Source of the DNA: Xanthomonas sacchari
GTDB taxonomy: Bacteria > Pseudomonadota > Gammaproteobacteria > Xanthomonadales > Xanthomonadaceae
Assembly (NCBI RefSeq): GCF_024266585.1
Contig: NZ_CP100647.1
Span: 4,135,001-4,199,000, forward strand
DNA length: 64,000 bases
Direction: 5' to 3'
Shown: positions 1-64,000 of the stretch, piece by piece
How the letters are laid out: every line of letters begins with the position of its first letter
Position numbering within the stretch: the stretch's first letter is position 1
Made by a program: the position numbers and the translations under genes
Notes under the pieces: model-generated
Seen by the model: the letters and a program-made list of their open reading frames with translations, nothing else
The model's database searches: none
What the model was told of the DNA's origin: nothing

Positions 1-1
1 G

Positions 2-502
2 GCACGGGCCTGGTTCGGCGACACGCTGCAGATCGCCAGCATCGACGGCAAGCCGGTCACCTCGATCGGCGGACTGGACCTGCACCCCACCTATGCCCTG
101 TCGGACCTGGCGCCGCTGGACGCCGACCTGTGGCTGCTGCCCGGCAGCGACCGTTGGCAGGCCGGCGAGATTCCCGGGCTGAGCGCGTTGCTGCAGCAGC
201 GCCTGGACGCCGGCCGTGGCGTGGCGGCGATCTGCGGCGCGACCCTGGCGCTGGCCTACGCCGGCCTGCTCGATACCCGCGCGCACACCAGCAATTCCGA
301 AGCCTTCCTGCGCGAGCATGCCAGCGTCTATGCCGGCAGCGCGCACTACCAGGAGCGCCGCGTGGTCAGCGCCGGCGGCCTGATCACCGCCCCCGGCACC
401 AGCCCGGTCAGCTTCGCCGAGGAATGCCTGCGCCTGCTGCATCCCGAACGCGAGGAGCAGATCGCGCAGATGCGGCAGATGTTCGCGGCCGAGTTCGTGT
501 AA
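2..502 (+). CDS. DJ-1/PfpI-family (type 1 glutamine amidotransferase-like) protein, 5' truncated
   Basis: The frame is open from the window edge to TAA at 500-502, so only the last 166 residues are visible. The segment AAICGATLALAYAGLL holds the nucleophile-elbow cysteine of the DJ-1/PfpI fold, and the upstream LWLLPGSD strand-turn also fits this family. Members act as deglycase-like or stress proteins, or as amidases, in the cytoplasm; the substrate cannot be told from the sequence. The family assignment is fairly secure. The missing N-terminus prevents a subfamily call. A gene of its own followed by a 212-bp gap seems likely. Confidence 0.8.
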   Translation, partial: ARAWFGDTLQIASIDGKPVTSIGGLDLHPTYALSDLAPLDADLWLLPGSDRWQAGEIPGLSALLQQRLDAGRGVAAICGATLALAYAGLLDTRAHTSNSEAFLREHASVYAGSAHYQERRVVSAGGLITAPGTSPVSFAEECLRLLHPEREEQIAQMRQMFAAEFV

Positions 503-714
503 CGCGACCAGTGCCACCTGTCATGCAGACAGCGGCGACGCTGCCTGACTACAGTTGTCGCCACACCCTGCGACACGCCGGCCGCACCCTGCGGTCCGCC
601 ATCGGCGGCTGAGCGCGGCGCCACGGCCGATCCGTGGCGCGCTCGACGCAGCGGCGGGCACGCACCCAGGTGCGGCGGGTGGGTGTTTCCGACGACTTCG
701 ACAGGAGAGGGTGC
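503..714 (+). other. Intergenic region with ribosome binding site
   Basis: There is no convincing gene between the DJ-1-like frame and the secreted protein. The only clear signal is a strong AGGAGAGG ribosome binding site at about 702-709, 5 bases before the ATG at 715. Confidence 0.5.
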
Positions 715-1941
715 ATGCGCGGATGGATGGCGCGTTGTCTGTTTTCGCTGGCGCTTGCCGGCACCAGTGCCGCCGGCGTGGCGGCCGCGCCGACACCGAC
801 CCGGGTCGCGATCCTGGGCGTGGAGCACGCCGCACAGCTGGTCTCCGAGCGCGACCAGCCGGGCGTGCTCGCCGCGTTCCTGGAGCAACTCGCACCGGAC
901 GCGGTGTGTATCGAGCGCCCGCCCGAGCAGGCGGCGCGAGGCGACTATTACGAATACACCTACGAGGTCCAGGGGGTGATCCTGCCGTACGCCGCGGCGC
1001 ATCCAGTCGCCCTCTGTCCGATCGACTGGATGCCGCCGGTGGAGGACGCCAAGCTCGGCTTCGGCGTTGATCTGGACACCCCGCTGGAACTGCGCCGCGA
1101 GCAGGGTTTCCAGGGCTTCCTGTCGTTCCCCGACAAGGCCGCCCTGCAACGCGACATCTTCGCCGCGGATGCGGCCGAGAACGTGGCCGCGGTGCAGAAG
1201 TGGGCGCAGACGCCGGCACCGCGCGCCGACCTGGACCTGCCTCGGCGCCTGTACCTGTACCGCACCTTCCTGCAGGCCCAGCGCATCCGCGCCGCGGCGT
1301 TGGCGCATCCGGGCAAGACCGTGCTGGTGGTGGTCGGCTATTTCCACAAGCCGGACCTGGAAGCGATCCTCGCGCACGATCCGGCGATTGCGCTGGTCCA
1401 GCCGTCGACGCTGGGGCACCCGGCGGCGGACGCGGTCGAGCGCGCCACCACCGCGACGCAGCGCGCGGCGATCCTCGCCTTCAACCTGCTCGGCACGCAG
1501 GCCGACACCGGCAACGTCGACTGGGCATGGATAAGCCGCGTCCTGGATGCGTACGCGGCCGGCGCGTCGGCCGCCGAAACGGCGCTGTTGCGGACCCGCC
1601 TGGCGCTGCTGAGCGGCCATCTCGCACCGGCCGAGGCGCGGCGGCGCTACGCGCAGCTCGCCACGGAGACGCCGGCCGAACTCGGGTTCGGCTGGACCGG
1701 CGTGCAGGACCACGCGCGCGTGGATTCCTTCTTCGACCCCTTCGGCAACCTGACGGTCCGCCAGCGCGCGACGCTGGAACTGGCGCGGACCTGCTACGCC
1801 CTCGGCCAGAACCGCGACGGCGACGCGGCGATCGAACGACTCAAGGCCGACCTGTCGCCGCGCAAGGCGCTGCAGCTTTCCGGCTATGCGGCATGGCTGC
1901 GGCCCGCCGCCGGCAAGGGCAGCACGGGCATCGCCAAGTAA
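715..1941 (+). CDS. Secreted TraB/TIKI/DUF5694-like protein
   Basis: The product is 408 residues with a signal peptide (about 1-25, cleavage near VAAA). The start is the ATG behind AGGAGAGG; the frame runs further upstream but has no ribosome binding site there. Three sites match the TraB/TIKI/GumN-type superfamily: GVEH at 35-38 after a short beta strand, an IERPPE acidic motif near 65, and VVVGYFH ending at His211. In that superfamily such residues form a metal site, and members are proposed to be proteases or esterase-like enzymes. The C-terminal half is helical and contains no motif I know. It stands alone on the plus strand. Function is inferred only from the three motifs. Confidence 0.6.
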   Translation: MRGWMARCLFSLALAGTSAAGVAAAPTPTRVAILGVEHAAQLVSERDQPGVLAAFLEQLAPDAVCIERPPEQAARGDYYEYTYEVQGVILPYAAAHPVALCPIDWMPPVEDAKLGFGVDLDTPLELRREQGFQGFLSFPDKAALQRDIFAADAAENVAAVQKWAQTPAPRADLDLPRRLYLYRTFLQAQRIRAAALAHPGKTVLVVVGYFHKPDLEAILAHDPAIALVQPSTLGHPAADAVERATTATQRAAILAFNLLGTQADTGNVDWAWISRVLDAYAAGASAAETALLRTRLALLSGHLAPAEARRRYAQLATETPAELGFGWTGVQDHARVDSFFDPFGNLTVRQRATLELARTCYALGQNRDGDAAIERLKADLSPRKALQLSGYAAWLRPAAGKGSTGIAK

Positions 1942-2052
1942 GCGGAGGGCGGCGGCCGGACGCACGCGGTCGCCGCGCCCATCGGGATTCGGTCTCGCGC
2001 CTTGAGAGGAAGCTATGGCCTGATGCGACCGAGTCCAGTTCGGAGACGCAAC

Positions 2053-2793
2053 ATGTCACTCGCCGAGTTCGCAGGTCGCTACAGCCACATCGCCGGCGTC
2101 ATCGCAGCCGCCGGGGCCCTTCCCATGTTCTTCCTCAAATGGAGGACCGGCTTTCTCGGGCTCTCGGTGAAACGCACGCAACGCCTGTACGCGCTGTCCG
2201 TTGACGGCGCCTGGCGAGATACGGATGCGGCCGCCTTGCAGATCGCGGTCGGCAATGCGATCGGGGGCAACCTCGACGCCGACGAGATCAGAATCGCGTT
2301 GGAACGCAGCAATGCAGCCAGGGTCCTGACGTACTGCAAGATGGCCAAAGGCATGATTGGCCTGTCGAACGACAAGGCGTCCTTCGTTCCCAAAGGGATC
2401 TGGAGATCGGCCAGGAGCTATCGCAAAGGCGCCATTGCGCTGTACCTGGCCGCATTCGTCCCCTGGCTGCTGACGCCGCTTGCCTTCCATCTGCTGGAAC
2501 CAGCCAAACAGAGCGCCACCGGGGTTGCGCTGGCGATGTTGCTATCGACCCTCATCCTGGCCTGGCTCTGCGCATGTGCGGAAGCCGCTTACCGGCTCAC
2601 CAGCGACTTCGATCGGAGATACCCCAGGCTTCAACCGCTCACGGCCAGCAAGGGACGGAAACGGGCAGCCCGCACGCAGCGTGCGGGTGCGCCGCAGCCA
2701 AGCGCCGGTCGGCCGCGGCGCAGCCTGCGCGTCGAGGCTCAGGCCTCCAGCCCGATCGGGCAACTCACCCCGGTGCCGCCCAGGCCGCAGTAG
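2053..2793 (+). CDS. Hypothetical membrane protein
   Basis: The product is 246 residues. I do not recognise a family. There is a possible hydrophobic segment near the N-terminus (about 12-28) and two clear transmembrane helices around 135-185 ([18 protein letters not shown] and the [17 protein letters not shown] stretch). A soluble region rich in charged residues separates them. The tail after about residue 200 is Arg/Pro/Ser-rich and runs 55 bases antisense into the 3' end of msrA. It therefore probably arose by read-through of a lost stop and may not be functional. The ATG at 2053 was chosen over frame extension upstream because the protein then starts just before the first hydrophobic segment. 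Confidence 0.55.
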
Positions 2794-3389
2794 CCGCCCG
2801 GATTCTTGGCCAGGTACTGCTGGTGCTCGTCCTCGGCGTAGTAGAACGGCGGGGCCGGAAACCGGATCTCGGTGGTGATGGCGCCGTAGCCGGCGGCGGT
2901 CAGGCGCTGCTGGTAGGCGTCGCGGCTGGCCAGCGCGGCGTCGTACTGCGCCTGAGTGGTGCAGTAGATCGCCGAGCGGTACTGGGTGCCGGTGTCGTTG
3001 CCCTGGCGCATGCCCTGGGTCGGATCGTGGCTTTCCCAGAAGGTCTGCAGCAACTGCTCGAAGCGCACGGTCTGCGGGTCGAACGCCACCAGCACCGCCT
3101 CGGTGTGGCCGGTCTGGCCGGAACACACCTCGCGATAGGTGGCGTTGGGCGTCTCGCCGCCGGCGTAGCCGACCGCCGTACTGAACACACCCGGCAGCGA
3201 CCAGAACGCGCGTTCGGCGCCCCAGAAGCAGCCCAGGCCGAACTGCACCTGCTCCAGGCCGGCGAAGGCGTCGCGCAACGGATGGCCGTTGACGAAGTGA
3301 CGGTTGTGCAGCGGCAGCGGCTGCGCGCGTCCCGGCAGGCTCTCGCCCGGACGCGGCAGGCGCTGCTTGAAGGCACCGATTCCCAACAT
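2739..3389 (-). CDS. msrA: Peptide methionine sulfoxide reductase MsrA
   Basis: MsrA reduces methionine-S-sulfoxide in proteins and free methionine using thioredoxin, repairing oxidative damage in the cytoplasm. The 216-residue product has the catalytic GCFWG motif with Cys54. It keeps GYAGG and the TEAVLV and GTQYRSAIY blocks, plus a C-terminal GGYCGLGG region that carries the resolving cysteine. The roughly 45-residue N-terminal extension before the catalytic domain resembles the long E. coli type. No MsrB domain is fused. It converges on the hypothetical membrane protein gene and overlaps its 3' end by 55 bases. Confidence 0.96.
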
Positions 3390-3493
3390 GGCATGGACTC
3401 CTGGCAGCGACGGCGATGTCTTCGTGGATGGCGCTGCCGGCGTCCGCTTTCAAGTGCGCCCGGCCGCCGCGGCGGCGGCGGCGGGCGCGACGT

Positions 3494-4018
3494 TCACTTC
3501 GTCGCGGTGCTGGCCGTGGCGGCGGCGACCGGCTCCGGCATCGCCGAGCTGTGGTGGTTGATGATCAGCCAGCGCCCGTCGCGCTTTTCGTAGACGAAGG
3601 TGTAGCGCGCCTGCACCTGGCGGGTGCTGCCATCGGGATTGTCGAGGGTGAAGGTGTAGACGCCGGCGTCGACCGCGCTGTCGTCGTCGAGCAGGCGCAC
3701 CTGGCGGTAGTTGATGGCACCGCGCGGCTTGGCGGCGAGGAAGTGGCTGAAGTAGTCCTCGATCTCGGCGCGGCTGGCGCGGACCTGGTTGGACACCGTC
3801 GGCAGCAGCACGCCGTCGCGGGCGTACAGGTCGGCCACGCGCTGCGGATTGCCGGTGGCCAGCGCCGCGTTCCAGCGATCGAACAGGCCGGCGATCTCGC
3901 GTTCGGCGCTGCTGGCCGGCGCCGCCGGCTGGCCGTCGTAGTGCATCGCCGGCGCGGCCAGCGCGGTGGAGGTGGGGGTGGTCAGGCCCAGTGCCAGGGC
4001 GAACAGGATGCGACGCAT
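3494..4018 (-). CDS. SgcJ/EcaC-type NTF2-like secreted protein
   Basis: The product is 174 residues with a cleavable signal peptide (about 1-21, ending ALAA). The mature part is an NTF2-like/DUF4440-type cone fold: an N-terminal helix with FDRWNAALATGN, the YARDGVLLPT strand, IEDYFSHFLAAKP, and the C-terminal YEKRDGRWLIINHHSS strand. Such proteins are small ligand-binding or catalytic scaffolds, and its specific ligand is unknown. It diverges from the LuxR regulator gene, and a palindrome lies in the 127-bp gap between them. The start chosen is the ATG at 4016-4018 because it opens the signal peptide. Confidence 0.8.
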   Translation of the reverse strand: MRRILFALALGLTTPTSTALAAPAMHYDGQPAAPASSAEREIAGLFDRWNAALATGNPQRVADLYARDGVLLPTVSNQVRASRAEIEDYFSHFLAAKPRGAINYRQVRLLDDDSAVDAGVYTFTLDNPDGSTRQVQARYTFVYEKRDGRWLIINHHSSAMPEPVAAATASTATK

Positions 4019-4100
4019 GGGAAGTCTCCGTGTGCTGAGGGGATGCCGTCTCGGGGCGAAGCGAGTATTGGCAGCCGCGGCTTGCGAAAAATCCGCCGGG

Positions 4101-4132
4101 CGGCATATCCTCGAATATGCCGTTCGGCATAC
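4101..4132. promoter_or_regulatory. Palindromic operator candidate between divergent genes
   Basis: A perfect 8-bp inverted repeat CGGCATAT / ATATGCCG (4101-4108 and 4115-4122, 6-base spacer) is followed by a third half-site CGGCATA at 4125-4131. It sits 14 bases before the GTG of the LuxR-type regulator and about 83 bases before the divergent NTF2-like gene. The position suits autoregulation; the protein that binds is inferred, not known. Confidence 0.5.
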
Positions 4133-4145
4133 CGGAGACGCGCCC

Positions 4146-4850
4146 GTGCACAGCCCCTCCAATGCAGGCCAGTGGCGTGAGTCACTGCGCCGCGACGCCG
4201 CCGACGCCGCGCGCTGGCAGGCCGTGGCCGCCGCCGCCGCGGCGCTGCGCGAGGCCGGCGATGCCGCGCGGGCCACCGCCCACGCGCTCGCACCCGCCAG
4301 CGCCCTGGTCGCGGCCCCGCACGCCGCGGTGCTGGCCTTGCGCGGCGGCCGCTGCCTGGTGCTGGCCAGCCAGGGCGACGCCTTGCCGCCGGGCGCCAGC
4401 GTCGCCATCCAGGCGCCCGCCCACGCCTGGCGCCTGCGCGGCACGACCGCCACCGCGGCAGGCGAACTGTGCCTGCCGATCGCCACGCTGGGCGTGCCGT
4501 TGGGCACGCTGTGCCTGGGCTGGGACGACGTCCGCACCGTGCCGGCGCCGGAGGACGTGCAGGCCCTGTCCGCGATCGCCGCGCTGCTGGCGCCGCTGGC
4601 GGCCGAACCGCCGCGTGCGCCGCGGCGGCGCAAACCGGCGCAGGTCGACCGCCTGGCCGTGCTCAGCGCGCGCGAGCGGCAGGTGCTGGCGCTGTTGTCG
4701 CGCGGGCTCACCAATGCCGCGCTCGGCGCCGAACTGGGCATCAGCGCCGGCACCGCCAAGGTCCACGTCGAGCGCATCCTGCACAAGCTGCAGGTGGCCG
4801 ACCGCACCCAGGCCGCGGTGGTCGCGGTGCAGGCGGGGGTGGCGCTGTGA
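4146..4850 (+). CDS. LuxR-type transcriptional regulator with GAF-like sensor region
   Basis: The product is 234 residues, starting at GTG 4146; no in-frame ATG lies downstream before the conserved part. The C-terminal 60 residues are a GerE/LuxR helix-turn-helix: LSARERQVLALL begins at 173, followed by the recognition helix GTAKVHVERILHKL. The N-terminal 150 residues are Ala-rich and have an alternating strand pattern (AVLALRGGRCLVLASQG, LCLPIATLGVPLGTLCLGW) like a GAF domain. There is no receiver aspartate, so it is not a classical NarL-type response regulator. Its stop overlaps the start of the next gene (GTGA), so it is translationally coupled to the kinase and receiver genes. It may be the output of that module. 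Confidence 0.8.
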   Translation: MHSPSNAGQWRESLRRDAADAARWQAVAAAAAALREAGDAARATAHALAPASALVAAPHAAVLALRGGRCLVLASQGDALPPGASVAIQAPAHAWRLRGTTATAAGELCLPIATLGVPLGTLCLGWDDVRTVPAPEDVQALSAIAALLAPLAAEPPRAPRRRKPAQVDRLAVLSARERQVLALLSRGLTNAALGAELGISAGTAKVHVERILHKLQVADRTQAAVVAVQAGVAL

Positions 4851-6757
4851 GGGCGCTGGCGCGGCGCTGGAACGACTGGCCGCTGACCCGCAAGAGTCTG
4901 GCGCTGGTGGCGCTGCCGCTGTTGCTGCTGGTGGCGGCGCTGGTGGCGATCTACAGCGTCGAACGGCAGAACATCGCCGCCGAGAACGACGTGCGCCGCA
5001 CCCTGCAGTTGCTCAGCGACCTGCATGAAGCGCATGCGCTGCTGGCCGAGACCGCCGCCGGTGTGCGCGGCTACCGGCTGGTGCGCCAGGACGCCTTCCT
5101 GACCCCGTACCGCGACGCCGAGCCGCGGCTCAAGACCGTGGTGCAACGCCTGTCGCGACGCATCACCGACCTGCGGCAGGCACAGCGTTTCGCCCGCATC
5201 CAGCCGCTGTTCGAGGAGAAGATGCAGGGCTGGCGACGGCTGCTGGCGCCGGACCTGAGCCGCGAGGAAGAAATCCGCCAGTTGCGCGAGGGCAAGGTCA
5301 CCCTCGACATCCTGCGCGCGGAACTGCGCGAACTGCGCAACTACGAGACCGCGCAACTGCAGGTGCGTACCGCCAAGGCGCAGGCACTGCGCCAGCGCAA
5401 CCTGCTGATCACCCTGTGCGCGGCGATGCTGGGCGGACTCGGCGCCGTGCTCGCGGTGGCCTGGTTCGCCTCGTCGCTGTCGCGGCGCCTGCGCCAGCTC
5501 TCGGCCAACGCCGATCGCCTCGGCGACGGCCGGCCACTGGCGCCGCAGCCGCCGGCCGGCGACGAACTGGGCCAGGTCGCGCAACGCCTGCAGCAGGCCA
5601 GCACCCTGCTTGCCGCGCGCGCCGAGGAGGCGCAGTCGGCGCGCCGCGAGGCCGAGAGCGCCAACCGCGCCAAGACCGAGTTCCTCTCGCGCAGCAGCCA
5701 CGAACTGCGCACCCCGCTCAACGCCATCCTCGGCTATGCGCAGGTGCTGGAGATGGACCTGCCGGGCGCGGCGCAGCGCGATCACCTGCAGCACATCCTC
5801 GGCGCCGGCCGGCACCTGCTGGGGCTGATCACCGAACTGCTGGACATCGCCCGCATCGAGGCCGACCAGCTCGACCTGAGCCCGCGCCCGGTGCCGGTGC
5901 GCAGCGCGCTGGAGGAGGCGCTGGGCCTGGTCGCGCCGGAGGCGCAGGCGCGCGGCATCGTGCTGCGGCCCCCGCAGGTGCCGCCGGAGTGGACCGTGCG
6001 CGCCGATCCGCAGCGGCTGCGCCAGGTGCTGATCAACCTGTTGTCCAACGCGATCAAGTTCAACCGCCCGGGTGGCGCGGTGTGGGTGAGTGCCGTGCCC
6101 GAAGGCCAATCCCTGGCGCTGGCCGTGCACGACCAGGGCCATGGCCTGACGCCGGCGCAGGTGGAACGATTGTTCACGCCGTTCGAGCGGCTCGGCGCCG
6201 AGCGCTCGGCGATCGAGGGCACCGGCCTGGGCCTGGCGCTGAGCAAGCGCCTGACCGAGGCGATGGGCGGACGCATCGCCGTGGACAGCGGCCCGGACGG
6301 ATCGCGGTTCACCATCGCGCTGCCGCTGGACCGCCCACAGGCAGCGGCACTGCCGGACACGGCCGTGGCGACGACAACGGTGGGCGGGGGACATCGCCAG
6401 TTGCTGAGCGTGGAGGACAACCCCTCCAACCAGGCGCTGATCCGCACCCTGGTCGAACGCCGCCCGCACTGGCGGTTGCACGAGGCCGCCAGCATGGCCC
6501 AGGCGCACGCGCATCTGCAGCACGCCACGCCCGACCTGATCCTGCTCGACCTGCACCTGAGCGACGGCAACGGCGAGGAGCTGCTGCAGGCGCTGCGCGC
6601 GCAGCCGCATACCGCCGCGATCCCGGTGGTGGTGATCAGCGCCGATGCCACCGCGACCACGCTGGCCCGCGTGCAGGGCGCCCCCGTGCGCGCCTATCTG
6701 ACCAAGCCGCTGGACGTGGCCGACTTCTTTTCCATTCTGGACCGGCACCTCGCATGA
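4847..6757 (+). CDS. Hybrid sensor histidine kinase (CHASE3-like, HAMP, HisKA, HATPase, receiver)
   Basis: The product is 636 residues. TM1 (about 14-36) and TM2 (about 186-207) flank a helical extracytoplasmic CHASE3-like domain containing ETAAGVRGYRLVRQD. A HAMP linker and the HisKA motif SSHELRTPLN with phospho-acceptor His285 follow. The HATPase has its N box (LLSNAIKF) and GTGLGLALSK. The C-terminal receiver has the VEDN acidic pocket, phospho-acceptor Asp568 in LILLDLHLSDG, and LTKPLD. Starting at GTG 4847, it overlaps the regulator stop by 4 bases and the next start by 4 bases (ATGA). The upstream reading frame is open far past this GTG, but only this start gives a membrane-anchored kinase. 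The signal is unknown. Confidence 0.93.
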   Translation: MRALARRWNDWPLTRKSLALVALPLLLLVAALVAIYSVERQNIAAENDVRRTLQLLSDLHEAHALLAETAAGVRGYRLVRQDAFLTPYRDAEPRLKTVVQRLSRRITDLRQAQRFARIQPLFEEKMQGWRRLLAPDLSREEEIRQLREGKVTLDILRAELRELRNYETAQLQVRTAKAQALRQRNLLITLCAAMLGGLGAVLAVAWFASSLSRRLRQLSANADRLGDGRPLAPQPPAGDELGQVAQRLQQASTLLAARAEEAQSARREAESANRAKTEFLSRSSHELRTPLNAILGYAQVLEMDLPGAAQRDHLQHILGAGRHLLGLITELLDIARIEADQLDLSPRPVPVRSALEEALGLVAPEAQARGIVLRPPQVPPEWTVRADPQRLRQVLINLLSNAIKFNRPGGAVWVSAVPEGQSLALAVHDQGHGLTPAQVERLFTPFERLGAERSAIEGTGLGLALSKRLTEAMGGRIAVDSGPDGSRFTIALPLDRPQAAALPDTAVATTTVGGGHRQLLSVEDNPSNQALIRTLVERRPHWRLHEAASMAQAHAHLQHATPDLILLDLHLSDGNGEELLQALRAQPHTAAIPVVVISADATATTLARVQGAPVRAYLTKPLDVADFFSILDRHLA

Positions 6758-7227
6758 CCCGCAACGATGTCCTCGCCGCGCGCATCCTGATCGTCGACGA
6801 CGAACCGACCAACGTCCGCCTGCTGGAGGAACTGCTGCAGCGCGAGGGCTTCCGCCAGGTGGTGGCGACCACCGACCCGCAGCGGGTGCTGGGCCTGGTG
6901 GCGGCGTTCGCGCCGGACCTGATCCTGCTCGACCTGATGATGCCGGAGCTGGACGGCTACGCGATCCTGGAGCAACTGGCGCGGCTGGCCGGCCCGTCCA
7001 GCTTCCTGCCGGTGATCGTGCTCACCGCCGATCCCAGCCGCAGCGCCCGCCACCGCGCCCTCGGCCTGGGCGCCAAGGACTTCCTGACCAAGCCGCTGGA
7101 CACCTTCGAGGTGGCCCTGCGGGTCTGGAACGTGGCCGAGACCGTGGTGCTGTTCAAGCGCCTGCGCGCCCTGGCCGTGGCGGATGCCGTGCCGCCTGGG
7201 TGGTTGAGGGCCGGGATTGGGGATTAG
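6754..7227 (+). CDS. Stand-alone receiver-domain response regulator
   Basis: The product is 157 residues: a single receiver domain with ILIVDDEPTN, phospho-acceptor Asp60 in LLDLMMPELDGY, the LTAD switch and Lys113 in LTKPLD. About 25 further residues follow, with no output domain. It may be a phosphotransfer intermediate, or a CheY-like effector of the hybrid kinase whose stop codon it overlaps. The last residues and the TAG stop (7225-7227) are encoded inside a GGGATTGGGGATTAG repeat, so the native end has probably been replaced by repeat sequence. Confidence 0.9.
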   Translation: MTRNDVLAARILIVDDEPTNVRLLEELLQREGFRQVVATTDPQRVLGLVAAFAPDLILLDLMMPELDGYAILEQLARLAGPSSFLPVIVLTADPSRSARHRALGLGAKDFLTKPLDTFEVALRVWNVAETVVLFKRLRALAVADAVPPGWLRAGIGD

Positions 7228-7299
7228 GGATTGGGGATTGGCAAAAGCGGGGCGCTGCCGTTGCGAATCCCCAATCCCGACTCCCCAATCCCGGCCCCC
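7210..7299. repeat. Inverted GGGATT-type repeat pair between convergent genes
   Basis: Several GGGATTGGGGATT heptamers (7211-7249) face the complementary series AATCCCCAATCCCGACTCCCCAATCCC (7264-7293). The region can fold as a long hairpin and lies between the convergent receiver and DUF2007 genes. It may act as a bidirectional terminator. Confidence 0.75.
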
Positions 7300-7302
7300 A
7301 AG

Positions 7303-7530
7303 CTACATCGCCCGCGTCACCTGCCCGCCCAGGCCCAGCGTCATCAGCACTTCCTGGGCCTTTTCCAGCAGTTCGTCGGCCACGCAGACCTGGACCACGC
7401 CGAACGGCAGTTCGCCGGCGCCGCCGAGCAGGGCCTCGCCGAACACGAAGGCGGTGATGCCGGCGTCCTCCAGCGCGTGCTTGGCCAGGTGCGCATCGAT
7501 CAGGTGCTGGGCGCGGTAGGCGATCTGCAT
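7303..7530 (-). CDS. DUF2007-type putative signal-transducing protein
   Basis: The product is 75 residues, starting [24 protein letters not shown]. The pattern of helix, then a short strand ([13 protein letters not shown]), then [19 protein letters not shown] matches the DUF2007 fold, which is related to the PII/ACT-like ferredoxin fold. The role of this family is not established. The frame extends upstream to 7638, but the ATG at 7528-7530 gives the normal family length. It converges on the receiver gene. Confidence 0.75.
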
Positions 7531-7787
7531 GGTCGCGCCCCTCAGCCGTGAGCCGCGGACCCAGGCATGACCTGGGACGAGGGCAGGCAACACAGGCCCG
7601 CACACGGGCACGTCAATTGAGAAGGACGCATGACGCAAAGGGCAAGACGGAACGCCTGCATCCGGGCTTCTCTTGGGTGAATTGCTCCGCAGCCTACGCG
7701 CCAGGACGGCCGCCGACCAGTCCGGCCAAGCTAAAGCAGCGCTTTACTTACTATAAACTTGCACTTTACTTAGTCTCCGACGCGCGC
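7531..7787 (+). promoter_or_regulatory. glnS upstream region with AT-rich repeats
   Basis: No gene is seen here. Just before glnS is an AT-rich island in otherwise GC-rich DNA. It has an inverted repeat TAAAGC-AGC-GCTTTA (7732-7746) and two identical CTTTACTTA nonamers (7742-7750 and 7764-7772) set 22 bp apart, about two helical turns. A TATAAA at 7752-7757 is a possible -10 box. It is plausibly the glnS promoter and operator. Confidence 0.45.
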
Positions 7788-9542
<1,755 letters not shown>

Positions 9543-9817
9543 GCCAGGGAGGGTGCAAAAGCCGGGACTCGGGACTCGGGATTTTCAGCGAGTGCTGGGC
9601 GATTGCAATTGCACTGTGGGAGGGGCTTCAGCCCCGACGGGCTTTCCCGATAAGTCGCGTTGGGGCTGAAGCCCTTCCCACAAACAACAGCCACTGTTTT
9701 CATCGGATCGTTTGACAGCGATCTGGCTCCGGACACCATGCTGACGCCCCGGGACCCGCCCCAGTCCCCAATCCCGGCGCTTCCCTCCGCCACCGCCCGC
9801 GCGCTAGCGTAGCGGGC
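9543..9817. repeat. Intergenic region with inverted REP pair
   Basis: No gene is present. A GGGACTCGGGACTCGGGATT run lies near 9563-9583. A REP pair follows at 9616-9681: GTGGGAGGGGCTTCAGCCCC facing GGGGCTGAAGCCCTTCCCAC. The second arm has one mismatch to the first. A short ATCCCGGC run lies near 9770. The pair could terminate glnS transcription. Confidence 0.75.
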
Positions 9818-10597
9818 ATGTCGACCGCCCCCATCCTGAGCCTGCGCAGCTACGGCCGCGACGGTACCGCCCATCAGCATGACCACGTGCAATTGGTGCT
9901 GCCGCTGCACGGCACGCTGGAACTGGAAGTGGACGGCGGCGGCGCCTATCTGGACCGGTACCGCGCCGCCGTGGTCGCGCCGCAGACCCGGCATGCGCAG
10001 TGCGCGCTGGACGCCAACCGCTTCCTGATCGTCGATTGCGCCAGCGATGCCTTCGGCGACGCGGCGCTGGAGCGTCTGCGGCAACAGCCCTTCCTCGATC
10101 TGCCGCCACCGTTGCAGGCGCTGCTCGCCGCCCGGACGCCGCATCCAGACCTCGCTATCGCCCATGCCCGGGCCGGTGCCGCCGTGCTGGCCTGGCTGCA
10201 GGCGGGCACCGCGCCCCGCGGCTGGCAGCGGCTGCAGACGCTGTGCCGCCGCATCGAAGCCGCGCCCGGCCAGGACTGGCCGGTGCGACGCATGGCGCAA
10301 CTGGCGCACCTGAGCCCGAGCCGCCTGCACGCGCTGTTCCGCGCCACGCTGGGACGCACGCCGCAGGACTGGGTGGCGGCGCGGCGGTTGGACTGGGTCC
10401 GCCGGCAGCTGGCGCACGGCACCCGGCCGATCGCCGCCCTGGCCCAGGACAGCGGCTATGCCGACCAGAGCGCGCTGACCCGCGCACTGAAGCGCGCCAC
10501 CGTGCAGACCCCGGCCGCCTACCGCCGGCGCGCCAGGACAGGAGTCTGGGACAAGCCGGCCGGCGCCGACAGCGGCATGCTGGGCAGACACGGCTGA
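9818..10597 (+). CDS. AraC-family transcriptional regulator
   Basis: The product is 259 residues. The N-terminal cupin-like region has HQHDHVQLVLPLHG and a following beta-rich stretch, as in AraC regulators that sense small molecules. The C-terminal 100 residues hold two helix-turn-helix motifs: MAQLAHLSPSRLHALF and IAALAQDSGYADQSALTRAL. The gene directly precedes the EamA exporter on the same strand with a 26-bp gap. This is a common arrangement in which the regulator controls a metabolite exporter; the inducer is unknown. Confidence 0.9.
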   Translation: MSTAPILSLRSYGRDGTAHQHDHVQLVLPLHGTLELEVDGGGAYLDRYRAAVVAPQTRHAQCALDANRFLIVDCASDAFGDAALERLRQQPFLDLPPPLQALLAARTPHPDLAIAHARAGAAVLAWLQAGTAPRGWQRLQTLCRRIEAAPGQDWPVRRMAQLAHLSPSRLHALFRATLGRTPQDWVAARRLDWVRRQLAHGTRPIAALAQDSGYADQSALTRALKRATVQTPAAYRRRARTGVWDKPAGADSGMLGRHG

Positions 10598-10623
10598 TAC
10601 GGCCGCCACGGAAGCGAAACGCA

Positions 10624-11583
10624 ATGCGCGAACGTCTATGGGCAGGGGTCGGCAGCGGCATCGCCGCGGGCGCGCTGTGGGGCCTGGTGTTCCTGGTACC
10701 GCAGCTGCTGAGCGCATTTTCCCCGTTGCAACTGGCCGTCTCCCGCTACCTGGCCTATGGCGCCATCGCCGCGGTGGTGCTGCTGCCGCGCTGGCGCGCC
10801 GCGACCGCGCCGCTGGGCGCGGCCGAGTGGTGGGCGCTGCTGCGCCTGAGTCTGCTCGGCAACATCGTCTACTACGTGCTGCTGGGCTGCGCGGTGCAGT
10901 GGGCCGGCAGCGCCGCCACCGCGCTGATCATCGGCTTGCTGCCGGCAACGGTCACCGTGATCGGCTCGCGCGCGGCCGGCGCGGTCCGCTTGCGCCGGCT
11001 CGCCGCGCCCTGTGCGCTGTGCGTGCTCGGGGTGGCGCTGGTCGCGGTGCAGACCCTGGCCGTCGCGCGGCCGCACATTCCCGCCAGCCTCGGCCTGCGC
11101 GCGGCGGGACTGGCCTGCGCGATCGGCGCGCTGGCGTGCTGGACCACCTACTCGATCAAGAACGCGCGCTGGCTGCGGCGGCGCCCGGACCTGTCCGGAC
11201 GCGACTGGTCGCTGCTCACCGGCGTGGTCACCGGTGCGCTGGCCCTGGCGCTGGCGTTGCCGGCCTTCGCCGTGGCCGGCACGGCCCATGCCGGTGCCGA
11301 CTGGGTGCGCTTCTGGAGCATGGCGCTGGTGCTGGCGCTGTTCGCCTCGGTGATCGGCAACGCCTGCTGGAACCACGCCAGCCGGCTGCTGCCGCTGACC
11401 CTGGTCGGGCAGATGATCGTGTTCGAGACCGTGTTCGCGCTGCTGTACGGCTTCCTGTGGGAACAGCGTTGGCCGAGCGTGCTGGAGCTGCTGGCGATCG
11501 CCTGCCTGCTCGGCGGCGTGCTGTGGTGCACGCTGGTGCATGCACGGCCGCAGCCGCCCGCACAGGAAGCCAAGCCTGGTTAA
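10624..11583 (+). CDS. EamA/DMT-family exporter
   Basis: The product is 319 residues with about ten hydrophobic helices in two EamA repeats. The first repeat begins GIAAGALWGLVFLVPQLL. The second begins after the Arg-rich loop at about 180, with the helix LVLALFASVIGNACWNHASR. DMT transporters export amino acids, drugs or other small metabolites across the inner membrane. The likely partner is the AraC regulator 26 bp upstream. The specific substrate cannot be read from the sequence. Confidence 0.88.
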   Translation: MRERLWAGVGSGIAAGALWGLVFLVPQLLSAFSPLQLAVSRYLAYGAIAAVVLLPRWRAATAPLGAAEWWALLRLSLLGNIVYYVLLGCAVQWAGSAATALIIGLLPATVTVIGSRAAGAVRLRRLAAPCALCVLGVALVAVQTLAVARPHIPASLGLRAAGLACAIGALACWTTYSIKNARWLRRRPDLSGRDWSLLTGVVTGALALALALPAFAVAGTAHAGADWVRFWSMALVLALFASVIGNACWNHASRLLPLTLVGQMIVFETVFALLYGFLWEQRWPSVLELLAIACLLGGVLWCTLVHARPQPPAQEAKPG

Positions 11584-11629
11584 GCGGCGCTGCCTAGACT
11601 TTGCGCAGGTCCTCCACGGGAATCGCGCC

Positions 11630-12010
11630 ATGCCTACCGTCCTGCGCCGTTGCTGCCCCGCCCTCGTCCTGGCTGCCGCACTGGCCGGCTGCAGCTCCTC
11701 CACCGCTCCATCCGGCACAGCGGCGGATTCGGCCGCCAGCGCCAGCGCGCCTGCCGCGACCGGCAAGTGCGACGCCGTCCCCGACCACGCCTACGACCTG
11801 CCGGCCGGGCGCTTCGACGAAACCGCCCAGCAGTTGGCCCATGCCACCGGCTGCATGGTCGTGTACCGCGATCCCGGCCTGGCATCGCTGCACGTCAATG
11901 CAGTGAAGGGGCAGGTCAGCATCCGCCAGGCGCTGCATCAGGCGCTGGACGGCACCGCACTGCGGATCGCGCAGGAAAACGCGGACACGCTGACCGTCGT
12001 GCGCCGCTGA
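11630..12010 (+). CDS. Lipoprotein with a stand-alone STN domain
   Basis: The product is 126 residues with a lipobox LAGC (lipidated Cys21) after a short hydrophobic stretch. After a Ser/Ala-rich linker comes an STN-type domain: YDLPAGRFDETAQQLAHATG, then VVYRDPGLA, and GQVSIRQALHQALDGTALRI. STN domains usually sit at the N-terminus of signalling TonB receptors or secretins, where they contact an anti-sigma factor or the secretin channel. Here it is the whole protein. A 12-bp hairpin follows at 12023-12056. The role is unknown. Confidence 0.75.
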   Translation: MPTVLRRCCPALVLAAALAGCSSSTAPSGTAADSAASASAPAATGKCDAVPDHAYDLPAGRFDETAQQLAHATGCMVVYRDPGLASLHVNAVKGQVSIRQALHQALDGTALRIAQENADTLTVVRR

Positions 12011-12022
12011 CCCGGCGGCGGC

Positions 12023-12056
12023 GCGGTGGATTGCTACCATGACCGCAATCCACCGC
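12023..12056. terminator. Strong hairpin between two lipoprotein genes
   Basis: A perfect 12-bp stem (GCGGTGGATTGC at 12023-12034, GCAATCCACCGC at 12045-12056) with a 10-base loop lies 12 bases after the STN-lipoprotein stop. There is no T tract, so it may be an attenuator or RNA-stability element. It ends 13 bases before the next start codon. Confidence 0.55.
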
Positions 12057-12069
12057 ACGGAAGGTTGCC

Positions 12070-12477
12070 ATGCCCCGCCATTTCGCGTCGCTGCTGTGTT
12101 CCCTGTGCCTGCTCGCCGGCATGCTGCTGTCCAGCGCCTGCGCACGTAGCGAAACCGCCAAGCCGGCGGTGCCGGCCCCGGCCCCGACGGCATCCGCACC
12201 GGGCCTGCCGGTCAAGGTCGACAGCAGTTGCCGCACCGACGCCGATTGCACGGTCAAGAACGTCGGCAACTGCTGCGGCGCGATGCCGGCCTGCGTCAAC
12301 CGCGACAGCCCCACCGACCCGCAAGGGGTGATGGCGCAGTGCCAGGCCAGCGGGCGCATGAGCGTATGCGGCTCGCCCGCCATCGCCGGCTGCGCCTGCG
12401 TGTCCGGGCAATGCAGCGCGCGCCCCGCCCAAGCCGATACACTGCGCGCGCCCCTGCCTGCCGAACCCGTCCGCTGA
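12070..12477 (+). CDS. Cysteine-rich lipoprotein
   Basis: The product is 135 residues. The signal peptide ends in SSAC, giving lipidated Cys24. After a Pro/Ala linker the mature domain holds ten more cysteines in about 70 residues, including DC, GNCC, CQAS, GCAC and GQC spacings. This suggests up to five disulfides and a periplasmic or outer-membrane location. The layout resembles small disulfide-rich, inhibitor-like bacterial domains, but I do not recognise the family. Its stop overlaps the start of the deaminase gene by one base (TGATG), so the two are probably co-translated. Confidence 0.65.
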   Translation: MPRHFASLLCSLCLLAGMLLSSACARSETAKPAVPAPAPTASAPGLPVKVDSSCRTDADCTVKNVGNCCGAMPACVNRDSPTDPQGVMAQCQASGRMSVCGSPAIAGCACVSGQCSARPAQADTLRAPLPAEPVR

Positions 12478-13034
12478 TGCTCTACGCGCAAGTCCACCTC
12501 ACCCTGCCCGCCTGGATCCACGAGGCGATCGATCCGCAGGCCGTCTACGCCAGCGACGCCGACAAGGTGGCGCTGGCCATCGCGCTGTCGCGACTGAATG
12601 TCGAGCACGGCAGCGGCGGCCCGTTCGGTGCGGCGGTGTTCGACAGCGACCGCATCGTCGCGGTCGGCGTCAACCGCGTGGTGCCGCACAACACCTCGCT
12701 GGCCCATGCCGAGAACATGGCCTACATGCTGGCCCAGCAGCGGACGCAGAGCTTCCGCCTCAACGCGGCCCTGCCCGGCCCAGTCGCGCTGGCCACCTCG
12801 GCCCAGCCCTGTTGCCAGTGCTTCGGCGCCACCGTGTGGGCCGGCATCGACCGGCTGCTGATCGGCGCCCGCGCCGAGGATGTCGAATCGCTGACCGATT
12901 TCGACGAAGGCCCGCTGCCGGCCGACTGGGTCGGCGAACTCAACAAGCGCGGCATCGCCGTCGTGCGCGACCTGCACCGCGACGACGCGCGCGCGGTACT
13001 CGCCCACTACGGCCAGCACGGCCCGCAGTACTGA
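12477..13034 (+). CDS. Nucleoside/guanine deaminase-like zinc enzyme
   Basis: The product is 185 residues of the cytidine-deaminase-like superfamily. Zinc ligands and the catalytic acid are His77 and Glu79 in HAE and Cys112/Cys115 in PCCQC. The region GGPFGAAVFDSDRIVAVGVN matches the guanine-deaminase and tRNA-adenosine-deaminase type of substrate strand. It is expected to hydrolyse an amino group from a purine or related base in the cytoplasm; the substrate is not certain. ATG 12477 overlaps the stop of the Cys-rich lipoprotein gene. The reading frame is open further upstream, but only through the lipoprotein gene. Confidence 0.82.
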   Translation: MLYAQVHLTLPAWIHEAIDPQAVYASDADKVALAIALSRLNVEHGSGGPFGAAVFDSDRIVAVGVNRVVPHNTSLAHAENMAYMLAQQRTQSFRLNAALPGPVALATSAQPCCQCFGATVWAGIDRLLIGARAEDVESLTDFDEGPLPADWVGELNKRGIAVVRDLHRDDARAVLAHYGQHGPQY

Positions 13035-13048
13035 AGGCCCCCGCTTCG

Positions 13049-13597
13049 ATGCACGCGACCACGACGCCCGCCGTCCTCACCCCGAACGTGACGATCCGGC
13101 GCCTGGCCCTTGCCGATGCCTCCGCACTGAAGGCCTGCCGTCTGGCCGGGTTGCAGGAAGCGCCAGAGGCCTTCATGACGACCGCTGCCGAGGTCGAGGC
13201 GACGCCGCTGGCGCAGTTCGAAGCCGAGCTGGCCGATACCGACATCCACTATGCCGGCGCGTTCGATGGCGAGCGGCTGGTGGGCTTCATGCGCAGCGTG
13301 CGTTTCTTGCGACGCGCGCGGCGCCACGTCGCCGAAGTGCGCAGCGTGGTGGTGATGGCGTCGCATCGCCGGCAGGGCATCGCCGGCCGCCTGCTCTCGC
13401 AGCTGATCGAACAGGCGCACAGCAGCGGTATCGAAGCCTTGCTGCTGACCGTGATCGCCGACAATCTGCCGGCCCGCCGCCTGTACGAGATGGCCGGCTT
13501 CAGCGTCTACGGGATCGAGCCGCTCGCAATCCGCCGCGACGGCCGATACCACGATCAGATCCTCATGCGCCTGGCATTGCAGGCGCCGGGTCGATGA
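13049..13597 (+). CDS. GNAT-family N-acetyltransferase
   Basis: The product is 182 residues. It has the acetyl-CoA binding motif A: VVVMASHRRQGIAGRLLSQL, with the R-x-x-G-I-A-G phosphate-binding loop, followed by ALLLTVIADNLPARRLYEMAGF (motif B). It is soluble and probably acetylates a small molecule or protein amine. The gene starts 14 bases after the deaminase stop, suggesting a short operon with it. Specificity is unknown. Confidence 0.88.
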   Translation: MHATTTPAVLTPNVTIRRLALADASALKACRLAGLQEAPEAFMTTAAEVEATPLAQFEAELADTDIHYAGAFDGERLVGFMRSVRFLRRARRHVAEVRSVVVMASHRRQGIAGRLLSQLIEQAHSSGIEALLLTVIADNLPARRLYEMAGFSVYGIEPLAIRRDGRYHDQILMRLALQAPGR

Positions 13598-13646
13598 GTA
13601 CCCACGCACCAGCCGTGTCGCGCCGCCTTGCAGAGCGGAGGCGCCC

Positions 13647-14693
13647 ATGAAGAGCGCCGGCCTGCTGTGCTATTGCCGCCAGGGCTTCGAACCGGAGCTG
13701 GCGGCCGAACTGACCCAGCGCGCGGCCGACGCCGGGCTGGCCGGCTATGCCCGCACCCAGCGCAACCAGGGCTACGCGGTGTTCGCCTGCGAGGACCCGC
13801 AACTGGCCGCGGCGCTGCCTTGGCGCACGCTGGTGTTCGCCCGCCAGACGCTGGCGCTGATCGCCGAGTTGCCCGGGCTGGATCCGGCCGATCGCATCGC
13901 GCCGATGCTGGAGGCGCTGCAGGGTCTGCCCAGGCTCGGCGATGTGTGGGTGGAGCATCCGGATTCGGACACGGCCAAGCCGCTGGCCGGGCTGGCGCGC
14001 AGTTTCGGCAACGCGCTGCGTCCGGCGCTGCGCAAGGCCGGCCTGCTCACGCCCAAGGAAGACCCGCGACTGCCGCGCCTGCACGTGCTGTTCGTCGCTG
14101 GCGATCATGCGTTGCTGGGCCTGGCCCAGCCCGACGATGCCGCGCCCTGGCCGCTGGGCATCCCGCGCCTGCGCCTGCTGCCCGAGGCGCCCTCGCGTTC
14201 TGCGCTGAAGCTGGAAGAAGCGCTGCTGGCGCTGCTGACCCCGCACGAGCGCGAGACGCTGCTGCGCCCGGGCATGCGCGCCGCCGACCTCGGTGCCGCC
14301 CCCGGCGGCTGGACCTGGGTGCTGACCCGCCAGCACCTGCACGTGACCAGCGTGGACAACGGCCCTCTGCGCCAGCACGTGCTCGACAGCGGCCTGGTCA
14401 CCCACCTGCGCGCCGACGGCTTCCACTGGAAGCCCGCCCAGCCGCTGGATTGGATGGTCTGCGACATGGTCGAGCAACCGCGCCGCGTCGCCGAGCGGAT
14501 GGCCACCTGGTTCCGCGAGGGCTGGTGCCGGCACGCGATCTTCAATCTGAAGCTGCCGATGAAGAAGCGCTGGGACGAGACCCGGCTGTGCCTGGACCTG
14601 TTCGCCGAACGCGCCGAGCGCCCGCTGCAACTGCGCGCCAAGCAGCTCTACCACGACCGCGAAGAGATCACCGTGCTGGCGATACCGGGCTGA
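13647..14693 (+). CDS. rlmM: 23S rRNA 2'-O-ribose C2498 methyltransferase
   Basis: RlmM methylates the ribose of C2498 in 23S rRNA using S-adenosylmethionine. The 348-residue product has the N-terminal THUMP-like region (FEPELAAELTQRAADAG). The Rossmann methyltransferase core contains the SAM loop ADLGAAPGGWTW (Asp214-Trp222) and DWMVCDMVEQP. The C-terminal RHAIFNLKLPMKKRW carries the conserved lysine. Length and motifs match the family well. A REP pair follows. Confidence 0.95.
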   Translation: MKSAGLLCYCRQGFEPELAAELTQRAADAGLAGYARTQRNQGYAVFACEDPQLAAALPWRTLVFARQTLALIAELPGLDPADRIAPMLEALQGLPRLGDVWVEHPDSDTAKPLAGLARSFGNALRPALRKAGLLTPKEDPRLPRLHVLFVAGDHALLGLAQPDDAAPWPLGIPRLRLLPEAPSRSALKLEEALLALLTPHERETLLRPGMRAADLGAAPGGWTWVLTRQHLHVTSVDNGPLRQHVLDSGLVTHLRADGFHWKPAQPLDWMVCDMVEQPRRVAERMATWFREGWCRHAIFNLKLPMKKRWDETRLCLDLFAERAERPLQLRAKQLYHDREEITVLAIPG

Positions 14694-14728
14694 ACGGCCG
14701 CACGCACACCTCCGGTCTTTCCGGTTTT

Positions 14729-14795
14729 CGGTAGGAACGGCTTCAGCCGCGACGGCTTTCCTGGGAATGCCTGTGGCGGCTGAAGCCGCTCCTAC
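14729..14795. repeat. Inverted REP pair
   Basis: GTAGGAACGGCTTCAGCCGC at 14729 faces GCGGCTGAAGCCGCTCCTAC ending at 14795. It lies between the convergent rlmM and Gfo/Idh/MocA genes and can form a large hairpin, perhaps serving as a bidirectional terminator. Confidence 0.85.
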
Positions 14796-14818
14796 GCGCA
14801 GCACCTTGCCACCGCCCG

Positions 14819-15934
14819 CTACAGCACGATCCGCGCCCCATCCGCGCGCGCCGAGCGCTGGATCGCTTCGACGATGCGGATGTCGCGCAGGCCTTCCTCG
14901 CCGGGCACGCGCAGCGGCGTGCCCTGCAGGATCGCCAGCGCGTCCTCGTCCATCTGCAGCGCCTGCTGGTGCCGCACCCGCGCGTCGAACAGGCGGCCAT
15001 CGCTGGCCCGGCCGCGCACGCCGTCGTAGGCCTGGAACGGCGCCAGTTCGTACCAGCCGTTCGCGCACTCGGCACGCAGCAGGTTCATGCTGCGGCCGAA
15101 ACTGGCCGCGCAGGTGGCGATCACCTCGTGCGGGAACTCCAGGGTGAACTGCATGTGCTCGTCGACCTCGTCGAACAGCGCCGGCCGATCCGTGGAACGC
15201 CGCGCGCTGACCGCCAGCGGCTCGGCGCCGACCGTGTAGCGCGCCGCGTTGAGCGGATACACGCCCATGTCGTACATCGCGCCGCCGCCGTACTGCGCGC
15301 GCAGCCGCCATGGCCGCTGCGCCGGGTCGGTGTCGCCGTAGCCGGCGTAGCCCGCCTCCGCGCGCACGCTGCGCATCGCGCCGAACGGGCGTTCGCCGGC
15401 CAGGGCGATGAGGCGCCGGGTGTTGGGCTCGTGCTGCATGCGGTAGCCGATGCTCAGCCGCACCTTGTTGCGCGCGCAGGCGGCGATCATCGCCTGCGCC
15501 TGCTCGGCGTGCAGCGCCATCGGCTTCTCGCACCACACGTGCTTGCCGGCGGCCGCGGCGCGCAGGCTCAACGGCGCATGCAGGTGCGGCGGCGTGACCA
15601 CATACACCACGTCGATGTCCGGGTTGTCGGCGATGCGCTCCAGGTCGTCGTAGCTGTAGACGTTGCGATCCGGGATGCGATAGCGCGCCTGCCACTGCGG
15701 GATCTTCTGCGGCGAGCCGGTGACGATGCCGGCCAGGCGGCAGTGCTTGGTCAGGGTGAGGCCCGGGGCCAGCCGATCGCTGGCGTACTGGCCCAGCCCG
15801 ACCAGGGCCACGCCAAGCGGCTTGCGGCGCCGTGCCGGCACGGCGGCCCAGGCGGGCGATCCCAACAGGCCGGCGGCACCGGCGGACAGGCCGGCCAGCA
15901 ACAGGCGGCGGCGATTCGGCGAGGACGGCTTCAT
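14819..15934 (-). CDS. Tat-exported Gfo/Idh/MocA-family oxidoreductase
   Basis: The product is 371 residues. The N-terminus NRRRLLLAGLSAGAAG is a twin-arginine-like signal with an Arg run and hydrophobic core, so export in folded form is likely. The mature protein has the Rossmann motif VALVGLGQYASDRL, the EKP sugar-dehydrogenase signature (HVWCEKPMAL) and the C-terminal alpha/beta domain with GGGAMYDMGVYPLNAARY. Such enzymes oxidise or rearrange sugars with NAD(P); a periplasmic member presumably keeps its cofactor bound. It diverges from the SMP-30-like secreted gene. ATG 15934 opens the signal peptide. Confidence 0.88.
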   Translation of the reverse strand: MKPSSPNRRRLLLAGLSAGAAGLLGSPAWAAVPARRRKPLGVALVGLGQYASDRLAPGLTLTKHCRLAGIVTGSPQKIPQWQARYRIPDRNVYSYDDLERIADNPDIDVVYVVTPPHLHAPLSLRAAAAGKHVWCEKPMALHAEQAQAMIAACARNKVRLSIGYRMQHEPNTRRLIALAGERPFGAMRSVRAEAGYAGYGDTDPAQRPWRLRAQYGGGAMYDMGVYPLNAARYTVGAEPLAVSARRSTDRPALFDEVDEHMQFTLEFPHEVIATCAASFGRSMNLLRAECANGWYELAPFQAYDGVRGRASDGRLFDARVRHQQALQMDEDALAILQGTPLRVPGEEGLRDIRIVEAIQRSARADGARIVL

Positions 15935-16059
15935 GCGCAACTCCGACCGGAAGGGTTCCCCACCCTAACCGCTCGCGCGGCATCGGCACTGTGAGCGCTA
16001 TCGCGCGATGCGGCGGGGCCTCTGGCACACTGCCGCCTCCCCCGCCGTCCGGACACCCG

Positions 16060-16959
16060 ATGCGCTGCCGCCCCTTGCTCGCCGCCCTCGCCCTGCTGCT
16101 GGCCTCCCCGGCCGGCGCGCAGGACGCCCTGTTCCGCGCCCGCGACCTGGTCGGCGACGGCGTGTTCACCGACAAGATCGAAGGTCCTGCGACCGGCCCC
16201 GATGGCGCGCTGTACGTGGTCAATTTCGCCTACGACGGCAGCATCGGCCGGGTCCAGCGCGATGCCGACGGCCACGCACAGGCGAGCCTGTTCGTGGATC
16301 TTCCTGACGGCAGCATCGGCAACGGCATCCGCTTCGACCGCCGCGGGCGCATGTATGTGGCCGACTATGGCCGGCACCGCATCCTGCGCATCGCGTTGCC
16401 GAGCAAGCGCATCGAGGTCTATGCCACGCTGCCGGGCGCGTTCCAGCCCAACGACATCGCGACGGCGCCGGACGGCACCCTGTATGCCAGCGACCCGGAC
16501 TGGAAGCACAACGGCGGCCAGCTGTGGCGCATCGACCGCGACCGCAGCGCGCATCTGATCGAGACCGGCATGGGCACCACCAACGGCATCGAGGTCAGTC
16601 CCGACGGCAAGCGCCTGTACGTCAACGAGAGCGTGCAGCGGCGGATCTGGGTCTACGACCGGGCCGCCGACGGCAGCCTGTCGCACAAGCGGCTGTTCGC
16701 CAGCTTCGCCGACGCCGGCCTGGACGGCATGCGCTGCGACGTCGACGGCAACCTGTACGTGGCCCGCTACGACGCAGGCAAGGTGATCGTGCTGGCGCCC
16801 GACGGCACGCTGCTGCACGAGGTCGCGACCAAGGGCCGCAAGCCCACTAACCTGGCCTTCGGCGGCGCCGACGGACGCGATGTCGACGTGACCCTGCAGG
16901 ACCGCGGCGCGATCGAAATCTTCCGCAGCGACCGCCCCGGACGCGAGCACGGACGCTGA
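16060..16959 (+). CDS. Secreted SMP-30/gluconolactonase-like beta-propeller protein
   Basis: The product is 299 residues with a signal peptide (about 1-20, ending AGAQ). The mature part is a six-bladed propeller with repeated DG-x-LY strands: PDGALYVVNFAYDG, RRGRMYVADYGRHR, PDGTLYASDPDW, PDGKRLYVNESVQRR and VDGNLYVARYDAGK. This is typical of SMP-30/gluconolaconase/LRE proteins, which hydrolyse sugar lactones with a divalent metal. Divergence from a Tat-exported sugar-dehydrogenase-like gene suggests a joint periplasmic sugar pathway. This is inference. Confidence 0.82.
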   Translation: MRCRPLLAALALLLASPAGAQDALFRARDLVGDGVFTDKIEGPATGPDGALYVVNFAYDGSIGRVQRDADGHAQASLFVDLPDGSIGNGIRFDRRGRMYVADYGRHRILRIALPSKRIEVYATLPGAFQPNDIATAPDGTLYASDPDWKHNGGQLWRIDRDRSAHLIETGMGTTNGIEVSPDGKRLYVNESVQRRIWVYDRAADGSLSHKRLFASFADAGLDGMRCDVDGNLYVARYDAGKVIVLAPDGTLLHEVATKGRKPTNLAFGGADGRDVDVTLQDRGAIEIFRSDRPGREHGR

Positions 16960-17040
16960 TGGGATGCGTATCGCAGCGGCGTCTCAGTCCGCGCAATGGC
17001 CGCCTGGCATCCTGGCTGCACTGACTGGAGGGGCGCGCAC

Positions 17041-17763
17041 ATGCAGCCGATCGAACTGAACAACCCGGCCGGCTTCGCCGACGAATTCCTGCGCCTGACC
17101 CTGTTGCAGGGCTTCCAGTCGCTGACCAAGCGCGACCTGGAGCTGCTGATCTTCGTGTTGCTGGAACGCGACGGCGCGATCTCGCGCAGCGATTCCAACA
17201 ACGCGGTGGCGATGCGCCTGCGGGTGACCCCGGCCAAGGTCAAGGGCCTGCGCCGCGACGGCTATGCGCGCTGGCGCGCGCTGGTGCCGGAGGACAACGA
17301 GGCGGCGCTGCAGCGCATCGTCGCCACGGTGCTCACCGAGGACAACCTGCGCGCCGGGGCCAAGCACGTCAGCGAGCGCAGCAAGAAGGACGGCTTCCTG
17401 GCGATTCGCATCGAACACCCCGACGACCAGCAGCGCTTCGAACAGGCCATCGTCGAGGTCGGCGCCATGCCCGTGTACGAACGCAACCGCGACGTGATGG
17501 CGGTGCGCTTCGACACGCTGCTGAAGATCGCCGAGCGCTGGGGCTACCTGCAGCCGGAACCGGAGAAGGTGGCGCAGGCACTGCAGAAGCTGGCGCCCAC
17601 CGCCGAAGAGGTCGCCGACCTGTTGAAGAAGGACGTGAGCAAGCTACGCTGGGAGGACGTGCGCCGCGCCCTCAACAGCCTCGGCGCCAAGGCCGTCGCC
17701 AGCACCGCCGAGGGCGGGCTGAAGGGCCTGTTGAAGCTCGCGTTTCCGTTCATCCCCGGCTGA
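17041..17763 (+). CDS. Unrecognised 240-residue protein with a possible winged-helix-like N-terminal region
   Basis: I do not recognise this protein. It is soluble, without signal peptide or membrane helix. The N-terminal part (about 20-75) contains LTKRDLELLIFVLLERDG followed by a predicted helix-turn-helix (NAVAMRLRVTPAKVKGLRR). The C-terminal half has a long Lys/Glu-rich helical stretch (VAQALQKLAPTAEEVADLLKK) and ends in a Gly-rich hydrophobic tail. ATG 17041 was chosen because GGAGGGG lies 6-12 bases before it. It sits alone between the SMP-30-like gene and an EF-hand gene, with no operon partner to hint at function. Confidence 0.6.
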   Translation: MQPIELNNPAGFADEFLRLTLLQGFQSLTKRDLELLIFVLLERDGAISRSDSNNAVAMRLRVTPAKVKGLRRDGYARWRALVPEDNEAALQRIVATVLTEDNLRAGAKHVSERSKKDGFLAIRIEHPDDQQRFEQAIVEVGAMPVYERNRDVMAVRFDTLLKIAERWGYLQPEPEKVAQALQKLAPTAEEVADLLKKDVSKLRWEDVRRALNSLGAKAVASTAEGGLKGLLKLAFPFIPG

Positions 17764-17803
17764 GCGCCGGGGCCGCCTTCCATCGCCGTTCCGGAGTTTC
17801 GTC

Positions 17804-18205
17804 GTGTCCATGCCCTGCCGTTCCCTCGCCCTGCTCTGCTGCCTGTGCGCCTGCGCCGCGCCGGCCGCGGCGCAGAACCTCACCGCCACCTCCAGCGCCA
17901 CCACCGAACCGCTGCGCGATGCGCCGGTCAACGTGCGCGCGCAGCCGCTCAGCAGCGGTGTGGTCACCCACCAGGTGCAGTTGCCGGTGACGCCCGGCGA
18001 AGCGCCGGTGACCGTGCGCAGCATCCAGCCCGACCGCGTCGCCGGCAGCTACCGCATCGACTTCGAGGCATTGGACACCGACCACGACGGCTACATCAGC
18101 CGCAGCGAAGCGCAGGCCAACCCGTCGCTGGCCGACGAGTTCGATGCGTTGGACACCTCCCACAGCGGCCGCCTCAGCCGCGCGCAGCTGGCCGGCTGGC
18201 TGTAG
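17804..18205 (+). CDS. Secreted EF-hand protein
   Basis: The product is 133 residues. It has a signal peptide (about 1-23). The first EF-hand loop, DTDHDGYISRSE, has calcium-ligand residues in the canonical positions. A second loop, DTSHSGRLSRAQ, lacks the final acidic residue. GTG 17804 is 7 bases from a GGAG ribosome binding site; ATG 17810 is the alternative. A paralogue lies at 18546-18866, separated by a REP pair and a promoter region. It is probably periplasmic and calcium-binding. Confidence 0.78.
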   Translation: MSMPCRSLALLCCLCACAAPAAAQNLTATSSATTEPLRDAPVNVRAQPLSSGVVTHQVQLPVTPGEAPVTVRSIQPDRVAGSYRIDFEALDTDHDGYISRSEAQANPSLADEFDALDTSHSGRLSRAQLAGWL

Positions 18206-18545
18206 GGCCTCTCTCGTCACGCCGGGACACGTTCTGTAGGAGCGGCTTCAGCCGCGACGGGGGCGTCACCGGTAAACCCGTCGCGGCTGAAGCCGCTCCT
18301 ACGAGGCAAGCTGCATCCGGCTTGCGTGCCGCGGGAGCAGGTGATGCGAAGTGCGCTGTATCGCGCCGACATGCGTCCGGCACCGCCATGGCCGACGCCG
18401 GGGCAGCGTCGGCCGCGTTGGGGGGCGTAGTGGAAACGCTTGCTAAACGGCGCCGGCGCAGACGTGCGCAAGCCCGATTTTTTAGCGTCGATTAATTCGA
18501 TCGGGCCTATGTTCTTGACTCCTTCCCAGCAACAGGAGTCGTGCC
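18206..18545. repeat. Intergenic region with inverted REP pair
   Basis: A REP pair at 18236-18302 (GTAGGAGCGGCTTCAGCCGC facing its complement ending CCTAC) probably ends the first EF-hand transcript. The rest of the gap has no gene. Near 18475-18505 is an AT-richer stretch (TTTTTTAGCGTCGATTAATT). The AACAGGAG ribosome binding site of the next gene lies at about 18531. Confidence 0.75.
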
Positions 18546-18866
18546 ATGAACCGCATCGTTCCTCGTCTCGTCCCGTTCGCGTTCGCGCTGCTTGCCGCGC
18601 CGGCGCTGGCCATGGCGCAGGCGGCGCCGGACGAAGTGACCCTGCACCAGAACGGCCAGATCATCAACGTCACCTCGGTCGAACCGAACTCGATCGTCGG
18701 CGACTACCACATCGATTTCGCCAAGCTCGACCGCAACCATGACGGCTACATCAGCCGCGCCGAGGCCAAGGCCGATCCGACCCTGTACGCCGAGTTCGAC
18801 GCCGTCGACGTGCATCACCACGGCCGCCTGAGCAAGGCCGATCTGCAAGGCTGGATGGCGACGTGA
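18546..18866 (+). CDS. Secreted EF-hand protein, paralogue of the upstream gene
   Basis: The product is 106 residues with a signal peptide (about 1-24). It shares with its upstream neighbour the order IDF-x-x-LD, a canonical EF loop (DRNHDGYISRAE) and a C-terminal GRLSKADLQGW. The second loop reads DVHHHGRLSKAD and has His at two ligand positions, so it is unlikely to bind calcium canonically and might bind a transition metal. An AACAGGAG ribosome binding site fits ATG 18546. Confidence 0.78.
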   Translation: MNRIVPRLVPFAFALLAAPALAMAQAAPDEVTLHQNGQIINVTSVEPNSIVGDYHIDFAKLDRNHDGYISRAEAKADPTLYAEFDAVDVHHHGRLSKADLQGWMAT

Positions 18867-19094
18867 CGCGTCACCCGCACCTCTGCATCCGCGCCCTTTC
18901 CACCACACGCGCCGCCTGCGGCCTTCCCGCCGCATGCGGCGCGGCTGTTTTCTGAAACCGCAACAGCGCAAACACCGGCAACACGACAGCCAACGCGTCG
19001 CGCAACCGCTTGAGTGCAACTGTAGCCACCAGCGCCGCTGCATCCCGCGTCACGCAGACCCAACGTCCTTCCTCGCCCGCCGCGCTGACGACCT
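18867..19094. other. Intergenic region, nothing recognised
   Basis: Between the second EF-hand gene and the 3' end of the comJ-like gene I see no gene or clear signal. The sequence is GC-rich with some AACG-rich stretches. Confidence 0.4.
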
Positions 19095-19581
19095 TTACAG
19101 CGTCCCGTGCTGCAACGGCGCATCCCGCACCCCGCCCCAGGGATCGTCCAGCAGATAGCACGCCATGACCGGCGCCGCCGCCGGCACCAGGGTGAGCCGG
19201 TAATACACCTCGTCGCCTTCGCAGACTTCGTAATACAGTGCGTAGTCGCCGGGCTGCAGCGCCAGCGTCACATCGAAGGCCTCGGCGGCCGACGCCACCT
19301 GCACCTGCGCCCCCGGGTCCACCCGGAACGGCACCCGCATGCGCCGCTGCGCACTCGGATCGGACGCGAATGCGGCGCTCAGCAGCAGATGCACCTGCGC
19401 GCCGAACGCGTCCTCGGGCAACGGGTCGAACACCACGTAGTCGCGGTGCAGGATCGCCCCCCTGCTGCAGGCTGCGCGGCCCCCAGCGGCAGGCGGCGGC
19501 GTCGAAGGCGCGGGCGCGCAGCTGCACCTGGCTGTGCGAAATCAGCAGATCCACGGTCTGCGTCTGTGTTGCGGCCTGCAT
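19095..19581 (-). pseudogene. comJ-like gene interrupted by a homopolymer frameshift
   Basis: Two overlapping pieces in different frames make one ComJ-like protein of about 161 residues. The N-terminal piece starts at ATG 19581 (VDLLISHSQVQLRARAFDA). It breaks at a run of six C on the plus strand (19456-19461), where five would keep the frame. The remainder begins ILHRDYVVFDPLPEDAFG and ends at 19095. The pattern RRMRVPFRV-x-VQV-x-LQPGDYALYYEV matches Bacillus ComJ, the inhibitor of nuclease NucA. No nucA gene is nearby. It is either a real frameshift mutation or a read error in the homopolymer. The gene follows the two ubi genes on the same strand. Confidence 0.65.
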
Positions 19582-19677
19582 CGTCGTCCTCCATCGCAGG
19601 GACGCGGCCTGTGGGCGGCGCGCCGCTCGGCGCGCGCATCGGGTCCTGCGGCCGCCGCGTCCGGCCGGAACGTGCGC

Positions 19678-20856
19678 TCACACCCCGGAAGCGCGCTTCC
19701 AGAAGCCGTGCATCAGCAGCGGCAACTTGCCGGCCAGCCCCAGCAGCGGGCCGCGCAGCAGGGTCAGGTGCAGGTCGTCGTTGGAGAACAGCCGGTTGAT
19801 CGCATCGAAGCCATAGGCGGCCACGGTATTGTCGCTGCGGCGGCCGCGCGCCCAACGCGCCAGCCGCTGCGGCGCCGACCAGTCGAGCCGCTGCGCCTGC
19901 GCCTGCCGCACCAGCGCCGCCAGCGCGGCGACGTCGCGCAGGCCGAGGTTGACGCCCTGCCCGGCCAGCGGATGCACCACGTGCGCGGCATCGCCCAGCA
20001 CCAGCAGGCGGCCGCGCTGGTACGCCTCCACCAGCTGCCGGCGCAGCGGGAAGCCCAGCCGTGGCGACAGCGCGCGCACCGCGCCCAGGCGCGCGCCGAA
20101 GGCCTGGGTCAGTTCGGCGCCGAACGCCGCGTCGTCCAGCGCCAGCACCCGCGCCGCCTCGGCCTCGGGCAGGGTCCACACGATCGAGCTGCGGCCGTCG
20201 GCGAACGGCAGGAACGCCAGCGGGCCGCCCGGCAGGAAACGCTGCCAGGCGGTGTCCTGGTGCGGCTGTTCGGTCTGCACGAAGGCGACCACGCCGCGCT
20301 GGCCGTAGTCGTGCGCCGGCGCGTCCAGCCCGGCCAGGCCGCGCAGGGTGGAATCGGCGCCGTCGGCGGCGATCGCCAGGCGCGCGTCCAGGCGGCTGCC
20401 GTCGTCCAGGCGCAGGCGCGCGCGCTCGGCCGAGGGCTCCAACGCCTCCACCCGCGCCGGGCAATGCACCTGCACGCCGGCCGCCGGCAGCGCCGCCCAC
20501 AACTGCTCGACCAACAGGGTGTGTTCGACGATCCAGCCGAGTTGGTCGCGGCCCAGGGTGTCGGCGTCGAAGGCCAGCTCGCCACCGCCGCCGGCATCCC
20601 ACACGCGCATGCGCCGGTAGGCGCTGGCGCGCTGCGCCAGCACCTGCGGCCACACGCCCAGGCCCTGCAGCAGGGCCGCGTTGTCGGGGGCGAAGGCGTA
20701 CACGCGCAGGTCCGGCGTGTCCGCCGACCAGCGCGGCGGCTCGCGGCCCTCGACCAGGGCCACCGCTAGGCCTTCGCCGGCCAGGGCCAGCGCGCAGGCC
20801 GCGCCAACCACGCCGCCGCCCACCACCACCACGTCCAGCACACCGCGCCGGCTCAT
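19678..20856 (-). CDS. UbiI/UbiF-like FAD-dependent ubiquinone hydroxylase
   Basis: The product is 392 residues, a class A flavoprotein hydroxylase. The FAD-binding motif is VVVVGGGVVGAACALAL; a DG motif (AADGADSTLRGL) and the C-terminal GDAAHVVHPLAGQGVNLGLRD follow. The latter is the UbiI/UbiF/VisC type (GDAAH). It hydroxylates the ring of a ubiquinone precursor at the inner membrane. ATG 20856 overlaps the stop of ubiH by 4 bases (ATGA), so the two hydroxylases are translationally coupled. The exact ring position it acts on is not decided by sequence alone. Confidence 0.88.
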   Translation of the reverse strand: MSRRGVLDVVVVGGGVVGAACALALAGEGLAVALVEGREPPRWSADTPDLRVYAFAPDNAALLQGLGVWPQVLAQRASAYRRMRVWDAGGGGELAFDADTLGRDQLGWIVEHTLLVEQLWAALPAAGVQVHCPARVEALEPSAERARLRLDDGSRLDARLAIAADGADSTLRGLAGLDAPAHDYGQRGVVAFVQTEQPHQDTAWQRFLPGGPLAFLPFADGRSSIVWTLPEAEAARVLALDDAAFGAELTQAFGARLGAVRALSPRLGFPLRRQLVEAYQRGRLLVLGDAAHVVHPLAGQGVNLGLRDVAALAALVRQAQAQRLDWSAPQRLARWARGRRSDNTVAAYGFDAINRLFSNDDLHLTLLRGPLLGLAGKLPLLMHGFWKRASGV

Positions 20857-22067
20857 GCGCGCGCCTCCCGGCACAGCTGCGGCACGTCGCCGCGGAACCC
20901 CATCGCGCCGCCGACCAGGAACGACTGCAGCGGCGCGGCCTGCGCCGCCGCCAGCAGGCCCAGGCTGCGCAGCGGGCGCAGCAGCGGGGTGGGATTGGCG
21001 GTCAAGCGCGCCAGCCCGCCGGAGAACGCCACCGTGCGCTGGCGATCCTGTTCGCGGCGCTGCGCGTACTGCTGCAGCAGCGCCGGCGCGCCCGGGTCGG
21101 TGCCGTCGCGCTCGATCAGCTCGGCCAGGGTCAGCGCATCGCGCAGGCCCAGGTTGAAGCCCTGCGCGCCCAGCGGGTGCAGGGTCTGCGCGGCATTGCC
21201 CAGCAGCACCGCGCGCGCGTCGGTGAGGCGCTCGGCCAGCACCTGCGCGATCGGGTAGGCGCTGCGCTCGCCGCTGCCCAGCAGGCGGCCGACGCGCCAG
21301 CCCAGCGCGTCCTGCAGGCGTTGCAGCCAGGCGCCCTCGTCGAGCGCGGCCACCGCCGCGGCGTCTTCGGCGGCGACCGCATGGATCGCGCCGTAATGGC
21401 GGTCGCCGCGCGGCAACAAGGCGGTCGGGCCGTCGTCGCGGAAGCGCTCGTAGGCGGTCCCGTCGGGCTGGCGGCTGCCGCGCACCCGCGCCACGAACAG
21501 GGTCTGCTGAAAATCGTGGCGCGCCGCGGCGATGCCCAAGGCCTCGCGCACCGCGCTGGCGCTACCGTCGGCCCCGACCAGCAGGCGTGTGTGCAGGACC
21601 TGCTCGCTGCCCTCGCACACGATCCGCAGCCGACGCACGCCGTCCTCGGTGTCGGCGTCCAGCGCCACGAACTGCGCCGGGCGGTAGCGGGTGAGCCGCA
21701 GCGTCGCCGCCAGGCTGGCCTCCAGCGCCTCGCCGAAGTCGCGCGCGACCACCACCTGGCCGAAGGCCTCGCGTCCGTAGTCGGCGGCCTCCAGCCGCAC
21801 GCGGCCGAAATCCCCGGCGCGGCTGACGTGGATGCGGCGGATCGGGCCGGTCGGTGCGCGCAGTCGCTGCATCACCCCCAGCGCGCCCAGCGCGTTGACC
21901 GTGGCGGCGGCGAAACTGAGATTGCGCTGGTCGAACACCGGCGGCAACGCGCCCGGCGGCGCGGCCTCGACCAGGCCCACGTCCACCCCCAGCCGGTCCA
22001 GGGCGATGGCCAGGCTGGCGCCGACCAGGCCGCCGCCGACGATCACTACGTCATGTCGTTTGCTCAT
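20853..22067 (-). CDS. ubiH: 2-octaprenyl-6-methoxyphenol hydroxylase UbiH
   Basis: The product is 404 residues. The N-terminal FAD motif is VVIVGGGLVGASLAIAL. A GADGSAS motif follows, and the C-terminal GNAAQTLHPLGAQGFNLGLRD has the GNAAQTLHP form seen in E. coli UbiH rather than GDAAH. UbiH hydroxylates the ubiquinone ring at the inner membrane. It is the first gene of the pair on the minus strand. The frame continues upstream past ATG 22067, but that start gives the normal N-terminus. Confidence 0.9.
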   Translation of the reverse strand: MSKRHDVVIVGGGLVGASLAIALDRLGVDVGLVEAAPPGALPPVFDQRNLSFAAATVNALGALGVMQRLRAPTGPIRRIHVSRAGDFGRVRLEAADYGREAFGQVVVARDFGEALEASLAATLRLTRYRPAQFVALDADTEDGVRRLRIVCEGSEQVLHTRLLVGADGSASAVREALGIAAARHDFQQTLFVARVRGSRQPDGTAYERFRDDGPTALLPRGDRHYGAIHAVAAEDAAAVAALDEGAWLQRLQDALGWRVGRLLGSGERSAYPIAQVLAERLTDARAVLLGNAAQTLHPLGAQGFNLGLRDALTLAELIERDGTDPGAPALLQQYAQRREQDRQRTVAFSGGLARLTANPTPLLRPLRSLGLLAAAQAAPLQSFLVGGAMGFRGDVPQLCREARA

Positions 22068-22212
22068 CCGGCCATGATACGACCCGCACCCGTCTGGCCG
22101 GTGAGCGCCGCCGCCCGCCTTGCGCCGCGCCGCCGGGTCCCGGCAGGTGGCGCTCGCGCGCGCCGCGCTTCCAGTAGAATCCGGGGTCTTACGTGCCCCG
22201 GTGCCCGCCGCC
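22068..22212. promoter_or_regulatory. Divergent promoter region
   Basis: This 145-bp gap separates ubiH from the plus-strand membrane protein gene. A TAGAAT hexamer at 22175-22180, about 33 bases before the ATG, is a possible -10 box. I see no recognisable -35 and no cobalamin riboswitch. Confidence 0.35.
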
Positions 22213-22797
22213 ATGACGCCTTCCGTCCACCGCCTCCCCGCCCTGCTGCTGTTGACCGCGCTGCTGGCCGCGACCCGCATCAACCACTTCGGGGCGATCC
22301 CGGACGCCTCGTGGGCAGTGTTCTTCGTCGGCGGCTTCTACCTGCGCAGCTGGACCCGCTGGGCGTTCCCGCTGCTGATGGCGCTGGCGGTGCTGGTCGA
22401 CTACCTGGTGATCCGCGGCCAGGGCCTGGATTTCTGGCAGCACTACTGCGTGTCGCCGGCCTACTGGTGCCTGATCCCGGCCTACTTCGTGCTGTGGGCC
22501 GGCGGTGCCTGGCTGGCGCGGCACTACCGCGGCGCCGACTGGCGCGCGCTGGGCCTGGCCGCGGCCAGCCTGCTGGTGTCGGTGGCGCTATGCCACCTGC
22601 TGGCGCAGGGCAGCTTCTACTGGGTCAGCCGCAGCGTGCCCAACCCGACCCTGGCCGGCTGGTGGCAGAACTACAGCGACTGGCTGCTGCCGTATCTGGG
22701 CAGCGCCAGCCTGTACGTGGCGCTGGCCGCGGCGATCCAGGTCGGCGTCGAGCAACTGGCGCGGCTGGGCCAGCGCGGCCAGCCGGTCGGCCACTGA
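22213..22797 (+). CDS. Inner-membrane protein upstream of the cobalamin adenosyltransferase
   Basis: The product is 194 residues with about five transmembrane helices. It has RINHFGAIPDASWAVFFVGG near the N-terminus, then a helix, and the aromatic YWCLIPAYFVLWAGG. The gene ends 5 bases before the adenosyltransferase start, so the two are co-transcribed. Its size and the short N-terminal motif recall S-component-like vitamin transporters. A cobalamin or precursor uptake role is therefore attractive, but this is inference from context. I cannot name the family. Confidence 0.6.
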   Translation: MTPSVHRLPALLLLTALLAATRINHFGAIPDASWAVFFVGGFYLRSWTRWAFPLLMALAVLVDYLVIRGQGLDFWQHYCVSPAYWCLIPAYFVLWAGGAWLARHYRGADWRALGLAAASLLVSVALCHLLAQGSFYWVSRSVPNPTLAGWWQNYSDWLLPYLGSASLYVALAAAIQVGVEQLARLGQRGQPVGH

Positions 22798-22802
22798 TCG
22801 GG

Positions 22803-23357
22803 ATGGGCAACCGCCTCTCCAAGATCTACACCCGCACCGGCGACGACGGCAGCACCGGCCTGGGCGACGGCAACCGGGTCGGCAAGGACTCGGCGCGGGT
22901 CGCCGCCTACGGCACGGTGGACGAGGCCAACTCGGCGATCGGCGTGGTCCTGGCCTGCCCGCTGGCCGAGGACGTGCAGCAGCTGCTGACCGCGATCCAG
23001 CACCAGTTGTTCGACCTCGGCGGCGAACTGTGCATCCCCGGCCATGCCGCGATCCATGCCGCCGACATCGATGCGCTGGAACGGCACCTGGACCGCTACA
23101 ACGACACCCTGCCGCCGCTGCAGGACTTCATCCTGCCCGCCGGCGGCGAGGCCGCGGCGCGCTGCCACCTGGCCCGCACCATCGTGCGCCGCGCCGAACG
23201 CGAGACGGTGGCGCTGTCGCGCCAGGACGCGGTACGCCCGGAAGCGGTGCGCTACCTCAACCGGCTCTCGGACCTGCTGTTCGTGCTGGCACGGGTGCTG
23301 GCGCGGGCCGACGGCCACGGCGAAGTGCTGTGGCGCCACGACCGGCGCCAGGCCTGA
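22803..23357 (+). CDS. PduO-type cob(I)alamin adenosyltransferase
   Basis: The product is 184 residues of the PduO/MMAB family, which transfers the adenosyl group of ATP to cob(I)alamin to make coenzyme B12. The ATP-binding N-terminus is YTRTGDDGSTGLGDG. The conserved helix VAAYGTVDEANSAIG and the C-terminal RYLNRLSDLLFVLAR complete the signature. It follows the membrane protein gene by 5 bases and precedes the HDAC-like gene by 24 bases. The start chosen is ATG 22803. Confidence 0.93.
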   Translation: MGNRLSKIYTRTGDDGSTGLGDGNRVGKDSARVAAYGTVDEANSAIGVVLACPLAEDVQQLLTAIQHQLFDLGGELCIPGHAAIHAADIDALERHLDRYNDTLPPLQDFILPAGGEAAARCHLARTIVRRAERETVALSRQDAVRPEAVRYLNRLSDLLFVLARVLARADGHGEVLWRHDRRQA

Positions 23358-23381
23358 GCGACGCCCGGGCCGCGGCCGCGC

Positions 23382-24287
23382 ATGCTGATCTACACCCATC
23401 CCGCCTGCCTGGGCCACGCGCCAGGACCGGAACACCCGGAACGGCCGGAGCGGCTGGACGCGGTGACGACGGCGCTGCGCGAGGCCTTCCCCGCGCTGGA
23501 ATGGCGCGAGGCGCCGCTGGCCAAGCTCGGCGACCTGGCCCGGGTCCATGAGCGCGAGCTGATCGATCGCGTCCTGGCCGATCTCGACGGCCCGCAGATG
23601 CTCGACGTGGACACGGTGATCTCGCCCGGCTCGCGCGCCGCCGCGCTGCGCGCCGCCGGCGCCGGCGTCGCCGCGGTGGACGCGGTGATGCGCGGCGCCA
23701 GCGATACCGTGTTCTGCGCGGTCCGCCCGCCCGGCCATCACGCCACCGCCGACACCGCGATGGGCTTCTGCCTGTTCAACAATGTCGCCGTGGCCGCCGC
23801 CCACGCCCGCGACGCGCACGGCCTGGAGCGGATCGCCATCGTCGATTTCGACGTGCATCACGGCAACGGCACCCAGGCGATCTTCGAACGCGAACCCCGG
23901 GTGCAGTACCTCAGCACCCACCAGTCCGGGCTGTTCCCGCACACCGGCGGGGTCCACGACCGCGGCGTCGGCAACCTGCACAACGCGCTGCTGCCGCCGG
24001 GCAGCGGCGGCTTCCGCTTCCGCAACACCTGGGCCGACCAGATGCTGCCGCTGCTGGACGCGTTCAAGCCGCAACTGCTGCTGATCTCGGCCGGTTTCGA
24101 CGCGCACATGCGCGACCCGCTGGCCGACCTGATGCTGGACACCGAGGACTTCGCCTGGATCACCGCCGAACTGCGCGCGGTGGCGCAGCGGCACGCCCGC
24201 GGCCGGGTGGTGTCCCTGCTGGAAGGCGGCTACGACCTGCAGGCGCTGCGCGAGGGCAGCGTCGCCCACGTCGACGCGCTGCGCTGA
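23382..24287 (+). CDS. Histone-deacetylase-like zinc amidohydrolase
   Basis: The product is 301 residues of the arginase/HDAC superfamily. The catalytic dyad is RPPGHH (His119-His120). Zinc ligands are Asp157 and His159 (DFDVHHGNGT), with the third in SAGFDAHMRDPL. Bacterial members deacetylate polyamines or acetyl-lysine proteins. It starts 24 bases after the adenosyltransferase gene and is probably in the same transcript, although a functional tie with B12 is not evident. A 10-bp hairpin lies at 24354-24382. Confidence 0.9.
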   Translation: MLIYTHPACLGHAPGPEHPERPERLDAVTTALREAFPALEWREAPLAKLGDLARVHERELIDRVLADLDGPQMLDVDTVISPGSRAAALRAAGAGVAAVDAVMRGASDTVFCAVRPPGHHATADTAMGFCLFNNVAVAAAHARDAHGLERIAIVDFDVHHGNGTQAIFEREPRVQYLSTHQSGLFPHTGGVHDRGVGNLHNALLPPGSGGFRFRNTWADQMLPLLDAFKPQLLLISAGFDAHMRDPLADLMLDTEDFAWITAELRAVAQRHARGRVVSLLEGGYDLQALREGSVAHVDALR

Positions 24288-24353
24288 GGCCGCCTCTTCC
24301 GGTTCCCGGCACCGACGCCGCCACCGATGCGCGCCACCACGGTCCTTCGGGAT

Positions 24354-24382
24354 GTGCCTGGCCAGCAGCTCCGGCCAGGCAC
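24354..24382. terminator. Perfect hairpin after the HDAC-like gene
   Basis: GTGCCTGGCC (24354-24363) pairs with GGCCAGGCAC (24373-24382) around a 9-base loop, 67 bases past the stop at 24287. There is no T tract, but the stem is strong. Transcripts of the HDAC-like gene may end here. Confidence 0.55.
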
Positions 24383-24517
24383 ACGCGGCGTCCTCGAGGC
24401 GGGATGACACGCCCAGGCCCCCGATGAACCCCGTCCCCTGCCCGCCGGAGGCCTTCATTGCCCCTATGCACCGGATGGGGCAAGCTAGCGGCCGTTTTAG
24501 CCCGATACCTGACGCGC

Positions 24518-26863
24518 GTGCGCCGAGCCCTCCGCCTGCTACCTCTTCCGTTCAGTATCGCCCTCTGCCTGCCGGCGGTGGCCGCTGAAAAGCCGCCGAA
24601 CTGGGGCCTGTGCCCGACGCCGGACGTGCTGCCCAAGTTCGACGACGCGCAGCAGCCGGACCCCAAGCTCGCGCAGAACCGCGACCAGCAGCCGACCAAT
24701 ATCGAAGGCGACCAGCTGTCGGGCACCACCACGGTGCCGAACTACACCGGCAACGTCGCGCTCAAGCGCGGCGACCAGTTCATGGGCACCGACAGCCTGC
24801 GGGTGGACACCGAGACCGGCAACTACATCGCCGAAGGCCACGTGCGCTACCAGGATTCGTCGATCCGCATGATCGCCGACCGCGCCGAAGGCAACCAGGA
24901 CACCGACACCCACAAGATCACCAACATCCGCTACCAGTTGCTTGCGCGCCGCGGCAACGGCAAGGCCGACTCGGTCGACCTGCAGGGCGCGCTGGGGCAG
25001 ATGCACCGATCCACCTACACCACCTGCGATCCTTCGCAGCGGGTGTGGGAACTGCATGCGCCGGAGATCGACGTCGACAACGACGAAGGCTTCGGCACCG
25101 CGCGCAACGCGATCCTGAAGGTCTACAACGTCCCGATCCTGTACGCGCCCTGGTTCAAGTTCCCGATCGACGATCGCCGTACCAGCGGCTTCCTGTTCCC
25201 CGCGATCGGCATGTCCAGCCGCAACGGCTTCGACTACACCCAGCCGTACTACCTGAATCTGGCCCCCAACTACGACGCCACCCTGTATCCGCGTTTCATG
25301 GCCCGGCGCGGCCTGATGCTGGGCAGCGAATTCCGCTATCTCTACGACGGCGGCAAGGGCGAGCTGCAGGCCGCCTACCTGCCCGACGACAAGCTGCGCG
25401 ACAAGGACCGTGGTCGCTTCAGTTACCAGGGCTACCACAACATCAATGCGCAGTGGCAGGCGCGCGCCTCGCTGGCCTGGGTCAGCGACGAGCGCTACAC
25501 CGAGGATTTCTCCAACCGCCTGCTCGGCAACGCGGTGTCCAACATCCAGAGCACGATCGGCGTCTACGGCACCGGCGACACCTGGACCGCGGGCCTGATG
25601 GCCGACCGCTGGCAGCTGACCGACTACACCCTGACCGAGGACGCGCTGCCGTACAACCGCCAGCCGCGCGCCTTCTTCAACTGGGACCAGTCGTTCGGCA
25701 ACTACTTCGAGGCCGGCCTGTACAGCGAGGCGGTGCGCTTCGTGCACGACGATGTCCACGCCAAGGACGGGCTGTACGAGCGCACCGGCGTGGTCACCCC
25801 GCGTCCGGGCGGCAGCCGCCTGGACCTGAAGCCCTACATCTCGATGCCGCTGGCCGGCGCCGCCTGGTTCCTCAAGCCGACCCTGGCCTGGCGCTACACC
25901 GCCTACCAACTCGACAAGGATCTGGCGGCCACGCTCGGCGGCGACACCACGCCCTCGCGCAGCCTGCCGATCGCCACCGTCGATGCGGGCGTGTACTTCG
26001 ACCGCGATACCAAGTGGGGCAACACCAACTATCTGCAGACCCTGGAACCGCGGCTGTTCTACCTGTACACGCCGTACCGCGACCAGAACGACCTGCCGAT
26101 CTTCGATACACGCGAGTTCACCTTCAGTTGGGGCCAGCTGTTCCGCGACTCGCGCTACACCGGTGCCGACCGCCAGAACGACGCCAACCAGCTGACCATG
26201 GCGCTGAGCTCGCGCCTGCTGCGCCAGGACGACGGCAAGGAGAAGCTGTCGGTCAGCCTCGGCCAGATCCTGTATTTCAGCGATTCGCGGGTCAGCCTGC
26301 CCAACAGCGACACCACCATCGAGCAAGGCAAGTCGGCCTGGGTGGCGGACGCCAACTACATGGTCAACGACCGCTGGAACCTGGGCGCCACCTACCAGTG
26401 GGACCCCAAGTACCGGCGCAAGGACCTGGCCAGCTTCCGCGCGCGCTATCTGCTGCCCGGCGACGGCATCGTCAACCTCGCGTACCGCTACCGCCGCGAC
26501 CTGCTGGAGCAGGCCGACGTCTCGTTCCTGTACCCGATCAATCCGACCTGGAGCCTGGTCGGCCGGCATTACTACTCGCTGATGGACAAGAAGCCGCTGG
26601 AAAGCATCCTCGGCGTGCAGTGGGACAGCTGCTGTCTGGCGGTGCGGGCGCTGGCGCGGCGCTACGTGCGCAACCGCACCGGCGCGCTGGATACCGCCTT
26701 CCAGGTCGAGTTCGTGCTCAAGGGGCTGTCGTCCCTGGGCCAGGACACGGACCGCGTTCTGCGCCGTGCTATTCTCGGCTACAACCGCGACGACCTGTAC
26801 TTGGTCCCGCCCAGCAACACCACGACCGATCCGGACGCTTACGATCCGAACCAGATTCCATGA
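24518..26863 (+). CDS. lptD: LPS-assembly outer-membrane protein LptD
   Basis: LptD with LptE inserts lipopolysaccharide into the outer leaflet. The 781-residue product starts at GTG 24518, just before the signal peptide (RALRLLPLPFSIALCLPAVAA). A longer start at 24458 would add 20 residues without family support. The N-terminal jelly-roll (about 60-200) is followed by the beta-barrel. Cysteines 32, 170, 705 and 706 reproduce the four-cysteine, two-disulfide layout of E. coli LptD. Its stop overlaps surA by 4 bases (ATGA), matching the coupled OMP chaperone. Confidence 0.96.
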   Translation: MRRALRLLPLPFSIALCLPAVAAEKPPNWGLCPTPDVLPKFDDAQQPDPKLAQNRDQQPTNIEGDQLSGTTTVPNYTGNVALKRGDQFMGTDSLRVDTETGNYIAEGHVRYQDSSIRMIADRAEGNQDTDTHKITNIRYQLLARRGNGKADSVDLQGALGQMHRSTYTTCDPSQRVWELHAPEIDVDNDEGFGTARNAILKVYNVPILYAPWFKFPIDDRRTSGFLFPAIGMSSRNGFDYTQPYYLNLAPNYDATLYPRFMARRGLMLGSEFRYLYDGGKGELQAAYLPDDKLRDKDRGRFSYQGYHNINAQWQARASLAWVSDERYTEDFSNRLLGNAVSNIQSTIGVYGTGDTWTAGLMADRWQLTDYTLTEDALPYNRQPRAFFNWDQSFGNYFEAGLYSEAVRFVHDDVHAKDGLYERTGVVTPRPGGSRLDLKPYISMPLAGAAWFLKPTLAWRYTAYQLDKDLAATLGGDTTPSRSLPIATVDAGVYFDRDTKWGNTNYLQTLEPRLFYLYTPYRDQNDLPIFDTREFTFSWGQLFRDSRYTGADRQNDANQLTMALSSRLLRQDDGKEKLSVSLGQILYFSDSRVSLPNSDTTIEQGKSAWVADANYMVNDRWNLGATYQWDPKYRRKDLASFRARYLLPGDGIVNLAYRYRRDLLEQADVSFLYPINPTWSLVGRHYYSLMDKKPLESILGVQWDSCCLAVRALARRYVRNRTGALDTAFQVEFVLKGLSSLGQDTDRVLRRAILGYNRDDLYLVPPSNTTTDPDAYDPNQIP

Positions 26864-28221
26864 CCAAGACCCTTTCTGTTTTTCTCGCCGCCCTGATGGC
26901 GGTCGCCGGCGTGTCCGCTCCGGCCGCCGCGCAACAAACCCAACCGCTGGACCGCATCGCCGCGGTGGTCGACGAGGATGTCGTGCTGCAGAGCGAGCTG
27001 GATCGTGCCGTGCGCAACGTGAAGGCGCAGTATGCCGGCCGCGAGGCGCAGCTGCCGCCGGATAACGTGCTGCAGCGGCAGGTGCTGGAGCGCCTGATCC
27101 TGGTCAAGCTGCAGGTCGCGCGCGCCAACAGCACCGGCATCCGCGTCGGCGACGACGAACTGAACCGCGCCATCGCCAGCATCGCCCAGCAGAACGGCAC
27201 CGACGTGGACGGCCTGCGCAAGAAGCTGGCGGCCGACGGCATGTCCTACACCGACTTCCGCAACTCGGTGCGCGACGAGATCACCGTGCAGCGCCTGCGC
27301 CAGAGCTTCGCGCAGAGCCGCATCAACGTCAGCGAGGCCGAAGTCGACGCGGCGCTGGCGCAGCAGGCCACCACCGGCGCCCAGTACCACCTGGCGCACA
27401 TCCTGGTCGGCCTGCCGGAAGGCGCCACCGCCGAGCAGATCAAGACCGCCCAGGGCAAGATCGACGGGGTCAAGAACCTGATCGACAAGGGCGAGATCGA
27501 CTTCAACGCCGCCGCCGTGCGTTACTCCGACAGCCCCAACGCGCTGGAAGGCGGCGACCTGGGCTGGCGCAGCCTCGACGAAATCCCCAACGCGTTCGCG
27601 CAGCTGATCCGCGACATGAAGCCGGGCCAGGTGGTCGGCCCGCTGCGCGGCCCCAGCGGCTTCCAGTTGCTGAAGCTGGTCGAGGTGCGCGATGCCTCGG
27701 CCAACCCGGAAAAGAAGACCGTCACCGAGTACCACGCCCGCCACATCCTGATCCGGGTCAACGACGCGCAGCCCGATGCCGTCGCCAAGGCCAAGATCGA
27801 GACCCTGCGTGCGCGCATCGCCGGCGGCGCCGACTTCCAGACCGTGGCCAAGGAAGCGTCCGAGGACACCAACAGCCGCAGCCAGGGCGGCGACCTGGGC
27901 TGGTTCCCGGCCGACGCGTTCGGCCCGGACTTCGGCCAGCATGTCGCGAGCCTGCGGGACGGCCAGATCTCCGAGCCGTTCCGCACCGAGGCCGGCTGGC
28001 ACATCGTGCAGCGCGTCGGCGAGCGCCAGACCGACGTGACCAGCGACACCCAGCGTGCCCAGGTCCGCGAGACCATCGGCCGCCGCAAGCTGGAAGAGGA
28101 ATACAACCGCTTCCTGCAGGAAATGCGCGGCGAAGCCTACGTCGACCTGCGCGTGGGCAATACCGACGCCGCGACTGCGCCGGCGGCCACGCCCGCGCCG
28201 GCGCCCGCCGCCAAGCCCTGA
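26860..28221 (+). CDS. surA: Periplasmic peptidyl-prolyl isomerase and chaperone SurA
   Basis: SurA escorts outer-membrane proteins, including LptD, through the periplasm. The 453-residue product has a signal peptide (about 1-24), an N-terminal chaperone region (DRIAAVVDEDVVLQSELDRA), and two parvulin domains beginning YHLAHILVGLP and YHARHILIRVND. It ends in an Ala/Pro-rich tail. It is coupled to lptD by ATGA and precedes pdxA by 3 bases, the typical gammaproteobacterial order. Confidence 0.96.
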   Translation: MTKTLSVFLAALMAVAGVSAPAAAQQTQPLDRIAAVVDEDVVLQSELDRAVRNVKAQYAGREAQLPPDNVLQRQVLERLILVKLQVARANSTGIRVGDDELNRAIASIAQQNGTDVDGLRKKLAADGMSYTDFRNSVRDEITVQRLRQSFAQSRINVSEAEVDAALAQQATTGAQYHLAHILVGLPEGATAEQIKTAQGKIDGVKNLIDKGEIDFNAAAVRYSDSPNALEGGDLGWRSLDEIPNAFAQLIRDMKPGQVVGPLRGPSGFQLLKLVEVRDASANPEKKTVTEYHARHILIRVNDAQPDAVAKAKIETLRARIAGGADFQTVAKEASEDTNSRSQGGDLGWFPADAFGPDFGQHVASLRDGQISEPFRTEAGWHIVQRVGERQTDVTSDTQRAQVRETIGRRKLEEEYNRFLQEMRGEAYVDLRVGNTDAATAPAATPAPAPAAKP

Positions 28222-28224
28222 TCC

Positions 28225-29205
28225 ATGCGCCCCTCGCTCGCGCTGGTGCCGGGCGAGCCGGGCGGGATCGGCCCGGAGCTGTGCGTGCGGCTGGCGCAAC
28301 AGCCGCGGCACGACTGCCAGCTCCTGGCCTTCGCCGATCCCGACACCTTGCGCGCCGCTGCCGCGGCGCTGTCGCTGCCGCTGCGGCTGCTGCCCGAATC
28401 CAGTCCCGCCCTCGCCCCTGGCGACCTGCGCCTGCGCACGGTCGCCAATGCCGTGCCCAGCCGCTTCGGCGCGACCGAACCGGCCAATGCCGCGGCGGTG
28501 ATCGCCGCGCTGACCCAGGCCGCCGACGCCTGCCTGCGCGGCGAACTGGCCGGCATGGTCACCGGCCCGGTGCACAAGGCCGCGATCAACGCCGGCGGCA
28601 TCGCCTACACCGGCACCACCGAATTGCTGGCGCAGCATGCCGGCCGCGACGTGGTGATGATGCTGGCCAACGCCATCGTGCGGGTGGCCCTGGTCACCAC
28701 CCATCTGCCGCTGCGCGCGGTCGCCGATGCGCTCACGCCGGCCCTGCTGGAACGCAGCCTGCGCATCACCGACGCCGCGCTGCGCCGCGACTTCGGCATC
28801 GCCGCGCCGACCATCGCGGTGCTGGGGCTGAACCCGCATGCCGGCGAGGACGGCCACCTGGGCCACGAAGAAATCCAGGTGATGCAACCGGTGCTGGACG
28901 CCTTGCGCGCGGAAGGCATGCAACTGCTCGGCCCGCTGCCGGCCGATACCGCGTTCCTGCCGCAGAAGCTGGCGGGCGTGGACGCGGTGCTGGCGATGTA
29001 CCACGACCAGGGCCTGCCGGTGCTCAAGTACAGCGGGTTCGAGCAGGCGGTGAACCTGACCCTGGGCCTGCCCTACCCGCGCGTGGCGGTCGACCACGGC
29101 ACCGCGCTGGACCTGGCCGGCCGCGGCGTGGCCGACCCGTCCAGCCTGTTCGCCGCCACCGCGCTGTGCGCGCAACTGGCCGCACGCCGCGCGCAGGCGC
29201 CGTAG
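28225..29205 (+). CDS. pdxA: 4-hydroxythreonine-4-phosphate dehydrogenase PdxA
   Basis: PdxA makes the aminoacetone phosphate precursor of pyridoxal phosphate. The 326-residue product has the substrate motif GEPGGIGPE, the metal-binding TTHLPLRAVADALT, the HAGEDGHLGHEE loop and YHDQGLPVLKY. The stop TAG (29203-29205) is formed by the GTAG head of a REP element, so the last codons and the stop have been shaped by the repeat. It precedes rsmA. Confidence 0.95.
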   Translation: MRPSLALVPGEPGGIGPELCVRLAQQPRHDCQLLAFADPDTLRAAAAALSLPLRLLPESSPALAPGDLRLRTVANAVPSRFGATEPANAAAVIAALTQAADACLRGELAGMVTGPVHKAAINAGGIAYTGTTELLAQHAGRDVVMMLANAIVRVALVTTHLPLRAVADALTPALLERSLRITDAALRRDFGIAAPTIAVLGLNPHAGEDGHLGHEEIQVMQPVLDALRAEGMQLLGPLPADTAFLPQKLAGVDAVLAMYHDQGLPVLKYSGFEQAVNLTLGLPYPRVAVDHGTALDLAGRGVADPSSLFAATALCAQLAARRAQAP

Positions 29206-29267
29206 GAGCGGCTTCAGCCGCGACGGGCAGTCCCGAGGCAGCCCGTCGCGGCTGACGCCGCTCCCGC
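29202..29267. repeat. REP pair overlapping the pdxA stop codon
   Basis: GTAGGAGCGGCTTCAGCCGC starts at 29202 and supplies the TAG stop. The facing arm GCGGCTGACGCCGCTCCCGC has two changes. It lies between pdxA and rsmA. Confidence 0.85.
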
Positions 29268-29329
29268 ATCCCCGCACCCGCCCCCTACCTCCGCGCGCGC
29301 CGCCCGGCGCATGCCGATAAAATGCCCCC

Positions 29330-30124
29330 ATGACCTCCTCTCCCGGCTTCGGCGCCCCGGCCAAGAAATCCCTCGGCCAGCACTTCCTCAGCGACCGCCA
29401 CTACATCGACAGCATCGTCCGCGCGGTCGATCCCAAGCCGGGCGATCGGCTGGTCGAGATCGGTCCCGGCCAGGGTGCGATCACCTTCCCGTTGCTGCGC
29501 CGACATGGCCAGCTGACCGTGATCGAGTTCGACCGTGACCTGGTCGCGCCGCTGACCGCGGCGGCGGCCGACGTCGGCGAACTGACCATCCTCAACCGCG
29601 ACGTGCTGTCGGTGGATTTCGCCGCGCTGGCCGACGGCGCGCGCATCCGCCTGGTCGGCAACCTGCCCTACAACATTTCCTCGCCGATCCTGTTCCATGC
29701 GCTGGACCACGCCGCGGCGATCGCCGACATGCACTTCATGCTGCAGAAGGAAGTGGTCGACCGCATGGCCGCCGACCCCGGCAGCAAGGTCTACGGCCGG
29801 CTCAGCGTGATGCTGCAGGCCTACTGCGAGGTGACCTCGCTGTTCGTGGTGCCGCCGGGCGCGTTCCGGCCGCCGCCGAAGGTGGATTCGGCGGTGGTGC
29901 GGCTGGTGCCGCGGCCGCCGCAGACGGTGGGCATCGCCGACCCGAAGCGCTTCGCCGATGTGGTCCGCGCCGCGTTCGGGCAGCGCCGCAAGACCCTGCG
30001 CAACGCCTTGAACGGCGTCTGCGATGCCGCGCAGTTCGAGGCCGCGGGCGTGCGCCCGGACGCGCGCGCCGAACAACTCGAGGTCGCCGACTTCGTGCGT
30101 CTGGCCAACCTCGCCCCGGCCTGA
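29330..30124 (+). CDS. rsmA: 16S rRNA dimethyladenosine transferase RsmA (KsgA)
   Basis: RsmA dimethylates two adjacent adenosines in the 3' hairpin of 16S rRNA, a late step of 30S assembly. The 264-residue product has the signature KKSLGQHFL, the SAM loop VEIGPGQGAITFPLL, and the catalytic NLPYNISSPIL. Start ATG 29330 follows ATAAAATGCCCCC. It lies in the conserved pdxA-rsmA-apaG-apaH order. Confidence 0.96.
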   Translation: MTSSPGFGAPAKKSLGQHFLSDRHYIDSIVRAVDPKPGDRLVEIGPGQGAITFPLLRRHGQLTVIEFDRDLVAPLTAAAADVGELTILNRDVLSVDFAALADGARIRLVGNLPYNISSPILFHALDHAAAIADMHFMLQKEVVDRMAADPGSKVYGRLSVMLQAYCEVTSLFVVPPGAFRPPPKVDSAVVRLVPRPPQTVGIADPKRFADVVRAAFGQRRKTLRNALNGVCDAAQFEAAGVRPDARAEQLEVADFVRLANLAPA

Positions 30125-30436
30125 CGCTCCTACCGCGCGCGCGACGCAGGCGCTGCACGCGCGTGGCGGCGTGGCGTGCATGCCGCCGGCGCCGCCACGG
30201 CTCAGCGCCACGCTTGGACGTAGCCACGACAGCACGTCCGCCCGTACCGTCTGATGGCAAGACGCACGACGCCGACCTTACACATCATGATCCGCGTTCC
30301 CGCGGGCTGCCACGCAGCCGGACCACGCGGCGCGCCCTGGCCACGGAACAGGCCGCTGCGACGCCACGCGCGCTTCGTCGCACCCGCCATTGACGCATCT
30401 CGCCTCAAACGGCAAAACACGCTCTAAACTGTGGGG
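30125..30436. other. Intergenic region between rsmA and apaG
   Basis: No gene or repeat is seen in 312 bases. The sequence is GC-rich except near the apaG start, where TAAACT (about 30425) could be a -10 box. Confidence 0.4.
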
Positions 30437-30820
30437 ATGAACGATGACGCCCCCTATCGGATCGAGGTCGAAGTGTCGCCCCGATTCCTCGACGACCAAT
30501 CGGCGCCGGAGGACGGACGCTACACGTTCGCCTACACGATCCGCATCCACAACCGCGGCCGCGTCGCCGCGCGCCTGATCGCCCGGCACTGGGAGATCAC
30601 CGACGGCAACGGTCGCATCGAGCGCGTGGACGGCGACGGCGTGGTCGGCGAACAGCCGCGGCTGCGGCCGGGCGAGGATTTCCGCTACACCTCCGGGCTG
30701 GTGCTGGAGACCGAACACGGCACGATGCGCGGCCACTACGACATGGAGGCCGACGACGGCACCCAGTTCGTCGCCCCGATCGCGCCGTTCGTGCTGTCCG
30801 TGCCGCGGACCCTGCACTGA
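30437..30820 (+). CDS. apaG: ApaG protein
   Basis: ApaG is a small beta-sandwich protein of unknown exact role, found beside apaH and linked to cobalt and magnesium resistance in some bacteria. The 127-residue product has the conserved [25 protein letters not shown]-like strand, and [16 protein letters not shown]-type end. ATG 30437 gives the usual 127 residues; GTG 30431 would add two. The stop overlaps the apaH start by one base (TGATG). Confidence 0.95.
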
Positions 30821-31743
30821 TGGCGGTCTGGGCGATCGGCGACCTGCAGGGTTGCTACGACATCACCCAGCAGTTGCTGGAGAAGATCCGCTTCGATCCC
30901 GCGGTGGACCGGCTGTGGTTCTGCGGCGACCTGGTCAACCGCGGCGGGCAGTCGCTGGAGACGCTGCGGCTGGTGCACTCGTTGCGCGACCACAGCGTGG
31001 TGGTGCTGGGCAATCACGATCTGTCGCTGCTGGCGATCGGCGAGCGCAGCCCGGACGAACAGCGCAAGGTCAATCCGGACCTGCAGCGCATCGTGCTGGC
31101 CGAGGACCGCGACGAACTGCTGACCTGGCTGCGCATGCAGAAGCTGCTGCACGCCGACCGCCAACTCGGCTGGATGATGATCCACGCCGGCCTGGCGCCG
31201 AAATGGACCACCGCGCTGGCCGAGAAGCACGCGCGCGAGGTCGAGCAGCAACTGCACGGCAACGGCTACCGCAAGCTGTTCCGCAACATGTACGGCGACC
31301 GCCCGGCGTGGTCGCCGGGCCTGACCGGCTACGACCGGTCGCGCGCGATCATCAACCTGTTCACCCGCGCCCGCTACTGCACTCCGCGCGGGCGCATCGC
31401 GATCGAGGAAAAAGGCACGCCCGGCACCCAGGCGCAGGGCCTGTATCCGTGGTTCGAGGTGCCGGGGCGGGTCGAGCGCGACCTGAAGATCGTCTGCGGG
31501 CATTGGTCGACGCTGGGCCTGACCATCACCCAGGGCGTGCACGCGATCGACACCGGCGCGGTTTGGGGCGGCAAGCTGACCGCGCTGCGCCTGGACAGCG
31601 AGGACCTGCAGGTGGTGCAGGTGCCGGGCCGGCCGGTGCAGGGACCGCCGCCGGCTGCGCGCAGCGGCACGCCGCGGCGGCGCGGCACGCCAAACCGTGG
31701 ACAGACGCCAGCTGCATCCGCGCCGGAGCAGGAGCAGGAGTGA
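30820..31743 (+). CDS. apaH: Bis(5'-nucleosyl)-tetraphosphatase ApaH
   Basis: ApaH hydrolyses diadenosine tetraphosphate (Ap4A) to ADP, limiting this stress nucleotide. The 307-residue product has the metallophosphatase signatures GDLQGCYD, FCGDLVNRGG and VVLGNHDLS, followed by MMIHAGLAP and VCGHWSTLGL. The C-terminal 40 residues are Pro/Arg/Gln-rich and not part of the catalytic domain. It is coupled to apaG. A REP pair follows 26 bases later. Confidence 0.96.
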   Translation: MAVWAIGDLQGCYDITQQLLEKIRFDPAVDRLWFCGDLVNRGGQSLETLRLVHSLRDHSVVVLGNHDLSLLAIGERSPDEQRKVNPDLQRIVLAEDRDELLTWLRMQKLLHADRQLGWMMIHAGLAPKWTTALAEKHAREVEQQLHGNGYRKLFRNMYGDRPAWSPGLTGYDRSRAIINLFTRARYCTPRGRIAIEEKGTPGTQAQGLYPWFEVPGRVERDLKIVCGHWSTLGLTITQGVHAIDTGAVWGGKLTALRLDSEDLQVVQVPGRPVQGPPPAARSGTPRRRGTPNRGQTPAASAPEQEQE

Positions 31744-31768
31744 AGCTCCGGCGAGACGGTGCGACGTC

Positions 31769-31834
31769 GTAGGAGCGGCTTTAGCCGCGACAGGCGTCCT
31801 CGGCAATGCCTGTCGCGGCTAAAGCCGCTCCTAC
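31769..31834. repeat. Inverted REP pair
   Basis: GTAGGAGCGGCTTTAGCCGC faces GCGGCTAAAGCCGCTCCTAC. The loop is TTTA instead of TTCA, with a compensating change in the other arm. It lies between convergent apaH and folA. Confidence 0.85.
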
Positions 31835-31860
31835 GATTGGCCAGGCGCTAACCCGCCGGC

Positions 31861-32439
31861 CTACGCCGCGCCAGAACGGCGCCGGTAATCCACGAATTCG
31901 AACGCCAGCGCATGCCGCGCATCGGCCGGATGCGCTTGCCGCGCCACCACGTCCCACTGCGCCGGATCGAACACGGGGAAATGCGCATCGGCGCCCTCGA
32001 CCACGGTCTCGACGTGGCTGAGGTACAGCCGCTCGGCCAGCGGCAGGGCCAGCGCGAAGATGTCGCCGCCGCCGATCACCGCCAGCTCCGTGGCACCGGC
32101 CTCGCGCGCCGCCTCGATCGCCGCCGGCAGCGACGCCACCGGCCGCATGTCCGCGAACGGCACCTGCCCCGAGCGGGTCATCACCAGGTTCAAGCGCCCG
32201 GGCAGCGCGCGCCCCAGCGACTGCGCGGTCTTGCGCCCCATCAGCACCGGCTTGCCCAGGGTCAGCGCCTTGAACCGTTTGAGATCGTCCGGCAAGCGCC
32301 ACGGCAGGTCGTTGTCGCGGCCGATGGCATTGGCCTGGTCCAGCGCCGCGATCAGGCTCAGCCGCAGCGCGGGGCGCGTAGACGGCGACGCATCCGTCCG
32401 CGCCGCGACGGCGGCGCTTGCCGATTCCCGATTCCCCAT
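31861..32439 (-). CDS. folA: Dihydrofolate reductase
   Basis: DHFR reduces dihydrofolate to tetrahydrofolate with NADPH, restoring the cofactor used by ThyA. The 192-residue product has the core LSLIAALDQANAIGRDNDLPWRLPDD (split here as LSLIAALDQ and IGRDNDLPW), the LMGRKTAQSLG loop and VIGGGDIFALAL. Typical chromosomal DHFR is about 160-170 residues, so there is an extra N-terminal segment of about 27. The only in-frame ATG (32437-32439) lies inside a GGGAATC repeat. No start occurs between it and the core, so the repeat supplies the initiation codon. It is 20 bases downstream of thyA. Confidence 0.9.
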   Translation of the reverse strand: MGNRESASAAVAARTDASPSTRPALRLSLIAALDQANAIGRDNDLPWRLPDDLKRFKALTLGKPVLMGRKTAQSLGRALPGRLNLVMTRSGQVPFADMRPVASLPAAIEAAREAGATELAVIGGGDIFALALPLAERLYLSHVETVVEGADAHFPVFDPAQWDVVARQAHPADARHALAFEFVDYRRRSGAA

Positions 32440-32453
32440 TCCCGATTCCCGGC
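32424..32453. repeat. GGGAATC-type repeat at the folA start
   Basis: Four heptamer-like units of CCGATTCCCG/ATTCCCCATTCCC lie between thyA and folA. Read on the minus strand, they encode the folA start codon and its first residues. Confidence 0.8.
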
Positions 32454-32459
32454 TGCCAC

Positions 32460-33254
32460 TCACACCGCCACCGGCGCCTTGATCGCCGGATGCGGGTCGT
32501 AGCCCTCGATGGCGATGTCGTCGTAGGTGAAGGCGAACAGATCGGTGACCGCCGGGTTCAGCCGCAACCGCGGCAACGGCCGCGGCGCGCGCGCCAGCTG
32601 CTCGCGCGCCTGTGCGAAGTGGTTGGAATACAGGTGCGCATCGCCCAGCGTGTGCACGAAATCGCCCACGCCCAGGCCGGTGGCCTGCGCCACCATGTGC
32701 GTCAGCAGCGCGTAGCTGGCGATGTTGAACGGCACGCCGAGGAAGATGTCGCCGCTGCGCTGGTAAAGCTGGCAACTGAGCTTGCCGTCGACCACGTAGA
32801 ACTGGAACAGGCTGTGGCACGGCATCAGCGCCATCTGCGGCAACTCGGCCACGTTCCAGGCGCTGACCACCAGCCGCCGCGAGTCCGGGTTGCGCTTGAT
32901 CTCGTCCACCAGCCACTGCATCTGGTCGATCTCGCGCCCGTCCGCGCCGGTCCAGCGCCGCCACTGCTTGCCGTACACCGGGCCGAGTTCGCCCTGCGCA
33001 TCGGCCCACTCGTCCCAGATGCTGACCTTGTTGTCCTTGAGATAGGCGATGTTGGTCTCGCCCTTCAGGAACCACAGCAGCTCGTGCACGATCGAGCGCA
33101 GGTGCAGCTTCTTGGTGGTGACCAAGGGGAAGCCGTCGTTGAGGTCGAAGCGCATCTGCCAGCCGAACACGCTGCGCGTGCCGGTGCCGGTGCGGTCGGC
33201 TTTCTGCGCACCGTGCTCGAGCACGTGCTGCAGCAACTCCAGGTATTGCTTCAC
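32460..33254 (-). CDS. thyA: Thymidylate synthase
   Basis: ThyA methylates dUMP to dTMP with methylene-tetrahydrofolate, producing dihydrofolate that FolA recycles. The 264-residue product has the same length as E. coli ThyA. It has the nucleotide-binding [14 protein letters not shown], the catalytic Cys146 in [12 protein letters not shown], and the folate-site [14 protein letters not shown]. It starts at GTG 33254, overlapping the lgt stop by 4 bases (GTGA), so translation is coupled. Confidence 0.97.
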
Positions 33255-34159
33255 TTGGCCACCTCCGCCGGCGGCACCGGCTGCAGCACCGGCGCGCTGC
33301 GCGAGCGCCACAGCAGGAACACGCCCAACAGGATCAGCGGAATGCTCAACTGCTGGCCGCGGGTCAGCCAATGGAACGCCAGGTAGCCCAGCTGCGCGTC
33401 CGGCACGCGCACGAACTCCACGGCGAAGCGGAACACGCCGTACAGCAGCGCGAACAGACCGGACACCGCATAGCGCGCCCGCGGCTTCATCGAGAAGGTC
33501 CACAGCACCACGAACATCACCAATCCTTCCAACGCCGCTTCGTACAGCTGCGACGGATGGCGGGCGTAGCGGTCCAGCAGCCCCGCGGCGTACTGCTGCT
33601 GCAGTTGCGCAGTGCTCATCAGGCTCTCCAGCGCCGGCGCGTTGGCCACGCCGTCCTGCACCGGTGCGTGCGGGAAGATCACGCCCCAGCCGGCGTGGGT
33701 CAACTTACCCCACAACTCGCCGCCGACGAAATTGCCGATGCGGCCGAAGCCCAAGCCCAGTGGCACCAGCGGCGCGACGAAATCAACGGTGTCGAAGAAA
33801 TGCAGGCGCGCCTTGCGCGTCCACCACAGGCAGGCCGCCAGCACGCCCAGCAGGCCGCCGTGGAAGCTCATGCCGCCGTCCCACACCTTGAAGATCAGCA
33901 GCGGGTTGGCCAGGAAATCGGACAACGCGTAGAACAGCATGTAGCCGATGCGTCCGCCCAGCACCACGCCGAGCATCGCGTAGAACAGCAGGTCGGAGAA
34001 GCCCTCCTCGTTCACCCCGGGCAGGCGACCGGCGCGGATGCGGCGGCGGCCCAGCCACCAGGCCGACACGAAGCCCGCCAGGTACATCAGCCCGTACCAA
34101 TGCACCTTCACCGGCCCGAACGAGAAGGCGATGGGATCGATCTGGTGGAGATAGGTCAT
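33251..34159 (-). CDS. lgt: Prolipoprotein diacylglyceryl transferase
   Basis: Lgt transfers diacylglycerol to the lipobox cysteine of prolipoproteins at the inner membrane. The 302-residue product has about seven transmembrane helices, the Lgt signature [13 protein letters not shown] (about 145-160) and [15 protein letters not shown] 34159 was chosen because the canonical N-terminus ([16 protein letters not shown]) follows. It heads the lgt-thyA-folA operon. Confidence 0.96.
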
Positions 34160-34210
34160 GCGGGAGCGTCGGCCGGGGGGCGAAGGTCGCCTATTCTGCC
34201 ACCGACTCCA

Positions 34211-34345
34211 CCGATTACCGCGATTGCGGCCCCTCCCACGGCATGGCGCTTCATCTGCTGGCAGGCGCACGCGCCTGCCGCAGACTCCGCCGATTACCGC
34301 GATTGCGGGCCCTTGTGCGGCATGGCGCTTCACTTGCGGAAGCGG
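34211..34345. repeat. Imperfect 79-bp tandem repeat
   Basis: CCGATTACCGCGATTGCGG recurs at 34211 and 34290, followed in both by a GGCATGGCGCTTCA block. The copies differ at about ten positions. They lie between lgt and the 127-bp array. Confidence 0.7.
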
Positions 34346-34352
34346 CGCAGGT

Positions 34353-35103
34353 GACCTCCGGGCCATGAGCCGCGACGCGCAGCGCCATATGGCCCAACCG
34401 GGCACTGTCGCGTCGGGACCGAAGTCCCTCCCACAACACCACCGCATCGCGCCAATGCAGGAGCGGCCACTGCCCCAATGTGGGAGCGGCTTCAGCCGCG
34501 ACGCGCACTGCCATCAGGCCCCAACCCGGCCCTATCGCGTCGGGACTGAAGTCCCTCCCACAACCCCACCGCATCGCGCCAATGCAGGAGCGGCCACTGC
34601 CCCAATGTAGGAGCGGCTTCAGCCGCGACGCGCACTGCCATCAGGCCCCAACCCGGCACGCTCGCGTCGGGACTGAAGTCCCTCCCACAACACCACCGCA
34701 TCGCGCCAATGCAGGAGCGGCCACTGCCCCAATGTAGGAGCGGCTTCAGCCGCGACGCGCACCGCCATCAGGCCCCAACCCGGCACGCTCGTGTCGGGAC
34801 TGAAGTCCCTCCCACAATGCCACCGCATCGCGCCAATACAGGAGCGGCCAGCGCCCCAATGTGGGAGCGGCTTCAGCCGCGACGCGCACCGCCATCAGGC
34901 CCCAACCCGGCACGCTCGCGTCGGGACTGAAGTCCCTCCCACAACGCCACCGCATCGCACCGATGCGGGAGCCGCCAGCGCCCCAATGTGGGAGCGGCTT
35001 CAGCCGCGACGCGCACCGCCATCAGGCTCCAATCCGGCACGCTCGCGTCGGGACTGAAGTCCCTCCCACAATGCCACCGCATCGCACCGATGCGGGAGCA
35101 GCG
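34353..35103. repeat. Tandem array of 127-bp units built from inverted REP elements
   Basis: Complete units start at 34480, 34607, 34734 and 34861, exactly 127 bp apart, with a nearly complete fifth at 34988-35103 and a degenerate one from about 34353. Each unit holds a GTAG/GTGG REP (GGAGCGGCTTCAGCCGC) and, about 60 bp on, an inverted REP (GTCGGGACTGAAGTCCCTCCCAC), plus a CATCGCGCCAATGCAGGAG link. Units differ at a few positions. 127 is not a multiple of 3, so no protein frame persists. There are no unique spacers, so it is not CRISPR. Confidence 0.92.
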
Positions 35104-35184
35104 CCTCCGGTGTCCACAGCCTCGACCACGGCAAGACGCTGCATCCCATCTGCCGGCCAGGCGAACCCAGCGTCGCCGCTTACC
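35104..35184. other. Gap after the array, nothing recognised
   Basis: 81 bases between the array and the first TPM-domain gene show no gene or repeat. Confidence 0.4.
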
Positions 35185-35676
35185 TCAATCCAGCACCTGC
35201 GGCAGGTTCGGCAGCTCGTTCTCGCCCTGCTGTCCCGGCTGCGCAGGGAAGTGCGCGGCCAGCAGCGCCGAGACCGCGCCGACGCCGGCGATCACCGCCT
35301 GCTCAGGCTGGCCCGCGCGCATGTCGCGCTCGATCAGTGCGCAGACCTGGCGCCACTGCGCCGCGTCCACGCGCCCGTGCAGACCGCGGTCGGCCACGAT
35401 CTCGATATGGTGGTCGGCCAGCAGCAGGTAGATCAGCACGCCGTTGTTGGCTTCGGTGTCCCAGGTGCGCAACTGCGCGAAGGCCTGTTCGGCACGCAAC
35501 CGCGGCGCCATGCCGCGCAGCACCTGCGCCGGCGCCAGGCCCGATTCCACCGCAAACATCACCTGCCCGCGATGCAGCCGCTCGCCCGCGGCGATCGCCG
35601 CGCCGATGCGCTCCAGGCTGGCCGCCGGGAACAGCCGCTGCGCCGAGGGCGCGAACAGGTGCCGGAGCAGGCGCAT
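35185..35676 (-). CDS. Small TPM-domain protein
   Basis: The product is 163 residues. It contains a TPM-like (DUF477) fold without a signal peptide: VMFAVESGLAPAQVLRG, then TEANNGVLIYLLLADHHIEIVADRGLHGRV and a C-terminal VCALIERDMRAGQPEQAVIAG helix. TPM proteins pair with LemA and with longer membrane TPM proteins. The gene starts one base into the stop of the larger TPM gene (TGATG), so the three form the lemA-TPM-TPM operon. The activity is unknown. Confidence 0.82.
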   Translation of the reverse strand: MRLLRHLFAPSAQRLFPAASLERIGAAIAAGERLHRGQVMFAVESGLAPAQVLRGMAPRLRAEQAFAQLRTWDTEANNGVLIYLLLADHHIEIVADRGLHGRVDAAQWRQVCALIERDMRAGQPEQAVIAGVGAVSALLAAHFPAQPGQQGENELPNLPQVLD

Positions 35677-36668
35677 CACCAGCTCCCCGAGGCGCCGCCG
35701 CCTCCGGAACTGCCACCGCCTCCACCCCAGCCGCCTCCGCCGAAGCCGCCACCTCCACCGCCCCCCCAACTGCCGCCACCGCCGCCCCAGCCACCGCCGA
35801 AGCCGCCGCCGCCCCACCCTCCACCGCCCCATCCGCCACCGCCGGCCGAGCGGCCCGGCGAAATCCCGACGAACAGGCCCAGGATCAGGCCGATCGCACC
35901 GGTCAGCGCACCGACGAGCAGCGACAGGCTCAGCACCAGGCCGACGCCACCGCCGACCACCCCGCTCAGCACGCCGCGCACCGGGCGCGACAGCCGCGCG
36001 AACAGCACCTGCGCGACCAGCGCCGCGAACAGACCGGCGAAGAACCCGAATCCCAGACCGCCGCCGCGCGACGCCGGGGCATGCGCACTGACCGGCGCCG
36101 GCAGCGCCTCGCCGTCGATCAGCTTGACCAGCATCGCGGTCGCCTCGGCGATGCCGCCGCTGTAGTCGCCGGCGCGGAAGCGCGGCACCAGGTACTCCTG
36201 GATGATGCGGTTGGCGGTGGCGTCGGGAATCGCGCCTTCCAAACCATAGCCAGGCTGGATGCGCACGCGCCGGTCGTCCTTGGCCACCACCAGCAGCACG
36301 CCGTCGTCCACGCCCTTGCGGCCGAGCTTCCACTGGTCGAACACGCGCTGGGTGTACTGCTCGATGCTCTCCGGGGCGGTGCTGGGCACCACCAGCACCT
36401 GCAACTGGCTGCCCTTGCGCTGCTGCAGCTGCACCGCCTGCCGATCCAGTTCCAGGCGCTGGTTCGGGGTCAGCGTGCCGGTGGTATCGACCACCGGCGC
36501 ATCCAGCGGCGGGATCGGCGCCTCGGCCTGTGCCCAGGCCAGCCAGGGCAGCAGCGCCAACAGCAGCAGCCACACGCAGGCGCGCCGCCGGCCACGCGCA
36601 GGGCGGGCGCTGCCGCGCGACGCCGTCGCTGCGGCAGCGCCCTCAGCCGCCACGGAAGTCGAATGCAC
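35676..36668 (-). CDS. TPM-domain membrane protein with Gly/Trp-rich tail (YgcG-like)
   Basis: The product is 330 residues. The N-terminal hydrophobic segment (about 31-47, VWLLLLALLPWLAWAQ) is a signal peptide. The TPM domain (about 55-190) includes DTTGTLTPNQRLELD, GVDDGVLLVVAKDDRRVRIQPG and AIPDATANRIIQEYLVP. Two or three transmembrane helices follow (about 205-265). The last 60 residues are almost only Gly, Trp and Ser. The start GTG 36668 is uncertain; GTG further in at the hydrophobic stretch is possible. It follows lemA by 24 bases. Confidence 0.85.
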   Translation of the reverse strand: MHSTSVAAEGAAAATASRGSARPARGRRRACVWLLLLALLPWLAWAQAEAPIPPLDAPVVDTTGTLTPNQRLELDRQAVQLQQRKGSQLQVLVVPSTAPESIEQYTQRVFDQWKLGRKGVDDGVLLVVAKDDRRVRIQPGYGLEGAIPDATANRIIQEYLVPRFRAGDYSGGIAEATAMLVKLIDGEALPAPVSAHAPASRGGGLGFGFFAGLFAALVAQVLFARLSRPVRGVLSGVVGGGVGLVLSLSLLVGALTGAIGLILGLFVGISPGRSAGGGGWGGGGWGGGGFGGGWGGGGGSWGGGGGGGFGGGGWGGGGGSSGGGGASGSW

Positions 36669-36692
36669 GGTCGGGCCGGCCTGCGGCGGCGC

Positions 36693-37325
36693 TTACTGCG
36701 CCGGCGCCGGTGGTTGCGTCTGCCGCGGCGCGGGCGCCGGCTGGCCGCCGAAGTTCACCGCCGGCGCCTCGGAGATCTGCGCCTCGTTCTCCACCGAGAA
36801 GTTGGGCTTTTCCTTGTAGCCGAACAGCTTGGCGGTGATCACCTGCGGGAACGACAGGATGTAGGTGTTGTAGTCCTGCACCGCCTGGATGTAGCGGCCG
36901 CGCGCCACGGTAATGCGGTTTTCGGTGCCTTCCAGCTGCGCCTGCAGGTCGCGGAAGGCCTGGTCGGATTTCAGGTTCGGGTAGTTCTCGCTGACCACCA
37001 GCAGCCGCGACAGCGCGCTGGAGAGCCGGCCCTGGGCCTGCTGGAACTGCTGCAGCGAGGCGGCGTCGTCGGCGTTGACCTGCACCTGGCCGACGCGGGC
37101 GCGGGCGTTGGTCACGTCGGTCAGTACCTGCCGCTCCTGGTCGGCATAGCCCTTGACCGTGTTGACCAGGTTCGGCACCAGGTCGGCGCGGCGCTTGTAC
37201 TGGTTCAGCACTTCCGACCAGCCGGCCTTGACCGCCTGGTCCTTCTGCTGGATGGCGTTGTAGCCGCAGCCGGACAGCAATACGGCCAGCGCGGCCAGGA
37301 ACAGGGAGCGGGACAACAGGCGCAT
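36693..37325 (-). CDS. lemA: LemA family lipoprotein
   Basis: The product is 210 residues. A signal peptide ends in the lipobox LLSGC (Cys20). The long helical LemA domain has NAIQQKDQAVKAGWSEVLNQ, RRADLVPNLVNTVKGYA, and SALSRLLVVSENYPNLKSD. The tail is Pro/Ala-rich. LemA proteins are membrane-associated and form an operon with TPM proteins. The precise role is not known. It is the first gene of the three. Confidence 0.9.
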   Translation of the reverse strand: MRLLSRSLFLAALAVLLSGCGYNAIQQKDQAVKAGWSEVLNQYKRRADLVPNLVNTVKGYADQERQVLTDVTNARARVGQVQVNADDAASLQQFQQAQGRLSSALSRLLVVSENYPNLKSDQAFRDLQAQLEGTENRITVARGRYIQAVQDYNTYILSFPQVITAKLFGYKEKPNFSVENEAQISEAPAVNFGGQPAPAPRQTQPPAPAQ

Positions 37326-37399
37326 GCGATGACTCCGGCGGGTGACTGGGCGCAGCTTGCCACGCCACCGGTGAAAACGCAGCCAGCCTCAGCGGCGGC

Positions 37400-38149
37400 T
37401 CACCACTTCCCGGCGCCGGGCACCTGGTGCGCGGCGGCGCGCCGGCGCATCAGCAGGTTCAGCCACTCCACCAGCACCGAGAAGCCCATCGCCGCGTAGA
37501 TGTAGGGCTTGGGCACGTGCACGTCCAGGCCGTCCAGGATCAGCACCACGCCGATCATCAGGATGAAGGCCAGCGCCAGCATCTTCACCGTCGGGTTGGC
37601 GTCGATGAAGCGGCCCAGCGGATTGGCCGCCAGCAGCATCACCGCCACCGCCAGCAGCACCGCGGCGATCATCACCGGGATGTGCTGGGCCATGCCCACC
37701 GCGGTGATCACAGAATCCAGCGAGAACACGATGTCGATCACCGCGATCTGCGCGATCACCATCCAGAACACGCCCGAGGCCTTGCTGGTGGTGGGATCGG
37801 CATCGTCGCCGCCGGTGATCAGCTCGCGGATCTCCATGGTGCCCTTCACCAGCAGGAACAGGCCGCCGATGATCAGCACCAGGTCGCGGATCGAGATGCC
37901 CATGCCGGCGACGCTGAACAGCTCGCCCTGCATGCGCGCCAGGAACGCCAGCGACACCAGCAGCGCGATGCGGGTCAGGCACGCCACCGCGATGCCGAAC
38001 CTGCGCGCGGCCGGGCGCTGCGCTTCCGGCAGCTTGCCCACCGCGATGGAGATGAACACCAGGTTGTCGATGCCCAGCACGATCTCCAACGCACTCAGCG
38101 TCAACAGCGTCAGCCAGGTGTTGGGGTCGGCGAGAAACTCGAGAGCCAT
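37400..38149 (-). CDS. TerC-family integral membrane protein
   Basis: The product is 249 residues with about seven transmembrane helices. It has TerC signatures: LEIVLGIDNLVFISI near 21-35 and IVFSLDSVITAVGMAQ near 140, both with conserved acidic residues. TerC proteins are linked to metal (manganese) export and tellurite resistance. The gene starts 39 bases after the dgkA stop. It is probably in the same transcript as dgkA. Confidence 0.9.
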   Translation of the reverse strand: MALEFLADPNTWLTLLTLSALEIVLGIDNLVFISIAVGKLPEAQRPAARRFGIAVACLTRIALLVSLAFLARMQGELFSVAGMGISIRDLVLIIGGLFLLVKGTMEIRELITGGDDADPTTSKASGVFWMVIAQIAVIDIVFSLDSVITAVGMAQHIPVMIAAVLLAVAVMLLAANPLGRFIDANPTVKMLALAFILMIGVVLILDGLDVHVPKPYIYAAMGFSVLVEWLNLLMRRRAAAHQVPGAGKW

Positions 38150-38188
38150 GGGGTTGGATCCTTTAACAGAAGAAGAAACGGGCGGCGA

Positions 38189-38569
38189 TCACAGCACGCG
38201 CGGCAGCAGGATCAGGCCCCAGCACAGCACCACGTTGGCCAGCATCACAAAGACCGCGGCCGAGCCCATGTCCTTGGCGCGGCCGGCCAGTTCGTGATGC
38301 TCGGGGCCGTAGCGCTCGATCACCGCTTCGATCGCCGAATTGAGCAGTTCCACCGCCAGCACCAGCAGCAGCGAGCCGATCATCAGCACCTGCTGCACCG
38401 GCCCCTGCCCCAGCCACAGCGCCAGCGGCGCCAGGACCAGGAACAGGCACACTTCCAGGCGGAACGAGGACTCGTGCAGCCAGGCCGCGCGCAACCCCTG
38501 CCACGACCAGCGTGCCGCCATCAGCATGCGGCGCGGGCCGCGCGGCAGGTGCCCGAACTGGTCGGCCAC
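38189..38569 (-). CDS. dgkA: Diacylglycerol kinase
   Basis: DgkA phosphorylates diacylglycerol released by membrane-derived oligosaccharide synthesis, recycling it to phosphatidate. The 126-residue product has three transmembrane helices and the catalytic ELLNSAIEAVIERYGPEHHE followed by AGRAKDMGSAAV. Length and motifs match the family. The frame continues upstream, but the first helix fits ATG 38569. Confidence 0.92.
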   Translation of the reverse strand: MADQFGHLPRGPRRMLMAARWSWQGLRAAWLHESSFRLEVCLFLVLAPLALWLGQGPVQQVLMIGSLLLVLAVELLNSAIEAVIERYGPEHHELAGRAKDMGSAAVFVMLANVVLCWGLILLPRVL

Positions 38570-38758
38570 GGCTCAGCCCCGCCCCGTGCAATGGGGACGC
38601 GACGACGACGGCCGGAAGGAATCGGTCATGGGCAAGGGCGCAGCGGGCTAGACCGCAATTTTGCCACAAGCCCCGCGGCATCGCCGGTATCGCCTCGGAT
38701 TTGCCTGCATGCGGCGCCTGCGGCACCATCGCCGATCCCCTTGCTTGGAGGAGGCGTC

Positions 38759-39475
38759 ATGTCCCGTTCGCCGCTGCGCGCCCCGCTGCTCGCCCTGAGT
38801 CTGTTCAGCCTGTCCCTGCTCGGCCTGTCGCCGGCACGGGCCATTGTCCCGCCGCCGCCCCCCAGCGTGCCTGACCAGGTCTCCAATGCCGCCTGGGAAG
38901 AGGACATGGCGCGCTTCGCCAAAGACGATGCCGCGCATCCGGTCAAACCCGGCGGCGTGCTGTTCGTCGGCAGCTCCTCGATCCGCTTCTGGACCTCGCT
39001 GGCCACGGATTTTCCCGGCGTGCAGACGCTCAACCGCGGCTTCGGCGGTTCCGAGATCCGCGACAGCACCTGGTACGCCGACCGCATCGTGGTGCCGTAC
39101 AAGCCGCGCCTGATCGTGTTCTACGCCGGCGACAACGATCTCAACAGCGGCCGCAGCCCGCAGCAGGTGCGCGACGACTTCGTGGCCTTCGTGACCCGCG
39201 TGCGCCGCGACCTGCCCAAGACCCGCATCGTCTACCTGTCGATCAAGCCCAGCCCGTCGCGGGCGGCGCTGATGCCGAAGATGGCCGAGGCCAACGCGCT
39301 GATCCGCAAGGCCGCCGCCGGCCTCAAGCAGGTCCAGTTCGTCGACGTCTACACGCCGATGCTCGGCGCTGACGGACAGCCACACGCCGAACTGTTCGGC
39401 CCGGACAAGTTGCACATGAACGCGGCCGGCTACGCGCTGTGGCGCGACACGCTGCGGCCTTACCTGGCGCCCTGA
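38759..39475 (+). CDS. Secreted SGNH/GDSL-family hydrolase
   Basis: The product is 238 residues with a signal peptide (about 1-28). Block I is GVLFVGSSSIRFW with the catalytic Ser, block II has GFGGSEI, block III is YAGDNDLNSG, and block V is DKLHMNAAGY with the catalytic Asp/His pair. It is an esterase or lipase of the periplasm or cell surface. A GGAGGAGG ribosome binding site fits ATG 38759. Its substrate is unknown. Its own gene lies before the two-component pair. Confidence 0.88.
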   Translation: MSRSPLRAPLLALSLFSLSLLGLSPARAIVPPPPPSVPDQVSNAAWEEDMARFAKDDAAHPVKPGGVLFVGSSSIRFWTSLATDFPGVQTLNRGFGGSEIRDSTWYADRIVVPYKPRLIVFYAGDNDLNSGRSPQQVRDDFVAFVTRVRRDLPKTRIVYLSIKPSPSRAALMPKMAEANALIRKAAAGLKQVQFVDVYTPMLGADGQPHAELFGPDKLHMNAAGYALWRDTLRPYLAP

Positions 39476-39583
39476 CCGGCGATGAACGGCCTCGCGCGCG
39501 CGGCGCAACGGCGGCTGCCGGCCGGCAAGGTCGGCGGCGGTCGGCAAGCGCGTGCCGCTATGCGCGGCACGGAGTAAGCGAGG

Positions 39584-40270
39584 ATGCCCAGAGCCCTGGT
39601 CATCGAAGACGACGAAGTGACCGCCCGCGACATCGTCGCGGAACTCGGCGCGCATGGCTTCAGCACCGACTGGATCGCCGACGGGCGCGACGGCCTGCAG
39701 CGCGCGCTGACCGATGGCTACGACATCATCACCCTCGACCGCCTGCTGCCCGGCATGGACGGCATCGACGTCGTCTCCGAACTGCGCAAGCGCGCGGTAC
39801 AGACGCCGGTGCTGATGATCAGCGCGCTCTCGGAGGTGGACGAGCGCGTGCGCGGCCTGCGCGCGGGCGGCGACGACTACCTGACCAAGCCGTTCTCGCC
39901 CGACGAACTGGTGGCGCGCGCCGAGGTGCTGGTGCGCCGCCATCGCAACGCGGCCACCACGCCCGAAACCCGCCTGCGCGTGGCCGACCTCGAACTCGAC
40001 CTGGTCCGCCACAACGCATTGCGCGCCGGCCAGCCGCTGGCCCTGCTGCCCACCGAATTCCGCCTGCTCGAATTCCTGATGCGCAACGCCGGCCAGGTGG
40101 TGACCCGGCAGATGATCTTCGAACACGTCTGGGGCTTCCATTTCGACCCCGGCACCAACGTGATCGATGTCCATATCGGGCGCCTGCGCCGCAAGATCGA
40201 CGGCAACGGCCAGCCACCGCTCATCCGCACGATGCGCGGCTCGGGATATGTCCTTGCCCCCGCTGAGTGA
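39584..40270 (+). CDS. OmpR-family response regulator of the RND pump
   Basis: The product is 228 residues. The receiver has the VIEDDE pocket, phospho-acceptor Asp52 in ITLDRLLPGMDG and LTKPFSPDEL. The C-terminal winged helix ends in NVIDVHIGRLRRKIDG and MRGSGYVLAP. It overlaps the kinase gene by 23 bases. Being directly upstream of an RND pump operon, it probably activates that operon through the tandem repeat near 41757-41774. Confidence 0.93.
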   Translation: MPRALVIEDDEVTARDIVAELGAHGFSTDWIADGRDGLQRALTDGYDIITLDRLLPGMDGIDVVSELRKRAVQTPVLMISALSEVDERVRGLRAGGDDYLTKPFSPDELVARAEVLVRRHRNAATTPETRLRVADLELDLVRHNALRAGQPLALLPTEFRLLEFLMRNAGQVVTRQMIFEHVWGFHFDPGTNVIDVHIGRLRRKIDGNGQPPLIRTMRGSGYVLAPAE

Positions 40271-41657
40271 CGCCTGGCGCTCGGCCACGACGCGGCTGAT
40301 CCTGATCTACGGGTCGCTGTTCGCGATCTGGTGCATCGTGCTGCTCGGCATCGTGCAATGGGAGTCCACGCGCTACCTGTCGCACGTGATCGACCAGATG
40401 CTCACCGCGCGCATCCATTACCTGGAGAACACCGATCCCAGGCGCCTGGCCCACACGGTGGGCGAAGCCAACGCCATCGACATCCAGGGCTTCATGTGGG
40501 TCGGCCTGTTCGATCCGCAGGGGCGCCGCATCGCCGGCAATATCGCCGAGGTCCCCAAGGACGTGGCCAGCGACGGCAGCGTCGGCCTGGTCAACGCCAG
40601 GCTGGTCGGCGCCGGGAACGGCAGCCTGACCCAGGCCCGCGGCATCGCCAGGGAACTGCCGGACGGACGCCGCCTGGTGGTGGTGAAGGCCAGCACCGTG
40701 ATCGACGGGCTGACCGCGATCATCTACCGGGGCCTGTTGTGGGGACTGTCCCTGACCCTGCTGCCGGGGCTGCTCGGCGGCATCCTCCTGGCGCGCGGCC
40801 CGGCGCGGCGCATCCGTGCCATCCAGCAGGCCATGCAGCCCATCCACCGCGGCGACCTCAGCGTGCGCCTGCCGGTGTCGCGGCGCGGCGACGAGGTGGA
40901 CCTGCTGGCGGCCACGGTGAACAGGACCCTGGACGAGGTCGAGCGCCTGCTCGGCGAGGTGAAGGGCGTCACCGACAACATCGCCCACGACCTGCGCACC
41001 CCACTGACGCGCATGCGCACGCGCCTGCACCGGCTGCAGCAGCAGTTCGAGGAGCGCCCGGAAGGCGCGCAACTGGACGCATGCGTGAGCGAAATCGACA
41101 CCGTATTGACCCGGTTCCGCGCGCTGCTGCGCGTGTCGGAACTGGAAGATCGGCAACGCAGCGCCTGCTTCTCGGCGATCAACCTGGACGCGCTGCTGCG
41201 AGACGTCCACGCGTTCTACGCGCCGTTGGCCGAGGACCGCGGGCAGGCCTTCGAACTCGCGCTGCAGCCTCTGCCCGCCGTGCACGGCGATCCGCACCTG
41301 CTGTTCGAGGCGCTGGCCAACCTGGTCGGCAATGCGATCAAGTTCACCCCCGACGGCGGGACGATCCGCCTGCTGGCAGCGACCGACCAGGACGGCAACG
41401 CCCGCATCGATGTCGCCGATACCGGACCCGGCATCGCCCCCGACGAGCGCCAGGCGATCTTTCGCCGCTTCTATCGCGCCGACCAGACCCGCTCCCAGCC
41501 CGGCTGCGGGCTGGGGCTGGCGATCGTCAGCGCCATCGTCCGCCTGCATGGCTTCGTGCTGCAGGTGGGCGGCGACGCGCGCGGGGCGGTGTTCTCGATC
41601 CTCTGCCCGCCCGCCACCTCGGCACCGCTCGCCCGCGGCGCGCCCGGCCCGGCCTGA
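40248..41657 (+). CDS. Sensor histidine kinase, partner of the upstream regulator
   Basis: The product is 469 residues. TM1 is ATTRLILIYGSLFAIWCIVL and TM2 is near 165-185. A HAMP domain and the HisKA box NIAHDLRTPLTRM with His247 follow. The HATPase has VGNAIKFTPDGG and GLGLAIVSAIVRLHG. It is a class I inner-membrane sensor with a periplasmic domain of about 120 residues. The start is ATG 40248, inside the regulator gene; the upstream frame has no TM. The signal is unknown. Confidence 0.92.
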   Translation: MSLPPLSDAWRSATTRLILIYGSLFAIWCIVLLGIVQWESTRYLSHVIDQMLTARIHYLENTDPRRLAHTVGEANAIDIQGFMWVGLFDPQGRRIAGNIAEVPKDVASDGSVGLVNARLVGAGNGSLTQARGIARELPDGRRLVVVKASTVIDGLTAIIYRGLLWGLSLTLLPGLLGGILLARGPARRIRAIQQAMQPIHRGDLSVRLPVSRRGDEVDLLAATVNRTLDEVERLLGEVKGVTDNIAHDLRTPLTRMRTRLHRLQQQFEERPEGAQLDACVSEIDTVLTRFRALLRVSELEDRQRSACFSAINLDALLRDVHAFYAPLAEDRGQAFELALQPLPAVHGDPHLLFEALANLVGNAIKFTPDGGTIRLLAATDQDGNARIDVADTGPGIAPDERQAIFRRFYRADQTRSQPGCGLGLAIVSAIVRLHGFVLQVGGDARGAVFSILCPPATSAPLARGAPGPA

Positions 41658-41756
41658 CACCGAGCGTCCGTGCCGGCGCGGCGCGGCCCGCCCGCACGCA
41701 TCCGCGGCTGCGCCCAAGCCGTTGAACGAGGGAGCGTTTGCGGCCACGGCCGGGAT

Positions 41757-41774
41757 ATCTAAATAAATCTTAAT
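41757..41774 (+). promoter_or_regulatory. Tandem operator candidate before the RND operon
   Basis: ATCTAAAT (41757-41764) and ATCTTAAT (41767-41774) are near-identical direct repeats with starts 10 bp apart, one helical turn. This is the spacing of OmpR/PhoB-type dimers. They lie 69 bases before the pump start and just after the two-component genes. They are probably the binding site of that regulator. Confidence 0.55.
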
Positions 41775-41842
41775 GACGCCCAGGAACGGTCCAGAGGCAA
41801 AATCTGCCGCGACGCAACATTCGCGCAGGAAACCGCTTCTCC

Positions 41843-44800
41843 ATGATTGGCCTCGTCCGGATCGCACTGACGCGCCCGTATACCTTCGTCGTCCTGGCCC
41901 TGCTGATCCTGATCGTAGGCCCGCTCGCCGCGTTGCGCACGCCCACCGACATCTTTCCGGACATCAAGATCCCGGTGATCGCCGTGGTGTGGCAGTACAA
42001 CGGCCTGCCGCCCGACCAGATGGCCGGCCGCGTCACCTCGCCGTTCGAACGCGTGCTCACCACCACCGTGAACGACGTCGAGCACATCGAGGCCAATTCG
42101 ATCCAGGGCTTCGGCATCGTCAAGATCTTCTTCCAGCCCACCGTCGACATCCGTACCGCCAACGCGCAGGTCACCGCCGTCGCGCAGACCATGCTGCGGC
42201 AGCTGCCGCAGGGCACCACGCCGCCGCTGATCCTCAACTACAACGCCTCCACGGTGCCGATCATCCAGTTGGCGCTGTCCGGCAAAGGGCTCACCGAGCA
42301 GAACCTGGCCGACCTCGGGCTCAACATCATCCGCCCGCAGCTGACCTCGGTGGCCGGCGCGGCGATTCCGTACCCGTTCGGCGGCAAGACCCGCCAGGTC
42401 CAGATCGACATCGACCCGTCGGCGCTGCAGGCGCGCGGCCTGTCGGCGCAGGACGTGGCCAACGCGCTGGCGGCGCAGAACCTCATCACGCCGGTGGGAA
42501 CGCAGAAGATCGGCAAGTACGAATACACGCTGCAGCTCAACAACGCGCCATCGGACATCGCGGAACTCGGCGACCTGCCGGTGAAGACGGTCGACGGCGC
42601 CACGGTGTTCATCCGCGACGTGGCGCATGTCCGCGACGGCGCGCCGCCGCAGACCAACATCGTGCACGTCAACGGCAATCGCTCGGTGCTGATGACGGTG
42701 ATGAAGAACGGCTCGGCCTCGACGCTGGCGATCATCGCCGGCATCAAGGAGCGGGTGGCGGCGATGAAGGACGCCCTGCCGCCGGACCTGCGGATCGTTC
42801 CCATCGGCGACCAGTCGCTGTTCGTGAGCGGCGCGATCGAGGGCGTGGCGCGCGAAGGGGTGATCGCCGCGGCGCTCACCAGCCTGATGATCCTGCTGTT
42901 CCTGGGCAGCTGGCGCTCGACGCTGATCATCGCCATCTCGATCCCGCTGGCGATCCTCGGCTCGATCGCCGCGCTGTCGGCGGTTGGCGAAACGATGAAC
43001 ATCATGACCCTGGGCGGCCTGGCGCTCGCGGTGGGCATCCTGGTGGACGATGCCACGGTGACCATCGAGAACATCAACTGGCACCTGGAGCAGGGCAAGT
43101 CGGTGGAGACGGCGATCATGGACGGCGCGTCGCAGATCGTGACGCCCGCCTTCGTCTCGCTGCTGTGCATCTGCATCGTGTTCGTGCCGATGTTCTTCCT
43201 CGAAGGCGTGGCGCGCTTCCTGTTCGTGCCGATGGCCGAGGCGGTGATGTTCGCGATGATCGCGTCGTTCCTGCTGTCGCGCACGCTGGTGCCGACCATG
43301 GCCAAGTACCTGCTGCGTCCGCACGCCCCGCATACCGACATGCACGGCGACGGCCATGGCCAGCCGCCGTCGCGCAATCCGCTGGTGCGCTTCCAGCGCG
43401 GTTTCGAGAAGCGCTTCGAGCGGCTGCGCGCCGGCTACTACGCCCTGCTGGAAACCGCGCTGCTGCACCGCACGGCGTTCGTGCCCGGCTTCCTGCTGTG
43501 CGTGGCGCTGTCGTTCCTGCTGCTGCCGATGCTCGGCCGCAACTTCTTCCCGTCGGTGGATTCGGGCCAGATCCTGATGCACGTGCGCGCCCCGGTCGGC
43601 ACCCGCGTGGAGGAGACCGCGCATCTGTTCGCCGACGTGACCGGCGCCGTGCGCAGGCTCATTCCGCCGCACGATCTGGCCAGCGTGGTCGACAACATCG
43701 GCCTGTCGTCCTCCGGCATCAACAACACCTACAACAACACCGGCACCATCGGCTCGCAGGACGGCGACATCCAGATCGCGCTGAGCGAAGGCCATGCGCC
43801 CACCGCCGACTACGTGCGCATGCTGCGCCAGACCCTGCCGCGGCAATTCCCCTCCGTGGTGTTCTCGTTCCCGCCGGCCGACATCATCAGCCAGATCCTG
43901 AACTTCGGCGCGCCGGCGCCGGTGGACCTGCAGATCCGCGGCCCCAACCTCGCCGCCAACTTCGGCTACGCCAACCGCCTGCTGCGCGAGATCCGCCGCG
44001 TCCCCGGCGTGGCCGACGCGCGCATCCAGCAGTCGCAGGCCAGCCCCGGCTTCGCGGTGAACGTGGACCGCAGCCTTGCGCAACAGGTGGGCGTCACCGA
44101 GCGCGACGTGACCAGCAGCCTGGGCGTGAACCTGGCCGGTTCCAGCCAGATCGCCCCGACGTTCTGGCTGAATCCGCAGAACGGCGTCTCCTATCCCATC
44201 GTGATGCAGACGCCGCAGTACAGCCTCGACACCCTGCCCGACCTGCAGAACGTGCCGATCACCCCGAGTGCGGGCCAGGGCGGCGCACAGCGCCTGGGCG
44301 GGCTGGCGACGCTGTCGCGGACCGCGAGCGATGCGGTGGTCAGCCAATACAACATCAATTCGATGGTGGAGATCTTCGCCTCCCCGCAGGACCGCGACCT
44401 CGGCGCGGTCGCCGCCGACATCCAGAAGATCCTCGACGCCAACCAGAAGTTCCTGCCCAAGGGCTCCAGCACGGTCCTGCTCGGCCAGGTGCAGACGATG
44501 AACAAGGCGTTCTCCGGGCTGATCTTCGGCCTGCTCGGCGCGATCGTGCTGATCTACCTGCTGATCGTGGTGAACTTCCAGTCGTGGAGCGATCCGTTCG
44601 TGATCGTGAGCGCATTGCCCGCGGCGATCGCCGGCATCGTCTGGATGCTGTTCGCCACGCACACCAGCCTGTCGGTTCCCGCGCTGACCGGGGCCATCAT
44701 GTGCATGGGCGTGGCCACCGCCAACTCGATCCTGGTGGTGAGCTTCTGCCGCGAGCGCCTCGCCGCGCATGGCGACGCGGCCAAGGCGGCGCTGGAAGGC

Positions 44801-45055
44801 GGCTTCGTCCGCTTCCGCCCGGTGCTGATGACCGCGCTGGCGATGATCATCGGCATGGCGCCGATGGCCCTGGGCATGGGCGAAGGCGGCGAACAGAACG
44901 CGCCGCTGGGCCGCGCCGTCATCGGCGGCCTGATCTTCGCCACCGTGAGCACGCTGTTCTTCGTGCCGATCGTCTTCAGCCTCATCCACCGCCGTGCTTC
45001 CCAGCCGTCCTCCCCGACGGCGCACGCCCCCGGAGCGTCCCCGCATGTCGCCTGA
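41843..45055 (+). CDS. RND-family multidrug/metal efflux pump (HAE1-like)
   Basis: The product is 1070 residues, usual for RND transporters, with twelve transmembrane helices in two halves and two large periplasmic loops. The fourth helix has GGLALAVGILVDDATVTIEN with the proton-relay acidic pair. It probably exports drugs, or another lipophilic substrate, out of the periplasm with the fusion protein encoded next. It is the first pump gene, so the usual order (fusion protein first) is reversed. It overlaps the fusion protein gene by 11 bases. No outer-membrane factor is adjacent. Confidence 0.92.
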   Translation: MIGLVRIALTRPYTFVVLALLILIVGPLAALRTPTDIFPDIKIPVIAVVWQYNGLPPDQMAGRVTSPFERVLTTTVNDVEHIEANSIQGFGIVKIFFQPTVDIRTANAQVTAVAQTMLRQLPQGTTPPLILNYNASTVPIIQLALSGKGLTEQNLADLGLNIIRPQLTSVAGAAIPYPFGGKTRQVQIDIDPSALQARGLSAQDVANALAAQNLITPVGTQKIGKYEYTLQLNNAPSDIAELGDLPVKTVDGATVFIRDVAHVRDGAPPQTNIVHVNGNRSVLMTVMKNGSASTLAIIAGIKERVAAMKDALPPDLRIVPIGDQSLFVSGAIEGVAREGVIAAALTSLMILLFLGSWRSTLIIAISIPLAILGSIAALSAVGETMNIMTLGGLALAVGILVDDATVTIENINWHLEQGKSVETAIMDGASQIVTPAFVSLLCICIVFVPMFFLEGVARFLFVPMAEAVMFAMIASFLLSRTLVPTMAKYLLRPHAPHTDMHGDGHGQPPSRNPLVRFQRGFEKRFERLRAGYYALLETALLHRTAFVPGFLLCVALSFLLLPMLGRNFFPSVDSGQILMHVRAPVGTRVEETAHLFADVTGAVRRLIPPHDLASVVDNIGLSSSGINNTYNNTGTIGSQDGDIQIALSEGHAPTADYVRMLRQTLPRQFPSVVFSFPPADIISQILNFGAPAPVDLQIRGPNLAANFGYANRLLREIRRVPGVADARIQQSQASPGFAVNVDRSLAQQVGVTERDVTSSLGVNLAGSSQIAPTFWLNPQNGVSYPIVMQTPQYSLDTLPDLQNVPITPSAGQGGAQRLGGLATLSRTASDAVVSQYNINSMVEIFASPQDRDLGAVAADIQKILDANQKFLPKGSSTVLLGQVQTMNKAFSGLIFGLLGAIVLIYLLIVVNFQSWSDPFVIVSALPAAIAGIVWMLFATHTSLSVPALTGAIMCMGVATANSILVVSFCRERLAAHGDAAKAALEGGFVRFRPVLMTALAMIIGMAPMALGMGEGGEQNAPLGRAVIGGLIFATVSTLFFVPIVFSLIHRRASQPSSPTAHAPGASPHVA

Positions 45056-46214
45056 CCAGTCCTCCCCCATCCCGCCGCGCCGGCTCCGCCTGGCCGCGCT
45101 CATCGCCTCGATCGTGGTCCTGGCCATCGTCGTCGCCGGGGTCGCCACCCGCGCCGGCGACGCGCGCCGGTTGCGCGCGTGGACCGACGACCAGGCGGTG
45201 CCGACGGTGGCCGTGGTGGCCCCGGACACCAACCAGGGCAGCGGGGTCCTCAACCTCCCCGGCCGCCTGGAGGCGTATGCCCGCGCACCGATCTTCGCCC
45301 GCACCAGCGGCTACCTGAAATGGTGGAAGACCGACATCGGCGCCAAGGTGAAAGCCGGCGATGTGCTCGCCGAGATCCAGACGCCCGACCTGGATCAGCA
45401 GTTGCTCCAGGCCAAGGCCGACCTCGCCAACGCGCGCGTCAACGCCGCGCTGGCGCAGACCACCGCCAGGCGCTGGCAGGCCATGGGCCAGACCGAGGTC
45501 GTGTCCAAGCAGGCCGTGGACGAGAAGACCGGCGACTACGACGCCAAGCGCGCCCTCGCCCAATCCGCACAGGCCAATCTCGAACGCCTTGAAGCGCTGA
45601 AGGGCTTCGCCAGACTGGTGGCGCCGTTCGACGGCACCGTCACCGCGCGCGAGACCGATGTCGGCGCGCTGATCAACGCCGGCGGCGGCCAGGAACTGTT
45701 CGTGGTCTCGGACACGCGCAAGCTGCGCATGTACGTGAACGTGCCGCAGAGCGATGCGCCATCGGTGCACACAGGCAGCCGGGTGACGCTGACGGTGCCG
45801 GAATACCCTGGGCAGACCTTCAGCGGCGTCGTCGACAGCGCATCGGGGGCGGTCAACGCCGCCTCCGGCACCACGCTGGTCCAGGTCGCCGTGGACAACC
45901 AGGACGGCAAGCTGCTGCCGGGCGGCTACGCCAGCGTCCGTTTCGATCTTCCGGCCGACGCCGCGCTGCTGCGGGTACCGGCCAGCGCGCTGGTGTTCGA
46001 CGACAAGGGCCTGCGCGTGGCGGTGGTCGACGCGCACGACACGGTCGTCTTCAAGCCGGTGACCATCGCGCGCGACTACGGCAAGACCGTGGAACTGGGG
46101 TCCGGCGTGGCCGCCGGCGACCGCCTGATCGAGAGTCCGCCGGACGGCCTGGCCGATGGCGACAAGGTGCGCATCAGCGCGCCGAAGGCGGAAGGCGCAC
46201 ACGCCAAGGCGTGA
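45045..46214 (+). CDS. Periplasmic membrane-fusion (HlyD-like) adaptor of the RND pump
   Basis: The product is 389 residues. One N-terminal membrane anchor (AALIASIVVLAIVVAGVA) is followed by the lipoyl-type domain (RTSGYLKWWKTDIGAKVKAG), a helical hairpin and the beta-barrel. ATG 45045 overlaps the pump stop by 11 bases, so the two genes are co-translated. It links the inner-membrane pump to an outer-membrane channel encoded elsewhere. A terminator-like hairpin follows. Confidence 0.9.
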   Translation: MSPDQSSPIPPRRLRLAALIASIVVLAIVVAGVATRAGDARRLRAWTDDQAVPTVAVVAPDTNQGSGVLNLPGRLEAYARAPIFARTSGYLKWWKTDIGAKVKAGDVLAEIQTPDLDQQLLQAKADLANARVNAALAQTTARRWQAMGQTEVVSKQAVDEKTGDYDAKRALAQSAQANLERLEALKGFARLVAPFDGTVTARETDVGALINAGGGQELFVVSDTRKLRMYVNVPQSDAPSVHTGSRVTLTVPEYPGQTFSGVVDSASGAVNAASGTTLVQVAVDNQDGKLLPGGYASVRFDLPADAALLRVPASALVFDDKGLRVAVVDAHDTVVFKPVTIARDYGKTVELGSGVAAGDRLIESPPDGLADGDKVRISAPKAEGAHAKA

Positions 46215-46315
46215 CCCCGCACAGCGGCGCCGAGGCGCCGCGGAAAAATCCGGCCATGCGCGGGCGCCTGGCCGGCGTCGACAGCCGCCGGGCCGCCTGC
46301 CTTCGCAGGAGACGC

Positions 46316-46349
46316 AGCGCCCGCCCGGCGCCGGCGCTGGGCGGGCGCT
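46316..46349. terminator. Strong hairpin at the 3' end of the minus-strand kinase gene
   Basis: AGCGCCCGCCC (46316-46326) pairs perfectly with GGGCGGGCGCT (46339-46349) around a 12-base loop. It touches the kinase stop codon (46349-46351). Its position between convergent genes suggests a two-way terminator. There is no T tract. Confidence 0.6.
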
Positions 46350-47629
46350 TACGTTGCCGGAACGAACCGCACCGTGGCGACGATGCCGCCGCCCTCGGCG
46401 CTTTCCAGCGCCACCTGCCAGCCGAAGCGCTCGCACAACCGGCGCACGATCGACAGGCCCAGCCCGGTGCCCTGCGGGCGCTCCGGCTCGGCACGGAAGA
46501 ACGGCTCGAAGGCGTGCCGCAGCGCCTCCTGGGACATGCCGATGCCGGTGTCGCGGATGCGGATGCAGTCGGCCTCGACCTCGACCTCGATGCGCCCGGT
46601 ATCGGTGTAGCTGCAGGCATTGCGCAGCAGGTTGCTGACCACCACGTGCAGCACCCGCGGCGGCGCATGCAGCGTCGCCGCGGCCAGCACGCGCACGCTC
46701 AAGGTCACCGGCTTGCCGACCAGCAGCTCGCGCGCGTTCTCGGCCTCGTACTCGACCACGTCGGCGACCTCGAAGGTCTCGCTCTGCGGCACCACGTCCG
46801 CTTCCCGCGCCAGGATCAGGAAGGCGTCGATCACCGCCTCCATGTCGCGACCGGCGCGCTGGATCCGCTGCAGGCTGCGGTGCAGGCGCGGCGGCAGGTC
46901 CTGCTCGGTCATCGCGATGTCGGTGGCGACGCGGATCACCGTCAGCGGGGTGCGCAGTTCGTGGCTGGCATCGCGAGTGAAGTTGCGCTCGCGGGCGACG
47001 TGGTCGGTGACGCGCAGGGCCAGCGCATGCAGGGCGGCGGCCAGCTGCCGCGCCTCGCCCTGCACGTCGGCCGGCAGGTTCTCCGGGGCCAGTTCGGCGG
47101 CCGCCGGGTGCCGCGGATCCCAGCGCGAGACCCGCCGCGCCAGCCAGTTCATCGGCGACAGCAGGCGCCGCGACACCCGCCAGGTCAGCCAGGCCACCAC
47201 CAGCACCGCGATCAGGGTCAGCAGGGTCGGCACCACGCCGAACCAGAACGCCAGTCGTTGCGCCGGCGCGCGCAGGAACACCAGGTACAGGCGTCCGGCC
47301 TGGGTCTGGTCGACCAGCACCATCTCGCCGCCGGGACGGTCCTCGTGCAGGCCCGGCGCCAGCCCGCGCAGGTCGGCGGGCAACGTCGCATCGGATTGCC
47401 CGGCCGGCACCAGATAGCCGCGCAGGCTATGGCTGTTGGGTGGCGGCTGCTGCGGCAGCTGCGCACGCAGGCGCCAGTAGTAGCGCGCCTCCTGCTGCAG
47501 GATCGAGCCGACCAGCGAATGCTGCACGATCGCCACCACCAGATAACTGGCAAGCGTGACCACGCAGCCCGCAAACACGATGCGGGCGATCAGGGCAAGG
47601 CGGAGTTTACGCGGCAACCCGTGCGGCAT
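46349..47629 (-). CDS. colS: Sensor histidine kinase, ColS/VgrS-like
   Basis: The product is 426 residues. TM1 (about 13-35) and TM2 (about 127-150) flank a periplasmic loop of about 90 residues that contains GLHEDRPGGEM. A HAMP domain and DASHELRTPLTV with His223 follow. The HATPase has NLLRNACSYT and GTGLGLSIVRRL. It lies 107 bases downstream of its regulator on the same strand. The ColR-type regulator makes it the probable ColS/VgrS iron/virulence sensor of Xanthomonas. That naming is inference. Confidence 0.8.
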   Translation of the reverse strand: MPHGLPRKLRLALIARIVFAGCVVTLASYLVVAIVQHSLVGSILQQEARYYWRLRAQLPQQPPPNSHSLRGYLVPAGQSDATLPADLRGLAPGLHEDRPGGEMVLVDQTQAGRLYLVFLRAPAQRLAFWFGVVPTLLTLIAVLVVAWLTWRVSRRLLSPMNWLARRVSRWDPRHPAAAELAPENLPADVQGEARQLAAALHALALRVTDHVARERNFTRDASHELRTPLTVIRVATDIAMTEQDLPPRLHRSLQRIQRAGRDMEAVIDAFLILAREADVVPQSETFEVADVVEYEAENARELLVGKPVTLSVRVLAAATLHAPPRVLHVVVSNLLRNACSYTDTGRIEVEVEADCIRIRDTGIGMSQEALRHAFEPFFRAEPERPQGTGLGLSIVRRLCERFGWQVALESAEGGGIVATVRFVPAT

Positions 47630-47736
47630 ACGGCATCCGTGATCGTTGCCGCGATTATAGGAAGGCCGATCGTGAGTCTTTCGTGCAAGCGGCCCCGATC
47701 AGCGGAGCCGCTCCGGTGTCCACGATCGGGCGCGGC

Positions 47737-48450
47737 TCAGCTCATCGGCTGGGCGATGTCGGCGATGCGGTAGCCGGCACTCTGCACGGTGTGCAGCAGC
47801 GGACGGTCGAACGGCTTGTCGATGATCTTGCGCAGGTTGTAGAGATGGCTGCGCAGGGTGTCCGAGTCGGGCAGGCCGTTGCCCCAGATCTCGCGCTCGA
47901 TCTCCTGGCGGGTGACCACGCGCGGCGATTCGCGCATCAGGATGGTCAGCAGGCGCAGGCCGATCGGCGACAGCTGCAGTTCGGTGCCGGCACGGGTGGC
48001 GCGCATGCTCACCGGGTCCAGCACCAGGTCGGCCACCTTCAGCACTTCCGAGCCGACCTGGCGGCGCTCGCGACGGATCAGCGCGCGCAGACGCGCTTCC
48101 AGTTCCTGGATCGCGAATGGCTTGGTCAGGTAGTCGTCGGCGCCGAAGCCCAGGCCGGTGAGCTTGTCGTCCAGCGTGTCGCGCGCGGTCAACATCAGCA
48201 CCGGGGTGGACTTGCGCGCGTCGTTGCGCAGGCGCCGGCACACTTCGATGCCGTCCAGGCGCGGCAGCATCAGGTCCAGCACCACCACGTCGTAGCTGTT
48301 TTCCGCCGCCAGGCGGTAGCCGTCCAGGCCATCGCAGGCGTAATCCACTTCGAACCCACGGCCTTCCAGATACTCGCCGATCATCTCGGAAATATTGCGG
48401 TTGTCTTCCACGACCAGCACGAGCCCGGATGTTTCCTTGGTCTGACGCAT
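47737..48450 (-). CDS. colR: OmpR-family response regulator, ColR/VgrR-like
   Basis: The product is 237 residues. The receiver has VVEDNRNISEMIG, phospho-acceptor Asp59 in VVVLDLMLPRLDG and LTKPFAIQEL. The winged helix ends LRSHLYNLRKIIDKPFDRPL, then LLHTVQSAGYRIA. This end closely follows Pseudomonas ColR, so it is probably the ColR/VgrR regulator, which in Xanthomonas controls virulence and iron or metal responses. It starts at ATG 48450 and is followed by its kinase. Confidence 0.85.
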   Translation of the reverse strand: MRQTKETSGLVLVVEDNRNISEMIGEYLEGRGFEVDYACDGLDGYRLAAENSYDVVVLDLMLPRLDGIEVCRRLRNDARKSTPVLMLTARDTLDDKLTGLGFGADDYLTKPFAIQELEARLRALIRRERRQVGSEVLKVADLVLDPVSMRATRAGTELQLSPIGLRLLTILMRESPRVVTRQEIEREIWGNGLPDSDTLRSHLYNLRKIIDKPFDRPLLHTVQSAGYRIADIAQPMS

Positions 48451-48542
48451 AACGCTTCCTCAGTCTTCAGCTTTGTGAAACATGCCGGATGGGCGGTGGT
48501 GGCGGCGTGAAGACCGCTTCATGTGCCTGACCCTGAAAAAAA

Positions 48543-49202
48543 CTACTGCGCGATCAACGGCTTGAGCTGCGGCCAGACGTTGTGCAGCACCTTGGGCTGG
48601 GCCGCGGCGGTGGGATGCAGGCCGTCGCTCTGCATCAGTGCCGGGTTCAGCGCCACGCCCTCCAGCAGGAACGGCAGCAGGCCGGTCCGGTACTGCTTCG
48701 CCAGGTCCGCATAGACCGCGCGCAGGCGCTGCCGGTAGCCCGGTCCGTAGTTTGGCGGCACGTCGATGCCCAGCAACAGCACCTTCGCGCCGGCGTCACG
48801 GCTGAGCACGATCATCTTCTCCAGGTTGCCGCGCAGCTCGGCCGGGCTCAGCCCGCGCAACGCGTCGTTGCCGCCCAGTTCGATGACCACCACCGACGGC
48901 CGATGCTTCTGCAGCAGCGCCGGCAGGCGGGTCAGCGCGCCGGAAGAGGTCTCGCCGCTGATGCTGGCATTGACCACCGCCGGCGGCGCCCGCATCTGTT
49001 GCTGCAGGCGCTTGTCCAGCAAGGCCACCCAGCCGGACTGCAGCGGGATGTTGTGCGCCGCGCTGAGGCTGTCGCCGAGTACCAGCACCGGCCCCGTCGC
49101 ACCTTTGGCACAGGCGATGGCGGGCAGCAGCACCCACCATGCCAGCAGCAGCCAGGCGCGGCGCGTCCAGGCCCGCTTGCTTCTCGTCTCGTCGCCACGC
49201 AT
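48543..49202 (-). CDS. TesA-like SGNH esterase
   Basis: The product is 219 residues with a signal peptide (about 1-31). Block I is VLVLGDSLSAAHN with the catalytic Ser45. Block II has NASISGETSSGALTRLP. Block III is IELGGNDALRG, and block V is QSDGLHPTAAAQP with Asp/His. These are the features of TesA, a periplasmic thioesterase/lysophospholipase/arylesterase. Its neighbour on the plus strand is an ABC transporter, a common pairing in bacteria. Confidence 0.88.
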   Translation of the reverse strand: MRGDETRSKRAWTRRAWLLLAWWVLLPAIACAKGATGPVLVLGDSLSAAHNIPLQSGWVALLDKRLQQQMRAPPAVVNASISGETSSGALTRLPALLQKHRPSVVVIELGGNDALRGLSPAELRGNLEKMIVLSRDAGAKVLLLGIDVPPNYGPGYRQRLRAVYADLAKQYRTGLLPFLLEGVALNPALMQSDGLHPTAAAQPKVLHNVWPQLKPLIAQ

Positions 49203-49930
49203 CCGGAGATTCCCTTATCGACAGTCAGGCCCCCACGCTTCGCGCCGGCATCGCCATCGACGTGCGCGATGTCGGCAAATCCGTCAACGGACCGGAGGGT
49301 ACGGTCCACATTCTCGACAAGGTCGGATTGACCATCGGTGAAGGCGACAGCGTCGCCATCGTCGGCGCGTCCGGGTCCGGCAAGACCACCCTGCTCGGTT
49401 TGCTGGCCGGCCTGGACCTGCCCACGCGCGGCGAGATCGTGCTGGCCGGGCAGTCGCTCAATACGCTGGACGAGGAAGCCCGCGCCGCGCTGCGCGCGCG
49501 CGAGGTCGGCTTCGTGTTCCAGAGCTTCCACCTGCTGCCGTCGCTGACCGCGGCGGAAAACGTCGCATTGCCGCTGGAACTGGCCGGGCGCGAGGATCCG
49601 GCGCGGGTACGCGAGGTGCTGGAGGCGGTCGGGCTGAGCGCGCGTGCGCGGCACTACCCGCGGCAACTGTCCGGCGGCGAGCAGCAGCGCGTGGCGCTGG
49701 CGCGCGCGTTCGTGGCGCGGCCGCGGATCCTGTTCGCCGACGAACCCACCGGCAGCCTCGACCAGGCCACCGGGCAACAGATCAGCGACCTGCTGTTCGC
49801 GCTCAACGCCGGCAGCGATACCACCCTGGTGCTGGTCACCCACGACATGCGCCTGGCGCAGCGCTGCGAACACCGCTACCGGCTCGACGGCGGCCGCCTG
49901 CGCGCGGCCGACGCGGCGGATGCCGCATGA
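49139..49930 (+). CDS. ABC transporter ATP-binding protein, LolD/YbbA-like
   Basis: The product is 263 residues from ATG 49139. Walker A is GASGSGKTTL, the signature LSGGEQQR, and Walker B ILFADEPTGSLDQ. It has the LolD/MacB-like set. The first conserved residues start about 30 codons in. A good GGAG (49205-49208) sits 8 bases before an ATC codon at 49217, in frame. This suggests the true start may be a non-canonical ATC, or a lost ATG. The gene overlaps the tesA-like gene at its 5' end if 49139 is used. Its stop overlaps the permease start by 4 bases. Confidence 0.85.
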   Translation: MPAAARRGASRPACFSSRRHASGDSLIDSQAPTLRAGIAIDVRDVGKSVNGPEGTVHILDKVGLTIGEGDSVAIVGASGSGKTTLLGLLAGLDLPTRGEIVLAGQSLNTLDEEARAALRAREVGFVFQSFHLLPSLTAAENVALPLELAGREDPARVREVLEAVGLSARARHYPRQLSGGEQQRVALARAFVARPRILFADEPTGSLDQATGQQISDLLFALNAGSDTTLVLVTHDMRLAQRCEHRYRLDGGRLRAADAADAA

Positions 49931-52410
49931 ACGTGCTGCGCCACGCCGCGCGCGCGCTGCGCCGCGAACTGTTCGCCGGCGACCTGCTGACCGTGTTCGC
50001 CGCGCTGGTGCTGGGCGTGGCGGTGATGACCGCGGTCGGCACCCTTGTCGACCGGGTGACCCTGGCGCTGACCGGCAGCGCCGCCGAGGTGATCGGCGGC
50101 GACCTCGGCGTGACCGGACGCCAGGACATCCCCGCCACCTTCGCCGAGGAAGCGCAGCGCCGCGGCCTGCGCAGCACGCGCCTGGTCAGTTTCCCCAGCG
50201 TGCTGTTCCACGGCGACGCCAGCCAGATGGCCAACATCAAGGCGGTGGGCGCCGGCTACCCGCTGCGCGGCGAGCTGCTGGTCGCCCGCGACACCGTCGG
50301 CGCCGGCAGCGAACGCGCCGGACCGCCGCCGCGCGGCGAGGCCTATGCCGATCCGCGCCTGCTCGAAGCCTTGGGCCTGAAGCTCGGCGATGCGCTGGAA
50401 TTCGGCGCCGGCACGCTGCGCGTGACCCGGGTGCTGCGCGCCGAGCCGGATGCCTCCGGCGAGCTGATGCAGTTGTCGCCGCCGCTGCTGGTCAACCGCG
50501 CCGACGTCGACGCCGCCGGCCTGCTCGGCCCCGGCAGCCGTGCCTCCTACCGGCTGATGTTCGCCGGCGCGCCCGGCGAGATCGCCGCCCTGCGCGAGTG
50601 GCTGGCACCGCGCGCCAAGGCGTTCCGCCTGGTCGGCATCGAGGACACCCAGCGCGGCGTGCGCGGCGCCTTCGACCGCGCCGGGCGCTTCCTGGCCCTG
50701 GCCGCGCTGCTGGCGGTGCTGCTGGCCGGCGTCGCCACCGCGCTGGCCGCCAACCGCTTCGCCCTGCGTCGCATCGACCAGGTCGCGGTCTTGCGTTGCC
50801 TGGGCGCGCGCCAGCGCGACATCCTCGGCGCGCTGGCCCTGCAGTTGCTGCTGCTGGCGATCCCGGCCTGCGCGCTCGGCGTCGGCCTGGGCATGCTGGC
50901 CCAGGTCGGCCTGGTCGAGGCGCTGGGCAGCCTGATTCCCAACCGCCTGCCGCTGCCGCAGGCGACCCCGGCGCTGGCCGGCGCCGGCATCGGCCTGTTG
51001 CTGCTGCTCGGCTTCGGCCTGCCGCCACTGCTGCGCCTGCGCGACGTGCCGCCGATGCGCGTGCTCAACCGCAGCTTCGCCGCGCTGCCGCCGACCTCGC
51101 TGCTGGTCTACGCCGCGGCGCTGGTCGCCACCGTGGTGTTGGCGGTCTACGCCACCGGCGACGGCGTGCTGGCGGCCTGGGTGCTGGGCGGCCTGACCCT
51201 GCTGGCGGCGCTGGCCGCGGCGGTCGGCGGCGTGCTGCTGGCGGTGTTGCGGCGGCTACAGGGACGCCTGCGCGGACCGTGGAAACTGGGCCTGGCGGCG
51301 CTGACCCGGCGCCGTGCGCTGAGCGTGGTGCAGTTGGTGGGTCTGTCGCTGTCGCTGTGCGCGCTGCTGTTGCTGGCGGTGATCGGCCCCGGCCTGCTCG
51401 GGCAGTGGCGCGACCGGCTGCCGGCGGACACGCCGAACTACTTCCTGATGAACATCCAGCCCGACCAGGCCGAGCAGGTGCTAAGCACCCTGCGCACGCT
51501 GGGCGTGGCCGACGCGGCGGTGGAACCGTTCAGTACCGGCAAGCTGGTGGCGATCAACGGCAAGCCGCCGCAGCGCCGCGAGCAGGGCCCGGACGACGAC
51601 GGCGACGGCAGCGACCGGCCGATCAACTTCTCCTGGCGGCACACGTTCCCCGCCGCCAACCGGCTGCTGTCCGGACGCTTCTGGGCCGCCGACAGCACCG
51701 CCGCCGAAGCTTCGGTGGAGGAAGGCTGGGCGCAGCGCTACGGGCTCAAGCTCGGCGACCGCATCACCCTGCTGCTCGGCGACCAGCAGCGCAGCTTCAC
51801 CGTGACCAGCCTGCGCAAGGCCGACTGGGATTCGTTCCGGGTCAACTTCTTCCTGCTGCTCAACGCCGGCGCGGTGCAGGATGCGCCGTACAACCTGATC
51901 TCCGCCTTCCACCTGCCGCGCGCCTCGGCCGCGCAGCTGAGCGGTCTCAGCCGCGCCTATCCGAACGTGTCGCTGCTGGACATCGACGCGATCCTGCAGC
52001 GCGTGCGCGAGGTCATCGACCGCGTCGCCCAGGCGGTGCAACTGGTGATGGGCTTCAGCCTGCTGGCCGGCGCGCTGGTGTTGCTGGCGGCGTTGCAGGC
52101 CACCGCCGGCGAGCGCCGCTACGACAGCGCGGTGCTGCGCACGCTGGGCGCGCGGCGCGGGCAACTGCGCGGCGCGGTGCTGGTGGAGTTCGGCGCGCTC
52201 GGCCTGCTCGCGGCGCTCCTGGCGGTCGGCGCGGCGGCGATCATCGGCGCGGTGGTGGCCAGGCAGGCCTTCGACCTCGCGCTGTCGCCGCCGTGGCCGG
52301 CGCTGCTGCTCGGCGGCCTCGGCGGCGTGGCGCTGAGCCTGCTCGCCGGCTGGTCCGGCACCCGCCGCATCCTGCGTACACCGCCGGCACTGGCCTTGCG
52401 CGAGAACTGA
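49927..52410 (+). CDS. FtsX/MacB-like ABC permease (YbbP type)
   Basis: The product is 827 residues. It has multiple transmembrane helices: one N-terminal, a cluster at about 255-365, another at about 395-485, and a final set near 700-815. Two large periplasmic domains are FtsX/MacB-like. It couples to the ATPase upstream (ATGA), forming a YbbA-YbbP type exporter. TesA-like esterase, ATPase and permease together are a known cluster whose substrate is not established. Confidence 0.88.
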   Translation: MNVLRHAARALRRELFAGDLLTVFAALVLGVAVMTAVGTLVDRVTLALTGSAAEVIGGDLGVTGRQDIPATFAEEAQRRGLRSTRLVSFPSVLFHGDASQMANIKAVGAGYPLRGELLVARDTVGAGSERAGPPPRGEAYADPRLLEALGLKLGDALEFGAGTLRVTRVLRAEPDASGELMQLSPPLLVNRADVDAAGLLGPGSRASYRLMFAGAPGEIAALREWLAPRAKAFRLVGIEDTQRGVRGAFDRAGRFLALAALLAVLLAGVATALAANRFALRRIDQVAVLRCLGARQRDILGALALQLLLLAIPACALGVGLGMLAQVGLVEALGSLIPNRLPLPQATPALAGAGIGLLLLLGFGLPPLLRLRDVPPMRVLNRSFAALPPTSLLVYAAALVATVVLAVYATGDGVLAAWVLGGLTLLAALAAAVGGVLLAVLRRLQGRLRGPWKLGLAALTRRRALSVVQLVGLSLSLCALLLLAVIGPGLLGQWRDRLPADTPNYFLMNIQPDQAEQVLSTLRTLGVADAAVEPFSTGKLVAINGKPPQRREQGPDDDGDGSDRPINFSWRHTFPAANRLLSGRFWAADSTAAEASVEEGWAQRYGLKLGDRITLLLGDQQRSFTVTSLRKADWDSFRVNFFLLLNAGAVQDAPYNLISAFHLPRASAAQLSGLSRAYPNVSLLDIDAILQRVREVIDRVAQAVQLVMGFSLLAGALVLLAALQATAGERRYDSAVLRTLGARRGQLRGAVLVEFGALGLLAALLAVGAAAIIGAVVARQAFDLALSPPWPALLLGGLGGVALSLLAGWSGTRRILRTPPALALREN

Positions 52411-52575
52411 GGGCAGCCGGGATTGGGGAATGGGGATTGGGGATTTGGAAAAGCGCTGCACGTTGCGCGGACGTGATACGGTCGCATCGGGCGCTCGGCA
52501 GCGGTCTGTGGCGACAGCAGGCGCAATGCGTTCAGCACCACGAGTAGGATCGTGGTACATCGAAAGGAGAAACGC
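52411..52575 (+). repeat. Intergenic gap with GGGATT-type repeat
   Basis: GGGATTGGGGAATGGGGATT and a further GGGGATTT lie at 52420-52446. The rest has no gene. An AAAGGAGA ribosome binding site lies at about 52563-52570. Confidence 0.6.
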
Positions 52576-53490
52576 ATGAAATGGATTGTCGCCTGTTGCC
52601 TGCTTGCCATCGCCACCAAGGCCGGCGCCGTGTTGGTCAGGGCGGACGTGGAGGAAGCGCGCTATCGGATCCCGGCGGCGGCATTCCCGGCACTGGCCGA
52701 CCTGCCCGGCGAGGGGCACGGTGTGCTGATAGCCCCACGATGGGTGGTCACCGCCGCGCACGCAGCGCCGATGCAGATGCCGGGCATGGACCAGGACGTG
52801 TCCATCGGCGGCATGGCGCACAGGATCAAGCGGGTCGTCGTCCATCCCGGCTATCGCAAGCTGCCCGACGCGCTGGTGCAGGAGGCGCTGGCCTCGCGCG
52901 ACTTCACCAAGTTCTACGCGTTTCTGGCCGCCTCCGACGATATTGCGCTGATCGAGCTGGCCACGCCGGTAACGGACGTGGCGCCGGCCGCGCTGTACCG
53001 CGGCGACGACGAGGTGGGGATGACCGCCGAACTGATCGGCAAGGGCGCCACCGGCAACGGCAGCGTCGGCCAGGATCCCCACGGTGCCCATCGCGGCGTG
53101 CTGCGCCACGCGTTCAACATGATCGTCGGCGCTGATCCGCGCTACCTCTGGTATCGCTTCGATCCGCCGCCGTCTGCCCTGCCGCTGGAAGGCATCGCCG
53201 GCAGCGGCGACAGCGGCGGCCCCTTGTTGATCGGCGCAGGCGATGCGCGCCAGCTCGTCGGCCTGACCTCCTGGGGTCAATATCCGCCGGCCCATCCGTT
53301 CTGGAGCACCTGGACAGCACAGCGCCCGTTCGTGCAAGGCCTGTATGGCCAGCTCACGCATGCGGTCCGCGTGTCCCACTATTTGCCGTGGATCCAACAG
53401 GTAATGTCCTCTGCCACGGACGACACGTCGCCGACCGCGACGCCACAAACGTCCGCGGCGTCCGGGCAAATGCAGGTTCCGGCTCCCTGA
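52576..53490 (+). CDS. Secreted trypsin-like serine protease
   Basis: The product is 304 residues with a signal peptide (about 1-18). The catalytic triad is visible: VVTAAHA with His62, DDIALIELATP with Asp122, and GSGDSGGPL with Ser213. There is no pro-domain longer than about 10 residues. It is an S1-family enzyme of the periplasm or outside. The C-terminal 30 residues are Thr/Ser/Gln-rich. Its ATG has a good ribosome binding site (AAGGAGAAACGC). It stands alone. Confidence 0.88.
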   Translation: MKWIVACCLLAIATKAGAVLVRADVEEARYRIPAAAFPALADLPGEGHGVLIAPRWVVTAAHAAPMQMPGMDQDVSIGGMAHRIKRVVVHPGYRKLPDALVQEALASRDFTKFYAFLAASDDIALIELATPVTDVAPAALYRGDDEVGMTAELIGKGATGNGSVGQDPHGAHRGVLRHAFNMIVGADPRYLWYRFDPPPSALPLEGIAGSGDSGGPLLIGAGDARQLVGLTSWGQYPPAHPFWSTWTAQRPFVQGLYGQLTHAVRVSHYLPWIQQVMSSATDDTSPTATPQTSAASGQMQVPAP

Positions 53491-53893
53491 TCTTTCACCG
53501 AGTCGGCACCCGCCGCATCTGCGCACGCCGCCAGCGCTGGGCTTGCGCGAGAACCAAGCGCCTTGCGGCCCGGCACGCCGGGCCGCTGCAAGACGCGGAC
53601 GTCGCCCCCGCGGGCTTGCCACCATCGGCGGCACGCACCACCAACGGCGATCGGCGCACCACGACGCATCCCCAATCCCCAATCCCCAATCCCCAATCCC
53701 CAATCCCCAATCCCGAATCCCGAATCCCGAATCCCGAATCCCGAATCCCGAATCCCGGCACCAAGCATATGCCGGTTGCGTATAAGCACCATCCGAATCG
53801 TTGCTTCGGCGCGCGCCGGACGCGGCCTAGAGTGGGCATGGACGCCGCATGCCGGAGCCGTGGCGTCGCATCCTTCGCAGACGAGACCGCAGC
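53491..53893. repeat. Gap holding a 12-unit heptamer array
   Basis: CCCCAAT repeated six times and then CCCGAAT six times fill 53670-53753, in perfect register. The complementary strand reads ATTGGGG and ATTCGGG, with regular G runs. The rest of the gap is GC-rich without a gene. No promoter is obvious before the dioxygenase gene. Confidence 0.8.
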
Positions 53894-54790
53894 ATGGCGC
53901 GCGCATCCATCGCAACACGGCCGGCCGCCGCCGCGGCGCCGGCGGTCCGCATCGAACCGTTCGCCGCGCCGCTGGGCGCGCAGGTGCTGGGCCTGGACTT
54001 GACGCGTCCTCTGGACGCGGCCACGTTCGCGCTGCTGCATCGCGCGCACCTGCACTACCACGTGCTGGTGTTCCGCGACCAGCGCATCACCCCGGCGCAG
54101 CAGGTGGCCTTCAGCCGCCGCTTCGGCCCGCTGCAGATCCATGTGCTGCGCCAGTTCCAGCTGCGCGATCACCCGGAAGTGCTGGTGGTGTCCAACATCA
54201 AGGAGCACGGCCAGCCGATCGGGCTGGGCGATGCCGGCCACTACTGGCATTCGGACCTGTCGTACAAGCCGACCCCGAGCCTGGGTTCGATGCTGCTGGC
54301 GCAGGAGTTGCCCGCCGAGGGCGGCGACACCTTGTTCGCCAACCAGCACCTGGCCTGGGACACGCTGCCGCCCGAGCTGCAGCGCGCGGTCGACGGGCGC
54401 CTGGCCGAGCACAGCTACCTGGCCAAGTACGAGGACCTGCGCAAGCGCAATCCGTGGCGGCCGCCGCTGACCCAGGCGCAGATCGACGAGGTGCCGCCGG
54501 TGCGCCATCCGATCGTGCGCACCCATCCCGAGACCGGGCGCCGCGCGCTGTTCGTCAGCGAGCACTTCACCACCCGCATCGTCGGCCTGCCGCAGGACGA
54601 AAGCGACGCCCTGCTGCAGGCGCTGTTCGCGCACAGCAGCGCCGATGCGCTGGTCTACCGGCATCGCTGGCAAGCGCACGACATGGTGTTCTGGGACAAC
54701 CGCTCGGTCACCCACCTGGCCGGCGGCACCCCGGACCACCTGCGCCGGCGCCTGCACCGCACCACCATCGAGGGCGACGTGCCGTTCTGA
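53894..54790 (+). CDS. TauD/TfdA-family alpha-ketoglutarate-dependent dioxygenase
   Basis: The product is 298 residues. The iron site is His119-x-Asp121 in HYWHSDLSYKP, with distal His274 (SVTHLAGG). The C-terminal RRRLHRTTIEG holds the ketoglutarate-binding arginine. It is cytoplasmic. TauD-type enzymes release sulfite from taurine or oxidise sulfonates or sulfate esters. It precedes a complete SsuABC-like importer, so sulfur scavenging is likely. The start is ATG 53894; the frame is open a little further. Confidence 0.9.
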   Translation: MARASIATRPAAAAAPAVRIEPFAAPLGAQVLGLDLTRPLDAATFALLHRAHLHYHVLVFRDQRITPAQQVAFSRRFGPLQIHVLRQFQLRDHPEVLVVSNIKEHGQPIGLGDAGHYWHSDLSYKPTPSLGSMLLAQELPAEGGDTLFANQHLAWDTLPPELQRAVDGRLAEHSYLAKYEDLRKRNPWRPPLTQAQIDEVPPVRHPIVRTHPETGRRALFVSEHFTTRIVGLPQDESDALLQALFAHSSADALVYRHRWQAHDMVFWDNRSVTHLAGGTPDHLRRRLHRTTIEGDVPF

Positions 54791-54860
54791 GCCAGGCCCC
54801 TCCGCGCGGCGCTTCCGCCGCCGTCCGCCAGCGTAGCCCTCTCCCGCCCTGGAACGACGC

Positions 54861-55919
54861 ATGACCGCTTTCGATTCGCCCGCTTTCCCGCCTGCCGCAC
54901 CGTCCGCCGCTGCAGCGCGGCGGCTACGCTGGTTCGCCGCCGCGCTGCTCGCCGTCGCACTGCTGCACACCCAGCCGGCGCAGGCCGAAGGCCGGCTGCG
55001 CATCGCCAAGCAATACGGCATCGTCTACCTGCTGCTGGACGTGGCGCAGGAGCAGAAGCTGATCGAGAAGCACGGCAAGGCCGCCGGCATCGACATCGCG
55101 GTGGAGACCGTGCAGTTGTCCGGCGGCGCGGCCGCCAACGATGCGCTGCTGTCCGGGTCGATCGACGTGGCCGGCGCCGGCGTCGGCCCGCTGTTCACCC
55201 TGTGGGACCGCACGCGCGGCCGCCAGAACGTGCGCGGCGTGGCCTCGCTGGGCAACTTTCCCTACTACCTGATCAGCAACGATCCGCGGATCAAGACCCT
55301 GGACGACTTCGGCCCGCGCGACCGCATCGCGGTGCCGGCGGTCGGCGTCTCGGTGCAGTCGCGGCTGCTGCAGCACGCCTCGGCGCAGCGCTGGGGCGAA
55401 CGCGCCTACAACCGGCTGGACGCGCAGCAGGTCGCCTTGCCGCATCCCGACGCGGCCGCGGCGATCATCCGCGGCGGCACCGAGATCACCGCGCACTTCG
55501 CCAGCCCGCCGTTCCAGGAGCAGGAACTGGCGCGCAATCCGAAGGCGCACATCGTGCTCGACTCCTACGCGATCGAAGGCGGCCCGACCTCGGCCACGGT
55601 GCTGTACGCCACCGAGAAGTTCCGCCGCGACAATCCCAAGACCTACCAGGCCTTCGTCGCCGCGCTGGCCGAGGCGGCGGTCTTCGTGCAGCGCCAGCCG
55701 GAACAGGCGGCGGACCTGTTCGTGCGCCGCAATGGCGGCAAGATCGACCGCGCGCTGGTGCTGCGCATCCTCAAGGACCCCAAGGTGCAGTTCAAGACCG
55801 CGCCGCAGAACACGCTCAAGCTCGGCCAGTTCCTGTCCCGGATCGGCGCGATCAAGCAGGCGCCGACTTCGGTCAAGGATTATTTCTTCGACAGCGCGCA
55901 AGTGGCCGGAGGCAGCTGA
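54861..55919 (+). CDS. Sulfonate/taurine ABC transporter substrate-binding protein
   Basis: The product is 352 residues with a signal peptide (about 1-42). The mature SsuA/TauA/NMT1-like fold has LRIAKQYGIVYLLLDVAQEQ, IDIAVETVQLSGGAAANDALL and ISNDPRIKTLDDFGPRDRIA. It binds an anionic sulfur compound in the periplasm. It follows the dioxygenase gene by 70 bases and precedes the ATPase by one base. The substrate is inferred from the cluster. Confidence 0.87.
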   Translation: MTAFDSPAFPPAAPSAAAARRLRWFAAALLAVALLHTQPAQAEGRLRIAKQYGIVYLLLDVAQEQKLIEKHGKAAGIDIAVETVQLSGGAAANDALLSGSIDVAGAGVGPLFTLWDRTRGRQNVRGVASLGNFPYYLISNDPRIKTLDDFGPRDRIAVPAVGVSVQSRLLQHASAQRWGERAYNRLDAQQVALPHPDAAAAIIRGGTEITAHFASPPFQEQELARNPKAHIVLDSYAIEGGPTSATVLYATEKFRRDNPKTYQAFVAALAEAAVFVQRQPEQAADLFVRRNGGKIDRALVLRILKDPKVQFKTAPQNTLKLGQFLSRIGAIKQAPTSVKDYFFDSAQVAGGS

Positions 55920-55920
55920 G

Positions 55921-56798
<878 letters not shown>

Positions 56799-56802
<4 letters not shown>

Positions 56803-57668
56803 GCGCCGCCGCGCCGCTGCGGCCGCCGATCCGCGCCGAGTACGAGAACCCGGTGTTGCCCTACGCCGCCGCCGCGCCGGCGACCGTGGCGCGACGCCGG
56901 CAGTTCCCGGACTGGCTGCGCCAGGCGCTGGTGCTGGTCGTGCTGGCGGCGCTGTGGGAAGCGGCGGCGCGCTGGCTCGACGACGACCTGCTGCTGCCGA
57001 GCTTCCTGCAGACCGCGCGCGCCTTCGCCGACGGGCTGTGGACGGGCGAATTGCTGGGCCGGGTCGGCGCCTCGCTGCGCATGCTCGCGCAAGGCTATGC
57101 GCTCGGCGTGGCCCTGGCCTTCGGCCTGACCGCGCTGGCGGTCTCGACCCGGATCGGCCGCGACCTGCTGAGCACGCTGACGGCGATGTTCAATCCGCTG
57201 CCGGCGATCGCCCTGCTGCCGCTGGCCCTGTTGTGGTTCGGCCTGGGCAACGGCAGCCTGGTGTTCGTGCTGGTACACGCGGTGCTGTGGCCGCTGGCGC
57301 TGAACACCTACGCCGGTTTCCAGGGCGTGCCGGAGACACTGCGCATGGCCGCGCGCAACTACGGCCTGCACGGCCTGCGCTACGTGGTCGCGATCCTGGT
57401 CCCGGCCGCGCTGCCGGCGATCCTGTCCGGCCTGAAGATCGCCTGGGCCTTCGCCTGGCGCACGCTGATCGCCGCCGAACTGGTGTTCGGCGCCACCTCC
57501 GGCCAGGGCGGCCTGGGCTGGTACATCTTCCAGAATCGCAACGAGCTCTACACCGACCGCGTCTTCGCCGGGCTGGCGATGGTGATCCTGCTCGGCCTGC
57601 TGGTGGAAGGCGCCGGCTTCCGCGTCCTGGAACGGCTCACCGTGCGTCGCTGGGGCATGCAGCGCTGA
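56799..57668 (+). CDS. ABC transporter permease (SsuC/TauC-like)
   Basis: The product is 289 residues. About six transmembrane helices run from 43 to 280. The BPD-type loop EAA-like motif is PETLRMAARNYGLHGLRY, then the helix AILVPAALPAILSGLKIAWAFAW. It completes the importer. The N-terminal 35 residues are Ala/Pro-rich and variable. A perfect hairpin lies at 57738-57765. Confidence 0.92.
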
Positions 57669-57737
57669 GCGGCGCGGGCCGCCTCCGCCACCGGCCGGCG
57701 CCGGCCACTCCCCCCGCGCATCGACGAACGCCCAAAA

Positions 57738-57765
57738 GGGAAGGCGCCATCCCGGCCGCCTTCCC
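57738..57765. terminator. Bidirectional terminator between convergent genes
   Basis: GGGAAGGCG (57738-57746) pairs with CGCCTTCCC (57757-57765) around a 10-base loop. On the minus strand, the stem is followed by CTTTT, so an intrinsic terminator for the haem operon is likely. It also lies 69 bases after the permease stop. Confidence 0.7.
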
Positions 57766-57797
57766 ACCCTGGCGGTGTCGCGACGGCGGCGCTGCGC

Positions 57798-58736
57798 TCA
57801 GCGCGCGGCCGCGGCCGGCTCCACCCACTGCGCGAACACCGCATCGAGTTGCGCATCGCCGACCGGCTTGCCGGCCTGCACCGCCTCGGCCTGTTCGAAC
57901 AGCGGCACGATCATCGCCATGCCATCGACCTTGGTCTTCAGGTGCACGCCCGGCGGCGTGCCGAGGAACCGGTCCCAGCGCGCGCGCACCTTCGCCCAAT
58001 AGCCCTGGGTGGCCTTCCAGTAGGCATAGGCCGGCGCAAAATCGACCTGTTGGGTCTTGACGTAGTCGTTGAAGCCGAACTCGCGGGCGATGGCCTGCTG
58101 GCTGCCGTCGGGCTTGCGCAGCACCTTGGTGTTGAACTGTTCGTGGGTCCAGCCGGCCGGGGTCAGCGTGTGCCGGTTGATCGCCGCCAGCGCGTTGTAG
58201 TCGCTGCGCTTGGTGTACTCGCGGCGCGGCAACGGCCGCCAGGTCAGGTCGCTGGTCCAGGTCGGATGGCCGTCGGCGTAGTCCCAGCGCCCGGTGCCGC
58301 AATAGCGCGGCGCGTCGCTGACCTCGTACACGCACTGGGTCCAGGCGCCGCGGGTGGCCGCCGCATCGAGCGGGCGCACCTGCCAGGTCTGGTCGGCACT
58401 GAACTCGAAGCGCTGCGGCGCCTCGTAGACCCAGTCCTGGCGCCAGTGCTTGGTCACGTGGCCGCTCTTGGGCTCCACCAGCAGATGCTGCAGCACCACC
58501 TTGCGCGGGCTGTCCTCGACCACGATCACCACTTCGTCGCCGCCGCTGCGCAGCGGTGCGGCACGCGCGTAGCCGGGTTGCAGCAGCACGGTCTCGTCGA
58601 AGGCGAACGTCACCGTGTACTCGCCCTGCATCGCCAGGATGCTGGCGCGGTCGCGCGCCGGATCGGCGTTCTCGGCGTGGGCGGGAAGATTGCCGGCAAG
58701 CAGCAGGGCAAACAACAGCGGAGGGGCTTTCATCAT
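57798..58736 (-). CDS. DUF6607-type secreted protein in the haem-uptake operon
   Basis: The product is 312 residues with a signal peptide (about 1-21). The mature protein has many aromatic residues: WRQDWVYEAPQRFEFSADQTW, GRWDYADGHPTWTSDLTWRP and EYTKRSDYNAL. It resembles DUF6607 proteins, which often sit beside haem receptors. The function is unknown. It is the last gene of the minus-strand operon and lies 52 bases after the Cys-rich protein gene. Two ATG codons (58736, 58733) are possible starts. Confidence 0.75.
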   Translation of the reverse strand: MMKAPPLLFALLLAGNLPAHAENADPARDRASILAMQGEYTVTFAFDETVLLQPGYARAAPLRSGGDEVVIVVEDSPRKVVLQHLLVEPKSGHVTKHWRQDWVYEAPQRFEFSADQTWQVRPLDAAATRGAWTQCVYEVSDAPRYCGTGRWDYADGHPTWTSDLTWRPLPRREYTKRSDYNALAAINRHTLTPAGWTHEQFNTKVLRKPDGSQQAIAREFGFNDYVKTQQVDFAPAYAYWKATQGYWAKVRARWDRFLGTPPGVHLKTKVDGMAMIVPLFEQAEAVQAGKPVGDAQLDAVFAQWVEPAAAAR

Positions 58737-58788
58737 CGAAAAGGGTGTAGTTGTTGTTGATGGGAAACGGGGAACCACGATCGGCCAC

Positions 58789-59382
58789 TCACAGCCGCAG
58801 CAGCGGCCACGGCCGGTCGGGATCGGGGCGCGGCGCAGGGCGCCCGGCGCGGGCGCAGCAGCAATCGTCGACCAGCACATCGCCTTCGGCCGCCTCCAGG
58901 CGCGCGATGCGCCGGGCGATGCTGGCGCCGAGCGGCGACACGCCGGCCACGCTGGCCGCCAGCACGCCATCGGCCGCGTGCAGGCGCAGCGCCCGTGCCT
59001 GCCAGCCATCGCCGCGCAGGCGGCCGGCGACGCGCCGCCACAGCCGCTCGGCGACGCCGCCGTCGGCGGCATCCTGCGCCGCGGGCAAGGCCGACAACAG
59101 CGTGTCCCAGGCGACGAAATCGCTGTCCGGCAGCAGGTACAGGCGCCAGCAGCACTGCTGTTGGCAATCGTAGAAGCGCAGGCTCTCCAGCACCCCGTCG
59201 CTGTCCACGTCCAGGTGCGCGGCCACGCTGCGGGCATGGCGCCAGCCGATCAGTTCGGCGCCGGTGCGGGCGCGGTACAGGCACAGCACGGTGCCCAGCG
59301 CGGCCAGCTGCGCCGGGCGCGGCAGCGGCGCGGTGGCGGCGATCCGCTCCGGGCCGGTACGCGCTGGCGCGGCGGTGCGCAT
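58789..59382 (-). CDS. Cys-rich hypothetical protein of the haem operon
   Basis: The product is 197 residues. I do not recognise a named family. It is soluble, without signal peptide or TM. Cysteine clusters are DCQQQCCWRLYLLPD (about 88-102) and VDDCCCARAG (about 172-181). The first 25 residues are Ala/Pro-rich. It follows the receptor gene by 6 bases and is therefore co-transcribed with it. A haem-handling role is inferred from context only. Confidence 0.6.
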   Translation of the reverse strand: MRTAAPARTGPERIAATAPLPRPAQLAALGTVLCLYRARTGAELIGWRHARSVAAHLDVDSDGVLESLRFYDCQQQCCWRLYLLPDSDFVAWDTLLSALPAAQDAADGGVAERLWRRVAGRLRGDGWQARALRLHAADGVLAASVAGVSPLGASIARRIARLEAAEGDVLVDDCCCARAGRPAPRPDPDRPWPLLRL

Positions 59383-59388
59383 GTGCCG

Positions 59389-61608
59389 CTACCAGTCCAG
59401 CGCCAGGCTGACCGAGACATTGCGCCCGGCGCCGGTATAGCGGTCGAGCACGGCGCTGCTGGCCAGGGTCGCGCCGGGCAGCATGTTCCAGTCGATGTAG
59501 CGGCGGTCGGCCAGGTTGAACACGCCCACGTCGAGCCGCGCGCCTTCGGTGAAGCGCCAGTGCGCGAGCAGGTCCAGCGTCGCGTAGCCGGCCGGCGTGT
59601 AGTAGGTCGGCAGTTCCGGGCGGCGCTTCTTCGCCACCGCGGTGGCGACCAGTTGCGCGCCCCAGGTGCTGCGGTCGTAGCCCAGCCCGAGCACGCCGCG
59701 CAGCGGATCCACCGAATTGAGCGGCGTGCCGTCGGTGCGGTTGTCGCCGCGCGCATAGGCGGCGCTGGCCTGCAGCGACCAACCGGCCCAGCGCGCATCG
59801 AGCGCGCCGACGTCGATGCCGGCCTTGGCCTCCACGCCACGGATGACGACCCGATCCACGTTGCGCGACTGGTACAGCATCAGGCCGTCGGCGTTGAAGC
59901 CGACGAAGCGGTAGGACTCGATGAAGTCGCGGTAGGCGTTGCGGTAGGCGCTCAGGCCGGCGTAGACGGCCGGGCCGGCATAGCGCAGGCCGAGTTCCGC
60001 ACCGCGGCTGGTCTCCGGCTTCAGGTCGGGATTGGCGATCGCGGTGTAGCCGATCAGCAGGTTGGTGAAGCCGATATTGACGTCGTTGTAGGGCGGCGCG
60101 CGGAAGCCGTGCGCGTAGTTGGCGTACAGCGACCAGGCGTCGTCCAGGCGCCAGATCGCGCCGAGCTTGGGCGAGACGTTGCGGTCGCTGATCTTCTTCG
60201 CCGCCACGCCGGGATTGTCGGTGGCGAAGATCGCGTCGACCTGCGGCGACAACCGGTAGTAATCGGCACGCAGCGCCGGGATCAGGCGGAAGCGGCCGTC
60301 GGCCAGCGCGATCTCGTCCTGCAGGTAGGCGCCGGCCTTGATCGTCTCGGTGATCGGGAAATCGCGGACCGGGAAGGTCTCCATGCCCACGGTCTTGCTG
60401 ATCGCCCCGGTGCGCAGGTTCAGCGTGTGGCCGTCGCGCTTCTCGTGGGTGTCGGTGTGCGACAGGTCGATGCCGTAGCTGATGTCGTGCACCACGCTAC
60501 CCTGGTCCACCCGCTTGTGCAGATTGGCCTGCAGCCCGTACAGGCGCTGGTCGAAGTCGTGTTCCATATGCCGCAGCGTGCCGTTGCTGCGGCGTTCGTC
60601 GGTGCGCTGCAGGCTCTGGCTGTCCTGGCGATACAGCTGCCACTGCAGGTCGTCGGCAAGCAGCGTGTCGAGCTGGTCCGCCTCGTGGGCCAGCGAGACG
60701 CGGGCGCGGGTCTGGTGGTCGCGGCCACGCTGGGACAGGATGCTGGCAGTGACGTTGCTCAGCGCGTCGATGCGGGAGTAGTCCTCGTTGCCTTCCACGG
60801 TCAGCTTGAAGCGCTGGTTCGCGCTGGGCGCGTAGACCAGCTTGCTGAGCAGGCTGCGGCCATCGCTGTTGAGCGGATTGGGCGCGGTGCGCGCCGCGCC
60901 GATGCTGCGGTTGTCGCCCTGGGTCTCGCTTTCCTGGCCCTGGCGATGGCTGAGCGCGGCCATGCCGCTCCAGCGCGCGCCGCCGAAGGCGACCAGCGCG
61001 CCGGCGAACAGGCCCTTCCACTCGCTCTCGTAGCCGAACTTCAGGCCGACGTAGCTGTCCTTGCCCGGCGCCAGGTAGTCGGACGGATCCTTGGTGACGT
61101 AGGCGACCACGCCGCCGAGCGCATCGGAGCCGTACAGCGCGCTGGCCGGGCCGCGCACGATCTCCACGCGCTTGAGCGTGTCCATGTCGACGAAGTTGCG
61201 GTTGGCGTTGAGGTAGCTGCCGAAGCTGAAGCCGTCCGAGACCGGAATGCCGTCGGTCTGGATCAGCACACGGTTGCCGTCCAGGCCGCGGATACGGATG
61301 CCGCCGATGCCGCTGAAGCGGCCGCTGTTGCCGGTGGCGGAGACGCCGGGCGTGTAGCGCAGCAGATCCTTCAGGTCGTGGACCAGTGTGCGGTCCATCT
61401 GTTCGCGGTCGATCACATCGACGCTGCCGGGCACGTCGACGATGGCGCGCTGGGTGCGGGTGGCGGTGACCTGCAGGCGATCGAAATCGCGGATGGCCGC
61501 CGCACCGGTGTCGGCGTCGGCAGGGGATGCGGGAGCGGCATGCGCGCTGGCAGTCAGGGCCAGCCACAGCGCGCCGGTCAGCGGAGCGGTACGGAACATG
61601 GAGAGCAT
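59389..61608 (-). CDS. TonB-dependent haem/haemoglobin receptor
   Basis: The product is 739 residues with a signal peptide (about 1-27). The plug has LQVTATRTQRAIVDVPGSV, GIRIRGLDGNRVLIQTDGIP and VEIVRGPASALYGSDALGGV. The barrel has the haem-receptor motifs FRAP (502-505) and NPDL (526-529), and it ends in a typical aromatic beta-signature (VSLALDW). The interval between FRAP and NPDL has no His, although HemR-type receptors carry a haem-binding His there. It sits between hemP and the Cys-rich gene. Start ATG 61608; 61599 is the alternative. Confidence 0.9.
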   Translation of the reverse strand: MLSMFRTAPLTGALWLALTASAHAAPASPADADTGAAAIRDFDRLQVTATRTQRAIVDVPGSVDVIDREQMDRTLVHDLKDLLRYTPGVSATGNSGRFSGIGGIRIRGLDGNRVLIQTDGIPVSDGFSFGSYLNANRNFVDMDTLKRVEIVRGPASALYGSDALGGVVAYVTKDPSDYLAPGKDSYVGLKFGYESEWKGLFAGALVAFGGARWSGMAALSHRQGQESETQGDNRSIGAARTAPNPLNSDGRSLLSKLVYAPSANQRFKLTVEGNEDYSRIDALSNVTASILSQRGRDHQTRARVSLAHEADQLDTLLADDLQWQLYRQDSQSLQRTDERRSNGTLRHMEHDFDQRLYGLQANLHKRVDQGSVVHDISYGIDLSHTDTHEKRDGHTLNLRTGAISKTVGMETFPVRDFPITETIKAGAYLQDEIALADGRFRLIPALRADYYRLSPQVDAIFATDNPGVAAKKISDRNVSPKLGAIWRLDDAWSLYANYAHGFRAPPYNDVNIGFTNLLIGYTAIANPDLKPETSRGAELGLRYAGPAVYAGLSAYRNAYRDFIESYRFVGFNADGLMLYQSRNVDRVVIRGVEAKAGIDVGALDARWAGWSLQASAAYARGDNRTDGTPLNSVDPLRGVLGLGYDRSTWGAQLVATAVAKKRRPELPTYYTPAGYATLDLLAHWRFTEGARLDVGVFNLADRRYIDWNMLPGATLASSAVLDRYTGAGRNVSVSLALDW

Positions 61609-61777
61609 CGGTGGTCGCGCAAGACCCTCGACCGGCACGGCGCGCAGGCCGCGCGCCTGGCCGAGGGGGGAGAGAAGGATCGCGACTGCGAGGCGGCCGC
61701 GGCCGGCGCGCAAGGGCGTCGGCCAGGTGGCGGCAGTGTCGAGCGGTACGCCGGCCGCGCGCGGCGGCCGGACGGCG
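61609..61777. other. Gap between hemP and the receptor gene
   Basis: The 169 bases are very GC-rich and show no gene. Several short inverted GC repeats are present, such as GGCCGCGGCC near 61693, which could attenuate the transcript between hemP and the receptor. Confidence 0.4.
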
Positions 61778-61978
61778 TTACTTGGTCAGGATCAGCTTGT
61801 CGTTGCTGGTGTGGCGCAGGCGATACACGCGGTCGCCGTGCTGGATCAGCACTTCGCGGCGGCCCTTGAGCAGCGCCTGGCTGCTGATGGTTTCTTCGGC
61901 AGGCACCGCGCGCGGCGCCGTACGCTCGCGCAGGCTCAGGGTTTCGGGGTGACGCAACAGCACGGGTTGAGCGGTCAT
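61778..61978 (-). CDS. hemP: Haem-uptake protein HemP/HmuP
   Basis: The product is 66 residues. It has the HemP C-terminal signature EVLIQHGDRVYRLRHTSNDK and ends KLILTK. HemP/HmuP is a small regulator or helper encoded beside haem receptors in proteobacteria, needed for receptor expression in some species. It is first in the operon, directly after a Fur box. Confidence 0.9.
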   Translation of the reverse strand: MTAQPVLLRHPETLSLRERTAPRAVPAEETISSQALLKGRREVLIQHGDRVYRLRHTSNDKLILTK

Positions 61979-62173
61979 GGTCGAACTCCATCCACAGGGT
62001 GCATGAAGATGATAATGATTCTCAATACTTAATCAAGACCCATTCTCGCCCATTTCGATTCGCGGTTGCGATCAAGATCGCAAGATCAAAAGATGCAAAA
62101 AATCGAAGGCACCTCTCCCGACTCGGCCACCGCACCGCCGCCGCTTGGCGCGGCGGCGGCGCCCCTGCCGCCC
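61979..62173 (-). promoter_or_regulatory. Haem operon promoter region with Fur box
   Basis: GATAATGATTCTCAATACT at 62011-62029 matches the Fur consensus at 14 of 19 positions. It lies about 33 bases upstream of hemP. Iron-dependent repression of the haem operon is therefore likely. The remaining part up to the aldo/keto reductase shows no gene. Confidence 0.85.
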
Positions 62174-63145
62174 TCACTCCAGCGCGGACTCGACCCGGCC
62201 CCACCATGCCGCATCGTCGCGCTCGGCCAGTTCCAGCGCGGCCAGGTTCTCCAGCAACTGCGCGACCCGGCTGGCGCCGAGGATCACCGTGGACACGTGC
62301 GGGTTGCGCAGGCACCAGGCGATCGCCAGCGCCGCCGGCGCCACCCCCTCGGCCGCGGCCAGCGCGGTGAAGGCGCGCGCGCGCTCGACCCGGCGCTGCG
62401 CGGGCGGCCCGATCACCTCCTGCTGCAGCCAGGCATTGCGCTCCTGGCCCAGCCGCGAGGCCGGATCGATGCCGTCGTTGTACTTGCCGGTGAGCAGGCC
62501 CGAGGCCAGCGGCGACCAGATGGTGGTGCCCAGGCCCAGTTCGGCGTACAGCGGTGCGTACTCCTGCTCCACGCGCTCGCGGTGCAGCAGGTTGTACTGC
62601 GGCTGCTCCATCGACGGGCCGTGCAGGCCCAGCGCGCGCGCCACCTGCGCCGCCTCGCGGATGCGCTCGGCCGGCCACTCGGAGGTGCCCCAGTACAGCA
62701 CCTTGCCCTGGCGGATCAGCGCGTCCATCGCGCGCACGGTTTCCTCCACCGGCGTGTCCGGATCGGGGCGGTGGCAGTAGTACAGGTCCAGGTAATCCAC
62801 CCGCAGGCGCTTGAGCGCCGCATGGCAGGCGTCGGTGACGTGCTTGCGCGAGAGCCCGCGCTGGGTCGGGCGCGGCGACTCCACGGCGCCGAAGTAGACT
62901 TTGCTGGACACGCAGAAGCCGTCGCGCGGCAGGCGCAGGTCGGCGATCACGTCGCCCATCACCTGCTCGGCGCGGCCGTGCGCGTAGACCTCGGCGTTGT
63001 CGAAGAAGTTGATGCCGTGGTCCCAGGCGGCGGCGATCAGGTTGCGCGCTTCGTCGCGGCCGGTCTGCCCGCCGAAGTTGATCCAGGCACCGAACGACAG
63101 CGCCGACAGCTGCAACCCGGTGGTCCCGAGGCGACGGTAATGCAT
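62174..63145 (-). CDS. Aldo/keto reductase
   Basis: The product is 323 residues, a TIM-barrel NADPH-dependent reductase of the YghZ/Kv-beta-like subgroup. The catalytic residues lie in FFDNAEVYAHG (Asp and Tyr), VSSKVYF (Lys) and YYCHRPD (His). The C-terminal VSTVILGASRVAQLLENL binds the cofactor. It is cytoplasmic and reduces aldehydes or ketones; the substrate is unknown. It starts at ATG 63145 with CAGGAGGAG shortly before it. Confidence 0.92.
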   Translation of the reverse strand: MHYRRLGTTGLQLSALSFGAWINFGGQTGRDEARNLIAAAWDHGINFFDNAEVYAHGRAEQVMGDVIADLRLPRDGFCVSSKVYFGAVESPRPTQRGLSRKHVTDACHAALKRLRVDYLDLYYCHRPDPDTPVEETVRAMDALIRQGKVLYWGTSEWPAERIREAAQVARALGLHGPSMEQPQYNLLHRERVEQEYAPLYAELGLGTTIWSPLASGLLTGKYNDGIDPASRLGQERNAWLQQEVIGPPAQRRVERARAFTALAAAEGVAPAALAIAWCLRNPHVSTVILGASRVAQLLENLAALELAERDDAAWWGRVESALE

Positions 63146-63359
63146 GGCAACTCCTCCTGCTGAGCGAACCCGCGGCATGGCCGGGGACGGCCACACAGTG
63201 TAGCGGTGCCGCCCGGCATCGCCCCGCCAGCGGCAGGGCCCCCGCTCTTGCGAATCCCCAATCCCGAATCCCCAATCCCCGACTGAACACGCCTCGCCTT
63301 GCCGGCCGTCACCCCCTGCACTAGGCTTCCCGTCTTTGGTCGGGGACCCGGGGACGCAG
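63146..63359. repeat. Intergenic region with GGGATT-type repeat
   Basis: CGAATCCCCAATCCCGAATC and a further CCCAATCCCC lie at 63251-63280. No other feature is seen. It separates the divergent aldo/keto reductase and nupC genes. Confidence 0.6.
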
Positions 63360-64000
63360 ATGGTCGAAGGATTGGGAAGGATCGGCTTCGGCCTGTTCGG
63401 GTTGGCGGTGTTGATCGGGATCACCTGGCTGTTCTCCAACAACCGCCGGGCGGTGGACTGGAAGCTGGTCGCGACCGGCCTGGTCCTGCAGATCGGCTTC
63501 GCCTCGCTGGTGCTGCTGGTACCGGGCGGGCGCGAGGTGTTCGACTGGCTCGGCCAGGTGTTCGTGAAGGTGCTGAGCTTCGTCAACGAAGGCTCCAGCT
63601 TCATCTTCGGCAACCTGCTCGACACCAAGACCTACGGCTTCATCTTCGCCTTCCAGGTGCTGCCGACCATCATCTTCTTCTCCGCGCTGATGGGCGTGCT
63701 GTACCACCTGGGGGTGATGCAGGCGGTGGTGCGGGTGATGGCCTGGGCGATCACCAAGGTGATGCGCGTGTCCGGCGCCGAGACCACCAGCGTCTGCGCC
63801 AGCGTGTTCATCGGCCAGACCGAGGCGCCGCTGACGGTGCGCCCGTACATCCCGCGCATGACCGAGTCCGAGCTGCTGACGATGATGATCGGCGGCATGG
63901 CGCACATCGCCGGCGGCGTGCTGGCAGCCTACGTGGGCATGCTCGGCGGCGGCGATCCGGCGCAGCAGGCGTTCTACGCCAAGCATCTGCTGGCGGCCAG
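63360..64000 (+). CDS. NupC-type nucleoside transporter, 3' truncated by the window edge
   Basis: The first 213 residues are visible, from ATG 63360. TM helices are near 8-25, 37-52, 90-115, 118-133 and 190-210. The CNT-family signature GQTEAPLTVRPYI (about 162-174) is clear. The family imports nucleosides with protons across the inner membrane. The rest lies outside the window. Confidence 0.9.
   Translation, partial: MVEGLGRIGFGLFGLAVLIGITWLFSNNRRAVDWKLVATGLVLQIGFASLVLLVPGGREVFDWLGQVFVKVLSFVNEGSSFIFGNLLDTKTYGFIFAFQVLPTIIFFSALMGVLYHLGVMQAVVRVMAWAITKVMRVSGAETTSVCASVFIGQTEAPLTVRPYIPRMTESELLTMMIGGMAHIAGGVLAAYVGMLGGGDPAQQAFYAKHLLAA

Follow-up and report, generated by a model that had tools for sequence, protein, structure and literature searches.

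Tandem arrays of REP pairs are known as BIMEs or REPIN clusters (PMC2817692, PMC3733652, PMC3116915, PMC8266576). As described in the available text of one study, the BIMEs of Stenotrophomonas are built of modules in head-to-tail order, each with two inter-REP segments and two or more inverted REPs that bear GTRG heads; hybrid BIMEs with two REP types also occur, and a rayt-BIME association is reported in Xanthomonas (Nunvar et al. 2010, PMC2817692). P. fluorescens SBW25 has REPIN clusters and GI-GIII tandem arrays, and also ordered arrays in which two REP types alternate (Bertels and Rainey 2011, PMC3116915). GTAG REP clusters contain dimers tandemly reiterated with flanking DNA of variable length, their stem subfamilies show complementary changes, and most GTAG-1 elements of X. 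campestris are described as clustered (Di Nocera et al. 2013, PMC3733652). The SMAG clusters of S. maltophilia are head-to-tail palindromic repeats whose number differs at a locus, a variation used for typing (Roscetto et al. 2008, PMC2613905), while E. coli BIME-2 is a mosaic of two REP types, with a RAYT gene delimited by these two types (PMC2817692, PMC8266576).

Here we analysed a tandem array in a 64,000-nucleotide segment of Xanthomonas sacchari DNA (the window), whose genome (G000) is a single contig of 4.889 Mb. The array is a real and ordinary BIME-type or REPIN cluster: its REPs exceed 100 copies genome-wide, and its module of two inverted REPs is repeated head-to-tail with linkers in extragenic DNA. 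It resembles the Stenotrophomonas BIMEs in module order and in carrying two REP types, the SBW25 arrays in the ordered alternation of these types, the GTAG clusters in the reiterated dimers and the complementary stem changes, the SMAG clusters in the differing repeat number, and BIME-2 in being a two-type mosaic. However, its REP stems (CTTCAG loop, subtypes A and B) are not those that the available text of PMC2817692 lists for X. axonopodis pv. citri and X. campestris; G000 has no cognate RAYT, and some G000 arrays share inter-REP segments, whereas no homology between such segments is reported there. SBW25 has kept its RAYTs, and its REP sequences and spacings differ from ours (PMC3116915), as do the REP sequences and linkers of BIME-2. 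The available part of PMC3733652 names neither this REP set nor this site, and in contrast to the SMAG typing loci (PMC2613905) the variation seen here is between species only. Among the literature titles and abstracts searched, whose coverage is incomplete so that silence is no proof of absence, none was found on these A/B REPs or on the lgt-TPM site.

TRF detected one array for this stretch, at 34368-35099, with a period of 127, 5.8 copies, 94% matches and no indels, and a repeat search of the window returned copy-to-copy spacings of 127, 127, 127, 127 and 127. The earlier note, made from the letters alone, had described five units at exactly this spacing plus a decayed first one, and both the search results and the unit alignment, which revealed two inverted REPs of different subtypes per unit in head-to-tail order, bear it out. 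Its wording "exact 127-bp units" is right for the period but not for the unit sequences, since the five full units differ pairwise by 5 to 21 of 127 bases, the figure of 21 including the shortened linker of the last unit. Pfam matches likewise confirmed its placement of the array between lgt and the TPM/lemA genes. The units and neighboring genes are as follows.

33251..34159, - strand: lgt (LGT), PF01790 257.2 bits, TIGR00544 251.5 bits; the next gene downstream of the array in the direction of transcription
34353..34479, + strand: unit 1, decayed; A REP eroded, B REP retained at 34412-34434 (-) with 1 mismatch
34480..34606, + strand: unit 2; A REP 34480-34502 (+), B REP 34539-34561 (-), 45-bp linker
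34607..34733, + strand: unit 3; A REP 34607-34629 (+), B REP 34666-34688 (-), linker
34734..34860, + strand: unit 4; A REP 34734-34756 (+), B REP 34793-34815 (-), linker
34861..34987, + strand: unit 5; A REP 34861-34883 (+), B REP 34920-34942 (-), linker
34988..35099, + strand: unit 6, linker shortened at the array end; A REP 34988-35010 (+), B REP 35047-35069 (-)
35185-35685, - strand: TPM-domain gene, PF04536 38.8 bits
35676-36668, - strand: TPM-domain gene, PF04536 139 bits
36693-37325, - strand: LemA (Pfam)

In every full unit, the A REP on the plus strand (GTRGGAGCGGCTTCAGCCGCGAC) and the B REP on the minus strand (GTGGGAGGGACTTCAGTCCCGAC) point their heads outward, 59 bp apart from start to start and 82 bp in total, followed by the 45-bp linker; the B REP sequence GGGACTGAAGTCCC agrees with the earlier description. 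A 28-base A-REP pattern matched six times in the window at up to 3 mismatches (five times in the array, once at 29202) and never in 100 shuffles, so its presence in the array is not due to chance. The stems of A and B differ at two base pairs, and these two variable pairs were Watson-Crick in 342 and 337 of 353 REPs from the genome samples and the window. This retained pairing indicates that the REP subtypes are compensated stem variants, in four combinations that we labeled A, B, C and D.

The regular spacing and the palindromes would also suit a coding repeat, a CRISPR-like array or a family of small-RNA genes, but we hold all of these to be very improbable. Since 3 does not divide 127 and no mod-3 preference appeared among 22 array periods (9, 7, 6; four TRF rows were excluded because they list an array a second time under a different period), a coding repeat was rejected. 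The linkers are repeated and not unique spacers as in a CRISPR. Moreover, an Rfam scan of 33000-36000 gave no match at E 0.1, and no promoter-like or terminator-like sites were found in 34100-35250. A helical phasing of the same 22 periods was rejected as well (Rayleigh p 0.32 to 0.95 for 10 to 11 bp).

Because lgt, the TPM genes and lemA all lie on the minus strand, the array is located 3' of a TPM gene and 5' of lgt, in an extragenic interval whose flanking genes share one direction. REPs are usually placed downstream of genes. According to home-made gene calls in the sampled genomes, two-REP clusters stood between convergent genes in 38 of 67 cases and between divergent genes in 0 of 67, and clusters of at least four REPs in 13 and 2 of 22, against 169 and 213 of the 907 background intergenic gaps of at least 100 bp; this count does not include three clusters at the ends of stretches (2 two-REP, 1 larger). 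Inside called genes the samples held 4 single REPs and no larger cluster. Such a downstream placement, the position 3' of the TPM gene and the folding of the 127-nt units, predicted for the single strand at -49 to -72 kcal/mol (raw energies, without shuffle control), would be consistent with an array kept by selection, either as a row of 3' hairpins that stabilizes or ends the TPM transcript and protects lgt from read-through, or as a gyrase or nucleoid site. Cruciforms or hairpin RNAs, as the earlier note envisaged, may form from units with such predicted folds, but the Rfam and promoter or terminator scans gave them no support. We nevertheless judge a selected element unlikely, since in 17 of the 20 genus genomes the site is either free of REPs or occupied by a different pair, the interval contains neither a terminator-like site nor a known RNA family, and promoter avoidance alone would give the same placement. 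It seems that the array is probably near-neutral 3' DNA; any effect it has would be exerted through hairpins in the 3' transcript of the TPM gene or through DNA structure.

Across the host genome, REP matching at up to 1 mismatch located 342 + 342 places, with 0 for the reversed control pattern, and exact REPs numbered 163 for A (GTAG form) and 171 for B, the latter being the highest B count among the 20 genus genomes. Tandem arrays of REP pairs, which the earlier note had thought unusual, turned out to be common: they occupy 21 of 41 loci in G000 (40 selected by REP matches, a choice that favors arrays, plus the window locus), with periods from 102 to 318 bp. The strands of the chromosome differ in exact heterotypic outward pairs (A/B or C/B), with 27 on plus versus 2 on minus, or 12 versus 2 sites, and this difference partly reflects the demand for exact matches, as more reverse-oriented sites were seen once REP mismatches were allowed. 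In two other genomes, G017 (L242) and G018 (L299, L300), arrays cycle three or four REP subtypes in a fixed order (e.g. A, B, C, D). The window itself also carries heptamer-based tandem repeats at 53668-53757, 7213-7241, 7264-7301, 32421-32451 and 63251-63279, with up to 12.9 copies of ATCCCGA (TRF), which resemble the GGGNATC quadruplex-forming repeats described for Xanthomonas in the available text of PMC4692102.

An lgt query matched all 20 genomes of the genus set (one genome per species), and the TPM 3' end was located near lgt in 18 of them, G001 and G012 being the exceptions; the intergenic interval spans 135 to 1025 bp in the 17 genomes with a measured value. With REPs called at up to 4 mismatches, the site holds 5 full units plus 1 decayed unit in G000, about 2 in G009 and 1-2 in G011, a different REP pair or remnant in 5 genomes and no REP in 12. 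A copy-number comparison with other Xanthomonas, which had been proposed as a check, thus reveals a difference, and the site (5+1, about 2, 1-2 or 0 units) varies as a VNTR between species. G009 contains two B and two A REPs at the 59/68-bp spacing seen in G000, and G011 one intact A, one intact B and one decayed B; the leftmost unit is decayed in all three carriers. An A/A pair, 43-45 bp apart, takes the place in G006, G007, G008 and G010, and a single A REP, its partner bearing a deletion, in G013. A separate non-REP direct repeat of 79-81 bp adjoins lgt at window positions 34196-34337, in two diverged copies (84% over 63 bases) with a palindrome of roughly 22 bp inside by eye, and TRF reported it at 2.0 to 5.8 copies in 13 of 13 other genus intervals examined (the set has 19 other genomes).

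Among the named records found, where very near ones may be missing, the closest Lgt proteins belong to Xanthomonas sp. NCPPB 1128 and F10 (97%). At up to 3 mismatches, this REP type occurred in 4 of 11 named lgt-region loci, taken from a set of 80, namely NCPPB 1128, F10, X. bonasiae and strain AmX2, which are all early-branching Xanthomonas records, and was absent from the other 7 (six other Xanthomonas species and one Lysobacterales MAG). In the lgt tree, G000 goes with G006/G007, G009 with G013 and G011 with G010, at bootstrap values of 84-93 and SH-aLRT values of 59-94, none of which reaches the strong-support mark. Since the three array carriers are not a clade in this tree, one has to suppose either exchange or that G006, G007, G010 and G013 have lost or replaced what stood at the site.

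Comparison of the units allowed us to consider how the array grew. The identity of neighbors is 96% for units 2 and 3, 94% for 3 and 4, 94% for 4 and 5, 88% for 5 and 6 and 85% for 1 and 2, and it declines with distance; that neighbors resemble each other most is what stepwise tandem duplication usually leaves behind. The exact period and the common linker make it unlikely that each REP was inserted independently; the linker found no match at E 0.001 (REPs masked) in 60 other G000 loci, some of them overlapping. The different periods of the other G000 arrays are also what local duplication would give. Units 2-5 of G000 are mutually 91-96% identical, versus 82-87% to G009 unit 2 and 72-76% to G011 unit 2, while unit 6 (83-88%) and unit 1 (81-86%) are no closer to units 2-5 than G009 unit 2 is. 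By these identities, units 1 and 6 appear to be older or less homogenized than the inner ones. Two relatives with a matching unit, together with the decayed left unit in all three genomes, indicate that the ancestor had at least two units.

We therefore consider it probable that, taken as a whole, the array is a BIME-type REPIN cluster grown by stepwise local duplication. Judging from the two relatives, an ancestor of this Xanthomonas sub-clade would have had an 82-bp heterotypic A/B pair with outward heads between the TPM genes and lgt. This pair and 45 bp of adjoining DNA would then have been repeated head-to-tail in steps, most likely through replication slippage or unequal recombination between units. 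As suggested by unit divergence, inner units 2-5 would have arisen, or been made alike, on the host species' own branch, the same branch on which the cognate RAYT was presumably lost, in either order. Gene conversion within G000 plus unit loss in G009 and G011 would look much alike, but multiplication of the inner units on the own branch seems the likelier course. Nor need local duplication be the sole process, because the arrays at four distant G000 loci (L146, L147, L161 and L172) have linkers or interiors alike, at 76-96% over 24-70 bases in the rows listed, and some of the array units may have been moved in larger segments.

The earlier note had linked these elements to RAYTs and advised a search for such a gene elsewhere in the genome. 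This search did not succeed in G000: a Y1_Tnp search at E up to 1 returned a single gene, L009, which scores 58.9 bits on NF047646 (REP-associated family) against a cut-off of 80 and 125.9 bits for the G009 RAYT, and no REP was detected in its 3.3-kb locus at up to 5 mismatches. By eye, short repeats in the vicinity of the L009 gene resemble integron attC sites. The expectation of RAYT involvement did find support in the relatives, since a query with the G009 RAYT picked up strong relatives, all at E of 7.3e-61 or below, in 17 of the 20 genus genomes, but none in G000, G001 and G012. These genes share one locus: the left and the right flank could each be matched in 16 of the 17 genomes, and none of the 17 lacks both. 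At up to 4 mismatches, 13 of the 17 have REPs on both sides (A/A in 4, C/B or B/C in 7, B/B in 2), and the other 4 (G003, G008, G014 and G017) have A REPs on one side only. In G000 both flanks of the locus are present, with 94 and 96% identity, and enclose 1.44 kb of DNA with 45% GC (67862-69301, in L219) that encodes ORFs of 297 and 77 aa; it contains no REP, has no match to the 17 RAYT loci, and neither ORF has a Pfam match. The kept flanks with unrelated low-GC DNA between them indicate that the RAYT is gone from G000 and its place taken. G000 thus lacks the REP-flanked cognate RAYT by which a REPIN-RAYT system is recognized, and no resident cognate RAYT can act on the array now.

The array could, however, be a fossil of RAYT activity, amplified by a TnpA-REP that cut and rejoined at REPs before its loss. 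Several observations are consistent with this: the RAYT occupies one locus in most of the genus, mostly between REPs; G001 and G012, which also lack it, have no exact A or B REPs; the gene sits between heterotypic REPs in 7 of 17 genomes, and heterotypic pairs prevail in arrays. In addition, the loss could be recent, as short outward pairs in G000 (12 of 30 REPs exact) show no clear excess of decay over those in the RAYT-bearing G009 (11 of 22). The fractions are 20/22 in G017, 12/16 in G018 and 15/20 in G014, and a faster REP decay in the RAYT-less G000 was not borne out by these five genomes. Nevertheless, we think such a fossil possible rather than probable, because stepwise neighbor similarity and a common linker are ordinary marks of tandem duplication, none of the 17 RAYTs is flanked by A and B, and array density is no simple function of RAYT type. 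Alternating triples, a pattern that detects only gaps of 22-50 and 20-50 bases, numbered 31 in G000, 6 to 21 in G006, G007, G009, G010, G011 and G013, and 0 to 104 over all 20 genomes. The idea that RAYT loss leads to more arrays was unsupported, with G000 below G002, G014, G016, G017 and G018 (62 to 104), as was a prediction of REP abundance from RAYT flank type, G002 and G018 being C/B-flanked yet having 418 and 525 exact A REPs. As for REP numbers, strains devoid of a cognate rayt are described as having about ten times fewer REPs in the available text of Nunvar et al. (PMC2817692); G000, with its exact A and B counts, runs counter to this trend, and its RAYT loss is perhaps recent. In one further genome, G019, the Y1_Tnp matches number 31, of which 21 score 114 to 117 bits, and exact REPs are very few (19 A and 2 B).

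Isolated and clustered REP pairs were also compared in samples laid out so as not to favor any kind of locus. From each of G000, G017 and G009 we took 20 evenly spaced 20-kb stretches, to which the window was added, allowed up to 4 mismatches per REP and joined REPs into a cluster across gaps of no more than 260 bp; G018 and G014 were sampled likewise as a repeat test after the pattern had been seen in the first three genomes. In the five genomes plus the window, isolated outward pairs were homotypic in 52 of 56 cases, whereas clusters of at least four REPs, classed by the majority of their outward pairs, were heterotypic in 15 of 22, homotypic in 6 and tied in 1 (G009, L280). The split is significant (Fisher p 4e-8 when the tie is dropped, 1e-7 when it is counted as homotypic) and persists without the window and with the tie as heterotypic (homotypic 47/51 versus 6/21, p 1.2e-7), at stricter REP calling (p 9e-6 at 2 mismatches, 2e-5 at 1), and in the repeat test alone (homotypic 20/22 isolated versus 2/7 larger clusters, p 0.003). 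Random pairing would give 27-59% homotypic pairs. Counted pair by pair, 44 of 55 pairs in larger clusters are heterotypic; the seven triples with an outward pair divide into 3 homotypic and 4 heterotypic. These counts exclude everything that has no outward pair, namely 41 single REPs and, among the clusters, 13 with two REPs, 3 triples and 1 larger one. Exceptions exist, with larger clusters at 3 to 3 in the G000 sample and 1 heterotypic to 2 homotypic in G014. SBW25 is described as having homotypic REPINs and ordered two-type arrays, yet also 16 clusters of tandem REPINs (available text of PMC3116915), which indicates that the rule is not absolute.

The two kinds of pair also differ in shape. 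Start-to-start spacing is 39-47 bp in 58 of 66 homotypic outward pairs and 54-63 bp in 37 of 52 heterotypic ones, and the outer arms, compared over 30 bases, agree at 87% in 32 homotypic pairs that stand alone versus 64% in 24 heterotypic pairs of larger clusters (three genomes plus the window). The split itself is seen in the pooled five-genome samples; as to its cause, we offer tentatively, and with rather low expectation, that arrays in this genus would be mostly heterotypic because repeated near-perfect long palindromes are unstable. Homotypic pairs, with their better-matching arms, would then be dispersed one at a time with the RAYT; heterotypic pairs, unable to form one perfect long hairpin because their arms mismatch, would multiply in tandem by ordinary recombination without it.

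In itself, the array is ordinary for a REP-rich gammaproteobacterium. Its contribution is a comparison: the same unit is found in 6 copies here, about 2 in one related species and 1-2 in another, and the RAYT locus of the host is otherwise occupied. Such a case may help to tell the spread of REPs, thought to need a RAYT, apart from the local growth of arrays, for which a RAYT may be dispensable. The contrast between isolated pairs, nearly always homotypic, and larger clusters, most of which are heterotypic, offers a simple rule for checking in other genera. If palindrome instability does underlie it, the RAYT-less G000, whose array has inner units of high mutual identity and whose exact B REPs outnumber those of each of the other 19 genomes, would be a natural test case.
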